Made by a program: the position numbers and the translations under genes
From: Dethiobacter sp.
GTDB lineage: Bacteria > Bacillota > Dethiobacteria > Dethiobacterales > Dethiobacteraceae
NCBI GenBank assembly: GCA_020725465.1
Contig: DYEY01000073.1
Location: forward strand, 1 to 64,000
Direction: 5' to 3'
DNA length: 64,000 nt
Shown: positions 1 to 64,000 of the stretch, piece by piece
Numbering within the stretch: the stretch's first letter is position 1
Layout of the letters: the number at the start of each line of letters is the position of its first letter
The notes under the pieces: generated by a model
The model's input: only the letters and a program-made list of their open reading frames with translations
Told to the model about the DNA's origin: nothing
Databases searched by the model: none

Positions 1-62
1 TCATATTGTAATTTATGGAATTAAGTTTGTCCAGAACTATTACTAAAATTCTGTTACCATTT

Positions 63-91
63 ATTGTAACATAAAAATCAATTACACCCAA
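63..91 (-). promoter_or_regulatory. weak candidate promoter reading out of the left edge
   Basis: On the minus strand TTGGGT, a 17 bp spacer and TACAAT form a -35/-10 pair with a good -10 and a poor -35. It would drive a gene beyond position 1. It lies in AT-rich DNA with several copies of a TTTTGA-like word (plus strand 92-137). The 205 bp left of the first gene hold no ORF I can support. Confidence 0.3.
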
Positions 92-205
92 TTTTGATGA
101 ATTTTGAGAATTTTTTTGAGATTTTTTGAGCAGCCTTAACGAATAAACGGAGCAGGAGCAGCGGGAGCGTGATCCGAAGAGGGGGGTGGGATCTTGTCTT
201 TAATA

Positions 206-832
206 TTAAAATACACTAAACCAATCCCTCAGAGTTCTTTGCAGTTTGCTAAAAGCTGAGTCTATGCAGCGGTCGAAGCTTACATGAAGTGCAAGCTGCT
301 CATACATGAAAGAAGAACGTGGTTTTTTTACTTTTTGTAATACCTGCTCCATGGCTTTTTTGGGGTCATCCGGTTTATACCCTTTACCCCAAAGATTATT
401 GCTTTTTAGCCATATACTTAAATTCTCAATACTATCATTCCAGCCCAATACTCTGGCAACTTGTGGCGAGTCGCTCCATACCCAAGCTTCCAGCTCAGGA
501 TCAATCACAATAACAGCACATCGGTCCTTCCATCCTGCCATAGAAAGCCTGTTTTCTGCTTCCGCCGCGAGAGCTGATACTTCAATATATTCCCGACCGC
601 ACCCATGCCTGTCAAATAAAACCAAGGCATATTTATATTTTTTTATAAAAGGCCGCAAATACTCATGAGCATTATTCAGGCAGCCAGGATCTCTTTCCAA
701 ATGAATAAAAATATCAGCTTGAATTTTTTTTATCCCAAGTGACTGCTGGCGGTTTAAAATGCCTCTGATTGCATACTCAGTGTTCTTATCGGGCACCAGT
801 ATCACTACATCAGCCAGTTGAATTCCATTCAT
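206..832 (-). CDS. small partner of an OLD/AAA ATPase; putative defence effector (MAD4-like or TOPRIM/DUF4276-like)
   Basis: A 208-residue soluble protein translationally coupled to the upstream ATPase: its ATG overlaps the ATPase TGA in an ATGA. It has no signal peptide or membrane segment. Acidic motifs stand out: a hydrophobic strand ending near E19, LFDRHG with D74, E81, and VIDPELEAW with D111, E113 and E115. That arrangement resembles TOPRIM/DUF4276-type proteins paired with overcoming-lysogeny-defect (OLD) type ATPases, and from memory it also resembles MAD4 of the methylation-associated defence system. A nuclease or toxin role is inference from motifs and pairing only. Codon and base use are visibly more AT-rich than in rng next door, suggesting transfer. 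No clear terminator follows, so further genes of the system could lie beyond the left edge. Confidence 0.6.
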   Translation of the reverse strand: MNGIQLADVVILVPDKNTEYAIRGILNRQQSLGIKKIQADIFIHLERDPGCLNNAHEYLRPFIKKYKYALVLFDRHGCGREYIEVSALAAEAENRLSMAGWKDRCAVIVIDPELEAWVWSDSPQVARVLGWNDSIENLSIWLKSNNLWGKGYKPDDPKKAMEQVLQKVKKPRSSFMYEQLALHVSFDRCIDSAFSKLQRTLRDWFSVF

Positions 833-2076
833 CCAAGCACGCCCCCGGCAAACAATACACCAAGGTTAGTTTCGCCACGCCAATCTTTTAAAGCGGGGTG
901 CTCACTCCCTCTTACAATACATGTTGCTCCTTCTTTCGTCTTTGCAAAGCAGAGCACCTCTGAAGGTTCAGCCACACTTAGAATCACAGTGGAATGTGTC
1001 GCCAACAGTATCTGTGCTCCATATACAGAAGACAATGCCTGATATGCCGTTTCAATTGCCCGTGGATGTATACCGTTTTCCGGTTCTTCAATAAGGTATA
1101 TTCCGGTAAAATCAGCGATATAGGCAGGCAGCGTAAGGGCAAGTAAACGTAATGTGCCGTCAGAAACCAACCATGAGGGAATTTCTAAACCACTTTCATA
1201 ACATACCATAATATAGCGGTGCCTGTCTTCCTGCCGTTCAACAACCCTGATTGACGCGAGGTCAGGTAAAGCGGTTTTAAGATGCATTATCCACTCTCTG
1301 TACCTTTGTGGGTCTTTCTTTATCAATGCATCCACAACCCAGGGCAAATTTGAGCCATCTGGGCGAAACCCCTTAGGTTGTCCGGGGGGGCTTGGTTTGC
1401 GCATTAAGGTACTGTTTAATACCAGCCTTTGTACTCCTTCCATCAATATACCTTTAAGCCAGGTAGCAACCGGAAATCTTGACTCGTCTTCGGGCAAATT
1501 AGCCAAGGCAGATTTTCTGGTTCCTAATCTGAAGGAATGGTCCCAACCTTTTCCGGATTCATCATAAAAATTGTCGTTGCCTCCCCTGACTTTGTTTATG
1601 ATAACTTTATTTCCCTTCTGGCTTTTCGGGGTTAATATTGTATTTGGAACCTCACCAATCATGGGAAAGATTTCAAGTTGCTCAGGTATAAAAGGCTTCG
1701 ACGTCTTAAGTACTACTTTCTCAAAAAGAATAGCAGTCTCTCCTGAATTAACCTCCGTACCAACAGCAATTTCATAACGACATATGTCGTACTCAGGGTT
1801 TTTAATAAGTCGGCGTCGGTTTTCCGGTATCTCAAGCTCGACAGCTAACTCAAAAGGCTCCTCACCTCTTAACCAAATCAAATCCCTTAAATCATGACTC
1901 CTTGCGTTTATCGCCTCTTCCAACCCATCTGATAAGAGGTCACCAAGAAATGCTATGCTATCCAAAAAAGTTGTTTTGCCACTTGCATTCGGTCCAACGA
2001 GTACGTGCAATGTATCAAGATGTTGTTTAATATAACGCAAACTACGATAATTCAAAGCTTCTATTTTTTTTATCAC
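829..2076 (-). CDS. AAA family ATPase, OLD/AAA_21 type; putative anti-phage defence ATPase
   Basis: A 415-residue ABC-like ATPase. Visible motifs are Walker A GPNASGKTT (about 28-36), an SDGT signature-like element (305-308), Walker B and catalytic acids LIEEPENG (E330/E331), and the H-loop ATHS (H361). Such stand-alone SMC/OLD-like ATPases usually act as sensors or motors in defence systems beside a nuclease or toxin; from memory the N-terminus resembles the MAD3 ATPase of the methylation-associated defence system. It starts with GTG (2074-2076) behind GGGGAG. It begins 43 bp after the rng stop with no terminator between, so read-through from rng is possible. The DNA is AT-richer than the flank. 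No methyltransferase or restriction gene is in the window. Confidence 0.8.
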   Translation of the reverse strand: MIKKIEALNYRSLRYIKQHLDTLHVLVGPNASGKTTFLDSIAFLGDLLSDGLEEAINARSHDLRDLIWLRGEEPFELAVELEIPENRRRLIKNPEYDICRYEIAVGTEVNSGETAILFEKVVLKTSKPFIPEQLEIFPMIGEVPNTILTPKSQKGNKVIINKVRGGNDNFYDESGKGWDHSFRLGTRKSALANLPEDESRFPVATWLKGILMEGVQRLVLNSTLMRKPSPPGQPKGFRPDGSNLPWVVDALIKKDPQRYREWIMHLKTALPDLASIRVVERQEDRHRYIMVCYESGLEIPSWLVSDGTLRLLALTLPAYIADFTGIYLIEEPENGIHPRAIETAYQALSSVYGAQILLATHSTVILSVAEPSEVLCFAKTKEGATCIVRGSEHPALKDWRGETNLGVLFAGGVLG

Positions 2077-2119
2077 TATCTCCCCACCCCCTGTCTAATA
2101 AAATAAAGCTTCCCCGTAA

Positions 2120-3802
2120 TTATATCATGAGTTTCGCCCGGGCAAAGGTGCGTGAAACTTCCACAATTTCCACCATGACTTTTTCGCCCACATAGGCACC
2201 CCCCTCATGGACATCAATGACAAAGCCGCCGATACGGGCAATACCGTCATAGGGATTGTTGGCATGGGGCTCTTCAATCTTAACCTCGTGCCGTTCCCCT
2301 GCTTTTACCGGGTAGGCCAGGTTTTTGATATGCTGGAGGCTGCCGGTTTGAATTATGTGGTACTTTTCAATATGGATGGCATCGCTGCCGCGAATAAAAA
2401 TGTGTTTGCCGGTTTCTTCCTCCAGCCGGGACAGGTATGAACCGCCGGGACCGATTAACAGTCCCGCCACGCTGGAGTGCATTTCCACCAGCACAGCTTC
2501 CTCATCAAGGCCTGCCAGGAACTGCCGCAGGCTCCGTTCGGTACGGGCGCTGACAACATCAACGGTAAGAACCTTGCCCCGCCCGCCGCAGTACGGGCAG
2601 GTCTGCTGCAAAACGGCGCCCAGACCCTGCCGCGCTTTTTTCCGGGTCATCTCCACCAGGCCAAGACCAGTCAGGCCAAGGATATGCGACCTGGTTCTGT
2701 CTTCCCTCAGTTTCTCCGCCAGCCTTTCCAGCACCAGCCGGCGGTGCTCTTCCGATTCCATGTCAATAAAATCAATGATGATTATGCCACCGATGTCACG
2801 CAGTCGGATTTGCCTCACTATCTCGGAAGCGGCATCCAGGTTTGTTTTCAGTACGGTATCGGCCAGGTTGGTCTTGCCTATATATTTGCCTGTATTTACG
2901 TCCACCACAGTGAGAGCCTCGGTATGATCTAATACCAGGTAACCCCCGCAATCCAGCCAGACCGTGCGGGAGAGCGCCCGTTCTATCTCTGTTTCAACCC
3001 CGTACTCCTCAAAAACCGTTTCTTTCCCTCTGTACAGGTACACTTTCTTCTTCAGGGCAGGGTCGATATATTCAAGGGCTTCCAGGATTTTTTCATACTC
3101 ATAGCGGGTGTCTACAACAAGCTGTTCAATCTGTTCGGTAAAAAGATCACGGATAATACGGTAAATAAGGTCCAAATCCTGGTAGACCAGAGACGGAGCT
3201 GACTTTTGCCTGAAGCGGTCCTGAATACGTTCCCATAGTGGCAGCAGGAAGTTGAGGTCCTGGCGGAAGTAATCTTCTTCCTGACCTTCTCCTGCTGTCC
3301 GCACTATGAGACCGGCTCCCCCGGGGCGCAGCTGGGCTACCAGCTGGCGCAGGCGTTCCCTTTCCTGCGGATCTTCGATGCGGCGGGAAATGCCGATATA
3401 GTCAACGGTGGGCATCAGTACCAGGTTGCGTCCGGGTATGGTGATCTGCCGTGTCAGCCTGGCACCCTTGGAGCCAAAAGGCTCCTTGACCACCTGGACC
3501 ATAATCTCTTCCCCGGATTTTAGCAGCTGCTCGATAGTCTTTTTGCGCCGCGGAGTTTCCACTGCTTCCTCAGGACAGGGGAAAGCGTCGTCCACGTACA
3601 GAAAGGCGTTTCTTTCCAGTCCGATATCGACGAAGGCCGCCTGCATACCGGGCAGTACGTTTGCCACCACGCCTTTATATATGTTGCCCACCACGCGCTG
3701 GTGGACAGGCCTCTCCAGGTAAACTTCCACCGGTTTGCCGTCTTCCAGCAAGGCCACCCGTGTCTGCTTGCTGTCACAGTTTATAATAATTTTTTTTTGC
3801 AT
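2120..3802 (-). CDS. rng: ribonuclease E/G family endoribonuclease (RNase G)
   Basis: Single-strand-specific endoribonuclease of the Rne/Rng family, cytoplasmic, for rRNA maturation and mRNA decay. It opens with MQKKIIINCDSKQTRVALLE, then an S1-like domain (VGNIYKGVVANVLPGMQAAF), the RNase H/DNase I-like catalytic region with DVNTGKY and a late IIIDFIDM holding the metal-binding acids, and the zinc-link CPYCGGRGKV. Length is about 560 residues, normal for a Gram-positive RNase G. I chose ATG 3802 rather than a frame extension to 3859 because GGGGTG sits 8 nt upstream and family proteins begin here. It overlaps the preceding gene by 29 bp, so translation is probably coupled. In related genomes rplU-rpmA usually follow; here the ATPase pair does. 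Confidence 0.93.
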   Translation of the reverse strand: MQKKIIINCDSKQTRVALLEDGKPVEVYLERPVHQRVVGNIYKGVVANVLPGMQAAFVDIGLERNAFLYVDDAFPCPEEAVETPRRKKTIEQLLKSGEEIMVQVVKEPFGSKGARLTRQITIPGRNLVLMPTVDYIGISRRIEDPQERERLRQLVAQLRPGGAGLIVRTAGEGQEEDYFRQDLNFLLPLWERIQDRFRQKSAPSLVYQDLDLIYRIIRDLFTEQIEQLVVDTRYEYEKILEALEYIDPALKKKVYLYRGKETVFEEYGVETEIERALSRTVWLDCGGYLVLDHTEALTVVDVNTGKYIGKTNLADTVLKTNLDAASEIVRQIRLRDIGGIIIIDFIDMESEEHRRLVLERLAEKLREDRTRSHILGLTGLGLVEMTRKKARQGLGAVLQQTCPYCGGRGKVLTVDVVSARTERSLRQFLAGLDEEAVLVEMHSSVAGLLIGPGGSYLSRLEEETGKHIFIRGSDAIHIEKYHIIQTGSLQHIKNLAYPVKAGERHEVKIEEPHANNPYDGIARIGGFVIDVHEGGAYVGEKVMVEIVEVSRTFARAKLMI

Positions 3803-4475
3803 CTGCCTGCACCCCACTCTCTGTAAAAACAACATCAAGCGGCGCCTGGAGCGTGTCACCTGTTTTCAGGAAAAACTCTGTCCTGCGTAAATCCACCGGC
3901 GGCAGACCAAGCAGGCCGAGTATCTCCTGGGGACGTGCCGTACCCGATTCTCCTGCCGCCAGCAGCATGTGCAGGTACGTCCCGCCGTGACCCGAAACCA
4001 AGTCCAGCCGTATAATCAGGGGCCGCAGGTCTACCGTCTTTTTCCCCTTTTTACCCTCTCTTTCCACGGTAAGGGCAGCGGAACTGAGCAACCTCTGTAT
4101 ACTGTCCGCCACCGCTTTGCTGCTAAGGGGAACAGACCAGGCGGCCGCACCCGCCAGAGCCATCAGTGACGGCACAGGTGCGGGCACTTCCCTGAACGCT
4201 TGTATTTCAAGGCCTCGCGGCATTTGCCGCCTGAGCACCGCCAGGCCTTCCTCATCCACCCGTGACAAAAAGGTTATATCGGCATATTCAGCTCCGCTGG
4301 TCACCCCTACCGGCAGCGCCGAGGCAAACGACAACCGCATGTGGGGGTTAAACCCTTCAGAATAAGCCACCGGCAGCGCGGCACGTCGCAGGGCACGCTG
4401 CCAGGCTCTCACCAGGTCAAGGTGTGAAAGAAATTTAAGCTCTTCTTCCTTGCCAAACTTAATCCAAACCCGCAT
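3774..4475 (-). CDS. TIGR03936/DUF2344 family radical SAM-associated protein
   Basis: A 233-residue protein beginning MRVWIKFGKEEELKFLSHLD, the hallmark of the DUF2344 family, with YSEGFNPHMRLSFASALPVG shortly after. The family is found next to, or fused to, the radical SAM protein encoded just upstream, and next to RNase G; its biochemical role is unknown to me, though a link to tRNA or ribosome modification is often supposed. The ATG at 4475 overlaps the upstream gene by 17 bp, and the 3' end overlaps rng by 29 bp, giving a tightly coupled three-gene unit. A longer frame extending to 4784 is rejected because the extra N-terminus lies wholly within the radical SAM gene and resembles no protein family. 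Confidence 0.88.
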   Translation of the reverse strand: MRVWIKFGKEEELKFLSHLDLVRAWQRALRRAALPVAYSEGFNPHMRLSFASALPVGVTSGAEYADITFLSRVDEEGLAVLRRQMPRGLEIQAFREVPAPVPSLMALAGAAAWSVPLSSKAVADSIQRLLSSAALTVEREGKKGKKTVDLRPLIIRLDLVSGHGGTYLHMLLAAGESGTARPQEILGLLGLPPVDLRRTEFFLKTGDTLQAPLDVVFTESGVQADAKKNYYKL

Positions 4476-6318
4476 TATCCCAAGACTCCCCTCCGCCGCA
4501 ACCTTCAAGCAGTACAGCCATACCACAGCCAAGACAACCACCCCGGCAGTCGGCGGTAACTTCTCCGGCCAGCGCGCGCCGGTACTCCTGCAGCAGGTAC
4601 TTTTTGGAAACACCGGATTCCAGATGGTCCCATGGCAGCGGCGCCTCCACCGGCAGGTCCCGTGTCGCTTCCTGCTCCAGGTCCATTCCTTCTCCGGCGA
4701 AAGCCTGCTGCCAGGATGAAAAGGAAAAGTGCTCATCCCAGCCGTCCAGCTTGCAGCCCAGCTCAAAAGCCCGGCGGATAACACCGTTCAGATTACGGCC
4801 GCCCCTGGACAGGGCAGCTTCAAGCAGGCTGGTTTCGGCGTCGTGCCACTGGTAGTTCAGTCCGGGTCCGCGCAGTTCCTCTTTAAGCAAAGCCTGGCGG
4901 CGCAGCATTTCTTTTTTGCTGATCTGTCCCAGCCACTGAAAAGGCGTATGTGGCTTGGGAACAAAAACAGAGGTGGAAACGGTAACCCTCGGTTTTCCTT
5001 TCCCACCGGCTTCCCGGTATACCCGGAGGACTTTTTTGGCCAGGGCGGCTATCGCCAGTATATCTTGGTCGGTTTCGGTGGGGAGCCCGGTCATAAAGTA
5101 AAGCTTGATCCCCGACCAGCCCAACCGGAAAGCTTTCTTTACCGCCCACAGCAGATCCTGTTCGGTTACATTTTTGTTGATGACATCACGCAGCCGCTGT
5201 GACCCGGCTTCAGGGGCAAAAGTCAGGCCGCTCTTGCGTACGCGCTGTACCTGCTCAGCCAGTTCCACCGAAAAGGAATCCAGGCGCAGCGAAGGCAGGG
5301 AAAGGGAAACACCTGATCTGGCCATATCCGCGGACAGATCCTGCACCAGGGCACTGATGGCACTGTAGTCACTGGTACTGAGAGAACTGAGGGCAATCTC
5401 GTCATAGCCGGTGGAGCGCACCATTTTTTCCGCCAGATCTTTCAGCCTGGCGGGAGAACGCTCCCGTACCGGGCGGTAAATGACTCCCGCCTGACAAAAG
5501 CGGCAACCGCGGGTACATCCCCGGAAAAGTTCAAGTACCAGGCGGTCGTGAACGATTCCGCCAAAAGGCACAACAAAATCAGTGGGATAGGGGGCTGTTT
5601 CCAGGTTGCGTACCACGGCGCGCCTGATCGGCAACGGCCATCCCCCGGGTGAAACCATGCCAAGGAAGCGTCCCTCCTCGTCATGCTCCGCCCGGTAGAG
5701 TGACGGCACATATATCCCTTCCATCCCGGCCAGTTTTTTTAGCTTGTCCCAGCGGTGGCTTCCCTTCATCCCGGACAGCAGCTTAAGTACTGCGGGCAGG
5801 ACTTCTTCAGCGTCACCAATCACGAAAAAATCAAAAAAAGATGAAACAGGTTCCGGGTTAAAAGCACCGGGACCGCCGCCAACCACCAGCGGATCTCCTT
5901 CCGTACGCTCTTCCGCCGCCAGCGGAATACCGGACAGCCACAGCATGCGCAGTATTGTGGCATAAGATAATTCATACTGCAGGGTAAACCCCAGCAGGTC
6001 AAAATCCCTGAGAGGGGTGGTGGTTTCCAGTGAGCACAGCGGCAACCCCACACTGGCCATTAACTCTTCAAAGTCAGTGCCGGGCATAAAAACACGTTCC
6101 GCCAGCCAGTCATCTTCGGCGTTAATGATATGATAAAGTATTTTCAGACCCAGGTGCGACATTCCTACCTCATAGAGGTCGGGGAAAGCCAGGGCCACTT
6201 TTACCTTGGCTGACCGGTGGTCTTTCTGGACAGCATTAATTTCGTTTCCCATGTAACGGGTAGCCTTCTGTACATGGGGCAATATCCTGGTCCAGAGTAT
6301 GCGGCGGTATTTGTTCAC
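4459..6318 (-). CDS. TIGR03960 family B12-binding-like radical SAM protein
   Basis: A 619-residue protein with an N-terminal cobalamin-binding-like Rossmann region (about 40-200; KVKVALAFPDLYEVGMSHLG) and a radical SAM core whose [4Fe-4S] motif is CTRGCRFCQAG (CxxxCxxC). Further core elements are FAPEAGSQRLRDVINKN and GIKLYFMTGLPTETD. The C-terminal 80 residues are Cys/Gly-rich (CRGGCLGCGM), possibly another cluster or metal site. The reaction is not known to me. It is first in the unit with the DUF2344 protein and rng, an arrangement conserved in Clostridia. The 124 bp between it and spoIVFB contains no gene. Confidence 0.9.
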   Translation of the reverse strand: MNKYRRILWTRILPHVQKATRYMGNEINAVQKDHRSAKVKVALAFPDLYEVGMSHLGLKILYHIINAEDDWLAERVFMPGTDFEELMASVGLPLCSLETTTPLRDFDLLGFTLQYELSYATILRMLWLSGIPLAAEERTEGDPLVVGGGPGAFNPEPVSSFFDFFVIGDAEEVLPAVLKLLSGMKGSHRWDKLKKLAGMEGIYVPSLYRAEHDEEGRFLGMVSPGGWPLPIRRAVVRNLETAPYPTDFVVPFGGIVHDRLVLELFRGCTRGCRFCQAGVIYRPVRERSPARLKDLAEKMVRSTGYDEIALSSLSTSDYSAISALVQDLSADMARSGVSLSLPSLRLDSFSVELAEQVQRVRKSGLTFAPEAGSQRLRDVINKNVTEQDLLWAVKKAFRLGWSGIKLYFMTGLPTETDQDILAIAALAKKVLRVYREAGGKGKPRVTVSTSVFVPKPHTPFQWLGQISKKEMLRRQALLKEELRGPGLNYQWHDAETSLLEAALSRGGRNLNGVIRRAFELGCKLDGWDEHFSFSSWQQAFAGEGMDLEQEATRDLPVEAPLPWDHLESGVSKKYLLQEYRRALAGEVTADCRGGCLGCGMAVLLEGCGGGESWDNAGLD

Positions 6319-6442
6319 TTTTCGCCTCCGGAATCGGGTTTTTCTTCATTATTTTGTGTCTGGCACATATTTTATAATACTTCGCCTCACCCCTCCTAAT
6401 TCCTCCAACAACGGGGCTTGCTCACCAAAAAAGCCATGCCGG

Positions 6443-7327
6443 TCACCTGCGGGGCAGGACAGTGCGCACAGTAGCATGAACGCCTTTTTTCATAACCGTG
6501 TCAATTATGTCGTTCTCCATAACTTCGCCCACAACCCTACCCTGCCGGTTCACTATTACCACCCTGTGAAACTTTTTCATTGCGAAATAACGCAGTACTT
6601 CCCTTAGTGGCGTCTCTTCCAGGGCCATCAGTGTCACCACGGGCATAACGCCCTGGCTGAGAAATACATTTTTTTTGGTACTGAGGCTCCGGATAAAAGC
6701 ATAAATGGCGGCGGTCCTTTCCCGGGAAGCGGCAAAAAAAAGAAAAAAAGCGGCTGCAAAAAGAGTCAGGTGCAGGTGCCCGGTATATATAAAAAACAAT
6801 CCAAGCAAAAACATTAACAGCGCTGTCAGCTGGCTGATACGGATGGCTAGTTCGGTAGCCTGCCGGAAGCCCAGGGGCGAGGTCAGTCGGGCGCGCAATA
6901 TTCGCCCCCCGTCCAGAGGCAGTGCGGGCAGCAGGTTGAAAAAACCCAGCACCAGGTTACAGCGGATAAAAAAAAGAAAGGCCTCACTTGTCTGCCAGGC
7001 GGGTATGTTGGCGTAAAATACCAGGCAAAGAGCTGCCAGCAAAAAATTAAACAGGGGGCCGGCCATGGCCACATTGCTTTCCACCTGGGGATCCAGCTCC
7101 AGTGCATCCTCGATTCGCGCCACCCCGCCGAAAGGGAAAAGTTCAACCGCTCCCACCTCCAGGCCGTGAGCGCGCGCCACCAGCAAATGAACAAATTCGT
7201 GTGCCAAGACAAGCCCAAAGAGCATTGCTGTCTCTTCCAGGTAGCCATAAAGCGCCAGGAAAAACAGGACGATAACAAAAACCCAGTGAAAGCTGACAGT
7301 AACACCGCCAAGCCGTATTATTTTCAA
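6443..7327 (-). CDS. spoIVFB: SpoIVFB-like site-2 protease (M50 metalloprotease with CBS domain)
   Basis: Intramembrane zinc metalloprotease of 294 residues. HEFVH (H43, E44, H47) and PLDGGRIL (D139) provide the zinc site, set among about five or six hydrophobic segments. A cytoplasmic CBS domain occupies roughly 225-290. This is the layout of SpoIVFB, which in Bacillus cleaves pro-sigmaK in the mother-cell-derived forespore membrane. The gene directly upstream encodes a SpoIVFA-like protein 13 bp away, matching the known spoIVFA-spoIVFB order. Substrate assignment is by family; no sigK is in the window. Confidence 0.9.
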   Translation of the reverse strand: MKIIRLGGVTVSFHWVFVIVLFFLALYGYLEETAMLFGLVLAHEFVHLLVARAHGLEVGAVELFPFGGVARIEDALELDPQVESNVAMAGPLFNFLLAALCLVFYANIPAWQTSEAFLFFIRCNLVLGFFNLLPALPLDGGRILRARLTSPLGFRQATELAIRISQLTALLMFLLGLFFIYTGHLHLTLFAAAFFLFFAASRERTAAIYAFIRSLSTKKNVFLSQGVMPVVTLMALEETPLREVLRYFAMKKFHRVVIVNRQGRVVGEVMENDIIDTVMKKGVHATVRTVLPRR

Positions 7328-7340
7328 GGCATTACACTCC

Positions 7341-8120
7341 CTAGCGGCCTACACTGATGTACTCCTGGGGGTCAACCGGCTTCCCAGCCTGCCAGACCTC
7401 AAAATGAAGATGACTGCCTTGCGGTCCGGCGGCAACTTCGGCAATCTGCTGCCCTTTTTTAACCCGATCACCGGCGGCGACCAGGGGACGTTGGCAACGC
7501 CCGTAGATGGTAACCAAGTCGTCGCCGTGTTTGATGTAAACGGTCAGCCCGTAAAGCGGGTGGTCCTGCACCAGTGAAACAACACCGGCAAGAACGGCAT
7601 AGACCGGGTCACCCGCACCAGCTGAGACGTCAATGCCGTAGTGCATTTCATTGCCTTCACCACCAGCGCTTTGTCTTGGCCCGTAAGGGCTGATCAGAAC
7701 CCCGTTCACCGGAGCACCCATCTCTTCATCGCCGGCAACCGGCGGTTCCTGCCTGGGGGGCAACTCATGCCGCCGCCAGCTGAAGTCGCGGACCGACTGC
7801 ATAACCGGCTGGATCTGCTCCACCAGCTCACCCGGGCTGACCTGGTGGATAGTTAAACGGTGAACGGCCTCTGTCAGCCGGTTGGCCAGGGGATAGTCCA
7901 CCAGGCTGAACAGTCCCAAAAAAATCACTGCCAGGATGGCGGCAATCGTTTTTTCAAAGAAATGTTCATTGGTTGTGCGCAGCAGCTGTGCCGGCAGCTT
8001 TTCCAGGCGCCAGGTTCCCTCCCTTTCCCCGTTAAACAGAGATTTCCTGCCTGCACTGCGCCTGGCCAGTCTTGCCCTGAGTTCGGAGCGTGGTATCAGG
8101 ACCTTCTTCTTCTTTTTCAA
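7341..8120 (-). CDS. spoIVFA: SpoIVFA-like membrane protein with degenerate M23/LytM domain
   Basis: About 259 residues: a basic N-terminus, one membrane span near 75-95 (TIAAILAVIFLGLFSLVDY), a linker, and a C-terminal M23 fold with HYGIDV and HLHFEVW. The usual catalytic YxHL element reads TIYGRC, so one of the peptidase histidines is missing, in keeping with a scaffold or inhibitor rather than an enzyme. In Bacillus SpoIVFA anchors and inhibits SpoIVFB. I prefer TTG at 8120 because GGGGG lies 8 nt upstream; a GTG at 8129 has no room for a ribosome-binding site. An AT-rich stretch upstream (8130-8185) should hold the promoter, as the rodA terminator isolates it from the next operon. Confidence 0.82.
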   Translation of the reverse strand: MKKKKKVLIPRSELRARLARRSAGRKSLFNGEREGTWRLEKLPAQLLRTTNEHFFEKTIAAILAVIFLGLFSLVDYPLANRLTEAVHRLTIHQVSPGELVEQIQPVMQSVRDFSWRRHELPPRQEPPVAGDEEMGAPVNGVLISPYGPRQSAGGEGNEMHYGIDVSAGAGDPVYAVLAGVVSLVQDHPLYGLTVYIKHGDDLVTIYGRCQRPLVAAGDRVKKGQQIAEVAAGPQGSHLHFEVWQAGKPVDPQEYISVGR

Positions 8121-8185
8121 TGTGGCCACCCCCGGACTGTTTGTCCCGTTTATGGGATATATATTAGTAAAACCATAAATATATA

Positions 8186-8223
8186 CAAAAAAAATGACGG
8201 CGCTGCACAGCAGCCGTCATTTT
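8186..8223 (-). terminator. intrinsic terminator after rodA
   Basis: On the minus strand ATGACGGC pairs with GCCGTCAT around an 11 nt loop and is followed by a run of T. It lies 30 bp after the rodA stop and ends the shape operon before spoIVFA. Confidence 0.85.
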
Positions 8224-8253
8224 ATATGCAGGATTTCCGGAAGGCCGGAAATG

Positions 8254-9360
8254 TCAAAACATGAGGCGATGTCTTCGCATACCAATGTTGAGGACAAGTC
8301 CGACGGCAATCATGTTGGCCCAGAGCGAGTTGCCGCCGTAGGACACAAAAGGTAGCGGCAGTCCGGTAACCGGCATAATGCCGACAGTCATGCCTATGTT
8401 GACCAGTACCTGGAATGTCAGCATGGAAGCAACCCCGATACAGACCAGGGAGCCGAAGGTATCCCGCGCCACGGCGGCGGTCCGGACAATGCGGTAAATA
8501 AGGAGCAGGAACAAAAGAAGCAGGACTACTGCCCCGACAAACCCCAGTTCCTCAGCCAGAACGGAAAAAATAAAGTCGGTATGCTGGGCGGGCAGGAACT
8601 CCAGCTGGCTTTGTGTCCCTTCAAAAAGTCCCTTACCTCTGAGGCCGCCGGAACCGATGGCAATCATGGATTGCCTGAGCTGCCAGCCGAACCCCATGGG
8701 GTCCTTTTCAGGGTTCAGAAAGACCAGAAGGCGCATCTTCTGGTAGTCTTTAAGAACCTTCCACATGAGCGGGAGGCCCACCGCTATCCCGGAAACCGCA
8801 TAAAACAACAGGTGCCGGACTCTGGCTCCTGCCATAAACAGCATACCAAAAACTATTACTATAAACACAAGGGAGGTCCCCAGGTCCGGCTGCAGAAAAA
8901 TAACAGCCATAGGCACAGCTATATGGAGAAAAAAGGGGATGGGGCTGAAGGGGCTGTCAAAGTTTCCCTCCCTGGAAACCAGGTGCCGGGCCAGGGAAAT
9001 TATTACAATAACCTTGGCGAACTCCGACGGCTGCAGGTCAAAAACTTTAAGACTGATCCAGCGCTGGGCACCGCCGGCGTCACGGCCAAAAACAAGCACC
9101 GCCCCCAAAAGCAAAAGGTTCAGGACGTAAAGGTGGGGGGCAAAACGGTAAAACTGGGTGTAGTCAGTGGTTATCACCACCAGCATAACAAAAAAACCAA
9201 TGATAAAAAGCACCGCCTGGCGCCTGACAAAATAGTTGGGGTCGCCGGTGATGTTTATTATGGTCGCGCTGCTGATAATACCCAGACTTATCAGCATGAT
9301 AGCGCAAACTGTGGCCAGCATTATAAAGTCAAAATTGCGTAAATACTTTTTGTCAAACAA
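8254..9360 (-). CDS. rodA: RodA, SEDS-family peptidoglycan glycosyltransferase
   Basis: A 368-residue polytopic membrane protein with about ten hydrophobic segments. SEDS landmarks include LQPSEFAKV, FLQPDLGTSLVF, EELGFVGA and the C-terminal GLPLPFVSYGGNSLWANM. SEDS proteins polymerise glycan strands from lipid II with a class B PBP partner; RodA works with PBP2 and MreBCD in side-wall elongation. The start is TTG (9358-9360) behind GGGGGG with an 8 nt spacer. The upstream neighbour is the PBP2 gene, separated by 107 bp with a possible promoter of its own. Confidence 0.93.
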   Translation of the reverse strand: MFDKKYLRNFDFIMLATVCAIMLISLGIISSATIINITGDPNYFVRRQAVLFIIGFFVMLVVITTDYTQFYRFAPHLYVLNLLLLGAVLVFGRDAGGAQRWISLKVFDLQPSEFAKVIVIISLARHLVSREGNFDSPFSPIPFFLHIAVPMAVIFLQPDLGTSLVFIVIVFGMLFMAGARVRHLLFYAVSGIAVGLPLMWKVLKDYQKMRLLVFLNPEKDPMGFGWQLRQSMIAIGSGGLRGKGLFEGTQSQLEFLPAQHTDFIFSVLAEELGFVGAVVLLLLFLLLIYRIVRTAAVARDTFGSLVCIGVASMLTFQVLVNIGMTVGIMPVTGLPLPFVSYGGNSLWANMIAVGLVLNIGMRRHRLMF

Positions 9361-9402
9361 AAACTTGCCCCCCGGTCATAATACGGCAGAATCCCTGCAC
9401 TT

Positions 9403-9431
9403 ATTATAAATTAACCGCGTGCCGCGGTAAA
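9403..9431 (-). promoter_or_regulatory. candidate rodA promoter with embedded dyad
   Basis: TTTACC, a 17 bp spacer and TATAAT on the minus strand. The spacer and -35 are filled by a perfect 15 bp dyad ACCGCG-TGC-CGCGGT (9414-9428), which could be an operator or a small hairpin behind the PBP2 gene. Confidence 0.45.
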
Positions 9432-9467
9432 GCGGGAAGATACGCCAATTTACGTCCCCTTGTCATC

Positions 9468-11237
9468 TTACCGGTCAGCGTAGTAGCGGCTGAAGATGAG
9501 GTTGGTGAGGGGAACGGCAGCCTGGTAGCCGAGGCCGCCGTGCTCCACGATGAGGGCGATGGCGATTTCCGGCGCTTCGGCCGGGGCGTAGCCCACAAAC
9601 AGGCTGTGCGGCATTTTGCCCGGTGAAGACTCGGCAGAGCCGGTTTTACCGGCCACCCTGACAGGCAGGTGCCGGAGTGACGAGCCTGTGCCGCCGGGGA
9701 GAGTGGTGGCTTCCATGCCCTTTTGCACAGCCTGCCAGGTCCTGTCACTGTAACCCGGGTTGTTTAAAATTTCCGGCTGAGCCCGGTAGACTGTTTCTCC
9801 CTGCTGGGTTATTACTTCCTTAACCAGGTAGGGCCGGTAGTGGATGCCGCCGTTGGCCAGCATGGCCGTGTAGTTGGCCAGCTGCAGCGGGCTGATCATG
9901 TGGCCCTGGCCGATGGAAGCGGTCAGCACGTCACCGGGGTTCCAGCGCCTTCCCGGCTGCCGGCGCAGCAGTACACCGGGTCGCTCTCCGGCCAGGTCGG
10001 TGATGCCGGTAACTTTGCCAAAACCAAGCGACTCGGCATAGGTGGTAAGCCTGTCTATACCCAGGCGTACACCCAGCTCAAAAAAGAAAATATTGCAGGA
10101 CCTGGCTATGGCGTCCCGTACATTAAGGGCGCCGTGCACGCGGTTGTCAAAGCAGGCCCGGGGCACATCCCCGGGGAAAAACTGCTTGCGGCCGGTGCAG
10201 GTGATAATGGAGCCGGCGTTAATCAGACCTTCCTCCAGGGCTGCTACCGCCACCGCCATTTTGAAAGTGGACCCCACCGGGTAGCCGCCGCGGAGCGCTT
10301 TGTGATTAAGCGGGTCATTGGGGTCGGACTGCAGCTTCAGGATATCTTCCCGGAGTGTGTTTGGATTGTAGTCAGGGTAACTGGCCATAGCCAGGATCTC
10401 CCCGTTTCTGGGATCCAGAGCCACCACCGCACCTCTGCCCATCTGGGTGTTGCCGGCGGCGATACCATCCTGAATCACTTCAGCCAGGGAGCTTTCCACT
10501 ATTTCCTGCAGGCGGGCGTCAATGGTAAGGTGGAGGCTGTGGCCGGGCACAGGGTCTTCTTTGCCTAAAACCCTGATGCGCCGGCCGTGCTTGTTCACCT
10601 CAACAAACAGCTTGCCATCGTTACCGCGCAGGTAATTCTCGTAAGTGCTCTCAATACCGGTGATTCCGATCTGGTCGGTCAGGCGGTAAGCCTGCCCCTC
10701 GGCCCTTTTTTGCTGCCACAGCTCGGGCGGGATTGTACTGGTATAGCCCAGCACATGGGCGGCAAAATTATCTTTGGCGTAATAGCGTATCGGCTCCGTT
10801 TCAATGATCACCCCGGGCAAATCCATGCGCCGCTCACCAATTTTGGCCACCACTTCCGCCGATACGTCCCGTTTCAGACGTATCGGCGCAAATGCCCGGA
10901 ATTGTTGTTTGGCTATTGCCTCGCGGATTTGTTCTTCAGCCATCTCCAAAAGCTCGCTCAGGTAAGCGATAACGGCCGGCTGCTCTCTTTTGGGCAAATC
11001 AAGCAGAGATACGGTGAATCCGGGGCGGTTGGCCACCAGGATTTCCCCGTTGCGGTCGAATATTTCCCCGCGGGCAGCGGTAACGGGGAGCTCCCGTATC
11101 CTGTTGGTTTCGGCCCGGGCGAAATAAAAATCGTACTGGTATACCTGCAGCCAGTACAGGCGTGCAGCCAGAACCGACATTGCCAGGAAAACCAGCAGCA
11201 TGAATATGCGCAAGCGTTTCAGCATGGATTTGCTCAT
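9468..11237 (-). CDS. mrdA: penicillin-binding protein 2, class B transpeptidase (MrdA)
   Basis: A 589-residue single-span membrane protein. Residues about 8-28 form the anchor (IFMLLVFLAMSVLAARLYWL), followed by the PBP dimerisation region (AARGEIFDRNGEILVANRPG) and the transpeptidase domain with the active-site serine in GSTFK, the SCN triad element (ARSCNIFF) and KTGSAE. It cross-links side-wall peptidoglycan with RodA. Order mreB-mreC-mreD-mrdA-rodA is the classical elongasome cluster. Its start lies one base from the mreD stop, so translation is likely coupled. Confidence 0.93.
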   Translation of the reverse strand: MSKSMLKRLRIFMLLVFLAMSVLAARLYWLQVYQYDFYFARAETNRIRELPVTAARGEIFDRNGEILVANRPGFTVSLLDLPKREQPAVIAYLSELLEMAEEQIREAIAKQQFRAFAPIRLKRDVSAEVVAKIGERRMDLPGVIIETEPIRYYAKDNFAAHVLGYTSTIPPELWQQKRAEGQAYRLTDQIGITGIESTYENYLRGNDGKLFVEVNKHGRRIRVLGKEDPVPGHSLHLTIDARLQEIVESSLAEVIQDGIAAGNTQMGRGAVVALDPRNGEILAMASYPDYNPNTLREDILKLQSDPNDPLNHKALRGGYPVGSTFKMAVAVAALEEGLINAGSIITCTGRKQFFPGDVPRACFDNRVHGALNVRDAIARSCNIFFFELGVRLGIDRLTTYAESLGFGKVTGITDLAGERPGVLLRRQPGRRWNPGDVLTASIGQGHMISPLQLANYTAMLANGGIHYRPYLVKEVITQQGETVYRAQPEILNNPGYSDRTWQAVQKGMEATTLPGGTGSSLRHLPVRVAGKTGSAESSPGKMPHSLFVGYAPAEAPEIAIALIVEHGGLGYQAAVPLTNLIFSRYYADR

Positions 11238-11762
11238 TTAAAACCACCCGTCGCCGTCGTTTTCCGGTTCCGCGAAGAACAGCCCGCGACGCTGGGCGCG
11301 AAGCAGGTAAGGATAAAGAAAGGCCATCACGAGAACATGCATAAGCAGGCGCGGCAGCGCAAACGCACGGAGATAATCCGTCAACTGCAGCGCGGGACTG
11401 AAATAGAGCTCCATCAGGAAATAGGCCACTGTTTCATTCAACAATGTAAGTGCGGATATTACCATCAGGGGTACAGGCAAGTAATCACGGTACACTTCCC
11501 TCGCCAGTGTTCCCGCCAGCAGACCCGCCAGCATCTTGCCAAAAGTAAAGAAGCCCAGAGGGGCTGCTGTCAATACGTCCTGAAACAATCCGGCGGTGAA
11601 GCCAAGGAGGGTGCCTCTTTTCCCGTCAGAAAGGAGTGCGAGCGCCACCACCACCACCAAAAGCAGGTCGGGATGAATACCGCCGGTACCGGCCAGGGCC
11701 AGCACCGATCCCTGCAGGACCAAGCTCAGGATAAACAGTCCGGATATAACCAGGATACCCAT
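11238..11762 (-). CDS. mreD: rod shape-determining protein MreD
   Basis: A 174-residue membrane protein with about five hydrophobic segments and no long soluble domain; GLFQDVLTAAPLGFFTFGKM is the most recognisable MreD segment. It belongs to the MreBCD complex that positions wall synthesis. It sits 2 bp after the mreC stop and directly before the PBP2 gene. Confidence 0.9.
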   Translation of the reverse strand: MGILVISGLFILSLVLQGSVLALAGTGGIHPDLLLVVVVALALLSDGKRGTLLGFTAGLFQDVLTAAPLGFFTFGKMLAGLLAGTLAREVYRDYLPVPLMVISALTLLNETVAYFLMELYFSPALQLTDYLRAFALPRLLMHVLVMAFLYPYLLRAQRRGLFFAEPENDGDGWF

Positions 11763-11764
11763 GA

Positions 11765-12616
11765 CTACTCCTCTCCCTCTCCGGGGTCCGGAACCACCAC
11801 AAATACTTCCTCCAGGCGGTTGAAGTTAGCCGCCGGCCGGAGCAAGGCGTACTGCAATATGCCGTACTCGTCATCCCCGGTCTCCAGCACGTAACCGATT
11901 ACCAGGCCTTTGGGAAACACGCCGCCAAGGCCCGAGGAAATAATCCTGTCGCCCGGCTGGATGTTGGCTTCCCGCGGCAGGTTTATCATTTTCAGATACC
12001 CGGGCAGGCCCGGCGCGCTTTCAACCACGCCTACTTCCCCCGGTTCGCGTGAACGCTGAACAAGGGCACTCACCGCCGGCCGCGAGTCAGTCAGCAGCAG
12101 CACCTGGGAAGAGAGGCGGGAGACCGAAAGTATGTTTCCAACCAGCCCGTCACTGGTTACCACCGCCATATTTTTCTCCACGCCGTGATATGAGCCGCGG
12201 TTGATGGTCATGGTCTGAAACCAGCTGCTGGCATCCCGGCCGATCACCTCGGCGGGTATCAGGCTGTACCCGGTCTTCTCTTTAAAGCCCAGCATCTCCC
12301 TGAGGCGGTGATTTTCCTGGCGCAGCTCCAGCAGCCTCGCCTCCAGGGTGGCGGCGTTGGCCAGCTCTTTTTTCAGGGCGGCGTTTTCTTCCAGCAACAG
12401 GCGGTACTCCTTCACCGTGGCAAAGGTATTGTCCACGGTTCTGGTCAAACGCTGAAAGACCCCTTGCACAGGGGCCACAAGAGTCAGCAACATCTCCTCT
12501 GCCAGAGTCAGTTTCTGCCGCCCCTGCGCGGTAAAGGCTGCGAGGCACAGCAAAAATATAAAAACAAGCAAAAGAGATACGGTTTTTTTACGACGGGTTT
12601 TCAGGGGAGCGAGCAT
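11765..12616 (-). CDS. mreC: rod shape-determining protein MreC
   Basis: A 283-residue protein: N-terminal membrane anchor (about 12-32), a coiled-coil rich in Leu and Glu (about 65-110), then the beta-barrel head with VIGRDASSWFQTMTINRG and LVGNILSVSRLSSQVLLLTD. MreC links MreB filaments to the PBP2/RodA machinery outside the membrane. It follows mreB after 33 bp. Confidence 0.92.
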   Translation of the reverse strand: MLAPLKTRRKKTVSLLLVFIFLLCLAAFTAQGRQKLTLAEEMLLTLVAPVQGVFQRLTRTVDNTFATVKEYRLLLEENAALKKELANAATLEARLLELRQENHRLREMLGFKEKTGYSLIPAEVIGRDASSWFQTMTINRGSYHGVEKNMAVVTSDGLVGNILSVSRLSSQVLLLTDSRPAVSALVQRSREPGEVGVVESAPGLPGYLKMINLPREANIQPGDRIISSGLGGVFPKGLVIGYVLETGDDEYGILQYALLRPAANFNRLEEVFVVVPDPGEGEE

Positions 12617-12649
12617 CAGTTGTCATCCTTTCGCCTTCCCCTACACAGT

Positions 12650-13786
<1,137 letters not shown>

Positions 13787-13812
13787 TATGAAATATGAAC
13801 CAGCACGGAGCT

Positions 13813-14502
13813 TTAGAGAAGTCCTTTCTCCTTAAGGCTGATATAGCGGCCGTCCCCGATCACCACGTGGTCCAGCACCTCTATCCCCACCAGGCGACCG
13901 GCCTCACACAGGCGCCTTGTTACCTCCAGGTCTTCCCGGCTGGGAGTGGGATCGCCGCTGGGGTGATTATGCACCAGGATAATGCAGGCACAGGCTTTGC
14001 GGATAGCCGGCCGGAAAACCTCCCGCGGGTGAATAAGGGAAGCGTTAAGGCTGCCGACGGAGACTTCCTCGATGCCCACCACCTTATTCTTGGTATCCAA
14101 AAGCAGGACCTGGAAATGCTCCTTCATCCTGTGGCGCAGATCTTCCATCACCAGTGCGGCCGCATCGGCGGGGGAAGATACCGCCGGCTGTCCCGTTCGC
14201 AGGCGTGTGCTGATTCTTTTGGCCAGCTCCATCGCCGACATCACTGTTACCGCCTTGGCCGGCCCCAGGCCCGGAATTACCGTCAGCTCCTCCAATGATT
14301 TTCTGGGCAGCTCGTGCAGGCCGCCCAGTTTGACCAGCAACCGTTCCGCAATCTGGACCGCGGTATCGGAAGTAGTTCCGGTACGGATCAGGATAGCCAA
14401 AAGTTCCGCATCGGACAAAGATGCCGCTCCATACTGCATCAGCCGCTCACGGGGGCGTTCACCCGGAGGCAGTTCCTTGAGGGTCAGGCGCCGTGCTGTC
14501 AA
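13813..14502 (-). CDS. radC: RadC family JAMM-fold protein
   Basis: A 229-residue protein with an N-terminal helix-hairpin-helix region (ERPRERLMQYGAASLSDAEL, then TVIPGLGPAKA) and a C-terminal JAB/MPN metalloprotease-like domain with the HNHPSGDPTPSREDLEVTRR zinc motif. Despite its name the cellular role is unsettled. I chose TTG 14502 since AAGGAG lies 9 nt before it and the protein then begins like relatives; a GTG at 14529 is possible. Either start overlaps maf (44 or 71 bp), so the two are co-transcribed. Genes maf-radC-mreB in this order are common in Firmicutes. Confidence 0.9.
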   Translation of the reverse strand: MTARRLTLKELPPGERPRERLMQYGAASLSDAELLAILIRTGTTSDTAVQIAERLLVKLGGLHELPRKSLEELTVIPGLGPAKAVTVMSAMELAKRISTRLRTGQPAVSSPADAAALVMEDLRHRMKEHFQVLLLDTKNKVVGIEEVSVGSLNASLIHPREVFRPAIRKACACIILVHNHPSGDPTPSREDLEVTRRLCEAGRLVGIEVLDHVVIGDGRYISLKEKGLL

Positions 14503-15085
14503 TTCCACCAGCTCCTTCCCGGAATCCACATTGCTTCAGCATCTGCCAGAGGGCGGCCAGGGGCAGCCCCACCACATTAAAATAACAGCCTTCAATCCTT
14601 TCCACGAAAACAGCCGCTTTGCCCTGAATACCGTAGCCTCCGGCCTTGTCCCAGGCTTCGCCGCTGTGAATGTACCAGCGCATTTCTTCCTCCGTAATCG
14701 GCCGCATGCAGACTTTTGTGGTTTCAACATGACACAGTGTCTGCAGGCCCGGCTGCCGTATCACCGCCACGCCTGTCATAACCTGATGGCAACGTCCCGA
14801 GAGAAGGCGCAGCATTCGCCATGCATCCTCTTCGTCCACCGGTTTCCCCAGCAGCTCCCCTTCCACACAGACCACTGTATCCGCGGCAATAACTATTCCT
14901 CTATCCAGTTCTGCGGCAACCGTCTTTGCTTTGGACATTGCCAGGTATTCGGCCAGCCTGACAGGGTCTTCTTCCGTAACATTTTCTTCCTCCACCCCGC
15001 TGGCCACCACGTCAAAGACCATTCCGATCTGACGCAGCAGTTGTGCCCTCCTGGGTGAAGCCGATGCCAGCAAAATATTTTCCAT
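14459..15085 (-). CDS. maf: Maf-family nucleoside triphosphate pyrophosphatase
   Basis: A 208-residue pyrophosphatase that hydrolyses non-canonical or pyrimidine NTPs. Maf hallmarks: LLASASPRRAQLLRQIG at the N-terminus, VIAADTVVC (catalytic Asp), GKPVDEEDAWRMLRLLSG, and AGGYGIQGKAAVFVERIEG. The C-terminal 15 residues beyond the conserved fold lie inside the radC overlap. A TTGACA and a 10 bp palindrome (ATACATGTAT, plus strand 15120-15129) sit upstream and may be the control region. Confidence 0.92.
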   Translation of the reverse strand: MENILLASASPRRAQLLRQIGMVFDVVASGVEEENVTEEDPVRLAEYLAMSKAKTVAAELDRGIVIAADTVVCVEGELLGKPVDEEDAWRMLRLLSGRCHQVMTGVAVIRQPGLQTLCHVETTKVCMRPITEEEMRWYIHSGEAWDKAGGYGIQGKAAVFVERIEGCYFNVVGLPLAALWQMLKQCGFREGAGGIDSTAPDPQGTASG

Positions 15086-15144
15086 CTCTTGTGATAATCC
15101 TTTCCAACATAAGCACCTGATACATGTATTTTGTCAAAAGGCCG

Positions 15145-15690
15145 TTATGACCGTGCCATCCTTTTGCCCTCCGGTTCACCGCAGGCGCGGGCCAGGGTAC
15201 GGCGGGCAAAGACCACAGCCAGGCCGGTGAAGAAGCCGGTGGGAACAGCCAGAAGCAGTAATAGCGGCAGGTAGAGCTTCATCAGGTTTATGTTTCTGAT
15301 CAGGATGGCGGCGGCGGACACCTGGGCGGTATTGTGGAATACCGCGCCAAGGATGCTCACCACCACCAGGGACAGCATGTCGCGGCGCCAGAGGGCGATC
15401 CCCAGCGCCATAGCCAGGGTGGAAACCACGCCGCCGCTGAAGCTTAAGATGAAGCCAAATCCGGGAAAGGTGCCGGTAAACATGCCGCCCAGGACGGTGC
15501 GTACTATGGTGACCAGCATGGCGGACCTGAAGCCATAGAGGACAAAGGCCAGCAGTGTTATGGCGTTGGCCAGCCCCAATTTGGCGCCCGGCACCTGGAT
15601 GGGCAGCGGGATGGAAGCTTCCACTGTATGGACGACCAGGGCGAAAGTTGCCAGTACAGCCAGGCGGGTCAGTTTCCGGGCGCCCGTCAT
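15145..15690 (-). CDS. Gx transporter family membrane protein (PF07456)
   Basis: A 181-residue membrane protein with about five hydrophobic segments, including PGAKLGLANAITLLAFVLYG and GGMFTGTFPGFGFILSFSGG. It matches the small ECF-S-like family once named heptaprenyl diphosphate synthase component I and now Gx transporter. Members lie beside ApbE genes in flavinylation-linked clusters, and here the start overlaps the apbE stop by 4 bp. The substrate is unknown to me; a flavin-related or quinone-related cargo is inference. Confidence 0.85.
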   Translation of the reverse strand: MTGARKLTRLAVLATFALVVHTVEASIPLPIQVPGAKLGLANAITLLAFVLYGFRSAMLVTIVRTVLGGMFTGTFPGFGFILSFSGGVVSTLAMALGIALWRRDMLSLVVVSILGAVFHNTAQVSAAAILIRNINLMKLYLPLLLLLAVPTGFFTGLAVVFARRTLARACGEPEGKRMARS

Positions 15691-16703
15691 GAGAGAATCG
15701 TCACCTTCCCCTCCAGGCCGGATGAGACGTGCACTTTGCCGTCTTCGCTTACAATTATGGCCTCTATGTCCTCCATTGATTCAATCAGGTCCATGGCCGC
15801 CTCCAGGCCAAGGACAAAGCCGGCGGTGGAAAGGGCGTCCGCGGTAAAAGCGTCCGGCGCCACAACGGTGACGCTGGCCAGCCCTTTGGCCGGGTACCCG
15901 GTAGAAGGGTCGATAATATGGTGGTAGCGTACATCGCCGGCGACAAAGAAGCGCTCGTAATCGCCGGAGGTGACGATGGCGCAGTCAGTCAGTTCAATCA
16001 CGGCGATTACATCCCGCCGGTTACGCGGGTGGCGCACTCCGATCCGCCAGGGAGAACCGTCCGGCTTGGTGCCGATAACCCTGATATCGCCTCCGGCGTC
16101 CAGGTAAGCGGATGTTACCCCCTGCGCCAGCAGGATTTCCGCCGCCCTGTCCACGATATAGCCCTTGGCGATGCCGCCGAGGTCAATCTCGCTGCCTTTT
16201 GTTTCAAGAAACACCGTCCCGGCCGTCTCATTTACCATAACCTTTTGGAAATCCACCAGCCTGAGCGCTTTGGCCAGCTCTTCGGCAGACGGGACTTTTT
16301 CCCCGTCTGTGCCAAAACCCCACAGCGACAGCACGGGCGCCACGGTGATATCAAAGGCTCCTCCGGTCTGTGCTCCCGCCTGCAGTGATTTTCTGACCAC
16401 ATCAAGTGTTTCCCCTGCAACGGCAACCGGTGCTTCCCCGGCCGCCCGGTTTATTTTGGCAACATCGGAAGTGTCAAGGTGCCGGTCCAGCAGGGCTTCC
16501 AGGCGTTCCATCTCATTAAATGCCAGGCGCAGGGCTTCCTCTCCTACCTGCCTGTCCCTGCTGAAAACCACAATGTTTACGATTGTATCCATAAGAAACT
16601 CGGTGCGGGCAAGCTTTTTTTCCCCGGGAACCCTGGCTGTCCGCACTGTCAGTCCCAGCAGCAACAACACGGCAAGTCCGTATAGTATGACGTTTTTTTT
16701 CAC
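15687..16703 (-). CDS. apbE: FAD:protein FMN transferase (ApbE)
   Basis: A 338-residue enzyme that cuts FAD and attaches FMN covalently to Ser/Thr of target proteins on the outer face of the membrane. An N-terminal membrane anchor (about 4-21) without a lipobox cysteine is followed by TEFLMDTIVNI, the flavin-binding ETKGSEIDLGGIAKGYIVDR, the DAGGDIRVIG loop and the Mg2+ region HHIIDPSTGYPA and DALSTAGFVLG. RnfG and RnfD, 11-13 kb away on the same strand, carry flavinylation motifs and are the obvious substrates. Confidence 0.93.
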   Translation of the reverse strand: MKKNVILYGLAVLLLLGLTVRTARVPGEKKLARTEFLMDTIVNIVVFSRDRQVGEEALRLAFNEMERLEALLDRHLDTSDVAKINRAAGEAPVAVAGETLDVVRKSLQAGAQTGGAFDITVAPVLSLWGFGTDGEKVPSAEELAKALRLVDFQKVMVNETAGTVFLETKGSEIDLGGIAKGYIVDRAAEILLAQGVTSAYLDAGGDIRVIGTKPDGSPWRIGVRHPRNRRDVIAVIELTDCAIVTSGDYERFFVAGDVRYHHIIDPSTGYPAKGLASVTVVAPDAFTADALSTAGFVLGLEAAMDLIESMEDIEAIIVSEDGKVHVSSGLEGKVTILS

Positions 16704-16781
16704 AAAAATCGCTCCAGTTGCTCAGTGTCTGCCTCAAGTTTAACACGGGACCACCCCGGGCGCAAGAAAAGATACCTGTGC

Positions 16782-16805
16782 CAGGGGCGCCAAAGGGCGC
16801 CCCTG
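16782..16805 (-). terminator. perfect hairpin after the antiporter operon
   Basis: CAGGGGCGCC and GGCGCCCCTG form a 10 bp GC-rich stem with a 4 nt loop directly after the last antiporter gene. The T-run is displaced by about 10 nt (TATCTTTTCTT), so it may be a terminator or an mRNA-stabilising end. Confidence 0.5.
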
Positions 16806-16806
16806 C

Positions 16807-18834
16807 TTAAATGTTTCTGGTGTAATAAATAAGGATAAAGAGGAACAGGCCAAGCATCAGAGCCATAAGGAAGGAGTCGAAGTTAAGGTTCTTGATGTTC
16901 CAGTCGGTGGGGCGTCCCCGCAACCGGTCCCAAAGGCTGCGGGAATGGGAACCGGACTTTTCGTACATACCATCCAGGGCACCGTCCAGCTCGGCCGCCT
17001 TTCCCGCCAGCTTTTTGGCCACATCCCCTGACTTTTCATAGGCGTTATCCAGGGCGTCGTCAAACTCGGCCGCCTTGCCCGCCAGCTTTTTGGCCAGCTC
17101 GCCGGATTTCCCGTAAGCATCATCCAGGGCGCTGTCAAACTGTTCAGCCCGCTCTGCCAGCCGGCGCGCCATCCCGCCCGATTTTTCATAAGCATCATTC
17201 AGGGCGCCGTCAAACCTCTGTGTAAAGGAAACAAGAATGCTGCCTGACTTACCTGACATCTCGTAAATATGGTCGAGATCACGGTCCAGTTTGCTCACAA
17301 TGCGGCAACATCTGAACACGGTGCGGTATATCGGCCCGTAGAAGAGGTACTCCATGCTCATCCAGGCAGGCGGTTTGATGCCTCTTTCCAGCACCTTGTT
17401 AAGGGCGAAAAAAGCCACCAGTCCCATGCCGAGGAACTGAAGAGCTGTTATTATACCTGCCGGGTTATAAACTGTCAGCTTAGAATGGTAGGGAAGAATA
17501 TTTTTTACCAGGTATGGATATACGCCCAAAACAATACAGGAGGCGGATGCCAGTATAATGGCGGCTTTCATAGTAAAAGTGATGTCCCGTTTAATATGGG
17601 CGCGGCCTTTGATAAAGCCGAAATAGCAGAACTTGCAGAATGACACCACGGTGCCCACGCTGGCAAACATCAGCATCTTCTCAGCCGGCCCGGCGCCATA
17701 CATAGCTTTCTTTAAAAGGTACTTGCTCACGTAGCCGTTAAAGGGAGGAACCCCGGAGATGGCCAGGGCTCCTATCAGCGCGCCCAGCGCGGCAATGGGT
17801 AGTCCTCTCCAGACCGGAGGAACGTGCCGGTCCTCACCGTGATGGCCCAGGTCGTGCAGGTTTTCCGTTCCCGCCGCCAGCAGGACCGACCCTGCGCTCA
17901 TAAACAAAAGAGCTTTATACAGCATGTGGTTAACCACATGAAGCATACTGCCGTCAATGCCGTAGTAGCCTGCCACCCCGGCACCAGCCACCATATAGCC
18001 CACTTGGCTGATAATGTGGTAAGAAAGGAGACGTCTCATATCTTTTTGCAAAAGCGCACAGCAGATGCCAAAAACCGCCATGGAGGCGCCCATCAGAGCA
18101 ATGGCCGGGTGAGGTGGCAGAATTCTGGCCACTGCATAGACACCGATTTTGGTGGTTAACCCAGCCAGCACCACACTGGTAGGGAAAGAGGCGGTGGGAT
18201 AACCCCATGCTACCCAGACGTGGAGGGGCAGGAAAGCGGCCTTGAAGCCGATGGCCAAGGCAAAGAAAATCAACCCCGCTGCCGGTTTTTCCACAACAAA
18301 AGAACCTGTTGCCGCGTAGTGCTGTAGTATGCCCAAAAACAGCAAAAGTCCGCCCGCAACATGGAATATCATAAACCTGTAACCCATGTTAATGGCGTGC
18401 GGTGTCTGCTTTAACAGGATCAGTATGGCAACGGAGAATGTTAATACTTCCCAGAAGAAAAAAAGTGAAACGAAGTTGGCGGAGAAACCGATCCCCACGG
18501 CACTGGCCACAGCGACCAGAGAAACGGCCTGTTCTCTGGGGTCAGCAACCTGTAACCCGTAAAGCAGTGCAATTGCTCCCACAAACAAAAAGCCGAATAC
18601 TGCCATTCTGGCATAGGGATGAGCCGTAAAGGAAAGCGGAGCAAGGCCTATCTCCGCCAGGGACTTTAACACTGTAAAGTCCCTTAGTTCGGCGCCGGAA
18701 AGATTATAGAAGGCCAGCAGCACCATGAAGCAAAGCATCAAAACAAGCACATTTCGCCGCAGCTTTTCCGATACTTTGGGCAAAAACGGGGCAATGACAA
18801 AACAACCCAAGATGAAAAACAGGTAAAGTTCGAT
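16807..18834 (-). CDS. large proton/Na+ antiporter subunit (NuoL/MrpA-N-like) with 25-residue C-terminal repeats
   Basis: About 675 residues. The first 480 or so are an antiporter-like domain with roughly 14 hydrophobic segments; FFFWEVLTFSVAIL holds the conserved TM5 Glu and FLPLHVWVAWGYPTASFP the TM7-TM8 signature. After the last core helix comes a hydrophilic region with five 25-residue repeats (consensus D-x-ALDxAYEKSGxxAKKLAGKAAEF) and then one terminal hydrophobic helix (FLMALMLGLFLFILIYY). This recalls the lateral helix plus final TM of NuoL. It replaces the N-terminal part of MrpA. No ATG/GTG is possible: the frame opens after TGA 18841-18843. ATC 18832-18834 has AAGGCGGTGA 6 nt upstream and begins the hydrophobic IELYLFFI; a TTG at 18810 lacks a ribosome-binding site. 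Confidence 0.85.
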   Translation of the reverse strand: MELYLFFILGCFVIAPFLPKVSEKLRRNVLVLMLCFMVLLAFYNLSGAELRDFTVLKSLAEIGLAPLSFTAHPYARMAVFGFLFVGAIALLYGLQVADPREQAVSLVAVASAVGIGFSANFVSLFFFWEVLTFSVAILILLKQTPHAINMGYRFMIFHVAGGLLLFLGILQHYAATGSFVVEKPAAGLIFFALAIGFKAAFLPLHVWVAWGYPTASFPTSVVLAGLTTKIGVYAVARILPPHPAIALMGASMAVFGICCALLQKDMRRLLSYHIISQVGYMVAGAGVAGYYGIDGSMLHVVNHMLYKALLFMSAGSVLLAAGTENLHDLGHHGEDRHVPPVWRGLPIAALGALIGALAISGVPPFNGYVSKYLLKKAMYGAGPAEKMLMFASVGTVVSFCKFCYFGFIKGRAHIKRDITFTMKAAIILASASCIVLGVYPYLVKNILPYHSKLTVYNPAGIITALQFLGMGLVAFFALNKVLERGIKPPAWMSMEYLFYGPIYRTVFRCCRIVSKLDRDLDHIYEMSGKSGSILVSFTQRFDGALNDAYEKSGGMARRLAERAEQFDSALDDAYGKSGELAKKLAGKAAEFDDALDNAYEKSGDVAKKLAGKAAELDGALDGMYEKSGSHSRSLWDRLRGRPTDWNIKNLNFDSFLMALMLGLFLFILIYYTRNI
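16930..17303 (-). repeat. tandem 75 bp coding repeats (five 25-residue units)
   Basis: The region encodes five in-frame units beginning DRDLDHIY, DGALNDAY, DSALDDAY, DDALDNAY and DGALDGMY. Units three and four are nearly identical, the outer ones degenerate. The pattern is helical and charged (Lys/Arg and Asp/Glu faces) with an invariant YxKSG or YEMSG turn. Confidence 0.85.
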
Positions 18835-18876
18835 TTTAGGTCACCGCCTTACTGATAAGCTGTAAATTCATGTTGT

Positions 18877-20361
18877 CTAAAAGCCACCCCGCAACAGAAA
18901 GTCGGCGGCTACCCTGGAAAGATCAAAGGGCAGGTTGGTGGGCAGGAGACCGAACAGCAGGCAGCTAACAGCCAGTATGGCAATGGGTATAAGCATCTTG
19001 TAGGGTGCTTCGTTAACTTTTATAGGTTCATGTTCATGACCGTGTTCGGCGCCAAAGAAAGCGGCAATGATGATGGGCAGGTAATAAAGGCCGTTTAAAA
19101 GGCTGCTGACCAGCAGAATTATTACATAGAAGGGTACGCCGGCGTCCATGGCGCCCAGCGCCAGTGTCCACTTGCTGAGGAACCCGTTAAAGGGGGGAAT
19201 GCCGATCATAGCCAGGGCCGCCAGGGTGAAGGCGAACATGGTGAAGGGCATCTGGCGGCCTATGCCGCCCAGGTCTTTGATATTACGCTTGCCGGTTTTT
19301 AAGATGATGGCGCCGGCCGCAAGGAAGAGCGTGCTCTTCATAAACGCGTGGCTGAAGATGTGAAAGATATTGCCGATCAGGGCGCGCTCGGTCAGGATGG
19401 CCATGCCAAGCAGGATGTAACCCATCTGGCCGATGCTGGAATAGGCCAGGCGCCTCTTTAGGTCTTCCTGGGTAATGGCCACGGCGGAACCGAGCAAAAT
19501 GGTTATCACTGCTATTACCGCCAGAATCAGCGTCCAGCCAGATTCACGCATCAGTTCAATGCCGAACACGTGAAAGATGACACGAAGCAGTCCGTAAGCG
19601 CCGGTCTTTAGCATGATTCCGGAAAGCAGGGCGCTGGCGGGCGAGGGGGCGACCGGGTGAGCGTCAGGCAGCCAGACGTGCAGGGGGAACATGCCGGCTT
19701 TCATGCCAAAACCAATCAGGAAGGAAATGAAGGCAAAAAATCCCAGCGCGGTCGGTTCGCCAAAAAGGGTTGGGCCGCTCAGGGAAACGGTGCCCGCCAC
19801 CTCGAAGGTGATTATGATGCCAAAGAAAAGAGCCAGGCCGCCGATAATTGTCATTATCAGGTATTTATAGCCGGCCTTCAGGGCATCCACCGTCTCCTCG
19901 TGCACCACCAGCACGTAGGAAATCAGGGACATGGCCTCAAAGAACACAAAGAGCGTGAACAGGTCCCCGGCCATAAAAATCCCCATGCAACTGGCCAGTG
20001 TAATGATCAGCACAGGATAATAGCGGTTGCAGCCGTGTTCTTTGCACATGTAATCAACGGAATAGACAGCCACCAGCATCCAGACGAAAGAAGACAAGAC
20101 AGCCAGTGAAAAACTCAGTATGTCAACGCGAAACGAAATCTCCAGGTTGGGCAGAAGCTGAAACATCCGGTATTCAATGATATTTCCGGCCACTATCTCC
20201 GGGTACAGCGCCACCACTGACAGGAATGTTACCACCGCGGTGGCGACTGACAGGGCATTGCGCATTTTCTCCGAGTGCTGCTCCACGTAATATATGACAA
20301 AGGTCATCAACATCGGGAACATCACCACCCAGACCGGAAGAAAGGACGTTTTCACTTCCAC
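18877..20361 (-). CDS. mrpD: Mrp-type antiporter subunit D (second of two)
   Basis: A 494-residue polytopic protein of the proton-conducting transporter family with about 14 hydrophobic segments. FVFFEAMSLISYVLVVHEET carries the TM5 Glu and MFPLHVWLPDAHPVAPSPAS the classical NuoM/MrpD signature. It works as an ion-translocating subunit in the membrane. It is one of three antiporter-like subunits in the operon, 28 bp after its paralogue. Confidence 0.88.
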   Translation of the reverse strand: MEVKTSFLPVWVVMFPMLMTFVIYYVEQHSEKMRNALSVATAVVTFLSVVALYPEIVAGNIIEYRMFQLLPNLEISFRVDILSFSLAVLSSFVWMLVAVYSVDYMCKEHGCNRYYPVLIITLASCMGIFMAGDLFTLFVFFEAMSLISYVLVVHEETVDALKAGYKYLIMTIIGGLALFFGIIITFEVAGTVSLSGPTLFGEPTALGFFAFISFLIGFGMKAGMFPLHVWLPDAHPVAPSPASALLSGIMLKTGAYGLLRVIFHVFGIELMRESGWTLILAVIAVITILLGSAVAITQEDLKRRLAYSSIGQMGYILLGMAILTERALIGNIFHIFSHAFMKSTLFLAAGAIILKTGKRNIKDLGGIGRQMPFTMFAFTLAALAMIGIPPFNGFLSKWTLALGAMDAGVPFYVIILLVSSLLNGLYYLPIIIAAFFGAEHGHEHEPIKVNEAPYKMLIPIAILAVSCLLFGLLPTNLPFDLSRVAADFLLRGGF

Positions 20362-20388
20362 GGTAACCAGCTCCTCTTTTTGTGTAAG

Positions 20389-21876
20389 TTAAAGCCCCAG
20401 CAAAAGCCGGGTTGCCCGGGAGACGAGGCCAAGGACCAGCGAGGGGAATATGCCAAAAATAATACAACCCGCACCCAGCACCACCAGGGTGCCTGTCATC
20501 ACGGCAGGCAGACGACCGGGTTTGGCCACAGCCCCCTCCGGCTTGCTGAAGAAAGCATTGACAATGATGGGAAGGTAATAGATGCCGTTAAGCAGGCTGC
20601 TGACCAAGACCACCGCGGCAAACAAAGGTTTGCCGGCATCCAGGGCGCCCAGGGCCAGATACCACTTGGACCAGAAGCCGTTGGTGACGGGAATGCCCAC
20701 CATGGCCATGGCGCCTATGGCAAAGGCGCCGGCGGGCACCGGCATGGTAACGCCGATGCCTTTCAGCTGGCTCAGCTTGCGCACCCCGGTGGCGTAGATA
20801 AACGCCCCTGCCGCCAGAAAGAGCATCGCCTTCATCATGGCATGGTTAAAAATATGAAGTATCCCGCCCAGCAGAGCGTTATGGCTGGCCAGGCCCACTC
20901 CGAGGAAAACGTAGCCAATCTGGGCAATACTGGAATAAGCCAGCATCTTCTTGATGTCTTCCTGTACAATGGCAAACATGGACCCGATGATGATAGCCAG
21001 TGTGGACATCCAGAGCAGCATGGCCATCACCGGTGCCATGCCCGCGAAGGTGGCCGGAAAAACTTTGTAAAGAAGCTTGATCATGGCCACAGCATAGATT
21101 TTAATCACCAGGCCGGAAAGCACCGCTGACGAAGGGGAAGGTGCCGAGGAGTGGGCGTCCGGCAGCCACACGTGCAGCGGGAAAAGCGCCGCCTTAACCC
21201 CAAGGCCTACCATCAGGAGCGCCAGTGCCGCCAGGATGTTTTTGGGGTAGACGGCCATTACCCCAGGCAGTGTCGCAGCCAGGAAGGTAAAGTTCAGGTG
21301 GCCCGTTACCATGTAAATCAGGGCGATGGCGAGGAGCAGGCACCCGGAGCCGACAGCCGACAGCACCAGGTATTTAAAAGCCGCCTCAACGCATTCCCTG
21401 CTCTCCTTAATAGAAATGATGGCACAGGAAGCGATGGCGCATATTTCAACAAAAACAAACAGGTTGAACAGGTCGTTGGTCAGCGCCATGCCCAGCATGG
21501 AGGCCATCAGCAGCAGGTAGAGGGTATAGTACCAGCCCAAAACTCCCTCTTTCAGTTCATGCGGCAGGTCTTTGATGCCGTAGACAATAACCGGCAGGCC
21601 GATACCCGAGATGGTTAAGGCGGTAAAAACAGCCAGGTAATCCACATAAAATTCAATACCCCAGGGAGGAGCCCATCCCCCCATGTGGTAGACAAAAGGA
21701 CCGCTGCTCATCACCCTGTTTGCCAGGTACAGGGAAGAAAAGAAGGTAAACGCCAGCACAGCCAGCGTGGTGGCAGCACACCAGCTTTTGCGCCAGCGGG
21801 CGAGAAGGGGCATGAGGTAGGCAAAAAAGAGGGGGACCACCACGGTGAGGGCGGGCAAATGGGCAGCTGCGCTCAC
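20389..21876 (-). CDS. mrpD: Mrp-type antiporter subunit D (first of two)
   Basis: A 495-residue paralogue of the following gene, with the same fold: NLFVFVEICAIASCAIISIK (TM5 Glu) and LFPLHVWLPDAHSSAPSPSS. Its start overlaps the mrpC stop by 4 bp. Two MrpD-like subunits plus the large repeat subunit give three antiporter modules instead of the two in a standard Mrp complex, reminiscent of hydrogenase- or complex-I-linked Mrp modules. Confidence 0.88.
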   Translation of the reverse strand: MSAAAHLPALTVVVPLFFAYLMPLLARWRKSWCAATTLAVLAFTFFSSLYLANRVMSSGPFVYHMGGWAPPWGIEFYVDYLAVFTALTISGIGLPVIVYGIKDLPHELKEGVLGWYYTLYLLLMASMLGMALTNDLFNLFVFVEICAIASCAIISIKESRECVEAAFKYLVLSAVGSGCLLLAIALIYMVTGHLNFTFLAATLPGVMAVYPKNILAALALLMVGLGVKAALFPLHVWLPDAHSSAPSPSSAVLSGLVIKIYAVAMIKLLYKVFPATFAGMAPVMAMLLWMSTLAIIIGSMFAIVQEDIKKMLAYSSIAQIGYVFLGVGLASHNALLGGILHIFNHAMMKAMLFLAAGAFIYATGVRKLSQLKGIGVTMPVPAGAFAIGAMAMVGIPVTNGFWSKWYLALGALDAGKPLFAAVVLVSSLLNGIYYLPIIVNAFFSKPEGAVAKPGRLPAVMTGTLVVLGAGCIIFGIFPSLVLGLVSRATRLLLGL

Positions 21877-22250
21877 AGCGTTTCACCCCCCCGGAGGCGC
21901 ATAATTTCTTCGGCATCAATAGTGCCGTAGTGCCGGTAAAGCTTTACCACCAGGCTGAGCGCGTAGGCGGTGACACTTACCGCCACCACAATGCCTGTAA
22001 GTATCAGGGCCGAAGGCAGCGGGTTTATATAGGCATGGCCGGCGCCGGGTTCCAGTATGGGGGCACGGCCGCCACGGACATAGCCGATGGCCACAAAAAA
22101 GAGAAAAATAGAAGTATCCATGATGTTCATGCCGATAATTTTCTTTATCAGGTTGTTGTGGGTAAGCATGGTGTGAAACCCTATTATAAAAAGCACAATA
22201 GAAAAGAAATAATAGCTGTTTTGGTGGAGCCGGAGCAGCGTGTCAGTCAT
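21873..22250 (-). CDS. mrpC: Mrp antiporter subunit C (NuoK-like)
   Basis: A 125-residue protein with three hydrophobic segments; NLIKKIIGMNIMDTSIFLFF and NPLPSALILTGIVVAVSVTA are the family core. It overlaps mrpB by 8 bp. Confidence 0.88.
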   Translation of the reverse strand: MTDTLLRLHQNSYYFFSIVLFIIGFHTMLTHNNLIKKIIGMNIMDTSIFLFFVAIGYVRGGRAPILEPGAGHAYINPLPSALILTGIVVAVSVTAYALSLVVKLYRHYGTIDAEEIMRLRGGETL

Positions 22251-22680
22251 GGCTGTGCCCCTCCCCCTCTATCAGGCTGTAAAAAAGTGTAATCATGGTA
22301 CTGGCCACCTTGATGCCAACCCCAAAGGTAATAACCATAATGGCACCGCCGGAAAAAAGGTTGCCCGGTATACCAAGGGGAAACCCAGCCGCCCTGTTGC
22401 CAAGAAAATTGGTGCCAAGCAGTACCGCCAGCAGGCCCATGCCGGCAAAAATCAGCGCGCCGCCGCTCTCCAGTACCGAAGAAACATCGTGGGAAAGCTT
22501 TTTGGTACCGGCGGACAGGTTGAAGGAAAGAGCGTAAAGGATCATGCTGGCGGCAAAAATGGCGCCGCCGGAGAAACCGCCGCCCGGGGACAGGTGTCCG
22601 TGCAAAATAACGTACAATCCGTAGAGCTGGACAAACGGCACAATAATACGGCTGATATAGCGGACGATGATGTCTTCCAA
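22243..22680 (-). CDS. mrpB: Mrp antiporter subunit B (MnhB domain)
   Basis: A 145-residue membrane protein. The MnhB signature LYVILHGHLSPGGGFSGGAI is clear. Four hydrophobic segments. It follows the MbhE-like gene after 22 bp. Confidence 0.9.
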   Translation of the reverse strand: MEDIIVRYISRIIVPFVQLYGLYVILHGHLSPGGGFSGGAIFAASMILYALSFNLSAGTKKLSHDVSSVLESGGALIFAGMGLLAVLLGTNFLGNRAAGFPLGIPGNLFSGGAIMVITFGVGIKVASTMITLFYSLIEGEGHSHD

Positions 22681-22702
22681 GGGTCTGCACCTCGCTCAAA
22701 GG

Positions 22703-22972
22703 CTAGTGAGCCTTCAGGGTGGAAAGGGCGGCGGCTATGGCCACAAAAAGCACCGTAGCCTCCCCCAAAGTATCAAAAGCACGGTAGTCGGTGATTATGG
22801 CGGCAATAACATTAAGCACCCCGGTTTCCCGGATGGTCTCCTGCACATAACGCTCCGGCACTTCGTTATTGGTGGGGTTGGCCGGGTCGCCAAAAGTGGG
22901 CATTTCCAGCACCGTGGTCACCATGGCAAAAGTGATGACGGCCAGCAGCACAATAACCAGCAGTTTTCGCAT
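22703..22972 (-). CDS. MbhE-like subunit (C-terminal MrpA piece, PF20501 type)
   Basis: An 89-residue membrane protein. VLNVIAAIITDYRAFDTLGE matches the segment that in one-piece MrpA links to the MrpB region, and in membrane-bound hydrogenases forms subunit MbhE. With the preceding 79-residue gene it shows that MrpA is split in this organism. No hydrogenase catalytic gene is in the window. Confidence 0.82.
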   Translation of the reverse strand: MRKLLVIVLLAVITFAMVTTVLEMPTFGDPANPTNNEVPERYVQETIRETGVLNVIAAIITDYRAFDTLGEATVLFVAIAAALSTLKAH

Positions 22973-23211
22973 TACTCCTGCCTCCTCGTCTTACTTATGG
23001 CGGCCACCAGGAGCAACGTGGTGACGCCGGCTCCCAGTGCCGCTTCGGTAATGGCGATGTCAGGGGCGGCCAAAAGCTGCCAAAGCACGGCCATAATCAG
23101 GCTGTAGGCTGCAAAGATGATGACCGCGGCCAAAAGGTCCCGGGTGCGGGCTACCGCCACGGCACAGGCCACCAGGAAGAGCAGCAACAGGTACTGTAAA
23201 ATATAGTTCAC
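22972..23211 (-). CDS. MbhD/DUF4040-like subunit (middle MrpA piece)
   Basis: A 79-residue membrane protein with three hydrophobic segments. LLAAPDIAITEAALGAGVTT is the DUF4040 core. It overlaps both neighbours by a few bases (ATG/stop overlaps), so translation of the block is coupled. Confidence 0.82.
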   Translation of the reverse strand: MNYILQYLLLLFLVACAVAVARTRDLLAAVIIFAAYSLIMAVLWQLLAAPDIAITEAALGAGVTTLLLVAAISKTRRQE

Positions 23212-23540
23212 TGCCTGCCGCCCCCTTCCGTCCTGTCCAGGCTGAAGGACCCCTCACAGAACGGCACGTCGTTGCTGCGGTAAGCCGCGCGGGCAATAAC
23301 ATGGGCCGCGGTGGGGTTGGTCAGCCAGATAAAAACGATTAGTAAAAGAAGCTTGAAGCCGGCAGGGGTAAAGCCGGCATACAGCATTAAGGCGAACAGG
23401 ATAAGCCCGGCACCCAGCGTGTCACACTTGGTGGTGGCGTGCATGCGGGAATAGGCGTCAGGAAGCCGGAGCAGCCCGATTACGCCGATCAGGAAAAAGA
23501 AGATGCCGGCGGCAAGTACAGGTATTACCAGAACGGCCAT
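23208..23540 (-). CDS. mrpG: Mrp antiporter subunit G
   Basis: A 110-residue membrane protein with the MnhG signature LLRLPDAYSRMHATTKCDTL and NPTAAHVIARAAYRS. It overlaps the MbhD-like gene by 4 bp and follows mrpF after 10 bp. Confidence 0.92.
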   Translation of the reverse strand: MAVLVIPVLAAGIFFFLIGVIGLLRLPDAYSRMHATTKCDTLGAGLILFALMLYAGFTPAGFKLLLLIVFIWLTNPTAAHVIARAAYRSNDVPFCEGSFSLDRTEGGGRQ

Positions 23541-23550
23541 GATTTCCTCC

Positions 23551-23835
23551 TCACTCCAGAGCGCCTTTCTCCATGTATTTGGCTACACCGATGGTGGCCA
23601 CAAAACTGATAAGCGCGTAAACCAGCGCCACGTCCAGAAAAAACTCCTGGTGAAAGACCAGCGAAACCAGGGCGATTATAACCACGGTCTTGGTGCCGAT
23701 AACATTGATGGAAACCACCCGGTCGGAAGCGGTAGGCCCTGCCGCCGCCCTGAACAGGCAGAGAAAAGTTGCCATGGTAAGAACAACGGCGGTAGCAATC
23801 AGGATTTTATCAAGCACTTTTTTCGGCCTCCTCAA
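23551..23835 (-). CDS. mrpF: Mrp antiporter subunit F
   Basis: A 94-residue, three-helix membrane protein with the MnhF element AAGPTASDRVVSINVIGTKT. Its start overlaps the mrpE end by 26 bp. Confidence 0.9.
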   Translation of the reverse strand: MRRPKKVLDKILIATAVVLTMATFLCLFRAAAGPTASDRVVSINVIGTKTVVIIALVSLVFHQEFFLDVALVYALISFVATIGVAKYMEKGALE

Positions 23836-24316
23836 TTTGCCAAAGCCGCTCCGCCATATCCCAGGCCGCTACGTCTTCGGCGTTGGCCGTGGTGATGCAA
23901 TGAACGATGTAATGGTCTTCTTCAACTTCCACGGTGAGGGTCCCCGGTGTCAGCGTGATGGAGTTGCCCAGAATAACACGGTTCAAAGGCTTTTGCACCC
24001 TGGCGTTAAACCTGACAAAGCAGGGGGAGATGCCCATATCACGGCGCAGTACTAACCTGGCCACGTCCCAATTGGCCCTGAAGATAGCTGCGATGAGGCG
24101 GAACACGTAATCCAGCCAGCGGCCCAGAGTCACGCCAAAGAAAAGCGGCCTTTCTTCCCGGGACAGCAGCAGATCACGGTTAAAAACCGCCACGCCGAAT
24201 GAACAAAGCAACCCCACCAGCAGGTGCTGCCAGTTCAGCTTCCAGGTAATCAGGAGCCAGAAGACGAAAAGGGTGCCAAAGGTCGCCCGGAATGTATTGT
24301 CGGACTTTTTTTTCAT
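23810..24316 (-). CDS. mrpE: Mrp antiporter subunit E
   Basis: A 168-residue protein: two hydrophobic segments at the N-terminus, then a soluble MnhE domain with [20 protein letters not shown] and [20 protein letters not shown]. The start overlaps the moaC stop in an ATGA, placing moaC at the head of this operon. Confidence 0.9.
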
Positions 24317-24801
24317 TCACCTTCGCCCTTTCTTTGGTAACGACCCGACTTGCCGCCGGTTTTTTCCACCAGGCGGATATGGCCGATTACCATTTCCCTG
24401 TCTATGGCTTTGCACATGTCATAGACTGTGAGCGCCGCCATTGTTACGGCGGTGAGCGCTTCCATCTCCACACCGGTTTTCCCGGTGGTGCTGACCCTGG
24501 CTTCTATTTCCAGAACATTCCGTCTATCATCCGGGGAAAAACTTAAGTCTACGCTGTCCAGGAAGAGAGGGTGGCACATGGGGACCAGCTGCCAGGTCTG
24601 TTTGGCCGCCATTATGCCGGCGACCTGGGCTACGGCCAACACGTCTCCCTTGGCTACTGACCCTGCCTTAATCCTGGCCATTGTTTCAGCCGCCATGGCG
24701 ACCTCGCCCCGGGCCACAGCCACGCGAAGCGACTCCTTCTTGCCGGAAACATCAACCATCCTGGCACGGCCCTCGGTATTGATATGAGTAAGTTTATCCA
24801 C
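24313..24801 (-). CDS. moaC: cyclic pyranopterin monophosphate synthase MoaC
   Basis: A 162-residue molybdenum-cofactor enzyme that with MoaA converts GTP to cyclic pyranopterin monophosphate. [18 protein letters not shown] opens the protein, with LVPMCHPL (substrate His), [14 protein letters not shown] and DMCKAID (catalytic Lys) all intact. I chose GTG 24801, matching family N-termini, with GATGGGG 11 nt upstream; a frame extending to 24966 runs through the promoter and terminator and is rejected. Other moa genes are absent. It is directly coupled to mrpE, an unusual position for a cofactor gene. Confidence 0.92.
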
Positions 24802-24844
24802 CAGCCATTCAACCCCATCAAAAAAACTTATAAGCAACAGAAAC

Positions 24845-24873
24845 AGTGTACACCTGCCCGTTTGTTTTGTCAA
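24845..24873 (-). promoter_or_regulatory. sigmaA-type promoter of the moaC-mrp operon
   Basis: TTGACA, a 17 bp spacer and TACACT on the minus strand, between the rnf terminator and moaC. The leader is about 40 nt. Confidence 0.7.
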
Positions 24874-24888
24874 CAACGTTGCACCAGG

Positions 24889-24928
24889 AAAGAAGCGGTA
24901 CGGAAGTCCCCTTCCGCACCGCTTCTTT
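24889..24928 (-). terminator. long hairpin closing the rnf operon
   Basis: An 18 bp stem with one mismatch (AAAGAAGCGGT...ACCGCTTCTTT) and a 4 nt loop immediately after the rnfB stop. The T-run is short on the minus strand and long on the plus strand, so it could act in both directions. Confidence 0.75.
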
Positions 24929-24929
24929 T

Positions 24930-25709
24930 TTACACTATGGTATCCCGCGGGCAGACCTCCACGCATTTGCCACAGTTGTTACATATAAAACTGTCGATGA
25001 TGGCCAGGTTGTTCTCCAGGCGGATGGCTTTCTGCGGGCAGTTCTTGACGCAGATGCCGCACCCGATGCAACCACGCTCGCACACCTCTCGCACCTGCTT
25101 CCCTTTGTCCGTTGATTTACAGCGAACGTAGTGGAAGGTCCTGGCATTTATCATGTCGATGACCTGCTTGGGGCAGGAGTTCCTGCACTTGGCACAGCCG
25201 GTACACTTGTCGGCATCTATTATGGGCAGCCCTTTTTCGCTCATGGTAATGGCGTCAAAGGGGCAGACCCGCGCACAGGTGCCAAGGCCAAGACAGCCGA
25301 AGCGGCAGGCTTTGCTGCCGCCGCTGTACATCATGGCGGCCTTGCAGTCAGGTACACCGTGATAAATGAATTTGTCTTTGGCCACGCTGCAGTCGCCCAG
25401 GCAGACCAGCTGGGCCACCAGGCGGGCTTCCGTTTCCGGTGCCACCTGGCCGAGGATCTCCGCGATCCTGGCCGCTGTTTTGGCTCCGCCAGGCGTACAG
25501 CCACCCAGGGGAGCATTTCCGGCCACCACTTCTTCGGCAAACTTACTGCAGCCGGCATAACCGCAAGCGCCGCAGTTGGCTCCCAGGAGCGCCTCCTGTA
25601 CCATCTCCACCCGGGGATCCACTTCCACGGCGAACTTCTGCGAAGCAAACGCCAGTATGCCGCCAAAAAGAAGTCCCAGACCCCCCAGGCTGATAATAGC
25701 AATCAGCAT
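24930..25709 (-). CDS. rnfB: Rnf complex subunit B, multi-cluster ferredoxin
   Basis: A 259-residue iron-sulfur protein. Residues 1-25 form a membrane anchor; then the 4Fe-4S domain ([20 protein letters not shown] and GGCTPGG) and several CxxCxxCxxxCP motifs: [39 protein letters not shown] and [13 protein letters not shown]. This is the long clostridial RnfB that takes electrons from reduced ferredoxin. It is the last gene of rnfCDGEAB, as in acetogens. Confidence 0.95.
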
Positions 25710-25728
25710 ATCATGCTTTCCTCCTTGA

Positions 25729-26304
25729 TCACATCATGCCCTGGAAGCCCATGAAGGCTATGGACAGGATGCCGGCAATAATCAGGGACAGTGCTACGCC
25801 GCGGAAATGCCTGGAGATAAAAGCCAGTTCCAGCCGCTCGCGGATACCGGCCAAGATGACCAGGGCCAGGGTGAACCCGGCCGCGGCGGCGACAGCAAAA
25901 ACAAGGGCCTCAAACAGGTTGTAGCCAATCTGGATATTCAGGATAGCCACGCCCAGCACCGCACAGTTGGTGGTAATCAGGGGCAGAAAGATACCCAGCG
26001 CCTCATAAAGCGCCGGTGCCACCTTACGCATGACGATCTCCACAAACTGCACCAGCGCGGCGATAACCAAGATAAAGACGATGGTCCGCAGGTACTGCAG
26101 GTTGTTCGGCACCAGCACGAACCACTCCAGAAGCCAGGTCACCAGCGACGCCATGGTCATGACAAAGGTTACGGCCATACCCATCCCGATGGATGTCTCC
26201 ACTTTCTTTGACACACCGAAATAGGGGCACAGTCCAAGGAAACGTGAAAGCACGAAGTTATTGATAAATATGGCGCCAAAGATAATAACAATTATATTCC
26301 CCAT
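25729..26304 (-). CDS. rnfA: Rnf complex subunit A
   Basis: A 191-residue, six-helix membrane protein (RnfA/NqrE family). NNFVLSRFLGLCPYFGVSKK and TNCAVLGVAIL contain the cysteines that bind the membrane iron-sulfur centre together with RnfE. 19 bp before rnfB. Confidence 0.95.
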   Translation of the reverse strand: MGNIIVIIFGAIFINNFVLSRFLGLCPYFGVSKKVETSIGMGMAVTFVMTMASLVTWLLEWFVLVPNNLQYLRTIVFILVIAALVQFVEIVMRKVAPALYEALGIFLPLITTNCAVLGVAILNIQIGYNLFEALVFAVAAAAGFTLALVILAGIRERLELAFISRHFRGVALSLIIAGILSIAFMGFQGMM

Positions 26305-26318
26305 GGTCCGATCCTCCT

Positions 26319-26918
26319 TTACTCCAGCCGGAATTTCCTGGACAGCATGTTGAACAGGGCCAACATCAGGCCAAGGGCAATAAACGCGCCGGGCGGGAAG
26401 CCAAACACCTGGAAGGGCTGGTAACCGGAACCCAGGATGTTGGCGTGGAATATGGTTCCTTTGGAAAGAAGCTCCCTTACCGCGCCAAGGGTGGTCAGCG
26501 CCAAGGTAAAGCCAAGCCCGATGCCTATCCCGTCCGCAGCGGAATTGAGGACCGGGTTCCTGGAGGCAAAGGCTTCGGCGCGACCCAGAATGACACAGTT
26601 CACCACAATCAGGGGCACAAAGATGCCAAGCTGGGCGTGCAGAGCCGGCAGGAAGGCATTAAGGAGCATATCCACCATGGTGACAAAGGTGGCAATAATC
26701 ACTATAAAACAGGGAATGCGGATTTTATTCGGGATAACGTTTCTCAGCGCCGCCACCACCAGGTTGGAACATACCAGCACCGCCGTGGCAGAAAGGCCCA
26801 TACCCAGGCCGTTTTCAGCCGTTCCCGTAACAGCCAGGGTGGGACATAAGCCCAGCACCAGCCGGAAGACGGCGTTGTCCCTGATAATGCCCCTGGATAA
26901 ATCCTTCATTACACTCAT
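26319..26918 (-). CDS. rnfE: Rnf complex subunit E
   Basis: A 199-residue membrane protein homologous to RnfA in inverted topology. NAVFRLVLGLCPTLAVTGTA and VNCVILGRAEAFAS carry the conserved cysteines. It lies between rnfG and rnfA with short gaps. Confidence 0.95.
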   Translation of the reverse strand: MSVMKDLSRGIIRDNAVFRLVLGLCPTLAVTGTAENGLGMGLSATAVLVCSNLVVAALRNVIPNKIRIPCFIVIIATFVTMVDMLLNAFLPALHAQLGIFVPLIVVNCVILGRAEAFASRNPVLNSAADGIGIGLGFTLALTTLGAVRELLSKGTIFHANILGSGYQPFQVFGFPPGAFIALGLMLALFNMLSRKFRLE

Positions 26919-26936
26919 TGATATTTCACCTCCCGG

Positions 26937-27758
26937 CTACTTCGCCAGCGCGTTTAACACGGCCTGCATAATGCCTTTACTGCTGCCGGTTGCCCCGCTG
27001 GCTGCATCGACTTCCACTGACTGTTTATTGATAATACGCGGGATGACTTCTTCTTCCGCCATTTTGAAGAAATTGGCTGTATCGTTGTGTTCAAGAACCT
27101 TTATCTCGGTAATTTTTCCGCCCACAATGGTTACTTCCACCTTGATATCGGACTTGAAACCGTCGGCGGTCCCGGTGTACTTCCCGTCTTTCAGGGCGGA
27201 GGGATTGAAGGTGGGTTGCTTGGGCGCCTCAGCCCCCATAAAGCGTACCAGGATCTCCGCCAGGGCTTTCTTCACACCGGAAGCCATGGCGCGGGTAGAG
27301 ACAGTGGCTCCAGCCAGAATGTCAATATCCTGCCCCGCGGTAATGGGGTCTTTCCCGGTTTTGCCGACAAACTGGCTGAGGAAAGCGGGTTCTTTTATCT
27401 TGTCGCCCAGGCCCGGTGTTTCGCTCTGGCTCAGGATGTTTACACCCACGATTTTACCGCTGCCGTCAACAGCCAGTGTAAAGCGGATAGTGCCGGCGTA
27501 GCCCTCAGTACGGGCCTCAGCAAGAAGTCCCACCATTTTGCCGGCGCCGTCCAAGCCGATGGTGGCGGTCATGCCGTCCACCGTTTTATCTTCCAGGGTT
27601 GCCACATCGGGGAAGAGCTTTTGCATCTGGGCAATCTTTTCCTTTTCTTCCCTGTCGGCGATAATGGCAGAGGTAATGCCGTTGACATAGGACAGTGACC
27701 CGGCGGCTACGGCACAGATAAGCATCAGAATCAAGCCAAGTCTTGCAATTTCTTTCAT
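26937..27758 (-). CDS. rnfG: Rnf complex subunit G with two FMN-binding domains
   Basis: A 273-residue flavoprotein, longer than the usual 180-210. One N-terminal membrane anchor (about 8-28) leads to an FMN-binding domain with DILAGAT, where T152 fits the flavinylated residue of the Dxx(s/t)gAT motif. A linker (about 175-188) is followed by a second FMN-binding domain (DGKYTGTADGFKSDIKVEV...) ending with DAASGAT, T257. ApbE, also in the window, should attach FMN to both. The family passes electrons across the membrane between RnfB/RnfC and RnfD. The stop of rnfD and the start here overlap by one base. Confidence 0.93.
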   Translation of the reverse strand: MKEIARLGLILMLICAVAAGSLSYVNGITSAIIADREEKEKIAQMQKLFPDVATLEDKTVDGMTATIGLDGAGKMVGLLAEARTEGYAGTIRFTLAVDGSGKIVGVNILSQSETPGLGDKIKEPAFLSQFVGKTGKDPITAGQDIDILAGATVSTRAMASGVKKALAEILVRFMGAEAPKQPTFNPSALKDGKYTGTADGFKSDIKVEVTIVGGKITEIKVLEHNDTANFFKMAEEEVIPRIINKQSVEVDAASGATGSSKGIMQAVLNALAK

Positions 27759-28690
27759 TATTTGGTCACCTCCCCGAACTTCCTGGGCAGGGTCGCCCTG
27801 TCTATGAGCGGGGTAACAGCGTTCATCAGCAGGATGGCGAAAGTTACCCCTTCCGGGTACATACCGTACAGCCGGACCAGCATGGTAATGATGCCGCAGC
27901 CGATGCCGAATATCAGCTTGCCCCGCGGAGTTACCGGGGAACTTACCCAGTCGGTAGCCATATAAAGGGCTCCCAGCATCACACCGCCGGCCAGTACGTG
28001 GAACAGGCCCACCGAAACCATGGTGGCCAGGCTACCCATACCGCCGAAGAACATACCCATCAGGAAGACCACCCCGATATAGCCTCCGGGGATGCGCCAG
28101 CAGATGTGGCCCTTATAAAAGAGCCAGGCGGCGCCCAGCAGCAGGGCAAAGGCACTGGTTTCACCGATGCAGCCGGGGACGGTGCCAATGAAAAGGCTTA
28201 AAAAACTGGTGGATACTCCCCTGGCCGCCAGGGGAAGTGGGGTAGCGGTACTGACCAGGTCTACGGGGCTTAACCACCCGGTCATGTGACCGGCCCAGGA
28301 GACCATCAGGATGGCCCGGGCCACCAGCGCCGGGTTGAAGATATTGTTGCCGATACCGCCGAAGACCTGCTTGCCGATGACAATGGCCACCACGCCACCG
28401 ATTACGGTAAGCCACCAGGGCGGTGCGGGGGGCAGGGTCATGGCCAGGAGCAGGCCGGTAACAGCGGCACTGCCGTCACCAAAAATATTTTTCTGCCTGA
28501 GGATCACAGCCTCGGTGACCATGGCCGACACCATGCAGAGCACCATGGTCAAAAGGCCCATCCAGCCGAAAAAAACCACACCGGCTATGGCTGCCGGGAA
28601 TAAGGCCAGAAGCACGTCTGTCATTACGCTCTGTATCGACTCGGGGGTCTTAAGGTGCGGCGACGAAGAGACTACTAGTCTGGTTTCCAT
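27758..28690 (-). CDS. rnfD: Rnf complex subunit D
   Basis: A 310-residue membrane protein of the RnfD/NqrB family with about eight to ten hydrophobic segments. The flavinylation motif is DLVSTATPLPL with T150 as predicted FMN attachment site; FGGIGNNIFNPALVARAIL is the family core. Probably the ion-translocating core of the complex. Confidence 0.95.
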   Translation of the reverse strand: METRLVVSSSPHLKTPESIQSVMTDVLLALFPAAIAGVVFFGWMGLLTMVLCMVSAMVTEAVILRQKNIFGDGSAAVTGLLLAMTLPPAPPWWLTVIGGVVAIVIGKQVFGGIGNNIFNPALVARAILMVSWAGHMTGWLSPVDLVSTATPLPLAARGVSTSFLSLFIGTVPGCIGETSAFALLLGAAWLFYKGHICWRIPGGYIGVVFLMGMFFGGMGSLATMVSVGLFHVLAGGVMLGALYMATDWVSSPVTPRGKLIFGIGCGIITMLVRLYGMYPEGVTFAILLMNAVTPLIDRATLPRKFGEVTK

Positions 28691-28713
28691 CTGTTATCCC
28701 TCCCTTACCATCC

Positions 28714-30033
28714 TTACTTCCGGCGCCTCGCCGCGATGTCGCCCTTGGCCATCCGTATCCACTGCACCAGCGGGCGCTTGGCCGGGCAGATGTAAGTGCA
28801 GCAGCCGCACTCAATACAGTCCATGGCGTTAAATTCTTCCGCCTTGTCGTACATGCCGTGCTCCACGGAGCCGCCGATAAAGAGCGGCATTATGCTTACC
28901 GGACAGACATCCACGCATTTGGCACATTTGACGCAGGGCCTGATTTCGTCCAGTTCCACCTCGGCGTCGGTAAGGCAAAGGATGCCGGAGGTGCCCTTGA
29001 TTACCGGCAGGTCTGGTCCGGGTTGGGCCAGGCCCATCATGGGGCCGCCCAGGATCAACTTGCGGATATTCGGCCTGAAACCGCCGCACTGTTCCACCAC
29101 TTCGGTAATCATGGTGCCAACACGCACCAGCATATTTTTCGGCTCCATGATACCGGAGCCGGTAATTGTTACAATTCGCTCAATCAGGGGTTTGCCAAAA
29201 CGGACTGCGTCGGAGATGGCAATACAGGTCCCGACGTTCTGGACCACGCAACCAACATCCATGGGCAGGCCGCCGGAAGGGACCTCCCGGCCGGTGCAGA
29301 CCTTGATGAGCTGCTTTTCCGCTCCCTGCGGGTACTTGGTGTGCAGGGTGGCCACCACAATACTGCTGTCCCCCGCCACCGCTTTGGTCATGGCCAGAAT
29401 GGCGTCGGGCTTGTTGTCCTCGATGCCGATAAACCCCCTGGGAGCATTAACGGCTTTCATTACCAGCCGAAGACCGGTGACGATATCTTCCGGTCTTTCC
29501 AGCATGGCACGGTGGTCCGCAGTGAGGTAGGGCTCGCACTCTGCCGCGTTCACCAAAACGTATTCGATCTTTTTTTCCGGAGGCGGTGACAGCTTGACGT
29601 GGGTGGGGAAAGTGGCGCCCCCCATACCCACAATACCGGCTTCACGGATAATCTTTTTGATTTCTTCGGCAGTCAGCTTCTCATAGTCCGGCCTGGGCTG
29701 CACATCCCCGTGCCAGGTGTCCTGACCGTCAGACTCAATGTAGACGGCCTGGACGGGGCGGCCGAGCGGATGATTACAGGAGTCAATTTTTACTACCTTG
29801 CCGGAGACACTGGAATGGACGGGGGCCGATACGAATCCCTTGCTGTCGCCGATCTTCTGTCCCATCTTAACCTCATCACCTGCGGCAACCAGCGGTTCAC
29901 AGGGTGCACCTATGTGCTGCGCCATGGGAATAACCACCAGCGACGGCGGCCGGGCGGGCACGGTAGGCTTTCCCTCGGTAGCACTTTTAAAGTACCCGGG
30001 ATGTATGCCCCCCTTAAACGTTTTGAAACTCAT
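28714..30033 (-). CDS. rnfC: Rnf complex subunit C, NADH-interacting subunit
   Basis: A 439-residue peripheral protein. The N-terminal barrel-sandwich region starts KTFKGGIHPGYFK; GMGGATFPTHVKL marks the flavin/NADH-binding part shared with NuoF; two 4Fe-4S motifs, CVKCAKCVDVCPVSIMP and CIECGCCTYICPAKRPL, lie near the C-terminus. It is the first gene of the rnf operon and exchanges electrons with NAD+/NADH. Confidence 0.95.
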   Translation of the reverse strand: MSFKTFKGGIHPGYFKSATEGKPTVPARPPSLVVIPMAQHIGAPCEPLVAAGDEVKMGQKIGDSKGFVSAPVHSSVSGKVVKIDSCNHPLGRPVQAVYIESDGQDTWHGDVQPRPDYEKLTAEEIKKIIREAGIVGMGGATFPTHVKLSPPPEKKIEYVLVNAAECEPYLTADHRAMLERPEDIVTGLRLVMKAVNAPRGFIGIEDNKPDAILAMTKAVAGDSSIVVATLHTKYPQGAEKQLIKVCTGREVPSGGLPMDVGCVVQNVGTCIAISDAVRFGKPLIERIVTITGSGIMEPKNMLVRVGTMITEVVEQCGGFRPNIRKLILGGPMMGLAQPGPDLPVIKGTSGILCLTDAEVELDEIRPCVKCAKCVDVCPVSIMPLFIGGSVEHGMYDKAEEFNAMDCIECGCCTYICPAKRPLVQWIRMAKGDIAARRRK

Positions 30034-30308
30034 ATGCCAGATTCACCCCTTTGAAAGAGAAATGTTGAGAGTATGGCCGAACATGTCAGTATTCGAGAAA
30101 GCTATCACAAAATCCTGCCCTTGATAAATTTATTTGAGCACCTTCCCGGTCTTTCCGGCTTTCTGCCACACCCGCAGAAACCAGCCGGGCAGGCAGGGCC
30201 AATACTACTATTTCCACAGGTCCGGGGAAAACCCTGCCCGTTGGAAACAAAAAACTTCACCTGAATTCAAAATTGTCAAACAGGCAAAAAAGCTGTCTAA
30301 CCCTGTTG
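30034..30308 (-). promoter_or_regulatory. long, structured 5' leader of the rnf operon
   Basis: About 270 nt lie between the predicted transcription start and rnfC, with no ORF I can support. On the minus strand three pairings stand out: CGGGCAGG with CCTGCCCG across about 40 nt (30186-30193 with 30233-30240, extended by CCA/TGG), TTTCTGC-GGGTGTG-GCAGAAA (30160-30180), and CCGGAAAGACCGG (about 30147-30157). I do not recognise a known riboswitch class. A regulatory function is inference. Confidence 0.45.
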
Positions 30309-30336
30309 ATTATGGTTTTGCTATTGATTCTGGCAA
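30309..30336 (-). promoter_or_regulatory. candidate promoter of the rnf operon
   Basis: TTGCCA, a 16 bp spacer and CATAAT on the minus strand. A second TTGACA about 60 nt downstream has no good -10 box. Confidence 0.5.
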
Positions 30337-30370
30337 TGACGGTTTACTGTTTCTATGTTTCCAAATAAAA

Positions 30371-30388
30371 AAGCCCAGGTCAGGGGCG
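30371..30388 (-). terminator. weak intrinsic terminator after folC
   Basis: GCCC and GGGC flank a 7 nt loop and are followed by TTTTTT just after the folC stop. The stem is only 4 bp. Confidence 0.4.
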
Positions 30389-31693
30389 TTAAGGGGCGGC
30401 AAAAAAATTTTTAAGTGCTTCCCTGGCTTCGGTTATGGTGTACAGAGACCCGGAGACACAAAGCGCTTCACCTTGAGAAATATGGCCTAAGGTCCTCCGC
30501 ACCGCTTCCGGCACGCCGGGGATGACCGTAACCGGCGCCACCGCATGGCGGGCGGCCAGAGCAGCCACCTGGTACGGGTCCGCGGCCCTGGCGATTTGCG
30601 GGCTGGTTATGACCAGCTCCGCTGTAGCCAGCGGCGCAATCAGCCTCAGTATCTCTTCAATGGCTTTGTCGCCGAGGATACCCAGAATCAGGCGCAGTTT
30701 CCTGCCCGCCAGCATTTCGGCCAGTGCCTGGCGCAGCGCCAAGATGCCGTCGGTATTATGGGCCCCGTCCACCAGTACCAGGGGGTCGCGGGAGAAAATT
30801 TCCAGGCGGCCGGGCCAACGGGCCCGGGCCAGTCCCCTTCGCACAGCGGCGGGATCAAGCGGCAGCCCCGGCACCAGCTCCCTGGCGGCAATGGCGGTAA
30901 CCGCGTTCCTTACCTGGTGGCGGCCCGGAAGGGTAATTTGCAGGCCGTTTAGGGTATACCGCGGGCTCTGGTAGTCAAATACCTGGCCATCCAGCGTGGC
31001 AGGACCGCCGGTGTAGGTGATTTCCCTGTCCACCACCCAAAGCGGCGCATTGCGCTCCGCCGCTATTTCCTCTATGACAGCCAGCGCCCCCGGTTTCTCC
31101 GCCGCGGTTACCACCGGCACCCCTTCTTTGATGATGCCGGCTTTCTCAAAAGCGATTTTCTCCACTGTATCGCCCAGCACCTGGGTGTGCTCAAGACCGA
31201 TGTTGGTTATAACGCTGACCGCGGGAGTAATCACGTTGGTTGCATCCAGGCGGCCTCCCAGACCCACTTCCACCACCACCCAATCCGGCCGGGCCCGCTG
31301 GTAATAAGCGAAAGCCAGGGCGGTTACCACTTCAAACTCGGTAGGCTGTCCCAGGTCAGTCCGGCTTACCTCTTCCACCAGCGGCCGTATCTCCGCCACC
31401 AGTTTCACCAGCTCATCTTCGCTGATATCCCGGCCGTTGATGGCCATACGGTTGGTGAAAGCCTCCAGGTAAGGGGAGGTATAAAGGCCGACACTGTAAC
31501 CTTCCGCCTCCAGCATGGAAGCCAGCATGGCAGCGGTGGAGCCTTTGCCGTTGGTACCGGCTATATGCAGGCAGCGCAGGGTCCGGTGCGGGTTGCCAAG
31601 GAGGTCCAGTACCGCCTCTATCCTTTCCAGGCCAGGGTTTGAGCCAAAACGGTACAGGCCGTGTATCCAGGAAAGCGCTTGCTGCAGGTCCAA
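30389..31693 (-). CDS. folC: bifunctional folylpolyglutamate synthase/dihydrofolate synthase
   Basis: A 434-residue ATP-dependent ligase adding glutamate to folates. Mur-ligase-type P-loop HIAGTNGKGSTAAML, then GLYTSPYLEAFTNRMAING, GLGGRLDATNV and the C-terminal domain with LVDGAHNTDG. It follows valS after 16 bp, the valS-folC order typical of Firmicutes. Confidence 0.95.
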   Translation of the reverse strand: MDLQQALSWIHGLYRFGSNPGLERIEAVLDLLGNPHRTLRCLHIAGTNGKGSTAAMLASMLEAEGYSVGLYTSPYLEAFTNRMAINGRDISEDELVKLVAEIRPLVEEVSRTDLGQPTEFEVVTALAFAYYQRARPDWVVVEVGLGGRLDATNVITPAVSVITNIGLEHTQVLGDTVEKIAFEKAGIIKEGVPVVTAAEKPGALAVIEEIAAERNAPLWVVDREITYTGGPATLDGQVFDYQSPRYTLNGLQITLPGRHQVRNAVTAIAARELVPGLPLDPAAVRRGLARARWPGRLEIFSRDPLVLVDGAHNTDGILALRQALAEMLAGRKLRLILGILGDKAIEEILRLIAPLATAELVITSPQIARAADPYQVAALAARHAVAPVTVIPGVPEAVRRTLGHISQGEALCVSGSLYTITEAREALKNFFAAP

Positions 31694-31709
31694 GTTAATA
31701 CCCTCCCTA

Positions 31710-34346
31710 TCAGGTCAGGTCAGCAATCCTGTTTTGAACTTTTTTGTGACGGGCGCGGTACCTGGCTTCTTTTTCCCGTTCTGCCTCCACCACCTCGGCG
31801 GGGGCCCTGGAGATAAAACTCTCGTTGCTCAGCTTGGCGGTTACCCGAGCTATTTCCCCGTCCAGCTCCTCCAGCTCTTTCTTCAGGCGGGAGACTTCCC
31901 GGGACAGGTCCACCAGCCCGGCCAGCGGCAGGTAGACTTCCACGCTGCCGGCTATGGCCGACAAGGCCTGACGGGGTTTCTCCGCCAGGGAACGGCTGAC
32001 ATGCACATCTTCCGCCAGGGCCAGTTTCTTCAGTGTCTCCATCCCCGAGAGTATCGCCGCTTCCGCTTCAGCGCTACCAGCCTGCAGCACGACCCCGACC
32101 TTCCGGGAAGGAGGCAGCGCCGCCTCACCCCGCAGGTACCTTATGGCGCGTATCACTTCCATCAACGTCTGCATACGGGCATGGGCCTCGGGAAAGAATA
32201 GCGCGTCATCGTAAACAGGCCACGGCGCCAGCATGATAGTCTCCCCGCGGTGGGGCAGCTTCTGCCAAATTTCTTCGGTAATAAAAGGCATATAGGGGTG
32301 AAGCAGCCTGAGCGTCCCTTCCAGCACAAATGACAGGACGGCACGGGCCTGCCCTGCTTCATGCGCCCCGCCGCGGTAAAGCGGAACCTTGGACATCTCG
32401 ACGTACCAGTCGCAGAAGTCACCCCACAGGAATTCATAAATAACACGGGCTGCTTCACCCAGCTCATACAGGTCCATAAGCCGGCCCACCTCACGGACCG
32501 TCTCGTTATAGCGGTGCAGTATCCAGGCGTCCGCATCACCAAGAGACGACAGGTCCACCGGGGTGCCGTCGTATTCACCCAGGTTCATCAGGACAAAGCG
32601 GGAAACGTTCCAGATTTTGTTGGCGAAGTTGCGGCTGTTCTCAACATTTTCCTGGCGGAAGCGCAGGTCGTTCCCCGGCGCCTGCCCGGTCACCAGGGTA
32701 AACCGGAGGGTGTCGGCACCGTAGCCTTCGATGATTTCCAGCGGGTCCACACCGTTACCCAGCGATTTGCTCATCTTGCGTCCCAGGGCGTCCCGAACCA
32801 GGCCGTGAATGTAGACCGTATGGAAGGGTATATCGCGCATGAATTCAAGGCCCATGAAGATCATGCGCGCCACCCAGAAAAAGATGATGTCATAGCCGGT
32901 AACCAGGACACTGGTAGGGTAAAAATGCAAAAGATCAGCAGTTCTTTCCGGCCAGCCCAGGGTGGAAAACGGCCAGAGAGCCGAGGAAAACCAGGTATCC
33001 AGCACGTCTTCGTCCTGTTTCAGTTCGCCGCCGCAGTGCGGGCAGGAAGTGAGGTCCTCCCGCGATACCAGCATTTCGCCGCAGCCGCAATACCAGGCGG
33101 GGATACGGTGCCCCCACCAGATCTGGCGTGAAATACACCAGTCGCGGATGTTTTCCATCCAGTTCAGGTAGACCCGGGTAAAGCGTTCCGGCACAAAACG
33201 TATGTCTCCCTTTACGACAGAGTCTATGGCCGGTTTGGCCAGGGGTTTCATACGGACAAACCACTGTTTGGAAAGCAGGGGTTCAATGGCGGTGTGGCAG
33301 CGCTGGCAGTGTCCCACCGCATGGGTATGGCTTTCCACCCGCAGCACCAGTCCCGCTTTCTCCAGGTCGGCCAGTACGGCTTTCCTCGCTTCATAGCGGT
33401 CAAGGCCGGCATATTTGCCGGCGGCGGCGGTCATGGTGCCGTCTTCGGCGATTACCGTCACCAGTGGCAGGTTATGGCGGCCAGCCACGGCAAAGTCGTT
33501 GGTGTCGTGGGAAGGCGTTATTTTCACCGCGCCGCTGCCGAACTCCGGGTCCACATAGTCATCGGCCACTACCGGAATTTCGCGCTCCATCAGCGGCAGC
33601 ATCACTTTTTTGCCCACCAGGTGGGTATAGCGGCTGTCTTGCGGGTGAACCGCCACCGCCGTGTCGCCCAGCATGGTTTCGGGCCGGGTGGTGGCTACGA
33701 TAACAGACTCGCCGGTACCAATGACCGGGTAGCGGATAAAAGTCAGTGTGCCTTCCTTATCCTCGTGCTCCACCTCGATATCGGAAAGGGCGGTATGGCA
33801 GCGGGGGCACCAGTTGATGATATAGTCGCCGCGGTAGATAAGGCCGCGTTCGTACAGCGAGACGAAAACTTCCCGCACCGCATACGAGCATCCTTCGTCC
33901 ATGGTAAAACGTTCCCGTGACCAGTCACAGGAGACCCCCAGTTTCTGCAGCTGGCGGGTGATACGCCCGTGATACTCTTCTTTCCACTCCCATACTTTTT
34001 CCAGGAACTTTTCCCGCCCCAGGTCATGACGTGACACGCCTTCCTCCGCCAGGTGTTCTTCCACTTTAATCTGGGTGGCGATCCCCGCATGGTCCGTTCC
34101 CGGCAGCCACAGGGTATCCAGCCCCTGCATCCGTTTGCGCCTGATTAAAATGTCCTGAATGGTGTTGTCGAGGGCATGTCCCATATGCAATGATCCGGTG
34201 ACATTGGGAGGCGGAATAACGATGGTGAAGGGCTCCCTGTCCGGGTCGCCCGGAGCACGGAAATATTGGCGTTCCAGCCAAGTCCGGTAAATTTTGTCCT
34301 CCACTTCACCGGGAGAATATACCGGCGCCAGGTTTTTATCGGCCAT
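31710..34346 (-). CDS. valS: valyl-tRNA synthetase
   Basis: A class I aminoacyl-tRNA synthetase of 878 residues. HIGH-type signature [20 protein letters not shown] in [14 protein letters not shown], the CP1 editing domain ([19 protein letters not shown]), a zinc-like insert [20 protein letters not shown], the anticodon-binding domain, and a C-terminal coiled coil ([20 protein letters not shown]). A canonical GGAGGTG precedes the ATG. A strong promoter is 106 bp upstream; the leader has no T-box consensus. Confidence 0.97.
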
Positions 34347-34451
34347 ATTTTTGCACCTCCTGCTATTAGAATTCAGAAGTCAGGAGTCAGAATTACAAGC
34401 AGAAAAAGCGAAGGGGAAAATTGCTGACCGCTTCTGTAATTTCTTCCCTAA

Positions 34452-34480
34452 AATATATCTGATGCAGTCAATGTTGTCAA
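34452..34480 (-). promoter_or_regulatory. strong sigmaA promoter of valS-folC
   Basis: TTGACA, a 17 bp spacer and TATATT on the minus strand, directly after the engB terminator. The leader of about 100 nt contains the iterated words GACTCC, TGACTTC and TGAATTC. Confidence 0.8.
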
Positions 34481-34481
34481 G

Positions 34482-34504
34482 AAAAGGCAGGGAATGACCC
34501 TGCC
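34482..34504 (-). terminator. intrinsic terminator after engB
   Basis: GGCAGGG and CCCTGCC form a 7 bp stem with a 5 nt loop followed by TTTTCTT, 18 bp past the engB stop. Confidence 0.85.
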
Positions 34505-34522
34505 TCTGGCCTTTGCCACCGC

Positions 34523-35107
34523 TTACTGTACATACTGCGCAATCAGCTGCCAGAGCTCATCTCTTCCCTGGCCGGTCCGGGCAGAGAAGGGGATAACCGG
34601 ACCCTCACGGCCAAGGCCCAGCGCCGTCCTGATATCCCTGATATGGGGCTGCCAGCTGCCGCGGGCGATTTTGTCGGCCTTGGCGGCCACTATTGCCGCA
34701 GGCACCTGAAAATGGACCAGCCATTGGTACATGGCGCAGTCGTCGGCGGTAGGAGTGTGGCGGATATCAAGAAGCAGCACCACCAGCTTTAATTGTCGCC
34801 GCCCCTTCAGGTAATCTTCGGTGACGGCGGCCCACCGCCGCTTTGTTTCGTGTGATACGCGGGCATAGCCGTAGCCGGGCAGGTCCACCAGAAAAAAAGA
34901 GCCGTTTACGAGAAAGAAGTTTACCAGCCTGGTCTTGCCTGGGGTCTGGCCGGTAAGAGCCAGGCGTTTCCTGTTAACAAGCCGGTTCAGCAGGGAAGAC
35001 TTGCCCACATTGGAACGGCCGGCAAAAGCCACCTCCGGCAAAACGGTTTCAGGAAACTGCGCTGCTTTGGCAGCGCTGGTCACAAACACGGCCGAATCAA
35101 CCTTCAT
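34523..35107 (-). CDS. engB: ribosome biogenesis GTP-binding protein EngB/YsxC
   Basis: A 194-residue GTPase for 50S assembly. G1 is [12 protein letters not shown], followed by [11 protein letters not shown] (G2), DLPGYGYA (G3), AAKADKI (G4) and PFSARTG (G5). Its start overlaps the lonA stop by 11 bp, an arrangement conserved in Firmicutes. Confidence 0.95.
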
Positions 35108-37427
35108 GGGGGGATTCCGCGGCCAGGGCGTGCTTCAGGACTTCATCCATGTGCTCCACCAGGATAAATTCCAGTTTACGCCGGACGTTTTCCGGAATTT
35201 CCGGAATATCTTTTTTGTTTTCCGCCGGTAGAATGATGGTCTTAATTCCCGCCCGGTGGGCGGCCAGTACTTTTTCCTTAACCCCGCCGATGGGCAGCAC
35301 CCTTCCCCGTAGCGTTATCTCTCCGGTCATGGCCACGGTACGCTTGCTGGGCCGGTGAGTCAGGGCGGAGATGAGGGCACAGGCCATGGTTATGCCGGCG
35401 GAGGGGCCGTCCTTGGGAATGGCACCCTCCGGAATATGAATGTGAATGTCATGGGTCTCATGAAAGTCTTCTTCTATTCCCAGGTCCCTGGCGCGGGTGC
35501 GGATATAGGAGAGCCCGGCTTGGGCCGATTCCCGCATCACTTCGCCCAGCTTGCCGGTAAGCAGCAGCTTTCCCTTGCCCTTCATCAGGGTGACCTCAAT
35601 TACCAGCGTGTCGCCGCCGGTCTCGGTCCAGGCCAAACCTGTGGCAACACCCACTTCGTCTTCTTTCTCGGCCAGACCGTACCGGTACCTGGGCACACCC
35701 AGATATTTTTCCAGGTTTTGAATGGTAACCGCAGCTTTTTCTTTCCTGTCGCGGACCACTTCTTTGGCCGTCTTGCGGCAAATGGAGGCTATGCTCCTCT
35801 CCAGGTTTCTGACCCCCGCCTCGCGGGTATATTCCCGGATAATTTTGCGCAGGGTGTTCTCCGAAAGCTGCAGATTATCATCACTCAGCCCGTGTTCTTT
35901 CAGCTGCTTCGGCAACAGGTAGCGCTCGGCGATTTTGACTTTCTCCTCTTCGGTATAACCGGGGATATAGATAGTCTCCATCCGGTCCAGGAGCGGCTGA
36001 GGAATATTGTACAGGGTATTGGCGGTGGTGATAAACATGACGTGCGACATATCAAAGGGAATTTCCAGGTAGTGGTCCGAAAACGAATTGTTCTGCTCCG
36101 GATCCAGCACTTCAAGCAGGGCTGCCGACGGGTCACCGCGGAAGTCGGTGGACATTTTGTCAATTTCATCAAGCAAAAATACCGGGTTTTGCGACTTGGC
36201 CTGGCGCATGGCCTGGATAATCCGGCCGGGCATGGCTCCCACATAGGTTCGCCGGTGGCCGCGTATTTCCGCCTCGTCCCTGACACCGCCCAGGGAAATG
36301 CGCACGAAGTTACGCTCCAGTGCCCTGGCGATAGACTTGGCCAGAGAAGTCTTGCCGACCCCGGGCGGACCCACCAGGCAAAGGATGGGTCCTTTCAGTT
36401 TTTGGGCCAGCTGCCGCACTGCCAGGTATTCCAAAATCCTTTCTTTTACTTTTTTTAAACCATAATGGTCCTCTTCCAGGATCTGTTCCGCCATGTTCAG
36501 ATCCAGGCGATCCTGGGTCTGCCTGGACCAGGGCAGGGCCAGTATCCAGTCCAGGTAATTCCGGATAACAACTCCTTCGGCGGCGGCAGGCGGCATTTTT
36601 TCCAGCCGTTCCACTTCTTTGAGCGCTTTTTCCTGTACTTCTTCAGGGAGGTTCGCTTCAGCTATCTTCTCCCGGTACTCGTCAGCTTCAGCCATTCTTT
36701 CGTCTTTCTCGCCCAGCTCTTTTTGGATGGCTTTCATCTGCTCGCGCAGGTAATATTCTTTCTGGGTCCGCTCCATCTGCTTGCGTACCCGCAGGTTGAT
36801 TTTGCGCTCAATCTCCAGTATCTCCATCTCGTGCCCCAGGATATCGTTCAACTTGTCCAGGCGGGCCCGCGGCGAGGTAGCCTCCAGGATTTCCTGCTTC
36901 TGTGGGACTTTTAAAGCCAAATGCGACGCGATAATATCGGCCAGGCGGCCCGCCTCTTCAATGGCGGACACTGTAACCAGCGTTTCCGGCGGTATTTTTT
37001 TGCTAAGCTTGATATATTGCTCAAACTGGTAGAGGACACTGCGCATCAGCGCCTCGGTTTCCACATTCCTGGTGGTGTCTTCGGCGACTTCCTCCGCTTC
37101 TACCTTGAAGTAGGGTTCAATGGCCACAAAGCTGCGCACGTAGGCACGGTTTAATCCTTCCACCAGCACCCGGATGGTCCCCCCGGGAAGCTTCAGCATC
37201 TGCTTCACCTGGGCCACGGTACCCATGCTGTAAATATCTTCCGGAGCAGGTTCGTCAACCCTGGCTTCTTTCTGTGCCACCAGCAAAATTTTGTTGTCCT
37301 CTACCATGGCCTGCTCGAGGGCGTTTACCGATCTTTCCCTGCCCACATCCAGGTGGAGCACCATGTTCGGGAAAACCAGTATGCCCCTAAGCGGCAACAG
37401 GGGCATTATCTTGCGTTTCGCACCCAT
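35097..37427 (-). CDS. lon: ATP-dependent protease LonA
   Basis: A 776-residue soluble AAA+ protease. LON substrate-binding domain (about 5-200) starting with [20 protein letters not shown], Walker [17 protein letters not shown], Walker [12 protein letters not shown], and the Ser-Lys protease domain with DGPSAG and [17 protein letters not shown] 37427 is preferred to 37460 because GGGGGG lies 6 nt upstream and family members begin at this point. Together with lonB, clpX, clpP and tig it forms a protein-quality block. Confidence 0.95.
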
Positions 37428-37507
37428 GAAGAACCCCCCGTTTTTAATTTTTCCAAGCAATAATTATTTCGCGGAAATTGCCTTTAATCCTTCCTTTGTT
37501 TACATTT

Positions 37508-37540
37508 AAAAGAGCCCCGCCGCCAGGGGCAGGGCTCTTT
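37508..37540 (-). terminator. intrinsic terminator overlapping the lonB stop
   Basis: AAAGAGCCC and GGGCTCTTT form the stem, with an inner CCCC/GGGG pairing, followed by TTTAA. It overlaps the lonB stop codon, so lonA has its own promoter within 37428-37507, which I could not place. Confidence 0.75.
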
Positions 37541-39209
37541 ACACCAAAGACGCGCTGAGCACCCGGGCAGGGGCGGCCAGCGACCCTTTGCCTGTTTTAA
37601 TCAGAGCCGCCTCCAGCACCCCCTGCAAAGTCTCCACAGGTATTACTTCAATATCCCTCAGCTCCTGGAAAATCTGCTGCCAGTTTTCCCTGGGGATAAT
37701 GACTTTTTTGGCGCCCGCCTGCCGGGCGGCGTCCACCTTGCAGGTAACGCCTCCCACCGGCCGTACCAGACCACGCACTGAAAGCTCGCCGGTCATAGCC
37801 ACCGTGTTCAGAACGGGTATCCCGGTCAGGGACGAATAGATGGCTGTGGCGATGCTGACTCCGGCTGAAGGCCCGTCAATGGGTATGCCCCCCGGGAAAT
37901 TAATATGTATGTCGTAATCCCCAAGCGGTACATCCAGGTATCCCTGCAGGACGGTGAGCACATTTTCCACCGATCCCTTGGCCATACTCTTGCGGCGCAG
38001 CATGCGCCGGTGGCTGCCCATTTCTTCCTCCTCCACCACCCCGGTGACATGGAGCTGACCCCTGCCCTGGCCCACATGCCTGGTGGCTACTTCTATTTCA
38101 ATTATAGTACCCATATTGGGGCCGTAGACAGCCAGCCCGTTGACATAGCCCGTCTGCGGGCTATCAGGGATTTTTTTCTCAGGGCGGGGTGACATCTGGC
38201 TGGAGCTTACCACCCATTCCACATCTTCCACGGTCAGGTGGGTGCGCCCTTCGTTCATGGCGATGCCGCCCATAATTTGCACCGTGTTTACCGCCTCACG
38301 GCCGTTGGTGGCATATTTCCTGATTACTGCCAGCGCCGCCTCGTCAATGGTAAAATTGATCCGTTTTACGGCGTTACGGGCGATTATTTCAATTTCGTGC
38401 GGCAGGAGCCCGCGAAAAAAAACCTCCTGGCAGCGGGAGCGGATGGCGGGAGGGATATCCTCCGGCAGCCTGGTGGTTGCGCCGATAAGCCGGAAATCAG
38501 CAGGGAATCCGTTTTGGAACACCTCGTGGATATAAGCCGGGACATTGCGGTCTTCAGGGTTGTAGTAGGCGCTCTCCAGGATGACTTTACGGTCTTCGAG
38601 CACTTTGAGCAGCTTGTTCATCTGGGTGCTGTGCAGTTCACCTATTTCATCTATAAAAAGGATACCGCCGTGTGCCCTGGTCACGGCACCGGGTTTGGGC
38701 TGGGGAATACCCGCCATGCCCATGGGACCCGCTCCCTGGTAAATAGGATCGTGGACTGAGCCGATAAGGGGGTCAGCAATGCCCCGTTCATCAAAACGGG
38801 CCGTGGTGGCATCCATCTCCACAAACTTTGCCTCTTCAGTGAAAGGAGACATCTTGTTTTTTTTGGCTTCTTCCAGCACAAGGCGGGCGGCTGCGGTTTT
38901 ACCGATTCCCGGCGGCCCATAAATTATCACATGCTGTGGGTTCGGGCCACACAGCGCCGCCCGCAGCGACTTTAATCCGTCGTCCTGTCCGATGATTTCG
39001 GCAAAGGAGGTGGGGCGGGTCTTTTCAGACAGAGGCTCGGTCAGTGAAATGGCCCTCATGCGCTGCAATTGCTCCATTTCTTTGCGTGATTCCCTGTCCA
39101 CAGCCACTTTGCTGGTCTGCTGTGAACGGAGCAGGTTCCAGAAATAGAGGCCGATAACTATGGCAAAAAATATCTGCACAAAACCAATGAGTGATCCCAG
39201 GTTGTGCAT
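37539..39209 (-). CDS. lonB: sporulation-type ATP-dependent protease LonB
   Basis: A 556-residue membrane-anchored Lon relative. An N-terminal hydrophobic segment (GFVQIFFAIVIGLYFWNLL) replaces the LON substrate domain. AAA+ motifs are IIYGPPGIGKTAAA and GGILFIDEIGELH. The protease domain has DGPSAG (Ser) and GGVTCKVDAARQAGAKK (Lys). In Bacillus LonB is forespore-specific. It lies between lonA and clpX, as in Bacillus and Peptococcaceae. Confidence 0.92.
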   Translation of the reverse strand: MHNLGSLIGFVQIFFAIVIGLYFWNLLRSQQTSKVAVDRESRKEMEQLQRMRAISLTEPLSEKTRPTSFAEIIGQDDGLKSLRAALCGPNPQHVIIYGPPGIGKTAAARLVLEEAKKNKMSPFTEEAKFVEMDATTARFDERGIADPLIGSVHDPIYQGAGPMGMAGIPQPKPGAVTRAHGGILFIDEIGELHSTQMNKLLKVLEDRKVILESAYYNPEDRNVPAYIHEVFQNGFPADFRLIGATTRLPEDIPPAIRSRCQEVFFRGLLPHEIEIIARNAVKRINFTIDEAALAVIRKYATNGREAVNTVQIMGGIAMNEGRTHLTVEDVEWVVSSSQMSPRPEKKIPDSPQTGYVNGLAVYGPNMGTIIEIEVATRHVGQGRGQLHVTGVVEEEEMGSHRRMLRRKSMAKGSVENVLTVLQGYLDVPLGDYDIHINFPGGIPIDGPSAGVSIATAIYSSLTGIPVLNTVAMTGELSVRGLVRPVGGVTCKVDAARQAGAKKVIIPRENWQQIFQELRDIEVIPVETLQGVLEAALIKTGKGSLAAPARVLSASLV

Positions 39210-39261
39210 CTGCTCCCCTCCTCAATTATTGCTTCCCTACGTCTAGTATAACCGCCAAGAC

Positions 39262-39290
39262 AAAAAAAAACCGCCTGTTTCAGGCGGTTT
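39262..39290 (-). terminator. intrinsic terminator overlapping the clpX end
   Basis: AAACCGCCTG and CAGGCGGTTT form the stem, followed by a run of nine T on the minus strand. It includes the clpX stop codon. Confidence 0.88.
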
Positions 39291-40542
39291 CCTCCTTCTT
39301 TTTCTTCCTTTTGTCGGCGGTGACAAGTATAGGTTTGTCACGCCTGGCGATAACATCCCTGGTGATAATACACTTTCCGATATCGTCCCGGGCCGGGAGT
39401 TCGTACATCACATCGAGCAGAATTCCCTCCAGGATGGCCCGCAGCCCCCTGGCCCCGGTGCTGCGGCGGATAGCCTCTTCGGCGATAATCTCAAGCGTTC
39501 CGTCCTTAAACTCCAGATTCACCCCGTCCATCTCGAACAGCTTTTGGTACTGCTTGATCAGGGCATTGCGCGGCTCGGTAAGGATACGGATCAGCGCTTC
39601 CTTGTCAAGCGCATCAAGAGTGGCCACCACCGGCACCCGGCCCACAAACTCCGGTATCAGGCCGTACTTTATCAGGTCCTGGGGCAGGATGTTGCGCAGA
39701 ATCTGGCCTATGTTGATTTCCCGCCTGCCGGCTACTTCGGCGCCAAAGCCGATGCCTTTTTTGCCGATGCGGTTCTGGATGATTTTCTCCAGCCCGTCAA
39801 AGGCGCCGCCGCAGATAAAAAGGATGTTGGTGGTGTCAATCTGCATGAATTCCTGGTGGGGGTGCTTGCGCCCTCCCTGCGGAGGCACACTGGCCACGGT
39901 GCCTTCCAGGATTTTTAGAAGCGCCTGCTGTACGCCCTCTCCTGAAACGTCCCGGGTTATGGAAGGGTTATCGGTTTTGCGGGCGATTTTATCAACTTCA
40001 TCAATATAGACAATGCCCTTTTCCGCTTTCTCCAGGTCATAATCGGCCGCCTGAATCAGCTTAAGCAGAATATTCTCCACATCCTCGCCCACGTATCCGG
40101 CCTCGGTCAGCGAGGTGGCGTCAGCGATGGCGAAAGGCACATTCAAAATACGGGCCAGTGTCTGGGCCAGCAGGGTTTTACCCACACCGGTGGGTCCGAT
40201 TAAAATAATATTGCTTTTTTGAATCTCCACATCGTCAGGCTTCTGGTCGGAATTGATGCGCTTGTAATGGTTGTAAACAGCCACCGACAGAGATTTTTTG
40301 GCCTCATCCTGACCGATGACGTACTGATCAAGGATTTCCTTTATCTCCGTGGGTCTTGGCAGCTCCACCAGGTCAAGCTCCATCTCTTCGGAAAGCTCTT
40401 CCTCAATTATCTCGTTGCAAAGTTCAATGCACTCATCACAGATGTAGACACCGGGACCAGCCACAAGTTTGCGCACCTGGTCCTGGGTCTTACCGCAAAA
40501 TGAACACTTCAGCTGGCCCTTTTCGTCATTAAATTTAAACAT
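39280..40542 (-). CDS. clpX: ClpX, ATPase of the ClpXP protease
   Basis: A 420-residue AAA+ unfoldase. The N-terminal zinc-binding domain has CSFCGK and CDECIELC. Walker A is [14 protein letters not shown], Walker [12 protein letters not shown], sensor and pore regions follow ([17 protein letters not shown]), and [12 protein letters not shown] marks the C-terminal part. It follows clpP after 32 bp; tig-clpP-clpX is a widespread order. Confidence 0.97.
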
Positions 40543-40574
40543 TTAAAAAATTTCCCTCCCAGTGGAGATGCAAA

Positions 40575-41159
40575 TTATAGGCGCTTCTCCAGTACCCCGT
40601 CAATAAGCCCGTACTCTTTGGCCTGAACCGCCGACATAAAATAGTCACGGTCGGTATCACGGGCAATCTGCTCAATGGGCCTGCCTGTGTGCTTTGCCAG
40701 TATTTCGTTCAGCCGCTCCCGTAACCGCAGGATTTCCCGGGCCTGAATTTCAATATCCACAGCCTGGCCCTTGGCACCTCCCGCCGGCTGGTGGACCATA
40801 ATTCTGGAGTTGGGCAGGGCAAACCTTTTGCCCGGCGCTCCCGCCGCCAGCAATACCGCTCCCATGCTGGCTGCCAGGCCCACACAAATGGTGGAAACAT
40901 CCGGTTTAATATACTGCATGGTGTCATAAATAGCCAAGCCTGCATCCACAGACCCCCCCGGTGAGTTGATATACATGCTGATTTCCTTCTCGGGGTCCTC
41001 CGACTCCAGGAACAATAGCTGCGCCACCACCAGGTTGGCCACCGTATCGTCAATACCGGTACCAATAAACACTATGCGGTCCTTCAGGAGCCTTGAATAA
41101 ATATCGTACGCCCGTTCACCGCGGTTGGTCTGTTCCACCACCATTGGAACAAGGTTCAT
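40575..41159 (-). CDS. clpP: ClpP proteolytic subunit
   Basis: A 194-residue serine peptidase. Catalytic triad S98 (GLAASMGAV), H123 (IMVHQPAGG) and D172 ([10 protein letters not shown]) is complete. It forms the barrel used by ClpX. The start overlaps the tig stop by 44 bp; a second ATG at 41144 is an alternative but also overlaps. Confidence 0.97.
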
Positions 41160-42495
41160 GTGGATCTTCCTGCCTTTCTTTGGTATCTTCGGCTATAGTT
41201 GCAGGCACTTTAGTGATTTTTGCTTCACTGACCAGAAAGTCTATTACTTTTCTCATTTTTATTTCCTCACGGATGACATTAAGCTGGCCCTGCTTGTCAA
41301 AATGCTCCCGGACCTTTTCCGGGTCCTGTTTATATCCTTCAGCAAACCGGGTGACCTGCTCATCTACTTCTGCATCCAGAGCCATAATTCCTTCTTTTTG
41401 AATGATGGCATCCAGTACCAGGTTGGCCTTTACCCGCCTCGCCGCTTCTTCACGCTTTTCCGCGCGCAGGTCGGCTATTTTCCGGCCGGTAAATTCCAGG
41501 AACCTCTCCATGGACATCCCCTGTATCCGCAGGTACTGTTCCATGTCAACCATCATCCTGTCAATTTCCCTCTCAACCATGGGCTCCGGAATATATACTT
41601 CCGAACCGGCCACCACCGCTTCCACCACTTTTTCTTCCAGTTCTGTCCTGGCCCTGTTTTCTTCCGTCTTTACCAGCCTGTTCTTAAAGTCTTCCCTTAA
41701 TTCGGCCATTGTACCAAAGTCAGAAACCTCTCTGGCAAAATCATCATTTAGCTCAGGGTATTCCCTGCGCTTTATTTCTTTCAGGTTAACCTTATAGACC
41801 GCGGGCCTGCCCGCCAGTTCGGCCAAATGGTAGTCGCCGGGGAAGGTCACCTTAAGCTCCTTTTCCTCGCCGGTCCGCATGCCAATCAGCTGCTCTTCAA
41901 AACCCGGTATAAAAGAACCGGATCCTATTTCCAGGGAATAGTTTTCCGCACTGCCGCCGGCAAAAGGTTCGCCGTCCATGAAACCGGTAAAGTCGATCAC
42001 AGCCAGGTCACCCTGTTCCAGCACCCCGTCAGTAACCACATTCAGCCTTACATGCTGCTTTTGAAGCTGGGAAAGTCCTGCCTCCACCTGCTCATCGGTA
42101 ATCTCCACGGTTTTTTGCTCCACTTCCACTCCACGGTAAGCACCCAGGGTTACTTCCGGTTTTACTTCAACAACCGCCTTAAAAATAAAAGGCTTCCCTT
42201 TTCCCATTTGCACCAGGCTGATCTGGGGCTGATCGATGGGTTTAATGCCCGTCTCCTCCACAGCGCCCCTGTATGCTTCGGGCACAATTTCTTCCAGCGC
42301 TTCTTCGTAGAGGATTTCCGCACCAAACCTGTTTTCCAGTATGGCACGGGGCACCTTGCCCTTGCGGAAACCGGGTAAGCTGACCTTCTTAACAACTTTT
42401 TTATAGGCCCGTTCCAGAGCCTGGGCCACTACCGGCTCTTCAACCTCTATTTCCAGCTCAACTTTGTTCTGGTCTATTTTCTCCCACTTAACCAT
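41116..42495 (-). CDS. tig: trigger factor, ribosome-associated chaperone
   Basis: A 459-residue chaperone and peptidyl-prolyl isomerase. The ribosome-docking signature is [20 protein letters not shown] (about 39-58); a PPIase domain lies at 150-245 ([19 protein letters not shown]), with helical arms to the end. The C-terminal 45 residues are longer than usual and rich in charged residues. A promoter is placed about 60 bp upstream. Confidence 0.95.
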
Positions 42496-42553
42496 TTGCT
42501 ATGCTCCTTTTGCCGGTTATCTAACGGTTTAATCCGCCGGCCTGTGTTTTACA

Positions 42554-42582
42554 TTTATACCATAAAAACTGCAACCCGCCAA
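42554..42582 (-). promoter_or_regulatory. candidate promoter of tig-clpP-clpX
   Basis: TTGGCG, a 17 bp spacer and TATAAA on the minus strand, between the tRNA terminator and tig. Confidence 0.55.
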
Positions 42583-42633
42583 GTATTTTACCACTATTTT
42601 ATTAAAAAATAAAGCAAAAAGGTCTTTAAAATT

Positions 42634-42656
42634 AATAAAATAACGCCTTACGGCGC
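42634..42656 (-). terminator. terminator of the four-tRNA transcript
   Basis: CGCC-GTAA-GGCG, a tetraloop hairpin, followed by TTATTTTATT on the minus strand, 8 bp past tRNA-Gly. Confidence 0.6.
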
Positions 42657-42663
42657 TTAATTC

Positions 42664-42738
42664 TGGAGCGGAAAAGGGGATTCGAACCCCCGGCCCTCGC
42701 CTTGGCAAGGCGATGCTCTGCCGCTGAGCTATTTCCGC
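42664..42738 (-). tRNA. tRNA-Gly(GCC)
   Basis: Full cloverleaf: acceptor GCGGAAA/TTTCCGC, anticodon stem TCGCC-TTGCCAA-GGCGA with anticodon GCC, T-arm with GGTTCGAAT, and an encoded CCA. Confidence 0.97.
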
Positions 42739-42749
42739 TTACTGTTTAT

Positions 42750-42834
42750 TGGTGCGGGCGGAGGGACTTGAACCCCCAAGGGAAACCCCACCAGATCCTA
42801 AGTCTGGCGCGTGTGCCAATTCCGCCACGCCCGC
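42750..42834 (-). tRNA. tRNA-Leu(TAG)
   Basis: Class II tRNA of 85 nt with a long variable arm (GGGGTTTCCCTTGG). Anticodon stem CCAGA-CTTAGGA-TCTGG gives TAG. CCA is encoded. Confidence 0.97.
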
Positions 42835-42846
42835 CTGATATTAAAA

Positions 42847-42924
42847 TGGGGTGGATGATGGGACTCGAACCCACGGCCCCCAGAGCCACAATCTGGTGCT
42901 CTAACCACCTGAGCTACACCCACC
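42847..42924 (-). tRNA. tRNA-His(GTG)
   Basis: Anticodon loop TTGTGGC in stem CCAGA/TCTGG. The extra 5' G(-1) opposite C73 is encoded, as required for HisRS recognition, and CCA is encoded. Confidence 0.97.
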
Positions 42925-42999
42925 GCGCTACAAATGACAGAGCGGATATCAGAGCCTTTCCTCCGCCACACTGACATCCGGCCTCTGACCTCCGGTAAA

Positions 43000-43075
43000 T
43001 GGCACGCCTGGTAGGAATCGAACCTACGACCCACGGATTAGAAGTCCGTTGCTCTATCCCCTGAGCTACAGGCGC
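43000..43075 (-). tRNA. tRNA-Arg(TCT)
   Basis: Anticodon loop CTTCTAA in stem ACGGA/TCCGT gives TCT. Acceptor GCGCCTG pairs with CAGGCGT, followed by G and an encoded CCA. It is the first tRNA of the array. Confidence 0.97.
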
Positions 43076-43084
43076 ACGTAATTA

Positions 43085-43113
43085 ATTATAGCGGAAAATG
43101 CATTCCAAATCAA
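43085..43113 (-). promoter_or_regulatory. promoter of the tRNA Arg-His-Leu-Gly array
   Basis: TTGATT, a 17 bp spacer and a perfect TATAAT, ending 10 bp upstream of tRNA-Arg. Confidence 0.8.
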
Positions 43114-43178
43114 GTCATTTTTCCTGGTTATGTTTTCCAGCCCGCTTTCCTGTCTTTTATTTTGCCGGCAGGCCAGGA

Positions 43179-45416
43179 TCACAGCCAGAAATCGTTTTTA
43201 TCAAAAACCGCCAGACAAGCCTTAACAACCTGTGGATCATAAAGCGTGCCGCTGCCTGCCACAATCTCCTGCAAAGCCTGTTTCAGGCCAAGCGCGGGCC
43301 GGTAAGGGCGGTGGGAAGCCATTGCCTCCACCACATCCGCCACTCCCAGTATCCTGGCCTCTGGCAGGATTTCCTCCCCTTTCAGGCCGCAGGGATAGCC
43401 TGAACCGTCCAGCCTTTCGTGATGCTGATGCACTATAGTGGCGATGGGCCAGGGAAAATCAATCTTATTTAAAATATCATAACCCACTGTGGGATGCATC
43501 CTGATAAGGCTTATTTCCATATCGCTGATTTTGCCGGGCTTGGCTAGTATTTCTGCCGGCACTGTTATTTTTCCCAGGTCATGAATAGAGGCGGCCAGCC
43601 TGATGCCCTCTTCGGGTATCCCCATCTCCCTGGCAATAGCTGTTGCCAGCTCCGAAACCCGCTGTTGGTGACCGGCGGTATAAGGATCCCTTATTTCCAC
43701 TGTTTTCTCCATAGCCCTGATGATACCGGCAATAGTTAATCTCAGCCTTAAAACAGTGTTCTTTAACTCCTCTTCGGCCGTTTTGCGCTCTGTAATATCC
43801 CTGGTCCCCAAAACAACTCCGGCAATGTTATTATTGTTATCTGTTATCAAATTTACCGCAGTTTCAACCCACAGGTAGCCGCCGTTGGCATGCCGGTGCC
43901 GGTATTCCACCCTTCCCGGCACTCTTGTGTTTATAGCATCCTCGACAGCATCAGAAATTTTTTTGCGGTCTTCCGGGTGGACCAAATGGTAAAAGGGTTT
44001 CCCCATCAGTTCCCGGGGCTTATACCCCAATACCCTGGTATATGTGGGGCTGGTATAGCTGAAGAGCCCTTTTGTGTCAACCTCAGAAACCATGTCCAGC
44101 ATGTTTTCCGTGATAAGCCGGAGCCTTTTCTCCCGCTTTTCCAGTATTTCCCGATCCTTTTTCCTCGCAAACGTCTCCAGGGTTAACGACACCGTCTCTG
44201 CCACCGAGGCGGCAAACTGCTGCTCCTCTTCCGTCCACTTCCTCTTTTCACCGGTATGTTCAAAGCCAATCATACCGGCCATTTCTCCGCACAACCATAT
44301 GGGAGCATCTATCAGTGAGACAACTCCAAGGGAGTCAAGCTGTTTTTGGCCGAATTTTTCTATGCGCCTTTCGCCGGCCACATCATCCACCGCAACCGCC
44401 CTGCTGTTCTCAACCGCACGGCAATAGGCGGGATGGGCTTTAAGCCTGATGGTATGTCCATTTGTGTGTTTGTTTTCACTCCGGATATATAACTCCGCGC
44501 AACGCGCTTCCTCACAGCTCTCCCTGAAAAGCCAGATGCCGACTCTTTCCACTTCCAGGGCCAGAGCGCAAATTTCTGTTATAGACCTCAATGCTTCTTC
44601 CAGCGTGTCTTTTTTTAACCTGGCCAGTTCCAGCAGCGTGGCCTGGAACCTTATTTTCTGTTCCACGCTCCTGTTTCTCTCCGCCTCTGCCAGTTTGAGG
44701 TCTGTAATGTCCCTGATGAACGCAATCACTTCATCATCACCGCTCCTGACGAGGCGGGCCTCAAAGTACCTGTTGCCGCCGTCAGGCACCGGCAGGCTGT
44801 ACTCAAAGGCTTTTGGTCTGCCGTTTCTTAAAGCCTTTCGCATATTGAGATTAAAAAGCCTTGCAACTTCCCCAGGCAACACATCTTTTATCTTCTTGCC
44901 TGTTACTTTGTCAGGAGGAGAGTGCAGTATGAGTTCATCCTTGCAACAGATATCCAGGTAAGTGCCGTCAACCCGGCAGCGAAAGAGCAGGTCAGGGATT
45001 GCTTCCACGATGGAACGGTTTCTTTCCTCCATTTTTCTCAGGTCTTTCTCCGCCACTATTTTTCTGGCAAAGTCTTCAACCCGCCTGGCAAAAATACCAT
45101 ACAGCTTTTTATCCCTGGCCGTAAGAGGGTCCTGCTTTTCCATGTAAAGGATACCGGTTCCCCCGGCAAAAGAATAGGTAAATGTTTTCTGGTCCTGCTT
45201 CTGGAAATATTCCAGTGCTTTTCTCTCGTTCTTAAAACCCCAGTACCCCAGGCATTCCATGGTTTCACCTTTTTTAAGAAACAAAGCCATGCGGCACACG
45301 CCGAGAAGCCGGGCCGCCTTCTCGGTCAATTCAGCAAAAAAGTCTTCTTTCCCGTCGGGAAGATTATAACATGTTATTTCATATAGCGTTACCAGTTCAT
45401 AAATGTCATAGGCCAT
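43179..45416 (-). CDS. multi-sensor HD-GYP phosphodiesterase (GAF-PAS-GAF-PAS-HD-GYP)
   Basis: A 745-residue soluble signalling protein. An N-terminal GAF-like region (about 1-145) is followed by a PAS domain (about 150-265; SIVEAIPDLLFRCRVDG), a GAF domain (about 275-420), a PAS/PAC domain (about 430-550; YTSPTYTRVLGYKPRELMG) and an HD-GYP output domain (about 560-745). HD is intact in SIHDLGKITVP, and HQHHERLDGSGYP gives the GYP motif. HD-GYP enzymes usually hydrolyse cyclic di-GMP. No membrane segment is seen, so it should sense cytosolic ligands. Its start is 1-2 bp from the stop of the FIST gene, which suggests a shared pathway. Confidence 0.92.
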   Translation of the reverse strand: MAYDIYELVTLYEITCYNLPDGKEDFFAELTEKAARLLGVCRMALFLKKGETMECLGYWGFKNERKALEYFQKQDQKTFTYSFAGGTGILYMEKQDPLTARDKKLYGIFARRVEDFARKIVAEKDLRKMEERNRSIVEAIPDLLFRCRVDGTYLDICCKDELILHSPPDKVTGKKIKDVLPGEVARLFNLNMRKALRNGRPKAFEYSLPVPDGGNRYFEARLVRSGDDEVIAFIRDITDLKLAEAERNRSVEQKIRFQATLLELARLKKDTLEEALRSITEICALALEVERVGIWLFRESCEEARCAELYIRSENKHTNGHTIRLKAHPAYCRAVENSRAVAVDDVAGERRIEKFGQKQLDSLGVVSLIDAPIWLCGEMAGMIGFEHTGEKRKWTEEEQQFAASVAETVSLTLETFARKKDREILEKREKRLRLITENMLDMVSEVDTKGLFSYTSPTYTRVLGYKPRELMGKPFYHLVHPEDRKKISDAVEDAINTRVPGRVEYRHRHANGGYLWVETAVNLITDNNNNIAGVVLGTRDITERKTAEEELKNTVLRLRLTIAGIIRAMEKTVEIRDPYTAGHQQRVSELATAIAREMGIPEEGIRLAASIHDLGKITVPAEILAKPGKISDMEISLIRMHPTVGYDILNKIDFPWPIATIVHQHHERLDGSGYPCGLKGEEILPEARILGVADVVEAMASHRPYRPALGLKQALQEIVAGSGTLYDPQVVKACLAVFDKNDFWL

Positions 45417-45417
45417 A

Positions 45418-46545
45418 CTACCACCCCGTTACTACGGATAGTGTCTTGTTATGGAAAAACGGACTGCCGTAAGAGCTGCTGATTTCACCAAAAGTAAGCA
45501 CACCCAGACAGGGCACGTCCCGGCCCAAACACTTATTGATGGCATCAACCTCCTTCCCAAAATCGCCGCCCAGCAACAGGTAGCGTGAGATACAGCTAAA
45601 AACCATCGCCAGCTTTGGCTTCTCCCGGCCTGCTACCGCCCTGGCCGCTACCTTGCCGGCTGTTTCAATCAGGGAATCGGTATCCGACTCCATTAAAACA
45701 ACTGCCGTGTTCGACGGCACTTCCGTCACAAAAGTGATACTGCCGTCTTCTTCCACGCGCAGAGGGTCACGTATCAGATAATTACCGTTACCGCAGGGTA
45801 CACCAAGCGGGAATTTCATCCCATAATAAGCGAACTGCTCCCTGGCTATACCTCCTGCCGCCTCGGCGTAACGCTCATAAGCCCGCATGCCGTCCAATTC
45901 AAAAACTCTTTTGCCTTCCGCCCTGGTTACTATCATAGGCTGCCCCGAAGGCCGCCAGCCATGTCCTATTTCCTGCCTGAACCTGGCACCGGCAATGGCC
46001 GCCACAGCAGCGGCATCGCTAAACAGACCCCGCTCACTGAACTGGTACGTCCTGCAAAACCTCAGGTTGTCCCCGGTCCCGCCACCGGCGAAAGTATAAT
46101 CAGGGCCCAGCAGTCCATACATACTCCTTAACAATTTTGAGACATTACTGCCAAAACCGTCAGGGAAAATGAAAAGAGTCCCTTGTTCCAGCCCGCTGGC
46201 TTTTATGTCCGCGGCAATGCTCCTGCCGCTGCGGTCAGGTTCGTGACTTATGCTCTCGCCAAGACAGGTAACAGCCTCCATCCCTTCCCCGCCAAGCACA
46301 CACGCTGAAACTCCATGGGTAAGAACACGGTCGCCCACTATCAATCCCGGCACACAGGCTCCCACCACCCTTGTATGCCCGGCTGCTTTTTTGACAGAGT
46401 GGAAAATTTCCAGCGGATCATAGCTGTCGGTAAAAAAAACGAAACTGACGCTACCTCCGTTTGCCTGTTCCCGGGCCTGACCAAGGGCGGCAAACACTGC
46501 TTTGCCAGCAGATGCGGATTCACTGTTTCCAACCCCTGCGAGCAT
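45418..46545 (-). CDS. FIST-domain sensory protein
   Basis: About 375 residues with the FIST N domain (first half, including FFTDSYDPLEIFHSVKKAAG and FIFPDGFGSNVSKLL) and FIST C domain (second half, including YGMKFPLGVPCGNGNYLIRD and CLGVLTFGEISSSYGSPFFH). FIST domains are thought to bind small ligands such as amino acids and occur with signalling outputs; here the HD-GYP gene is immediately downstream. ATG 46545 has AAGGGG 9 nt upstream; ATG 46551 and 46575 are alternatives. Two 10 bp direct repeats (ATATATATCG, plus strand 574-583 and 589-598 of the 46 kb block) lie in the upstream region. Confidence 0.87.
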   Translation of the reverse strand: MLAGVGNSESASAGKAVFAALGQAREQANGGSVSFVFFTDSYDPLEIFHSVKKAAGHTRVVGACVPGLIVGDRVLTHGVSACVLGGEGMEAVTCLGESISHEPDRSGRSIAADIKASGLEQGTLFIFPDGFGSNVSKLLRSMYGLLGPDYTFAGGGTGDNLRFCRTYQFSERGLFSDAAAVAAIAGARFRQEIGHGWRPSGQPMIVTRAEGKRVFELDGMRAYERYAEAAGGIAREQFAYYGMKFPLGVPCGNGNYLIRDPLRVEEDGSITFVTEVPSNTAVVLMESDTDSLIETAGKVAARAVAGREKPKLAMVFSCISRYLLLGGDFGKEVDAINKCLGRDVPCLGVLTFGEISSSYGSPFFHNKTLSVVTGW

Positions 46546-46652
46546 TTTCATGCGCCCCTTTTCATGTCCTGACATATATATCGGTAATATATATATCGTC
46601 ATATAATTTAAAAATCTTCAGCATTATTCAACCGGAAGTCCGGTAAGGAAGT

Positions 46653-46683
46653 AAAAAACCACCCGTTTTACAAGTACGGGTGG
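46653..46683 (-). terminator. intrinsic terminator after the ASKHA gene
   Basis: CCACCCGT and ACGGGTGG form an 8 bp stem with a 9 nt loop followed by TTTTTT, 28 bp past the stop. Confidence 0.88.
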
Positions 46684-46710
46684 ATACCGTTCCATATTAT
46701 CAGTCAGGCT

Positions 46711-48528
46711 TTAAAAAGGCCGAAGGGAAAAACCAAGACTGGCGATGAACTCTTCCTGAAAATCTTTGCGGGCTGACAGTTCTACGTGTTCGGCTGTCCT
46801 GGCCAGGCGAAAAGCCCGCTCTCTCTCCGCTTTGGAAACCAGCGAGAGGTAAGCTCCGTCTCCCGCGGCGTTGCCCACAGGTATTATCTTATCCGGTTCC
46901 ACAGCAGGCAGCAGACCGATGATAAGGGCGCTCCTTTTGCTGATAAAATTGCCGAAAGCGCCGGCCAGCAGCACTTCATCGATATCTTCTGCCGCCGCGC
47001 CAAGCTCGCGGAGCAGGATTCTGATGCCGGCATGGATGGCGCCTTTGGCCAGCTGCAGTTCCCTGATGTCTTTCTGGGTAATTGCAACCAAGCCGTCGGG
47101 GGAAAGGACAAACTCCGGCCCGTCCGGCCCCCGGCGCAGGCGTTCCCGCAGCCCCCCGGGCAGGTGGCTGGTGTTTTCCGGCCTGGACAGCCGTCCTCCC
47201 TGGTCAATCACACCGGCCTGGTACAGGGCGGCCACAGCGTCCACCAGGCCGGAACCGCAGATTCCTGCAGCCTCACCGCCGCCGATGGTGCTGATCTTAA
47301 CCGTGCCTCCCTCGATGGCCACGGCTTCGATGGCTCCTTCCGCTGCACGCATGCCGCACCGGATCTGGGCTCCTTCAAAAGCCGGACCGGCTGCGGTGGA
47401 ACAGGTAAGCAGCCGTCCCCGCCCGGCCAGCACCACTTCGCCGTTGGTGCCGATATCAATGGCCAGGCGCAGGCCGTCCTGCCTGTCCAGGCCGGTCGCC
47501 AGCATCACACCCACCGTGTCAGAGCCCACGTAGCCCGCTATGTTCGGCATCATGAGGACCCTGCCCCTTTTGTTTATCTTAAGGCCGAGAGCGGATGCCC
47601 CTGCTGACACAGGCGCCGTAAACACGGGAATAAACGGCGCGGGGGCCAGGTTGGACGGGTCCACACCGAGGAAAAGATGGCTCATGGTGGTATTCCCCAC
47701 TGCCACCACTTCATAAATAGCTTCAACATTTACCTGCGCCTGCGCGGCCAGTCTTTCCACCAGGCTGTTTATTGCCTGTACCACCCGCTCCTGCAGCAGC
47801 GCTAAGTTTTCCGGGGAGCGGGCGGCATAGTTGATCCGGGAGATTACGTCGGCGCCGAAGGCTTGCTGCGGGTTGCCGGCCGACAGGGTAGCCGCCACGG
47901 CGCCCGTATTCAGGTCCACCAGCGAAGCGGCCAAAGTGGTGGTTCCTATGTCAACTGACAACCCAAACAGGCTGCCGGCGGTATCACCCTGTTCAACGGC
48001 CAGTAATTCCCGGTCATGGATCACGGCAGTAACCTTAAAGCCGGCGGCGCGCAGGGTTTTCGGCAACTCACTCAGAAGCCCGGGACCGGCAGTGCGGTTA
48101 ATGCCCGGAAGCGCATCGGACAGGCGTTCAAAATCCGACCTGCCGTCTTCCAGGGTTGGCGGGTCCAGCTTCAGGGTAATTTTTTTCAAAAACGGATCAG
48201 CGGCAACCGGGCGCAGTAACCTGCCAAGCCCTGTTTTCCGGGAAGCCGTGTCAAACCGGGCCGGCACCTCCACCACCAGGTCTGAGAACACCGGGCACCG
48301 GCAGGCCAAAACCCAGCCCTCTGCCAGTTCATCCTCTGACAGGTGCCTGTCCGGTGCGCTGTTTTCGGTTTTTGCGGCCGGCGCCTTTACCTTGCACTTG
48401 CCGCAGCTGCCTTTGCCGCCGCAGGCGGCGTCCACCACAACACCGGCAGCCAGCGCCGCCTCCAGTACCGTAACTCCGGGAGCAACCATCACTGTCTTGT
48501 TGTCAGGAATAAACTTAACGCTGTACAT
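46711..48528 (-). CDS. 2Fe-2S ferredoxin-ASKHA protein, corrinoid protein activator-like (DUF4445)
   Basis: A 605-residue protein. The N-terminal plant-type ferredoxin domain has C36, C42, C45 and C76 for a 2Fe-2S cluster (ACGGKGSCGKCKV ... LACRCP). A middle region leads to an actin-fold ATPase half with LSVDIGTTTLAASLVDLNTG, DIGTNGEVVLAG and VLLAGAFGNF. This is the architecture of reductive activators (RACo/RamA type) that restore Co(I) in corrinoid proteins of methyltransferase or acetyl-CoA pathways, using ATP and a low-potential electron donor. No methyltransferase or corrinoid protein gene lies in the window, so the partner is unknown. Confidence 0.88.
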   Translation of the reverse strand: MYSVKFIPDNKTVMVAPGVTVLEAALAAGVVVDAACGGKGSCGKCKVKAPAAKTENSAPDRHLSEDELAEGWVLACRCPVFSDLVVEVPARFDTASRKTGLGRLLRPVAADPFLKKITLKLDPPTLEDGRSDFERLSDALPGINRTAGPGLLSELPKTLRAAGFKVTAVIHDRELLAVEQGDTAGSLFGLSVDIGTTTLAASLVDLNTGAVAATLSAGNPQQAFGADVISRINYAARSPENLALLQERVVQAINSLVERLAAQAQVNVEAIYEVVAVGNTTMSHLFLGVDPSNLAPAPFIPVFTAPVSAGASALGLKINKRGRVLMMPNIAGYVGSDTVGVMLATGLDRQDGLRLAIDIGTNGEVVLAGRGRLLTCSTAAGPAFEGAQIRCGMRAAEGAIEAVAIEGGTVKISTIGGGEAAGICGSGLVDAVAALYQAGVIDQGGRLSRPENTSHLPGGLRERLRRGPDGPEFVLSPDGLVAITQKDIRELQLAKGAIHAGIRILLRELGAAAEDIDEVLLAGAFGNFISKRSALIIGLLPAVEPDKIIPVGNAAGDGAYLSLVSKAERERAFRLARTAEHVELSARKDFQEEFIASLGFSLRPF

Positions 48529-48623
48529 CTATAACATCCCCCTGCCCGGTTTCCGCGTTCTAAGCCTGACTTTATTTTCTGCCGGAGCAGTTCCGATTCC
48601 TGCCGCCTGGGCGGCGGCATTCA

Positions 48624-48648
48624 TAATAAAAAGCCGCGGTTGCGGCTT
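48624..48648 (-). terminator. terminator of the Pro-Gly tRNA transcript
   Basis: AAGCCGC-AACC-GCGGCTT followed by TTTATT, 13 bp after tRNA-Gly. Confidence 0.85.
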
Positions 48649-48660
48649 ATTCTTTTAATC

Positions 48661-48734
48661 TGGAGCGGGTGATGGGAATCGAACCCACGTAACTAGCTTG
48701 GAAGGCTAGGGCTCTGCCATTGAGCTACACCCGC
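48661..48734 (-). tRNA. tRNA-Gly(TCC)
   Basis: Acceptor GCGGGTG/CACCCGC, anticodon stem CTAGC-CTTCCAA-GCTAG giving TCC, T-arm GGTTCGATT, encoded CCA. Confidence 0.97.
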
Positions 48735-48748
48735 CTGATAAAATTAAG

Positions 48749-48825
<77 letters not shown>

Positions 48826-48843
48826 AGGTCGTTGTGCTTAGAT

Positions 48844-48872
48844 AGTTTAACACATCGACCGCCAAATTGCAA
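48844..48872 (-). promoter_or_regulatory. candidate promoter of the tRNA-Pro/Gly pair
   Basis: TTGCAA, a 17 bp spacer and TAAACT on the minus strand, 19 bp upstream of tRNA-Pro. Confidence 0.55.
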
Positions 48873-48875
48873 GAC

Positions 48876-49059
48876 GTGCGTGTCAATTCGTGTTATCGTT
48901 CTATGATATTGTCACCTTGAAAGAAGTCTGAGAAAATGTCACCTATGAGCAAGGTGATGGTAACATTGTCGCAGTCTGAATTGAAAAGAGTGTTTGTTCT
49001 TGTGTTATCGTGCGTGTTCAATTGTGCGTGTGCAATTGGCTTTGTTCATTGTGCTTGTG
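48876..49059. repeat. degenerate short repeats between rdgB and tRNA-Pro
   Basis: About 185 bp without a gene. On the minus strand an A/C-rich word recurs (CACAATGA, CACAAG, CACACGCACAAT, CACGCACG, CGATAACAC), and CGATAACAC and TTGA(A)CACGCACG occur twice in swapped order. An imperfect hairpin has TCACCT and AGGTGA around TGCTCAT (48939-48957), and AGGTGACA is repeated at 48915-48922 and near 48937-48944. I do not recognise the element. Confidence 0.5.
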
Positions 49060-49668
49060 TCATTGTGCCAATTCCGTCAGCAGGCGCGCAAGAATTTTCC
49101 GCGCCTGCTCCATGGCCCGGGCGCGGTGACTGATGCTGTTTTTTTCAGCAGAAGTAAGTTCCGCAAAAGTTTTTTGCAGCTCGGGTACCAGGAAAAGCGG
49201 GTCATAGCCAAACCCTCCCTTACCCCTCGGTTCGGTGGTTATCAGCCCTTCGCAGGTACCTTCGGCCAGCTCAGTGGGTTTACCCGGCACGGCTACGGCA
49301 ATGCACGCCCGGAAGCGGGCTGTCCTTTTGGCTTTGGGCAACCCGTCCAGCTCAAAAAGAAGTTTTTGGTTATTTTCTTTGTCGCCGGCACCCGGTCCGG
49401 CAAAACGGGCGGACCAGACACCGGGGCGCCCGCCCAGCGCATCCACTTCCAGGCCCGAGTCGTCGGCCAGGGAAATCTCGCCGGTAAGCCTGGTGGTGGT
49501 TTCCGCTTTGATGCAGGCGTTTTCCGCAAAACTGCAGCCCGTTTCCTCAATTTCACCAATTTCGGGGTAATCGGCCAGGGACTTTACCTCCAGGGGAAGC
49601 CCGGCCAGGAGATCGCGGAACTCTTTTAGCTTACCGCTGTTTCTTGAGGCTATAACAAGTTTCTTCAT
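49060..49668 (-). CDS. rdgB: XTP/dITP diphosphatase (RdgB/HAM1)
   Basis: A 202-residue house-cleaning pyrophosphatase that removes dITP/XTP. N-terminal [46 protein letters not shown] (metal Asp) and [11 protein letters not shown] are all present, as are SHRARAM near the end. Its start overlaps rph by 4 bp; rph-rdgB linkage is common in Firmicutes. Confidence 0.95.
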
Positions 49669-50390
49669 AGCAGCTTTTTTAAGAGCAGCTCCTTCTGGTA
49701 ACCTACGATTTCTTCGATTCCCTTTTGTGCCAGAGCCAGCATTTGATCCATCTCCTGGCGGGAAAACGGGTGACCTTCAGCGGTGCCCTGGATCTCCACC
49801 AGCCTGCCGCTGCCGGTCATCACCACGTTCATGTCCACTTCAGCTGTGCTGTCCTCGGCAAAGGCCAAATCCAGCAGGGCCTGTCCACCCACCAGGCCTA
49901 CGCTGGTTGCGGCCAGGTAATCAGTAACTGGCAGTTCCGGTATTTTTTTGGCGCTGACCAAACCATCCAGCGCCTGGTGGAGGGCGACGAAAGCCCCGGT
50001 GATTGCGGCAGTCCTTGTCCCGCCATCCGCCTGGATAACATCGCAGTCCACCCAGACAGTACGCTCCCCCAGGGCAGCCAGATCCACCACTGAGCGTAGC
50101 GCCCGGCCGATAAGACGCTGAATTTCAAAGCTGCGGCCGGAAACCTGCCCCCGGGACGATTCCCTGGCAGTACGCACCTCGGTGGCACGGGGCAACATGG
50201 CGTATTCCGCCGTAATCCAACCCTTGTTGCCGCCGCGCAGGAAAGGTGGCAGTTTTTCCTCAACAGTGGCGGTACAGATTACCCGGGTATCGCCCAGCTC
50301 AATCAGAGCCGACCCCTCCGGGAATTTTAAAAAGGGCGTTGTGATCCGCAGTGGACGCATCTGGTCCGGGCGCCTGCCGTCGCTTCTCAT
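49665..50390 (-). CDS. rph: ribonuclease PH
   Basis: A 241-residue phosphorolytic 3'-exoribonuclease that trims tRNA 3' ends. [16 protein letters not shown] opens the protein; [20 protein letters not shown] carries the Arg-rich RNA/phosphate site; [18 protein letters not shown] is the family core. It lies between gerM and rdgB. Confidence 0.96.
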
Positions 50391-50442
50391 GATTTACCTC
50401 CAGCAATTGGTATATGTATTATACCCCGCCTGAGCCGCCATT

Positions 50443-51459
50443 TCAACGGGTTGCGGGTGGCGCCGCCTCCACCCTGTTCCAGTCCCCGGGGCGTCCAAAA
50501 ACAGCGGGGAAAGTGACTCCTCCGGCAAATGACGGCACCCTACCGTCTACCAGCACCTCCACCTCTTTGATGTTGACCGCTTCCGTCAAAGTCAGGGCCA
50601 ACTGGTCACGAATCTGGTCCGCTGCCGCCTGGCCTCCTCCGGTGGCAGTAAACTGGCCGCTCAGCCGGAGCGTTACCCTGTCTCCGGCCAGAGTGATGTT
50701 GTCGAGGCGGGTGCCGCGCGGGATAGCACTAAGGAGCTTGCTGCCGGTGGCCGGGCCACGCAGCAGTTCGGTAACATGAGCGGCTATTCGGTCATCGGTA
50801 GGCTTTATAACTCTGGTTACGGGAACAAAGAAAAAGTTTTTACCGGCTGAGTGGATGAAGTAAACGGTTACCCGGTCGGTGGCGGTGAAGTCGCTTACCT
50901 CCCCCGCCACCGCCAGATTGATGCCCCTCCCGCGGTCAAGATAATTGCCCGGTGTTTCATCGCCATTCAGGGACGCCACCTTTTTGCCCTCCACCAGGAT
51001 TTCAACCCGGCTTATGGTGGGGAACTCGGTAAGAGTATAGACAAGCCCGTCCAGCAGCTGGCGTTCCCTGCCGGGGTTAAAGGAAAGCACCGCCCGGTTG
51101 AAATCAATGCGGGCCAGGCCGTCACGGACAGTCAAACCGCGGATTTCCGTACCTGCCGGCAGGAGGGGCAAAAACCCCAGCGCTGTTATCTCCGGGGGGA
51201 CTTGTCCGTCAATAAGCCGGTTGACAGCAGCCCGGGCTATCCCTTCCTCCCAGGGAATACTGTAGCGCACCGGCACCACGTATTCGTAACCCTGGTTGGG
51301 AAAATAAAACATTGTCTGGCGCATCCTGGTGCCGGCAGGCGGCCTGTCCTCCTTTGCTTCAGGCACAGGCACGACGCTTTCCTTTTTCCAAAGTGAGCAT
51401 CCTGTTAAAACCGACACCAATAATAACAAAGACAGGATAAGGCAGACCTTTTTCCCCAT
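50443..51459 (-). CDS. gerM: GerM-type lipoprotein with two GerMN domains
   Basis: A 338-residue exported protein. Its signal peptide ends in a lipobox LTGC (C21). Two GerMN domains follow (about 55-175 and 195-320; the first ends with IDFNRAVLSFNPG, the second with VTLRLSGQFTATGGG). In Bacillus GerM is needed for spore cortex or engulfment steps and germination. The murI-gerM-rph-rdgB order matches racE-gerM-rph in Bacillus. Confidence 0.88.
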   Translation of the reverse strand: MGKKVCLILSLLLLVSVLTGCSLWKKESVVPVPEAKEDRPPAGTRMRQTMFYFPNQGYEYVVPVRYSIPWEEGIARAAVNRLIDGQVPPEITALGFLPLLPAGTEIRGLTVRDGLARIDFNRAVLSFNPGRERQLLDGLVYTLTEFPTISRVEILVEGKKVASLNGDETPGNYLDRGRGINLAVAGEVSDFTATDRVTVYFIHSAGKNFFFVPVTRVIKPTDDRIAAHVTELLRGPATGSKLLSAIPRGTRLDNITLAGDRVTLRLSGQFTATGGGQAAADQIRDQLALTLTEAVNIKEVEVLVDGRVPSFAGGVTFPAVFGRPGDWNRVEAAPPATR

Positions 51460-51520
51460 ACTTCTCCCTCCGGTCAGTTTTGCTTTAACATTATGAACGA
51501 AGGGAGAGAGTTATGCGTAT

Positions 51521-52327
51521 TTATGGTAAAATCACCTGGTAGGCTTCCACCGGCCTGCAGAGCAGTTTCCTGCCGATACTCTCAAAAGGGCCGGGGCTGC
51601 CGCTGACAAAGTAGCGGTGACGGTTGGCAGGCTTTGCTTCCTCCTGATTAAGTTTAAGCCGGCGCAGCACTTCTTCCGCCTCTCTGGCCGTTTCTTCGGC
51701 GGAAGAAATCAGTTTCACCTCCGGTCCCATGACCCGGGCGAGAACATGAGACATCAGCGGGTAGTGGGTACAACCGAGAATCAGCACGTCCACCCGGGCT
51801 TCCCTGAGCGGGTTCAGATACTCTTCAGCCACCCTCAGCGCTTCCGGAGTATCAACCAGGTCATTTTCCACAATCAGCACAAAAAGCGGACAAGCAAGGG
51901 AGAATACAGTCACCTCAGGATTGATTGCCCTGATAGACCGTTCGTAGGCACCGCTGGCAATGGTACCGGTTGTGCCGATCACCCCCACCCTGCCGGTTCT
52001 GGTATGCTTCAGAGCCGCCCTCACTCCCGGTTCAATTACCCCTATTATGGGCAGGTCAAATTCCGCCTGGTAGTGGGGGAGCCCGGCCGCAGTCGCGGAA
52101 TTGCAGGCCACTATAACCAGCTTTACATCCTGGGTCTCAAGGAAACGGATGATTTGACGTCCGAATCCCCGCACCTCAGCATGCGGCCGGGGTCCGTAGG
52201 GCATCCTGGCCGTATCGCCGAAATAAACAATCCGCTCCCCGGGCAGCTGGCGGAAGATTTCTTTGGCCACCGTCAGGCCGCCCACACCGGAATCGAGCAA
52301 CCCGATGGCATGATTGCGGTCTGTTAT
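51521..52327 (-). CDS. murI: glutamate racemase, possible ATA start
   Basis: A roughly 268-residue racemase making D-glutamate for peptidoglycan. Both catalytic cysteines are present: VACNSATAAGLP and ILGCTHYPL; IGLLDSGVGGLTV and FGDTARMPYGPR are further landmarks. The expected N-terminus (about 6 residues before IGLLDSG) has no ATG, GTG or TTG. An ATA at 52325-52327 follows GGAGG by 8 nt and lies 20 bp past the preceding stop, so ATA is my preferred start. The frame extends to an alternative start at 52426, but that adds 33 residues unlike any racemase and overlaps the preceding gene by 80 bp. Confidence 0.85.
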   Translation of the reverse strand: MTDRNHAIGLLDSGVGGLTVAKEIFRQLPGERIVYFGDTARMPYGPRPHAEVRGFGRQIIRFLETQDVKLVIVACNSATAAGLPHYQAEFDLPIIGVIEPGVRAALKHTRTGRVGVIGTTGTIASGAYERSIRAINPEVTVFSLACPLFVLIVENDLVDTPEALRVAEEYLNPLREARVDVLILGCTHYPLMSHVLARVMGPEVKLISSAEETAREAEEVLRRLKLNQEEAKPANRHRYFVSGSPGPFESIGRKLLCRPVEAYQVILP

Positions 52328-52346
52328 GGTGCTCTCCTCCTCTTTT

Positions 52347-52868
52347 TTACTTGGCTTTAATTTTGGCAAAATAGCCTCCGAATATTTTACGGGTGTCCAT
52401 GACCGATACAAAAGCCTGGTTGTCAACTGCGCGGACTGTATCCATAAAGCAGGGCAGGTCTTTTCTCTTTAAAAGAATATGCAGAATATGGTGAGTACCA
52501 TGCTTGCCGCAGCCCTCAAGGACAGTGACGCCAAATCCCTGTTCGCGCAGCATCTGGGCCATAACTTCCGATTTTTCCAGCGAAATCACCTGAGCGGTGG
52601 CCACACCCAGTGCCAACCGTTCTTCCAGGCGGCTGCCGATCAGGTTGCCGGTGGCAAAACCAAGCGCATAGGCGACCACTTTTAGCGGGTTATTCAGGTT
52701 GCCTATAACCTGGCCCAGGGCGAGAATGTAAATTGATACTTCGAAAAAACCGATTACAGCGGCCACCAGGGAGCGTCCCCGCATTATCATGAGAATCCTG
52801 AGGGTGGAAAGCGACACATCGGTGACCCGTGCAAAAAAAATAAAGAGATAACTGAAGATTAGTTCCAT
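52347..52868 (-). CDS. DUF2179/UPF0316 membrane protein
   Basis: A 173-residue protein with about three N-terminal hydrophobic segments (YLFIFFARVTDVSLSTLRIL, AAVIGFFEVSIYILALGQVI) and a C-terminal DUF2179 domain. Members of this fold occur in YitT-type proteins and bind cyclic dinucleotides or are of unknown function; no activity can be assigned here. ATG 52868 has AGGTGG 5 nt upstream. It is followed closely by murI. Confidence 0.87.
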   Translation of the reverse strand: MELIFSYLFIFFARVTDVSLSTLRILMIMRGRSLVAAVIGFFEVSIYILALGQVIGNLNNPLKVVAYALGFATGNLIGSRLEERLALGVATAQVISLEKSEVMAQMLREQGFGVTVLEGCGKHGTHHILHILLKRKDLPCFMDTVRAVDNQAFVSVMDTRKIFGGYFAKIKAK

Positions 52869-52964
52869 GGTATCCACCTGCTTATAATTTTTTTTCTTTA
52901 TGTATATGGCAGTAAAGCCGCCGGTTTGTCATCCGGTGCGGGCATCTGATAATTATAATGACCG

Positions 52965-54311
52965 TCAGCCGGCGTTGATTGCTTCGTTTAGCGATGTCAC
53001 TCCCGCTATGCCGGGTAACGCCCGGTCGCGCAGGTTTTCCAGGCTGTGAGCCGGCACCACAGCCCGCCGGAAACCGTGCCGCGCCCCCTCGTTCAACCTC
53101 TGCTCCAAAAAGGGGACGCCACGCAATTCACCGGTCAGGCCTACCTCTCCTATATACAGCGTATCGGCGGGAACAGGGCGGCCCCGGTGGGAGCTGGCCA
53201 GGCAGGCGGCCACCGCCAGGTCCACCGCCGGTTCAATCAGCCTCACACCGCCCACCGCGTTAACGAAGACATCACAATCCAGTATATGCAGGCCGGCGTG
53301 CCGCTCCAACACAGCAAGCAGCAGGGCCACCCGGTTTAAGTCCAGCCCGGTGGAGAGACGGCGCGGATTGCCGTGCCGGGAGGGGGTGACCAGCGCCTGT
53401 ATTTCCACCAGCAGCGGCCTTGTCCCTTCCATGGTGGCCGTTACGGCGGAGCCGGCCGCCTCCCGGGCCCGTTCCGCCAGCAACAGGCGGGAGGGGTTGG
53501 CCACTTCTTTCAGGCCGCTGGCCTGCATGGTAAAAAGCCCGATTTCATCTGTGGAACCGAACCGGTTTTTAACAGCGCGCAGGACCCGGTAGAGATGGTG
53601 CCGGTCCCCTTCGAAGTAAAGCACGCAGTCTACCATGTGCTCAAGCAATCTGGGTCCCGCAATCAATCCTTCCTTGGTAACGTGGCCGATCAGCAAAACC
53701 ACCGTGCCGTGCCGCTTGGCCAGGCGCAGCAGGGAAGAAGTGGCTTCCTTCAGCTGGCTGACACTGCCGGCGGCTGAACTAAGTCCCGGCTGGTATACAG
53801 TCTGGATGGAATCCACTATCACTATATCAGGAAAGAAAGACTCCACCTCTCTCTCGATGACCGCCATGTCGGTCTCCGCCAGTACAAGCAGCCCGGGCAA
53901 AGCAAGCTCAAGGCGTACAGACCGCATTTTAAGCTGGGACGGCGATTCCTCCCCTGAAACATACAAAACTCTTCTGCCTTGTTTCAAGAGCCCGGCAGCC
54001 GCCTGCAGGACCAGTGTCGATTTGCCGATACCGGGGTCACCGCCGATTAAGACCAGCGAACCCGGCACCAGGCCTCCTCCCAGAACCCGGTCCAGCTCTC
54101 CCATCCCGGTGGAAAACCGCGGCTCGCTGGACGCTGCCGTTTCGTCCAGCATCAGCACCTGTGCGGATGCCCGGACTGTTGCGCTTTTTACCTGCTGTCG
54201 CAGTTCTTCAACCATGCTGTTCCAGGCGCCGCAACCGGCGCACCGGCCGAGCCATTTGGGGGACTCATACCCGCAGCCGCTACAGAAAAAGACAGTCTTC
54301 CCTTTAGCCAC
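52965..54311 (-). CDS. radA: DNA repair protein RadA
   Basis: A 448-residue recombination helicase. N-terminal zinc finger FFCSGCG ... RCAGCGAWN, Walker A IGGDPGIGKSTLVLQ, the RadA-specific KNRFG (VKNRFGSTDE), and a C-terminal Lon-like domain (GGVRLIEPAVDLAVAACLAS). It aids branch migration in recombination. The disA/clpC neighbours common in Firmicutes are not here. Confidence 0.96.
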   Translation of the reverse strand: MAKGKTVFFCSGCGYESPKWLGRCAGCGAWNSMVEELRQQVKSATVRASAQVLMLDETAASSEPRFSTGMGELDRVLGGGLVPGSLVLIGGDPGIGKSTLVLQAAAGLLKQGRRVLYVSGEESPSQLKMRSVRLELALPGLLVLAETDMAVIEREVESFFPDIVIVDSIQTVYQPGLSSAAGSVSQLKEATSSLLRLAKRHGTVVLLIGHVTKEGLIAGPRLLEHMVDCVLYFEGDRHHLYRVLRAVKNRFGSTDEIGLFTMQASGLKEVANPSRLLLAERAREAAGSAVTATMEGTRPLLVEIQALVTPSRHGNPRRLSTGLDLNRVALLLAVLERHAGLHILDCDVFVNAVGGVRLIEPAVDLAVAACLASSHRGRPVPADTLYIGEVGLTGELRGVPFLEQRLNEGARHGFRRAVVPAHSLENLRDRALPGIAGVTSLNEAINAG

Positions 54312-54374
54312 AGCTTCCCCTCCGCATTTCCTCTTTTGTTAGAGTATTTGATTTAAGCCCGCCCGTCAAGGGTT

Positions 54375-55400
54375 TTAAACGAAGTAGAGCATCTTACCGG
54401 CGGGGAAAATTTCAGCCAGCCGGTCTTTAAAGAATTCCTCCGCCTCTTTCATGTCAGCAGGCTGGTACAGGTACTTGCCGTACCCGAACTGGCCGAACTT
54501 AAAACGGCGTTCCTCTTCCGCCAAGGGCAGGCCGGATCCCGGGAAAATGGCGTTTATATTGCTCTTGCCCCGGAGGGTGAAGCGGTGTGTTATTATTTCA
54601 AAAGTCGGGCCTGTCCCCTCCGGCAACCCAATTTTAATATTTGACAGCAATTTCCCGTATGCCTCCTGCCAGCCGGGGAAAAGAAAAACCGGCGCCACCA
54701 GGAAACCGGCGGGATAACCGGCGCTTACAACCCTGCCGGCAGCGGTGAGTCTCTCTGCCAGTGCCGGCGTGTTGTGCTCAAAGCGGTCAATAATTTCCGG
54801 CAGGTTCACCGAAAACCTGATGGCAGTGTGCCCGTTGTGTGCCAGCCCGAGCAGTGAGTCCACCGCGGTAAACTTGGTCACAAACCGGAAACGCCCGGAC
54901 TCCTGCCTGGCAAAGAAAGACACCGCCTGTGCCAGGGCGCCGCTGTAACGCTCCAGCGGCAAAGGATCGGAAGTGGCGGCTCCCTCAAACGTCGTCAGGG
55001 CCGGGTGCCTCTCTGTAATGACCTTTCCTGCCGCCGCCAGTATCTCGTCTGTATTAACATAAAGCCGGACCACCGGCTGCCGCCCCAGGGTGGTGTGCAG
55101 ATAACAGTACTCACACATACCGGGACAACTGGTGGAAAACACCAGCTGGAAGTCAGCCGAAGGCCGGCAGGAGGCGAAGTCCAGGCTCCTCCGTACCCCC
55201 ACCACCAGTGTCCTTTTGGCCTCACGGAATTTTTCCGCCGCCGACCGGCCCGGCAGCCCCGTCACACGGTTGTGGCTGCCGATAATCTTTACCTCTTTGC
55301 CCTCGCCGGTGAAACGGTCATAGAGTTTACGTCCCAGGTAATAATCCAGGGCCTTTTCCTCAAAGAACACACGTACCGGTTCAAATTGGTGCCATGCCAA
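54375..55400 (-). CDS. splB: spore photoproduct lyase
   Basis: A 341-residue radical SAM DNA-repair enzyme that reverses the thymine dimer 5-thyminyl-5,6-dihydrothymine during germination. The radical SAM cysteines are STSCPGMCEYCYLHTTLG (CxxxCxxC); RVFFEEKALDYYLGRKLYDR is the typical N-terminus. Start TTG (55398-55400) has GAGGTG 7 nt upstream. That ribosome-binding site forms one arm of the hairpin that ends the upstream ABC operon, so folding may limit translation. Confidence 0.92.
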   Translation of the reverse strand: MAWHQFEPVRVFFEEKALDYYLGRKLYDRFTGEGKEVKIIGSHNRVTGLPGRSAAEKFREAKRTLVVGVRRSLDFASCRPSADFQLVFSTSCPGMCEYCYLHTTLGRQPVVRLYVNTDEILAAAGKVITERHPALTTFEGAATSDPLPLERYSGALAQAVSFFARQESGRFRFVTKFTAVDSLLGLAHNGHTAIRFSVNLPEIIDRFEHNTPALAERLTAAGRVVSAGYPAGFLVAPVFLFPGWQEAYGKLLSNIKIGLPEGTGPTFEIITHRFTLRGKSNINAIFPGSGLPLAEEERRFKFGQFGYGKYLYQPADMKEAEEFFKDRLAEIFPAGKMLYFV

Positions 55401-55404
55401 AAGA

Positions 55405-55441
55405 AAACACCTCGGCGTTAGTTTTCCCGCCGGAGGTGTTT
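55405..55441 (-). terminator. ABC-operon terminator containing the splB ribosome-binding site
   Basis: AACACCTC-C-GGCG pairs with CGCC-GAGGTGTT around a 10 nt loop, followed by TTCTTTT on the minus strand. GAGGTG in the 3' arm is also the Shine-Dalgarno sequence of splB. The plus strand also ends in T-rich sequence, so it may work in both directions. Confidence 0.75.
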
Positions 55442-55462
55442 TTCCTCCACCCGTAAATACCT

Positions 55463-56713
55463 TCAAATAAAACGCAGCGCTTCGGCCGGGTCCAGTTTGG
55501 CGGCCTGGCGGGCCGGTATGGCGGAGGCAATAAGACCGGTGACGGTCGCAAGCAAAACCGCAGCAATCAGCAGGTCTGCCCGCCACGGTGTGGCCAGCGG
55601 CATCCCTGCCAGCACCGGGCCGGCATAGCGGGCGGCGGTCATCCCTGCCAGGTACCCGGCAATACCGCCCACCAGGCTTAAAACAGCGCCTTCCATAAGC
55701 ACGATTTTGGTGATGTGGGACTGGCGGAAACCGATGGCGCGGAATATGCCGATCTCCCTGGTCCGTTCCCGGATAGCGGCGGACATGGTCAGTGCCACCA
55801 CCAGCATGCCCACCAGCAGGACCAGCACCGACACCGATACGCCGAAGCGGGTAAGCCGGAAAAGCATTTCGTCACGCCCCAGCACCACCTGCCGCAGGCT
55901 GGTCACTTCGGCATGGGGGAGAGCGTTCTTTAACTGACGGAGCAGTATTTCTTCCGGTCCCAGGCTGTAGTCAACCGATACTTCAATCAGTGTCACTTCA
56001 TCCGGCCGCCCGAGCAAGCTTTGCGCCGCCGAGAGGCTCATGAATACCTGGTTATCTTCCGGGGAACCGTTCTTCTCCAGCACGGCAAAAATGCCAAACT
56101 CCCGGTCATTAAAGGTAAGCGTATCCCCCTCGTGTTTTTCCAGCATCATGGCCACGTTGGCACCCAGCAGTACCTGGTCAGCGGTGATATTCAGCCTGGA
56201 CAGTTCTTCACGGGTAAGGTTCAGTTTTTCATAAGCCATATCTTTTCCGGCCGCCTGTTCCTCTTTTTCACCCATTTCGGGGCGTTCTCCGGAATGCAGG
56301 CGCAACCACGGCTTAAGAGCAAATTCGTCCGGCAGGTTGCTGCCGGAAATAATGAGATGGTGCTTACCGTGCTGAACCATTCCCAGTAGCTTGGGGGACA
56401 CCACCCTTACCATACCGGCCAGCGGTATCTGGTGTATTGCCTCGGCATCGGCTGTGGAAAGTTTCTCCACATCGAACAGCACCTCAGGGATAACAATACC
56501 ACCGTAGGAGAAGGTCAGCTCCCCGCTGTCCGGTTTTATTATAATATTGGCGCCGAACTCATTCATCTGGCGCGTCAATTCCGCTTTCATGGCCTCCACC
56601 ACGGCATTGACCGAAACAATGGTGCCTACACCGATGATTAGGCTGACCACCATCAGGGCAACCCTGGATTTGCGCCGGCGGAGGTTATTCAGTGCAATCT
56701 GGCAGAGTCGCAT
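55463..56713 (-). CDS. ABC transporter permease, MacB/FtsX type (third in operon)
   Basis: A 416-residue permease: TM1 near 15-38, a large extracytoplasmic MacB_PCD-like domain (about 40-280) and three C-terminal membrane segments (FtsX domain, including TREIGIFRAIGFRQSHI). It resembles its paralogue two genes away, so the pair probably forms a heterodimer around the ATPase. MacB-like exporters move peptides, lipoproteins or antibiotics; the substrate is not evident. Confidence 0.88.
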   Translation of the reverse strand: MRLCQIALNNLRRRKSRVALMVVSLIIGVGTIVSVNAVVEAMKAELTRQMNEFGANIIIKPDSGELTFSYGGIVIPEVLFDVEKLSTADAEAIHQIPLAGMVRVVSPKLLGMVQHGKHHLIISGSNLPDEFALKPWLRLHSGERPEMGEKEEQAAGKDMAYEKLNLTREELSRLNITADQVLLGANVAMMLEKHEGDTLTFNDREFGIFAVLEKNGSPEDNQVFMSLSAAQSLLGRPDEVTLIEVSVDYSLGPEEILLRQLKNALPHAEVTSLRQVVLGRDEMLFRLTRFGVSVSVLVLLVGMLVVALTMSAAIRERTREIGIFRAIGFRQSHITKIVLMEGAVLSLVGGIAGYLAGMTAARYAGPVLAGMPLATPWRADLLIAAVLLATVTGLIASAIPARQAAKLDPAEALRFI

Positions 56714-56726
56714 CTGTATCCCTCCG

Positions 56727-57446
56727 TCAGCATCTTTTTCCCGCTGTGCGCAGTTTCAGAACATCGGCGGAATTATCAGCCAGCCTTCCATCCTGCATCA
56801 GGATGGTCCTATCCATATAACGGGTGTTTTCGGGGTTATGGGTTACCATGACCACGGTAAGCCCCTCACGGTTAAGTCCGGTGAACAACTCCATAATTTC
56901 CTCGCCGGTGCGCGAATCCAGGCTGCCGGTGGGTTCGTCGGCCAGGACCAGGGGCGGTTCATTGACAATGGCACGGGCGATGGCTACCCGTTCCTGTTCC
57001 CCTCCGGACAACTGGCTCGGCAGCCGGTTCATCTTGCCGGCCAGGCCTACACGGCAAAGAACCTTTTCGGCCATTTCCCGCTTTTTGCGTCCGGAGTAGC
57101 CGGTGGTTGTCAGCGGCAGCATCACATTTTCCTGCGCTGTCAGGTATGGTATCAACTGGAACTGCTGAAAGACAAAACCCAGGTATTCACGGCGGAAATC
57201 AGCTCTTTTCTCCTGGGAAAGAGCATACAGGTCGATGCCGTCTATCTCAATCCGTCCGGAAGACGGCGGGTTCAGCCCGCCGATAATGCTAAGCAGGGTA
57301 CTTTTGCCGGACCCTGACTGGCCCATCACCGCCACCGATTCGCCACGGTTAATGTCCAGGGAAACGCCGCGCAGGGCCTGGACTTCATCGTTTCCGGATT
57401 TATAGGTCTTGGTCAGTTCTTTCATCGTGATTAATACTTCTGTCAT
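56727..57446 (-). CDS. ABC transporter ATP-binding protein, MacB/LolD type
   Basis: A 239-residue nucleotide-binding subunit. Walker A GQSGSGKST, signature LSGGEQERVAIARAI, Walker B PLVLADEPTGSLD and the H-loop VTHNPENTRYMD are intact. It lies between the two permease genes with gaps of about 14 bp. Confidence 0.94.
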   Translation of the reverse strand: MTEVLITMKELTKTYKSGNDEVQALRGVSLDINRGESVAVMGQSGSGKSTLLSIIGGLNPPSSGRIEIDGIDLYALSQEKRADFRREYLGFVFQQFQLIPYLTAQENVMLPLTTTGYSGRKKREMAEKVLCRVGLAGKMNRLPSQLSGGEQERVAIARAIVNEPPLVLADEPTGSLDSRTGEEIMELFTGLNREGLTVVMVTHNPENTRYMDRTILMQDGRLADNSADVLKLRTAGKRC

Positions 57447-57460
57447 TGCATTTAACCTCC

Positions 57461-58672
57461 TCAGATAAAACGAAGAGCTTCCACCGGGTCAAGCCTGGCT
57501 GCTTTCAGGGCCGGGTAAGCGGCGGCTGCCGCCGCCAGACCCGACGAAAGCACCATCGACGGAACCAGCAGGCCGCCTTGCCAGGGTACGGCAACCTGCA
57601 TCTGGGCCAGATACGGTCCAGCCAATTGCGCCGTCAGACCACCGGCCAAAAAGCCGGCCAGACCGGCCGGAATGCTGACCAGGATTGCTTCCAGCACAAT
57701 AATGGCCGAAACATGGGCGCGCCTGAAGCCCACCGCCCTGAAAATACCGATTTCCCTGGTCCTTTCATGCACCGAGGCCAGCATGGTGGTCAGCACCGCC
57801 AGGGCGGCTACAGCCAGCACCACTCCGGAGAGCGCAAACCCTAAAGAAGAGAAGCTGTCGATGGTTTCTTCACGCAGCAGGGCCGCCTGGCGCAGGGCGG
57901 TGGTCCTGCCGCCCGGTATGGCAGCGTTCAGCTGCGCCACAATTTCTTCCACAGGACAGAAATTACAGTAAGCAGAGAGTTCAATCAGGGAGAACTCGCC
58001 GGAGCGGCCAAGCAGCTCCTGGGTTACCGCCAGGTTGGCAAAGATAAGGCCGTCTTCCTGTGAGCCGGTTTCATTCAGCACACCAAAAACAGTAAATTCC
58101 CTTTCACCCATGACAACCGTGTCTCCCGCCTTCCGCCCCAGGGCACGTGACGCCGCTGAACCCAGCAGCACCTGGTCCTCCGGGATCTCCAGGAGCGCCA
58201 GGTCACCCGGTTTCTGGCCGGAGGCCAGACCGGCCTGCTCCCGCAAGGTGAACCAGCGCTTCATGGTGAACTCCCGCCTGGTATCAACCCCCACCAGGAG
58301 CGCCCTCCGGCCATCGGCAACCACCGCGCCCACCAGCTTGGGCGAGATGATATTAACGCTGTTCCGGTCCGCAATGGTGTCAATTCTGGCTAAATCCTCT
58401 TCAGTCAGCCGCTGGATGTCAAACGTTATGCCTGACACATGGGTCCCGGCGTAAGTCAGCTCCATACCTTCCCACCGGGGCACAATCACTATATTGGCAC
58501 CGAACTCATCAATCCGGTCACCCAACTCCAGGCGCATGGCCTGAACGATACTAAAGAGCGCCACCACCGTGGCCACACCGACCGCCAGGCCCACCGCCAG
58601 GAAAAGAGCTTTTATCTTGCGGCGTTTTAAGTTGCTTAAGGCTATGCTGTAAATGGTCATTTGAGCGCTCAC
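57461..58672 (-). CDS. ABC transporter permease, MacB/FtsX type (second in operon)
   Basis: A 403-residue permease with the same layout as its paralogue: an N-terminal membrane segment, large extracytoplasmic domain and three C-terminal segments (TREIGIFRAVGFRRAHVSAI). The annotated GTG 58672 is only 3 nt from GGAGG; ATG 58660, 15 nt away, is the alternative. A CPVEE stretch in the soluble part includes two cysteines near YCNFC that the paralogue lacks, a possible disulfide or metal site. Confidence 0.88.
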   Translation of the reverse strand: MSAQMTIYSIALSNLKRRKIKALFLAVGLAVGVATVVALFSIVQAMRLELGDRIDEFGANIVIVPRWEGMELTYAGTHVSGITFDIQRLTEEDLARIDTIADRNSVNIISPKLVGAVVADGRRALLVGVDTRREFTMKRWFTLREQAGLASGQKPGDLALLEIPEDQVLLGSAASRALGRKAGDTVVMGEREFTVFGVLNETGSQEDGLIFANLAVTQELLGRSGEFSLIELSAYCNFCPVEEIVAQLNAAIPGGRTTALRQAALLREETIDSFSSLGFALSGVVLAVAALAVLTTMLASVHERTREIGIFRAVGFRRAHVSAIIVLEAILVSIPAGLAGFLAGGLTAQLAGPYLAQMQVAVPWQGGLLVPSMVLSSGLAAAAAAYPALKAARLDPVEALRFI

Positions 58673-58695
58673 CCGCCTCCTTTTTCTCCGGTTTT

Positions 58696-58839
58696 TTATA
58701 GGGCGCGGATATGCCAGTTCAAAACCTCTGCCTGGTCTATTATAATCATTCCGTCTGCGGCCACCGCGCTCAGAATAAGCGGCAGCCTGCTCTTTTGCGT
58801 CCGGACAAATTGTTGTTTTTTGCTGTAAGTTTTACTCAT
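58696..58839 (-). CDS. 47-residue leader ORF of the ABC operon, function unknown
   Basis: An ORF too short for standard calls, read from the minus strand. It encodes a basic, Gln/Lys-rich N-terminus (MSKTYSKKQQFVRTQKSR) and then LPLILSAVAADGMIIIDQAE, a mildly hydrophobic stretch, ending VLNWHIRAL. GGAGG lies 12 nt before this ATG, and a GTG at 58845 is 6 nt away and in frame (49 residues). The promoter and repressor dyad lie directly upstream and the permease starts 24 bp after the stop, so it is the first gene of the operon. I recognise no family. It could be a small structural subunit, substrate peptide or leader peptide. Confidence 0.6.
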   Translation of the reverse strand: MSKTYSKKQQFVRTQKSRLPLILSAVAADGMIIIDQAEVLNWHIRAL

Positions 58840-58864
58840 AGTCACGGTAGTCCTCCTCACCTTC

Positions 58865-58881
58865 TACTAAAGTACGTAGTA
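58865..58881. promoter_or_regulatory. predicted BlaI-type operator of the ABC operon
   Basis: TACTA-AAGTACG-TAGTA, a 5-7-5 dyad just downstream of the -10 box. The same TACTA-N7-TAGTA dyad occurs before the repressor gene at 59496-59512. Confidence 0.65.
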
Positions 58882-58890
58882 GCTGTATTC

Positions 58891-58919
58891 ATTATAAAGC
58901 TATATGAAAACTATTACAA
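58891..58919 (-). promoter_or_regulatory. promoter of the ABC operon
   Basis: TTGTAA, a 17 bp spacer and a perfect TATAAT on the minus strand; transcription should start at about 58884, next to the dyad. Confidence 0.8.
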
Positions 58920-58943
58920 TAACCCAAACATGAACTTTTTGTG

Positions 58944-58966
58944 AATTAAAAAAGGCCTTGCGGCCT
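58944..58966 (-). terminator. intrinsic terminator after the BlaI-type gene
   Basis: AGGCC-GCAA-GGCCT followed by TTTTTAATT on the minus strand. Confidence 0.85.
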
Positions 58967-59006
58967 GGCATATCATGAAAATCAAATATTAGAGAGAAAG
59001 TGCAGG

Positions 59007-59450
59007 TCACTCAGACTCATTACTATCACCATTTTTCCGGCGGGCGGCCAGAATTTTTTCCAGTTTTGCAATAGTGGCCAGGTCTTCCCCCTGAACACGG
59101 CTGACAAAATGGGCCAGGGTGGCATCGGCGAAATCCGTAAGGAGGCTGTCAACCACTTCCCCTACCATGCTCTCGGTGAACTCCCCGCGGGACATGGTCG
59201 GCTCAAAGTAAGATACATTTCCCCTTTTGGTTTTTTTTAAAATTTCTTTTCCGGCCAGCCTGCCCATGATGGTCATTACAGTGGTATAAGCAATTTTACG
59301 GTGACAGGCGATTTCCTCGTACACGTCACGGACAGAGACCTCACATGCTTTATCCCAGATAACATCCATTACCTGGCTTTCCAGGTTGCCAAGCATCCTG
59401 CCAATGCCCCTCATGCCGGGCCGGAAATCAAAAGAAAATCTTTTTTTCAT
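59007..59450 (-). CDS. BlaI/MecI/CopY family transcriptional repressor
   Basis: A 147-residue winged-helix regulator of the penicillinase-repressor family. ESQVMDVIWDKACEVSVRDV and AYTTVMTIMGRLAGKEIL form the DNA-binding part; the C-terminal half should dimerise. BlaI and MecI are normally released by a BlaR1/MecR1 membrane protease, but none is in the window, so the inducer is unknown. ATG 59450 has GGAGG 9 nt upstream; a longer frame to 59507 would run across the promoter and is rejected. The downstream ABC operon shares the predicted operator. Confidence 0.9.
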   Translation of the reverse strand: MKKRFSFDFRPGMRGIGRMLGNLESQVMDVIWDKACEVSVRDVYEEIACHRKIAYTTVMTIMGRLAGKEILKKTKRGNVSYFEPTMSRGEFTESMVGEVVDSLLTDFADATLAHFVSRVQGEDLATIAKLEKILAARRKNGDSNESE

Positions 59451-59478
59451 GGCATAATTCCTCCCGGAGTACAGGATA

Positions 59479-59507
59479 ATTATACCCCAGGTTTCTACTA
59501 CAGGCAA
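59479..59507 (-). promoter_or_regulatory. promoter of the BlaI-type gene
   Basis: TTGCCT, a 17 bp spacer and TATAAT on the minus strand. The TACTA-N7-TAGTA dyad covers the -35 box. Confidence 0.75.
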
Positions 59508-59512
59508 TAGTA
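59496..59512. promoter_or_regulatory. predicted autoregulatory BlaI-type operator
   Basis: TACTA-CAGGCAA-TAGTA overlapping the -35 box, in the position for repression. TACTACA is close to the TACA/TGTA half-sites known for BlaI/MecI/CopY repressors. Confidence 0.65.
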
Positions 59513-59515
59513 CAG

Positions 59516-59980
59516 TTAAGGAATTGCGCCGATCTCCGCCAGGACAGAGTTAACCAAAAGCGGCAGGGCTTCCCGTACCGGTGCTGACAGTCCCACCCTG
59601 AAGGTGGAGCGTTCTGTCACCTCCATGGCAAACAAAACCACCTCTTTGGGTAGCCTGTCCCCGCAGATCCGGCTGCCGCGTTCAAACACCGGCAGCAGAT
59701 TAAAGCCGTGAATAGCTTTGGCCAAGACCGCCCTGGCCTCATTTTCACCCGCCAGACAAAACCTTTCAAAATAGCCCGCCGGCCTGCCTGAGGCCATGGC
59801 ATCAATAATAATCAGCTTATGTGGCCCGCAGATCAGCTCGTGCAGAAGCAGGCCCGGCCGGCGCAGCTCCATTATGCTCACACCGGAGGGGAGCTTCAGC
59901 TTTTTCAGTTCTCTTACCGCGTGTATGCCCAGACCCTCATCATAGGCCAGCAGGTTTCCGCAACCCAAAATCCTCACCAT
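59516..59980 (-). CDS. hydrogenase maturation protease (HyaD/HybD-HycI family)
   Basis: A 154-residue endopeptidase-like protein of the family that trims the C-terminus of [NiFe]-hydrogenase large subunits. ILGCGNLLAYDEGLGIHAVR has the family acid (DEG), and IIIDAMASG the second metal ligand; the later His motif is weak. ATG 59980 follows GGGG by 6 nt. No hydrogenase structural or hyp gene is in the window. It sits between pyrE and the BlaI-type gene, with 75 AT-rich bases upstream. Confidence 0.82.
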   Translation of the reverse strand: MVRILGCGNLLAYDEGLGIHAVRELKKLKLPSGVSIMELRRPGLLLHELICGPHKLIIIDAMASGRPAGYFERFCLAGENEARAVLAKAIHGFNLLPVFERGSRICGDRLPKEVVLFAMEVTERSTFRVGLSAPVREALPLLVNSVLAEIGAIP

Positions 59981-60070
59981 AAAGTACCCCGCCATAAGTT
60001 TATATTCCTCTAAATATTCGCGGCAGAGAAAAAAACTCCTGTATATTTTCAGAATATTTAAAAATTTAAA

Positions 60071-60646
60071 TTATCTGCGGCTGCCCGGCTTGACTGCGGC
60101 CAGACCCTGACGGCAGAGAGGGCAGTCTTCGGGGCCATAAGATTCCACCTCAATCTTAAGAAGGGAGTAAAAAGGCACGCCAAAATCCACCCGCCCGCCG
60201 CTGCGGTCCACAATTGAACCCACTCCCGCCACAACAGCCCCCCGGCCGGTGAGGAGCTCAATCACTTCTTTGACCGACCCTCCGGTAGTAACCACATCCT
60301 CCAAAACCAGTGCCCGTTCGCCCGGGCTTACCATAAAGCCACGCCGCAGCGCCATTGTACCGCCCTTGTCCCTCTCGGTAAAGAAGCCGCGGACTCCCAG
60401 GGCCCTGGCGGTCTCGTAAGCCACTATCACTCCGCCCAGGGCCGGTCCCACACAAAGGTCAATCTTATCTTTGGCAAATTTGCCGGCCAGCTCCTGGCAC
60501 AGCTCCGCAGCAAAACCGGGGTGTTGCAGGACACGGGCACACTGCAGGTAGCGCCCGCTGTGGCGTCCGGAGGTAAGAAGGAAGTGTCCCTCCAGCAAAA
60601 CACCGGTTTCCCTGAATATCTCCAAAACTCTCTCTTCACTTAACAT
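60071..60646 (-). CDS. pyrE: orotate phosphoribosyltransferase
   Basis: A 191-residue enzyme forming OMP from orotate and PRPP. The PRPP-binding motif is ALVLEDVVTTGGSVKEVIEL; FLLTSGRHSGRYLQCARVLQ and GPALGGVIVAYETARALG precede it. The C-terminal CPLCRQG suggests a small metal site seen in clostridial relatives. ATG 60646 has GGAGGG 8 nt upstream, preferred to 60667. It overlaps the pyrF stop by 11 bp. Confidence 0.95.
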   Translation of the reverse strand: MLSEERVLEIFRETGVLLEGHFLLTSGRHSGRYLQCARVLQHPGFAAELCQELAGKFAKDKIDLCVGPALGGVIVAYETARALGVRGFFTERDKGGTMALRRGFMVSPGERALVLEDVVTTGGSVKEVIELLTGRGAVVAGVGSIVDRSGGRVDFGVPFYSLLKIEVESYGPEDCPLCRQGLAAVKPGSRR

Positions 60647-61364
60647 CTGTGCTTCCCTCCGCTTCACTTATCAACCTGGCCAGCGCCAAACGCGGGTCGG
60701 CGGCAGCTGTGACCGGCCGCCCCACCACCACGAAGTCGGCACCAAGAGCCAGGGCCTGGGCTGGTGTGACTATACGCTCCTGGTCATTCTGCTTGGACCA
60801 GGCCGGCCGCACACCCGGGGTAACAATTACAAATTCCGGGCCGCAGGCACGGCGAATCCATGGTATCTCCCTGGCCGAAGCCACCACCCCGTCCAGTCCG
60901 GCCTCCCGGCAAAGCAAAGCCAGCGCCGCCACCTGTTCAGGGAGCGGTCGGGAAACGCCCAATTCCGCCCGCAGCTCCCCCTCTGACAAGGAGGTGAGGA
61001 CCGTTACCCCCACAATGAGAGGGGCAGCAACACCGAGGGCCCTGGCCCGGGCCCGGGCGGCGCCAGCCGCTTCGCTTAACATTTTCTTGCCGCCGGCGGC
61101 ATGCAGGTTGAACATGAAAGCGCCAAGACCGGCCACTGCTTCGGAAGCCCGGGCCGCCGTATTGGGAATATCGTGAAATTTTAGGTCCAGAAAAACCCGG
61201 GCGCCGGCACCGGTCAGGCGGCGGACAATGGCCGGTCCCGCGTTGTTGTAGAGCTGGAGCCCAACTTTGTACATCCCGGTCAGGCCCGACAGCTCTTTTA
61301 CCAGGCCCAGCGCCTCTTCTTCCGTGTCCACATCAAGGGCAATAATCAGTTTTTCCCGCACCAT
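60636..61364 (-). CDS. pyrF: orotidine 5'-phosphate decarboxylase
   Basis: A 242-residue decarboxylase, last step to UMP. The catalytic motif VFLDLKFHDIPNT holds the Asp-Lys-Asp residues; IIALDVDTEEEAL opens the barrel and VVGRPVTAAADP closes the phosphate site. ATG 61364 follows GGGTGG. It overlaps pyrD by 32 bp. Confidence 0.95.
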   Translation of the reverse strand: MVREKLIIALDVDTEEEALGLVKELSGLTGMYKVGLQLYNNAGPAIVRRLTGAGARVFLDLKFHDIPNTAARASEAVAGLGAFMFNLHAAGGKKMLSEAAGAARARARALGVAAPLIVGVTVLTSLSEGELRAELGVSRPLPEQVAALALLCREAGLDGVVASAREIPWIRRACGPEFVIVTPGVRPAWSKQNDQERIVTPAQALALGADFVVVGRPVTAAADPRLALARLISEAEGSTDVK

Positions 61365-62295
61365 GTTCACCACCCGGCCGTTCTTTTTTGGCTAACCCTA
61401 CAATTTCAGTTACGGAGGCAAACCCGTTGTGTCGCAGGTAACCGGCTATGCCATCGATCACTTCGGGACAAGCATAAGGGTTGCGGAAATTGGCGGTACC
61501 GATGGCCACTGCGGTAGCCCCGGCCAGCATAAATTCCACTGCGTCATCAGCATTACTGATACCGCCAAGGCCTATCACCGGTACCTCCACCGCCGAAGTT
61601 ACCTGCCACACCATGCGCAGCGCCACCGGCTTTACCGCCGGCCCGGAGAGGCCGCCGGTCAGGTTGGCCAGAACCGGGCGCCGTGTTTTTATGTCAATGG
61701 CCATCCCGAGCAGAGTGTTAATCAGGGAGAGGGCATCAGCGCCCGCCTCCGCGGCGGCACGGGCAATGGCGACAATGTCTGTGACATTGGGAGACAGCTT
61801 AACGATCAGGGTCCTGTCGGTCAAAGCCCTGACCTTTTTCACCAGTGCCGCTGTTGTTTCCGGCCGGGTGCCAAAGGCCATACCCCCGGACGCCACGTTG
61901 GGGCAGGAGACGTTAAGCTCATAGGCACTGGCTGTACTCTCCGTTTCCAGTATCCGGACCGCCCGGCAGTAGTCTTCGGTGCTGTGGCCGGCCACGTTGA
62001 CAATGACGGGGATGCCAAGAGCGCCCAGTTTATTTATTTTTGCCGCGGCGGCAACCGCACCGGGATTCTGCAGGCCGATGGCATTTAACAGCCCGGCCGG
62101 CGTTTCGGCCAGGCGGACAGGAGGATTGCCTGGGCAGGGGTCCGCGGTGGTGCCCTTGACAACAATGGCGCCCAGCCGGGAGAGATCATAGTAAGGCGCG
62201 TACTCTTCACCATAACCGAAGCAGCCGGAAGCCGGCATAACCGGGTTTTTAAGCTTAAGCCGGCCAATCTGCACGCTCAGGTCTACCGCGTTCAC
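61333..62295 (-). CDS. pyrD: dihydroorotate dehydrogenase, class 1B catalytic subunit
   Basis: A 320-residue FMN enzyme of the NAD-dependent type. LKNPVMPASGCFGYGEEYAP, the Cys-containing ELNVSCPNVASGG and the FMN-phosphate loop IGLGGISNADDA are visible. It works as a heterotetramer with PyrK. Start GTG 62295 has GGAGGTGATACT immediately upstream and agrees with family N-termini. The C-terminal tail of about 15 residues is extra. Confidence 0.95.
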   Translation of the reverse strand: MNAVDLSVQIGRLKLKNPVMPASGCFGYGEEYAPYYDLSRLGAIVVKGTTADPCPGNPPVRLAETPAGLLNAIGLQNPGAVAAAAKINKLGALGIPVIVNVAGHSTEDYCRAVRILETESTASAYELNVSCPNVASGGMAFGTRPETTAALVKKVRALTDRTLIVKLSPNVTDIVAIARAAAEAGADALSLINTLLGMAIDIKTRRPVLANLTGGLSGPAVKPVALRMVWQVTSAVEVPVIGLGGISNADDAVEFMLAGATAVAIGTANFRNPYACPEVIDGIAGYLRHNGFASVTEIVGLAKKERPGGEHGAGKTDYCP

Positions 62296-63053
62296 AGTAT
62301 CACCTCCCCGCTGCCAAATACGGGACCTTCCACACAAACTCTTTTATACTTCTGCCAGTCACCGGCAACGGCAGCAACCGTACATCCCTGGCAGGCTCCC
62401 ACGCCACAGGCCATACGGGCCTCCAGTGATACGTGACAGGGCACGCCACTGTTGCGGGCAATGCGGGCAACCTCACGCAGCATGGGCAGAGGCCCGCAGG
62501 CATAGACTTCCCCCTTTATCCGGTCAAGAATGGCCGGAAGCTCTTCAGTCACCAGGCCGCGACGGCCGGCAGACCCGTCGTCGGTGGTAAAGCGCAGGTC
62601 CGCCGCCAGAGCGGGCAACTCCGGCGGTATATAAAGGCTGCCGGTGTCTCTGGCGCCGGCCAGGAAAACAATCTCTTTACCCGCGCCTTTAAGCACCTTC
62701 GCCAGGTAAAAAAGCGGTGCTATGCCAATGCCGCCGGCCACCAGTACCGCTGTTTGGCCGGCCGGCAGCGGGAACCCTTTGCCAAGGGGCCCAAGCACAT
62801 TTAAAGAATCGCCGGGCTTTTTTTCTGCCAGCAGGTTTGTGCCGCGACCGGCCGGGTGAAAGAGGAGCACCACTTCACCGTCCACACAGTCATGAATGCT
62901 GAGCGGCCGGCGCAGCAGGGGATCGTGGGTCCTGCCCACCGCCACCTGCAGGAACTGCCCCGGCTCAGCCTCCATGTTCCCTGCAAAGGCCAGCCGGAAG
63001 ATACCATCAGCTACCTTTCTTATTTCCTTTATCCTATAATCTCCAACCGGCAT
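62292..63053 (-). CDS. pyrK: dihydroorotate dehydrogenase electron-transfer subunit PyrK
   Basis: A 253-residue FAD and 2Fe-2S protein. FAD-binding RRPLSIHD, NAD-binding AVLVAGGIGIAPLFYLAK, and the cluster motif CGVGACQGCTV ... CVEGPVF. It passes electrons from PyrD to NAD+. It overlaps pyrD by 4 bp and pyrC by 20 bp. Confidence 0.95.
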   Translation of the reverse strand: MPVGDYRIKEIRKVADGIFRLAFAGNMEAEPGQFLQVAVGRTHDPLLRRPLSIHDCVDGEVVLLFHPAGRGTNLLAEKKPGDSLNVLGPLGKGFPLPAGQTAVLVAGGIGIAPLFYLAKVLKGAGKEIVFLAGARDTGSLYIPPELPALAADLRFTTDDGSAGRRGLVTEELPAILDRIKGEVYACGPLPMLREVARIARNSGVPCHVSLEARMACGVGACQGCTVAAVAGDWQKYKRVCVEGPVFGSGEVIL

Positions 63054-64000
63054 ACTCGGCCTCCTCGTCTGTTTCGGTTACCCGACCGCCAGCCATAACA
63101 ACCCGGCCGCCAACCATGGTCAAAACCGGGAGCCCGTAAACTTCCAAGCCGTGGAAAGGTGAGTTTTTGCCCCGGGAATAAAACCGGTGGCGGTCGATGG
63201 TTTTCCTGGCGTCAGGGTCGATTATAACCAGATCGGCCTCCCTGCCGGGAGCAAGAGTGCCGTATGGCAGCCCGAGAACCCGCGCAGGGGCCGGGGACAT
63301 CCTTGTCACCAGCTGGTCAATGGTCATAATGCCGCTCCTGACCAGGTTTGTAAAAAGCAGCGGGAACGCCGTTTCCAGTCCCACCACACCGAACGGGGCC
63401 TCCCTGAACCCGGCGCTTTTTTCTTCTTCACTGTGGGGTGCGTGGTCGGTTGCCACCGCATCAACGGTACCGTCAACCAGGCCTTTCCTCAGCGCCTCCC
63501 GGTCTGCCGCGGTGCGCAGCGGCGGTTTCATTTTGGCCATGGTTCCGTAAGCGATAACCGCGTCATCGGTCAGAAGCAGGTGGTGAGGGGTTACCTCCGC
63601 AGTCACCGGGAGGCCCCTTTGTTTGGCGCTGCGGATTAATTCCACCGCGCCCGCCGTGGAAACATGCATAACATGCAGGGCCGCTCCCGTTTCCGCCACC
63701 AGGCGAAGGTCCCGCTTAAGCATTGCTTCTTCGGCCGCAGACGGCAGTCCGGCCAGGCCGAGGCGCTCCGCTACCGCCCCCTGGTGAACCTGCCCGTCAG
63801 CTGAAATCGATTCATCTTCACAATGCTGTAACAGGGGCAGGCCGAGCCGGCGGCACAGCAGCAGCGCTTTTTTTAGGATCCGGTCATCAGCCACGCCCCG
63901 GCCGTCATCGCTTACAGCAACCACCCCCGCCTTCTTCAGACCGGCCATATCGGTAAGCTCCCTGCCGGCGGACCCAAGGGTTATTGCTCCCACCGGCCAC
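63034..64000 (-). CDS. pyrC: dihydroorotase (5' end beyond the window)
   Basis: A partial gene: the last 322 residues are present and the frame is open to 64000, so about 100 N-terminal residues, including the first zinc-binding HxH, lie outside. GLPLLQHCEDESIS, ALHVMHVSTAGAVELIR and TAEVTPHHLLL carry zinc ligands; VDAVATDHAPHSEEEK has the catalytic Asp. It is the upstream member of the pyrCKDFE series visible here. Confidence 0.95.
   Translation of the reverse strand, partial: WPVGAITLGSAGRELTDMAGLKKAGVVAVSDDGRGVADDRILKKALLLCRRLGLPLLQHCEDESISADGQVHQGAVAERLGLAGLPSAAEEAMLKRDLRLVAETGAALHVMHVSTAGAVELIRSAKQRGLPVTAEVTPHHLLLTDDAVIAYGTMAKMKPPLRTAADREALRKGLVDGTVDAVATDHAPHSEEEKSAGFREAPFGVVGLETAFPLLFTNLVRSGIMTIDQLVTRMSPAPARVLGLPYGTLAPGREADLVIIDPDARKTIDRHRFYSRGKNSPFHGLEVYGLPVLTMVGGRVVMAGGRVTETDEEAEYAGWRL

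Follow-up and report, generated by a model that had tools for sequence, protein, structure and literature searches.

A repeat-lengthened lateral helix is predicted in an antiporter subunit of an Rnf-linked Mrp operon from Dethiobacter sp.

The last gene of an Mrp-type operon within the window (the whole stretch of Dethiobacter sp. DNA analysed here, 64,000 nucleotides) encodes an antiporter-like subunit, D3, whose C-terminal part contains five tandem units of 25 residues. On balance we favour the reading that this array is the lateral helix (HL) of the subunit lengthened by whole seven-turn units, that it is dedicated to Rnf-linked Mrp systems, and that it would act as a docking arm, most likely for Rnf. 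The antiporter subunit and its lateral helix belong to known types; what is new is the growth by repeat steps, the tail that moves between cores and the linkage to Rnf, and no description of these was found in the literature searched, in which subscription journals were thinly covered. The features of the region are listed in Table 1.

Table 1. Genes and D3 tail features of the rnf-mrp-apbE region
Feature	Positions	Strand	Remarks
Heptaprenyl diphosphate synthase component I-like (Gx)	15145..15690	-	
apbE, flavin transferase	15687..16703	-	directly downstream of D3
D3, third antiporter-like subunit of the Mrp operon	16807..18810	-	667 aa; TTG start at 18810; frame open to 18840
Juxtamembrane motif GRPTDWNIKNLNFD and terminal helix TM16	16810..16917	-	TM16 predicted at residues 644-666
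Repeat unit R4 (ELDGALDGMYEKSGSHSRSLWDRLR)	16918..16992	-	unit profile
Repeat unit R3 (EFDDALDNAYEKSGDVAKKLAGKAA)	16993..17067	-	unit profile
Repeat unit R2 (QFDSALDDAYGKSGELAKKLAGKAA)	17068..17142	-	unit profile
Repeat unit R1 (RFDGALNDAYEKSGGMARRLAERAE)	17143..17217	-	unit profile
Repeat unit R0 (KLDRDLDHIYEMSGKSGSILVSFTQ)	17218..17292	-	unit profile
Lead segment (PPAWMSMEYLFYGPIYRTVFRCCRIVS)	17293..17376	-	TM15 into helix
Antiporter-like subunit D2	18877..20361	-	
Antiporter-like subunit D1	20389..21876	-	
MrpC	21873..22250	-	
MrpB	22243..22680	-	
MbhE-like	22703..22972	-	
MbhD	22972..23211	-	
MrpG	23208..23540	-	
MrpF	23551..23835	-	
MrpE	23810..24316	-	
MoaC-family gene	24313..24966	-	between rnfB and mrpE
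rnfB	24930..25709	-	
rnfA	25729..26304	-	
rnfE	26322..26936	-	open frame; identity inferred from position and sequence
rnfG	26940..27764	-	open frame; BLAST relation to FMN-binding RnfG-like proteins
rnfD	27758..28690	-	
rnfC	28714..30033	-	

The first-pass annotation had placed a 75 bp tandem repeat at 16930-17303 within an antiporter subunit, and this is borne out in place and frame. The repeat profile defines five 25-residue (75-bp) units, R0-R4, at 16918-17292 on the minus strand, an offset of about 11 nt, and Tandem Repeats Finder reports a period of 75 in the tail DNA (16971-17215, score 229). R0 and most of R4 fall outside the latter span because they are too diverged for the program. 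Comparison of the tail with itself at a lag of 25 residues gives 51 identical positions, whereas in 2000 shuffles no lag gave more than 25. The most diverged unit is R0, with 7-9 of its 25 residues common to the other units, and the closest pair is R2 and R3, which are identical at 19/25 residues. Since even this pair differs at 9 of 25 third codon positions, the array is not an assembly duplicate, and the same kind of array is also present in single-contig genomes (G186, G324 and G022). The objection that the repeat might be artefactual fails on both counts, and the units are confirmed as real and old. A second short tandem array in the window, with five copies of a 14-bp unit at 49002-49068, is unrelated to the D3 repeats.

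The assignment of the encoded protein to the antiporter subunits also held, with PF00361 (Proton_antipo_M) identified in the D3 core at an E-value of 4.4e-34. The best core family is NF009310/PRK12668, described as Na+/H+ antiporter subunit D (E 7e-117), but the 391.6 bits obtained lie below its cut-off of 564 and the match stops at residue 534, ahead of most of the repeats. TIGR00940 (MrpA) is absent from the best 25 NCBIfam matches of D3, and there is no MrpA-type fusion to a C-domain at this locus, where MbhD and MbhE are separate genes. In canonical Mrp systems, MbhD is part of the MrpA C-domain. Residues E121, K190 and K363 are invariant in 51 relatives of D3 and K221 is nearly so; AlphaFold2 places them in helices 5, 7, 12 and 8 respectively, and D3 has the pattern of a Glu in TM5 and a Lys in each of TM7, TM8 and TM12 that belongs to an HL-bearing antiporter-like subunit.

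The AlphaFold2 model of D3, built from 51 sequences with a mean pLDDT of 83, predicts 15 TM helices with breaks in TM7 and TM12, the repeat-lengthened lateral helix as two long helices (residues 486-562 and 570-630), and finally TM16 (644-666). The predicted order of TM15, lateral helix and TM16 is absent from MrpD, NuoM and NuoN. Foldseek analysis of the model identified the MrpA chains 9a6h_A, 7qru_A and 6z16_A as top matches, and the earlier placement of the repeats at the lateral-helix site of NuoL and MrpA agrees with both results. The array does lie between the core and a terminal TM helix, as had been annotated, but not directly after the last core helix, as the additional helix TM15 comes first, like in NuoL and MrpA. 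Along the repeats pLDDT drops from about 80 to about 40, with most of the region at 39-62, and a model of the tail alone was poor (pLDDT 51.5) and was set aside; such values would suit a rod, a hairpin or a flexible chain alike. From its predicted helicity and topology, D3 appears to be an MrpA-N/NuoL-like end subunit of an Mrp-type antiporter.

The tail had a match in 65 of the 98 genomes of the class Dethiobacteria, and in a phylum-wide sample of 398 genomes a tail profile matched 34, 24 of these outside the class; the unit consensus and the 25-residue period are retained in distant families of the phylum. Every match in the class that is uncut by contig ends lies within an antiporter gene, and no repeat outside antiporters was found among these or in the window's own genome, which has a single tail match. 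Short open frames checked as candidate free-standing tail proteins (G002:C37, G025:C132, G031:C97) run into contig ends and were rejected. Searches with the tail against solved structures and viral folds gave no match, and no Pfam family scored above its cut-off.

Units in the relatives follow one another at exactly 25 residues in all 219 junctions, and in 51 of 54 tails the best self-match is at a lag of 25 or 50 and exceeds every shuffle. By the repeat profile, most tail proteins of the class contain 3-7 units. The number differs between species and even inside one genus (6, 6 and 7 units in g5), in line with the variation that had been suggested from the window alone, and adjacent units of one relative (L077) are identical at up to 70/75 positions in DNA, which indicates ongoing addition of units. 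The first unit follows the PPxWLS motif at a distance of 30 residues in nearly all relatives and of 29 in the window, and the linker after the last unit measures 4 to 50 residues. With the lead distance and spacing fixed and the linker variable, the tail, as far as the linker, gains or loses length only by entire units. In one family the arm varies by 75 residues while the linker is constant at 5 residues, so that nothing compensates for arm length. The hydrophobic profile of 256 units has its moment peak at 100-101 degrees per residue, corresponding to seven alpha-helix turns per 25-residue unit, and each unit therefore presents the same face. Charge is divided within the unit, positions 1-11 being acidic (-2.2) and positions 12-25 basic (+2.1). 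Judged from sequence, the repeats resemble a helix that keeps one face throughout. Conservation within the tail is highest in the TM16 segment.

The lateral helix of MrpA spans TMH15 to 16 and braces the complex (PMC7419157), and it is located at the cytoplasmic surface (PMC9568556). The lateral helix of E. coli NuoL tolerates several insertions, and 6-7 residues added at one site abolish most of the pumping (PMC3274701), which is consistent with the view that the helix can be lengthened provided that it and its contacts are preserved. Between comparable landmarks the HL measures 26 residues in MrpA (7 of 8 proteins, the lone value of 39 being due to the pattern catching an earlier tyrosine), 52 in NuoL (17/17) and 95-231 in the repeat-tail family, whose arm is 2-4 times the length of the NuoL HL. 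The HL segment of D3 comprises 155 residues and ends in WNIKNLNFD, not in the TG-x-L-x-x-Y that closes the MrpA and NuoL segments. The step of 26 residues from MrpA to NuoL is near the 25-residue unit of D3, and the pitch from one antiporter subunit to the next may be the reason for it. Between the unit and the single 'VDGxVNG...G..LR' stretch of the NuoL HL, homology was suggestive by eye but did not reach significance: PSSM scores were negative and the hhalign score lay within the range of column-shuffled controls.

It had been proposed that the repeats form an arm clamping the other antiporter subunits, an enlarged NuoL-type HL whose units would run along D2 and D1 and brace them. The array does occupy the topological place of the HL, this helix is a brace in both Mrp and complex I (PMC7419157; PMC3274701), and the unit is close to the MrpA-to-NuoL step, but we consider such a clamp unlikely. 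The arm is far longer than the 52 residues that suffice for three antiporter subunits in NuoL, and unit number is independent of antiporter gene count, with five units at a locus with two antiporter genes (L206) and 4-7 at loci with three. An arm that is as long in a two-antiporter operon as in three-antiporter ones, together with a linker that offers no compensation, speaks against a simple clamp on D2 and D1, and this part of the first-pass annotation was not upheld. A ruler with one unit per antiporter subunit was rejected because unit number does not track the antiporter gene count.

Known systems share parts of this arrangement. The MrpA N-domain (MnhA, TIGR00940; 6z16, 7qru) has the Proton_antipo_M core, the TM15-HL-TM16 end and the same kind of operon with MrpB, C, D, E, F and G, but differs from D3 in its short HL, in the fusion of its C-domain, and in having neither repeats nor Rnf neighbours. 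NuoL/ND5/NdhF of complex I share the lateral helix between TM15 and TM16 and the presence of three antiporter-like subunits (D1, D2 and D3 in the window), but their HL is constant in length and free of the 25-residue repeat, and they belong to a quinone-reducing complex. The redox-linked Mrp systems (Mbh, Mbs and Fdh-Mrp-Mbh) also encode an Mrp-type module with a redox module, but the redox partner in the gene cluster of the window is Rnf, an unrelated pump.

Core and tail of D3 have different relationships. Between the window and genome G011, core segments are 29-35% identical, R1 64%, R4 80% and the last 36 residues (the TM16 segment) 97%; between the window and a tail-less paralogue (G003, C58), the core is 53-78% identical and the tail is unrelated. 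Relatives from the same family mostly encode another core kind at the same operon position, 30-34% identical to that of the window, followed by a similar tail. The core tree separates the two core kinds with full support, the tail tree sets the window's family apart from most other lineages with core kinds mixed, and the two trees conflict. When tail-less paralogues are included in the tree of the window's core kind, at least four changes of tail label fall on well supported branches. These comparisons show the tail to be, as far as can be read from alignments and trees, a module retained while the antiporter core was exchanged, and one apparently kept or regained on swapped cores. The gene apbE comes after the tail-bearing copies except where the contig ends or another antiporter gene intervenes (L113), and it adjoins no tail-less copy within flanks that reach only about 1 kb for many copies.

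A second Mrp-like cluster is present in the same genome (G000:C28, L112:1-14258), and others were seen in G003:C58 (L224) and G009:C14 (L122). The G000:C28 cluster encodes seven antiporter-like subunits in one array, including a tail-less copy of the window's core type. At six loci (L095, L106, L108, L110, L118 and L120) an extra repeat-less MrpA-like subunit adjoins the repeat-tailed one; where measured, its HL is about 96 residues with an acidic insert, an arrangement that looks like a transfer of the repeats to the last gene.

Persistence of the tail under exchange of the core bears on the view that the 75-bp array merely expands by slippage in a tolerant cytoplasmic loop, as a spacer with no specific role. 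Differences in unit number between close relatives, the continuing addition of near-identical units in L077, the insertions tolerated by the NuoL helix (PMC3274701) and the poor AlphaFold2 confidence in the repeats would all be compatible with it. We nevertheless regard it as very improbable, as the 219 unit junctions contain no indel, yet the linker just behind them varies from 4 to 50 residues, and as the consensus and period persist in distant families and the tail on swapped cores.

The genes of Table 1 from rnfC to apbE follow the order rnfCDGEAB-moaC-mrp-apbE on one strand, the Mrp operon itself reading mrpE, F, G, mbhD, mbhE, mrpB, C, D1, D2, D3. The order rnf-moaC-mrp-apbE is repeated in distant families of the phylum, including loci with two antiporter genes only (L206-L208). 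Contig ends set aside, neighbouring Rnf, ApbE or RnfG-like genes occur at almost every repeat-tail locus, the exceptions being L079 and L085. None of 10 canonical MrpA loci had Rnf/ApbE neighbours, and neither did the tail-less clusters L112, L122, L219/L254, L220/L255, L222 and L224/L256. Repeat tails are thus nearly restricted to Rnf-linked Mrp operons. All of them may descend from one ancestral Rnf-linked operon, in which case the association would reflect shared history and gene order, not contact; the recurring exchange of cores is the more independent line of evidence for the association with Rnf.

In the docking reading that we favour, the HL of an MrpA-N/NuoL-like end subunit would have grown by whole 25-residue units into a straight or folded-back helical rod on the cytoplasmic side, whose acidic and basic unit halves might associate with each other, either within an antiparallel hairpin or from one copy to another. 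The arm would keep TM16 docked in the complex. The conservation of TM16 implies a fixed docking site, which would be compatible with a hairpin, with a rod that extends to a partner (Rnf, judging by gene context) and with complexes that pair with each other. A partner, most likely the Rnf complex encoded alongside, would dock on the surface of the arm, and the redox pump and the Na+/H+ antiporter would thereby be held together. In general terms, the D3 arm is probably a cytoplasmic docking or bracing arm.

The partner could instead be a second Mrp complex, the arms of the two pairing as antiparallel coiled coils that hold dimers or rows. Mrp complexes are dimers (PMC7419157), the acidic and basic unit halves favour charge matching in antiparallel or half-unit-shifted parallel arrangement, and a hydrophobic stripe extends along one side of the helix. 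Ordinary helix capping also produces such charge banding, however, and the conservation of TM16 would require another reason, and we judge self-association to be quite unlikely.

Extended further, docking on Rnf would make Rnf and Mrp one physical assembly in many Bacillota, linked by the D3 arm and directly coupling ferredoxin oxidation to Na+/H+ exchange. The two sets of genes share one cluster that is conserved in distant families, and we know of no physical Rnf-Mrp complex; this putative assembly is offered tentatively and is rather doubtful. If it were real, the similarity of the 25-residue unit to the step between the MrpA and NuoL lateral helices would point to a shared structural pitch.

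Whether the lateral helix of complex I and Mrp acts as piston, clamp or spacer has long been argued, and to our knowledge the question has so far been tested with small artificial insertions. The repeat-tail family provides a natural series in which the helix changes in 25-residue steps, ranging between one or two and seven units, and in which the core was exchanged while the helix stayed, making the question testable. Rnf and Mrp are pump classes usually discussed apart, and the conserved rnf-mrp-apbE cluster suggests a link between them. The Rnf/NQR review PMC12174285 makes no mention of Mrp.

A MoaC-family gene is also located between rnfB and mrpE at L072, L075-L078, L080, L089 and L206-L208, for no evident reason. 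In family f25 (L210, L212, L216 and L218), an FMN-binding RnfG-like gene lies upstream of the repeat-tail Mrp operon and is the only rnf-type gene in the stretch examined; a NusG_II-domain gene was confirmed downstream of the operon at L216 and L218.
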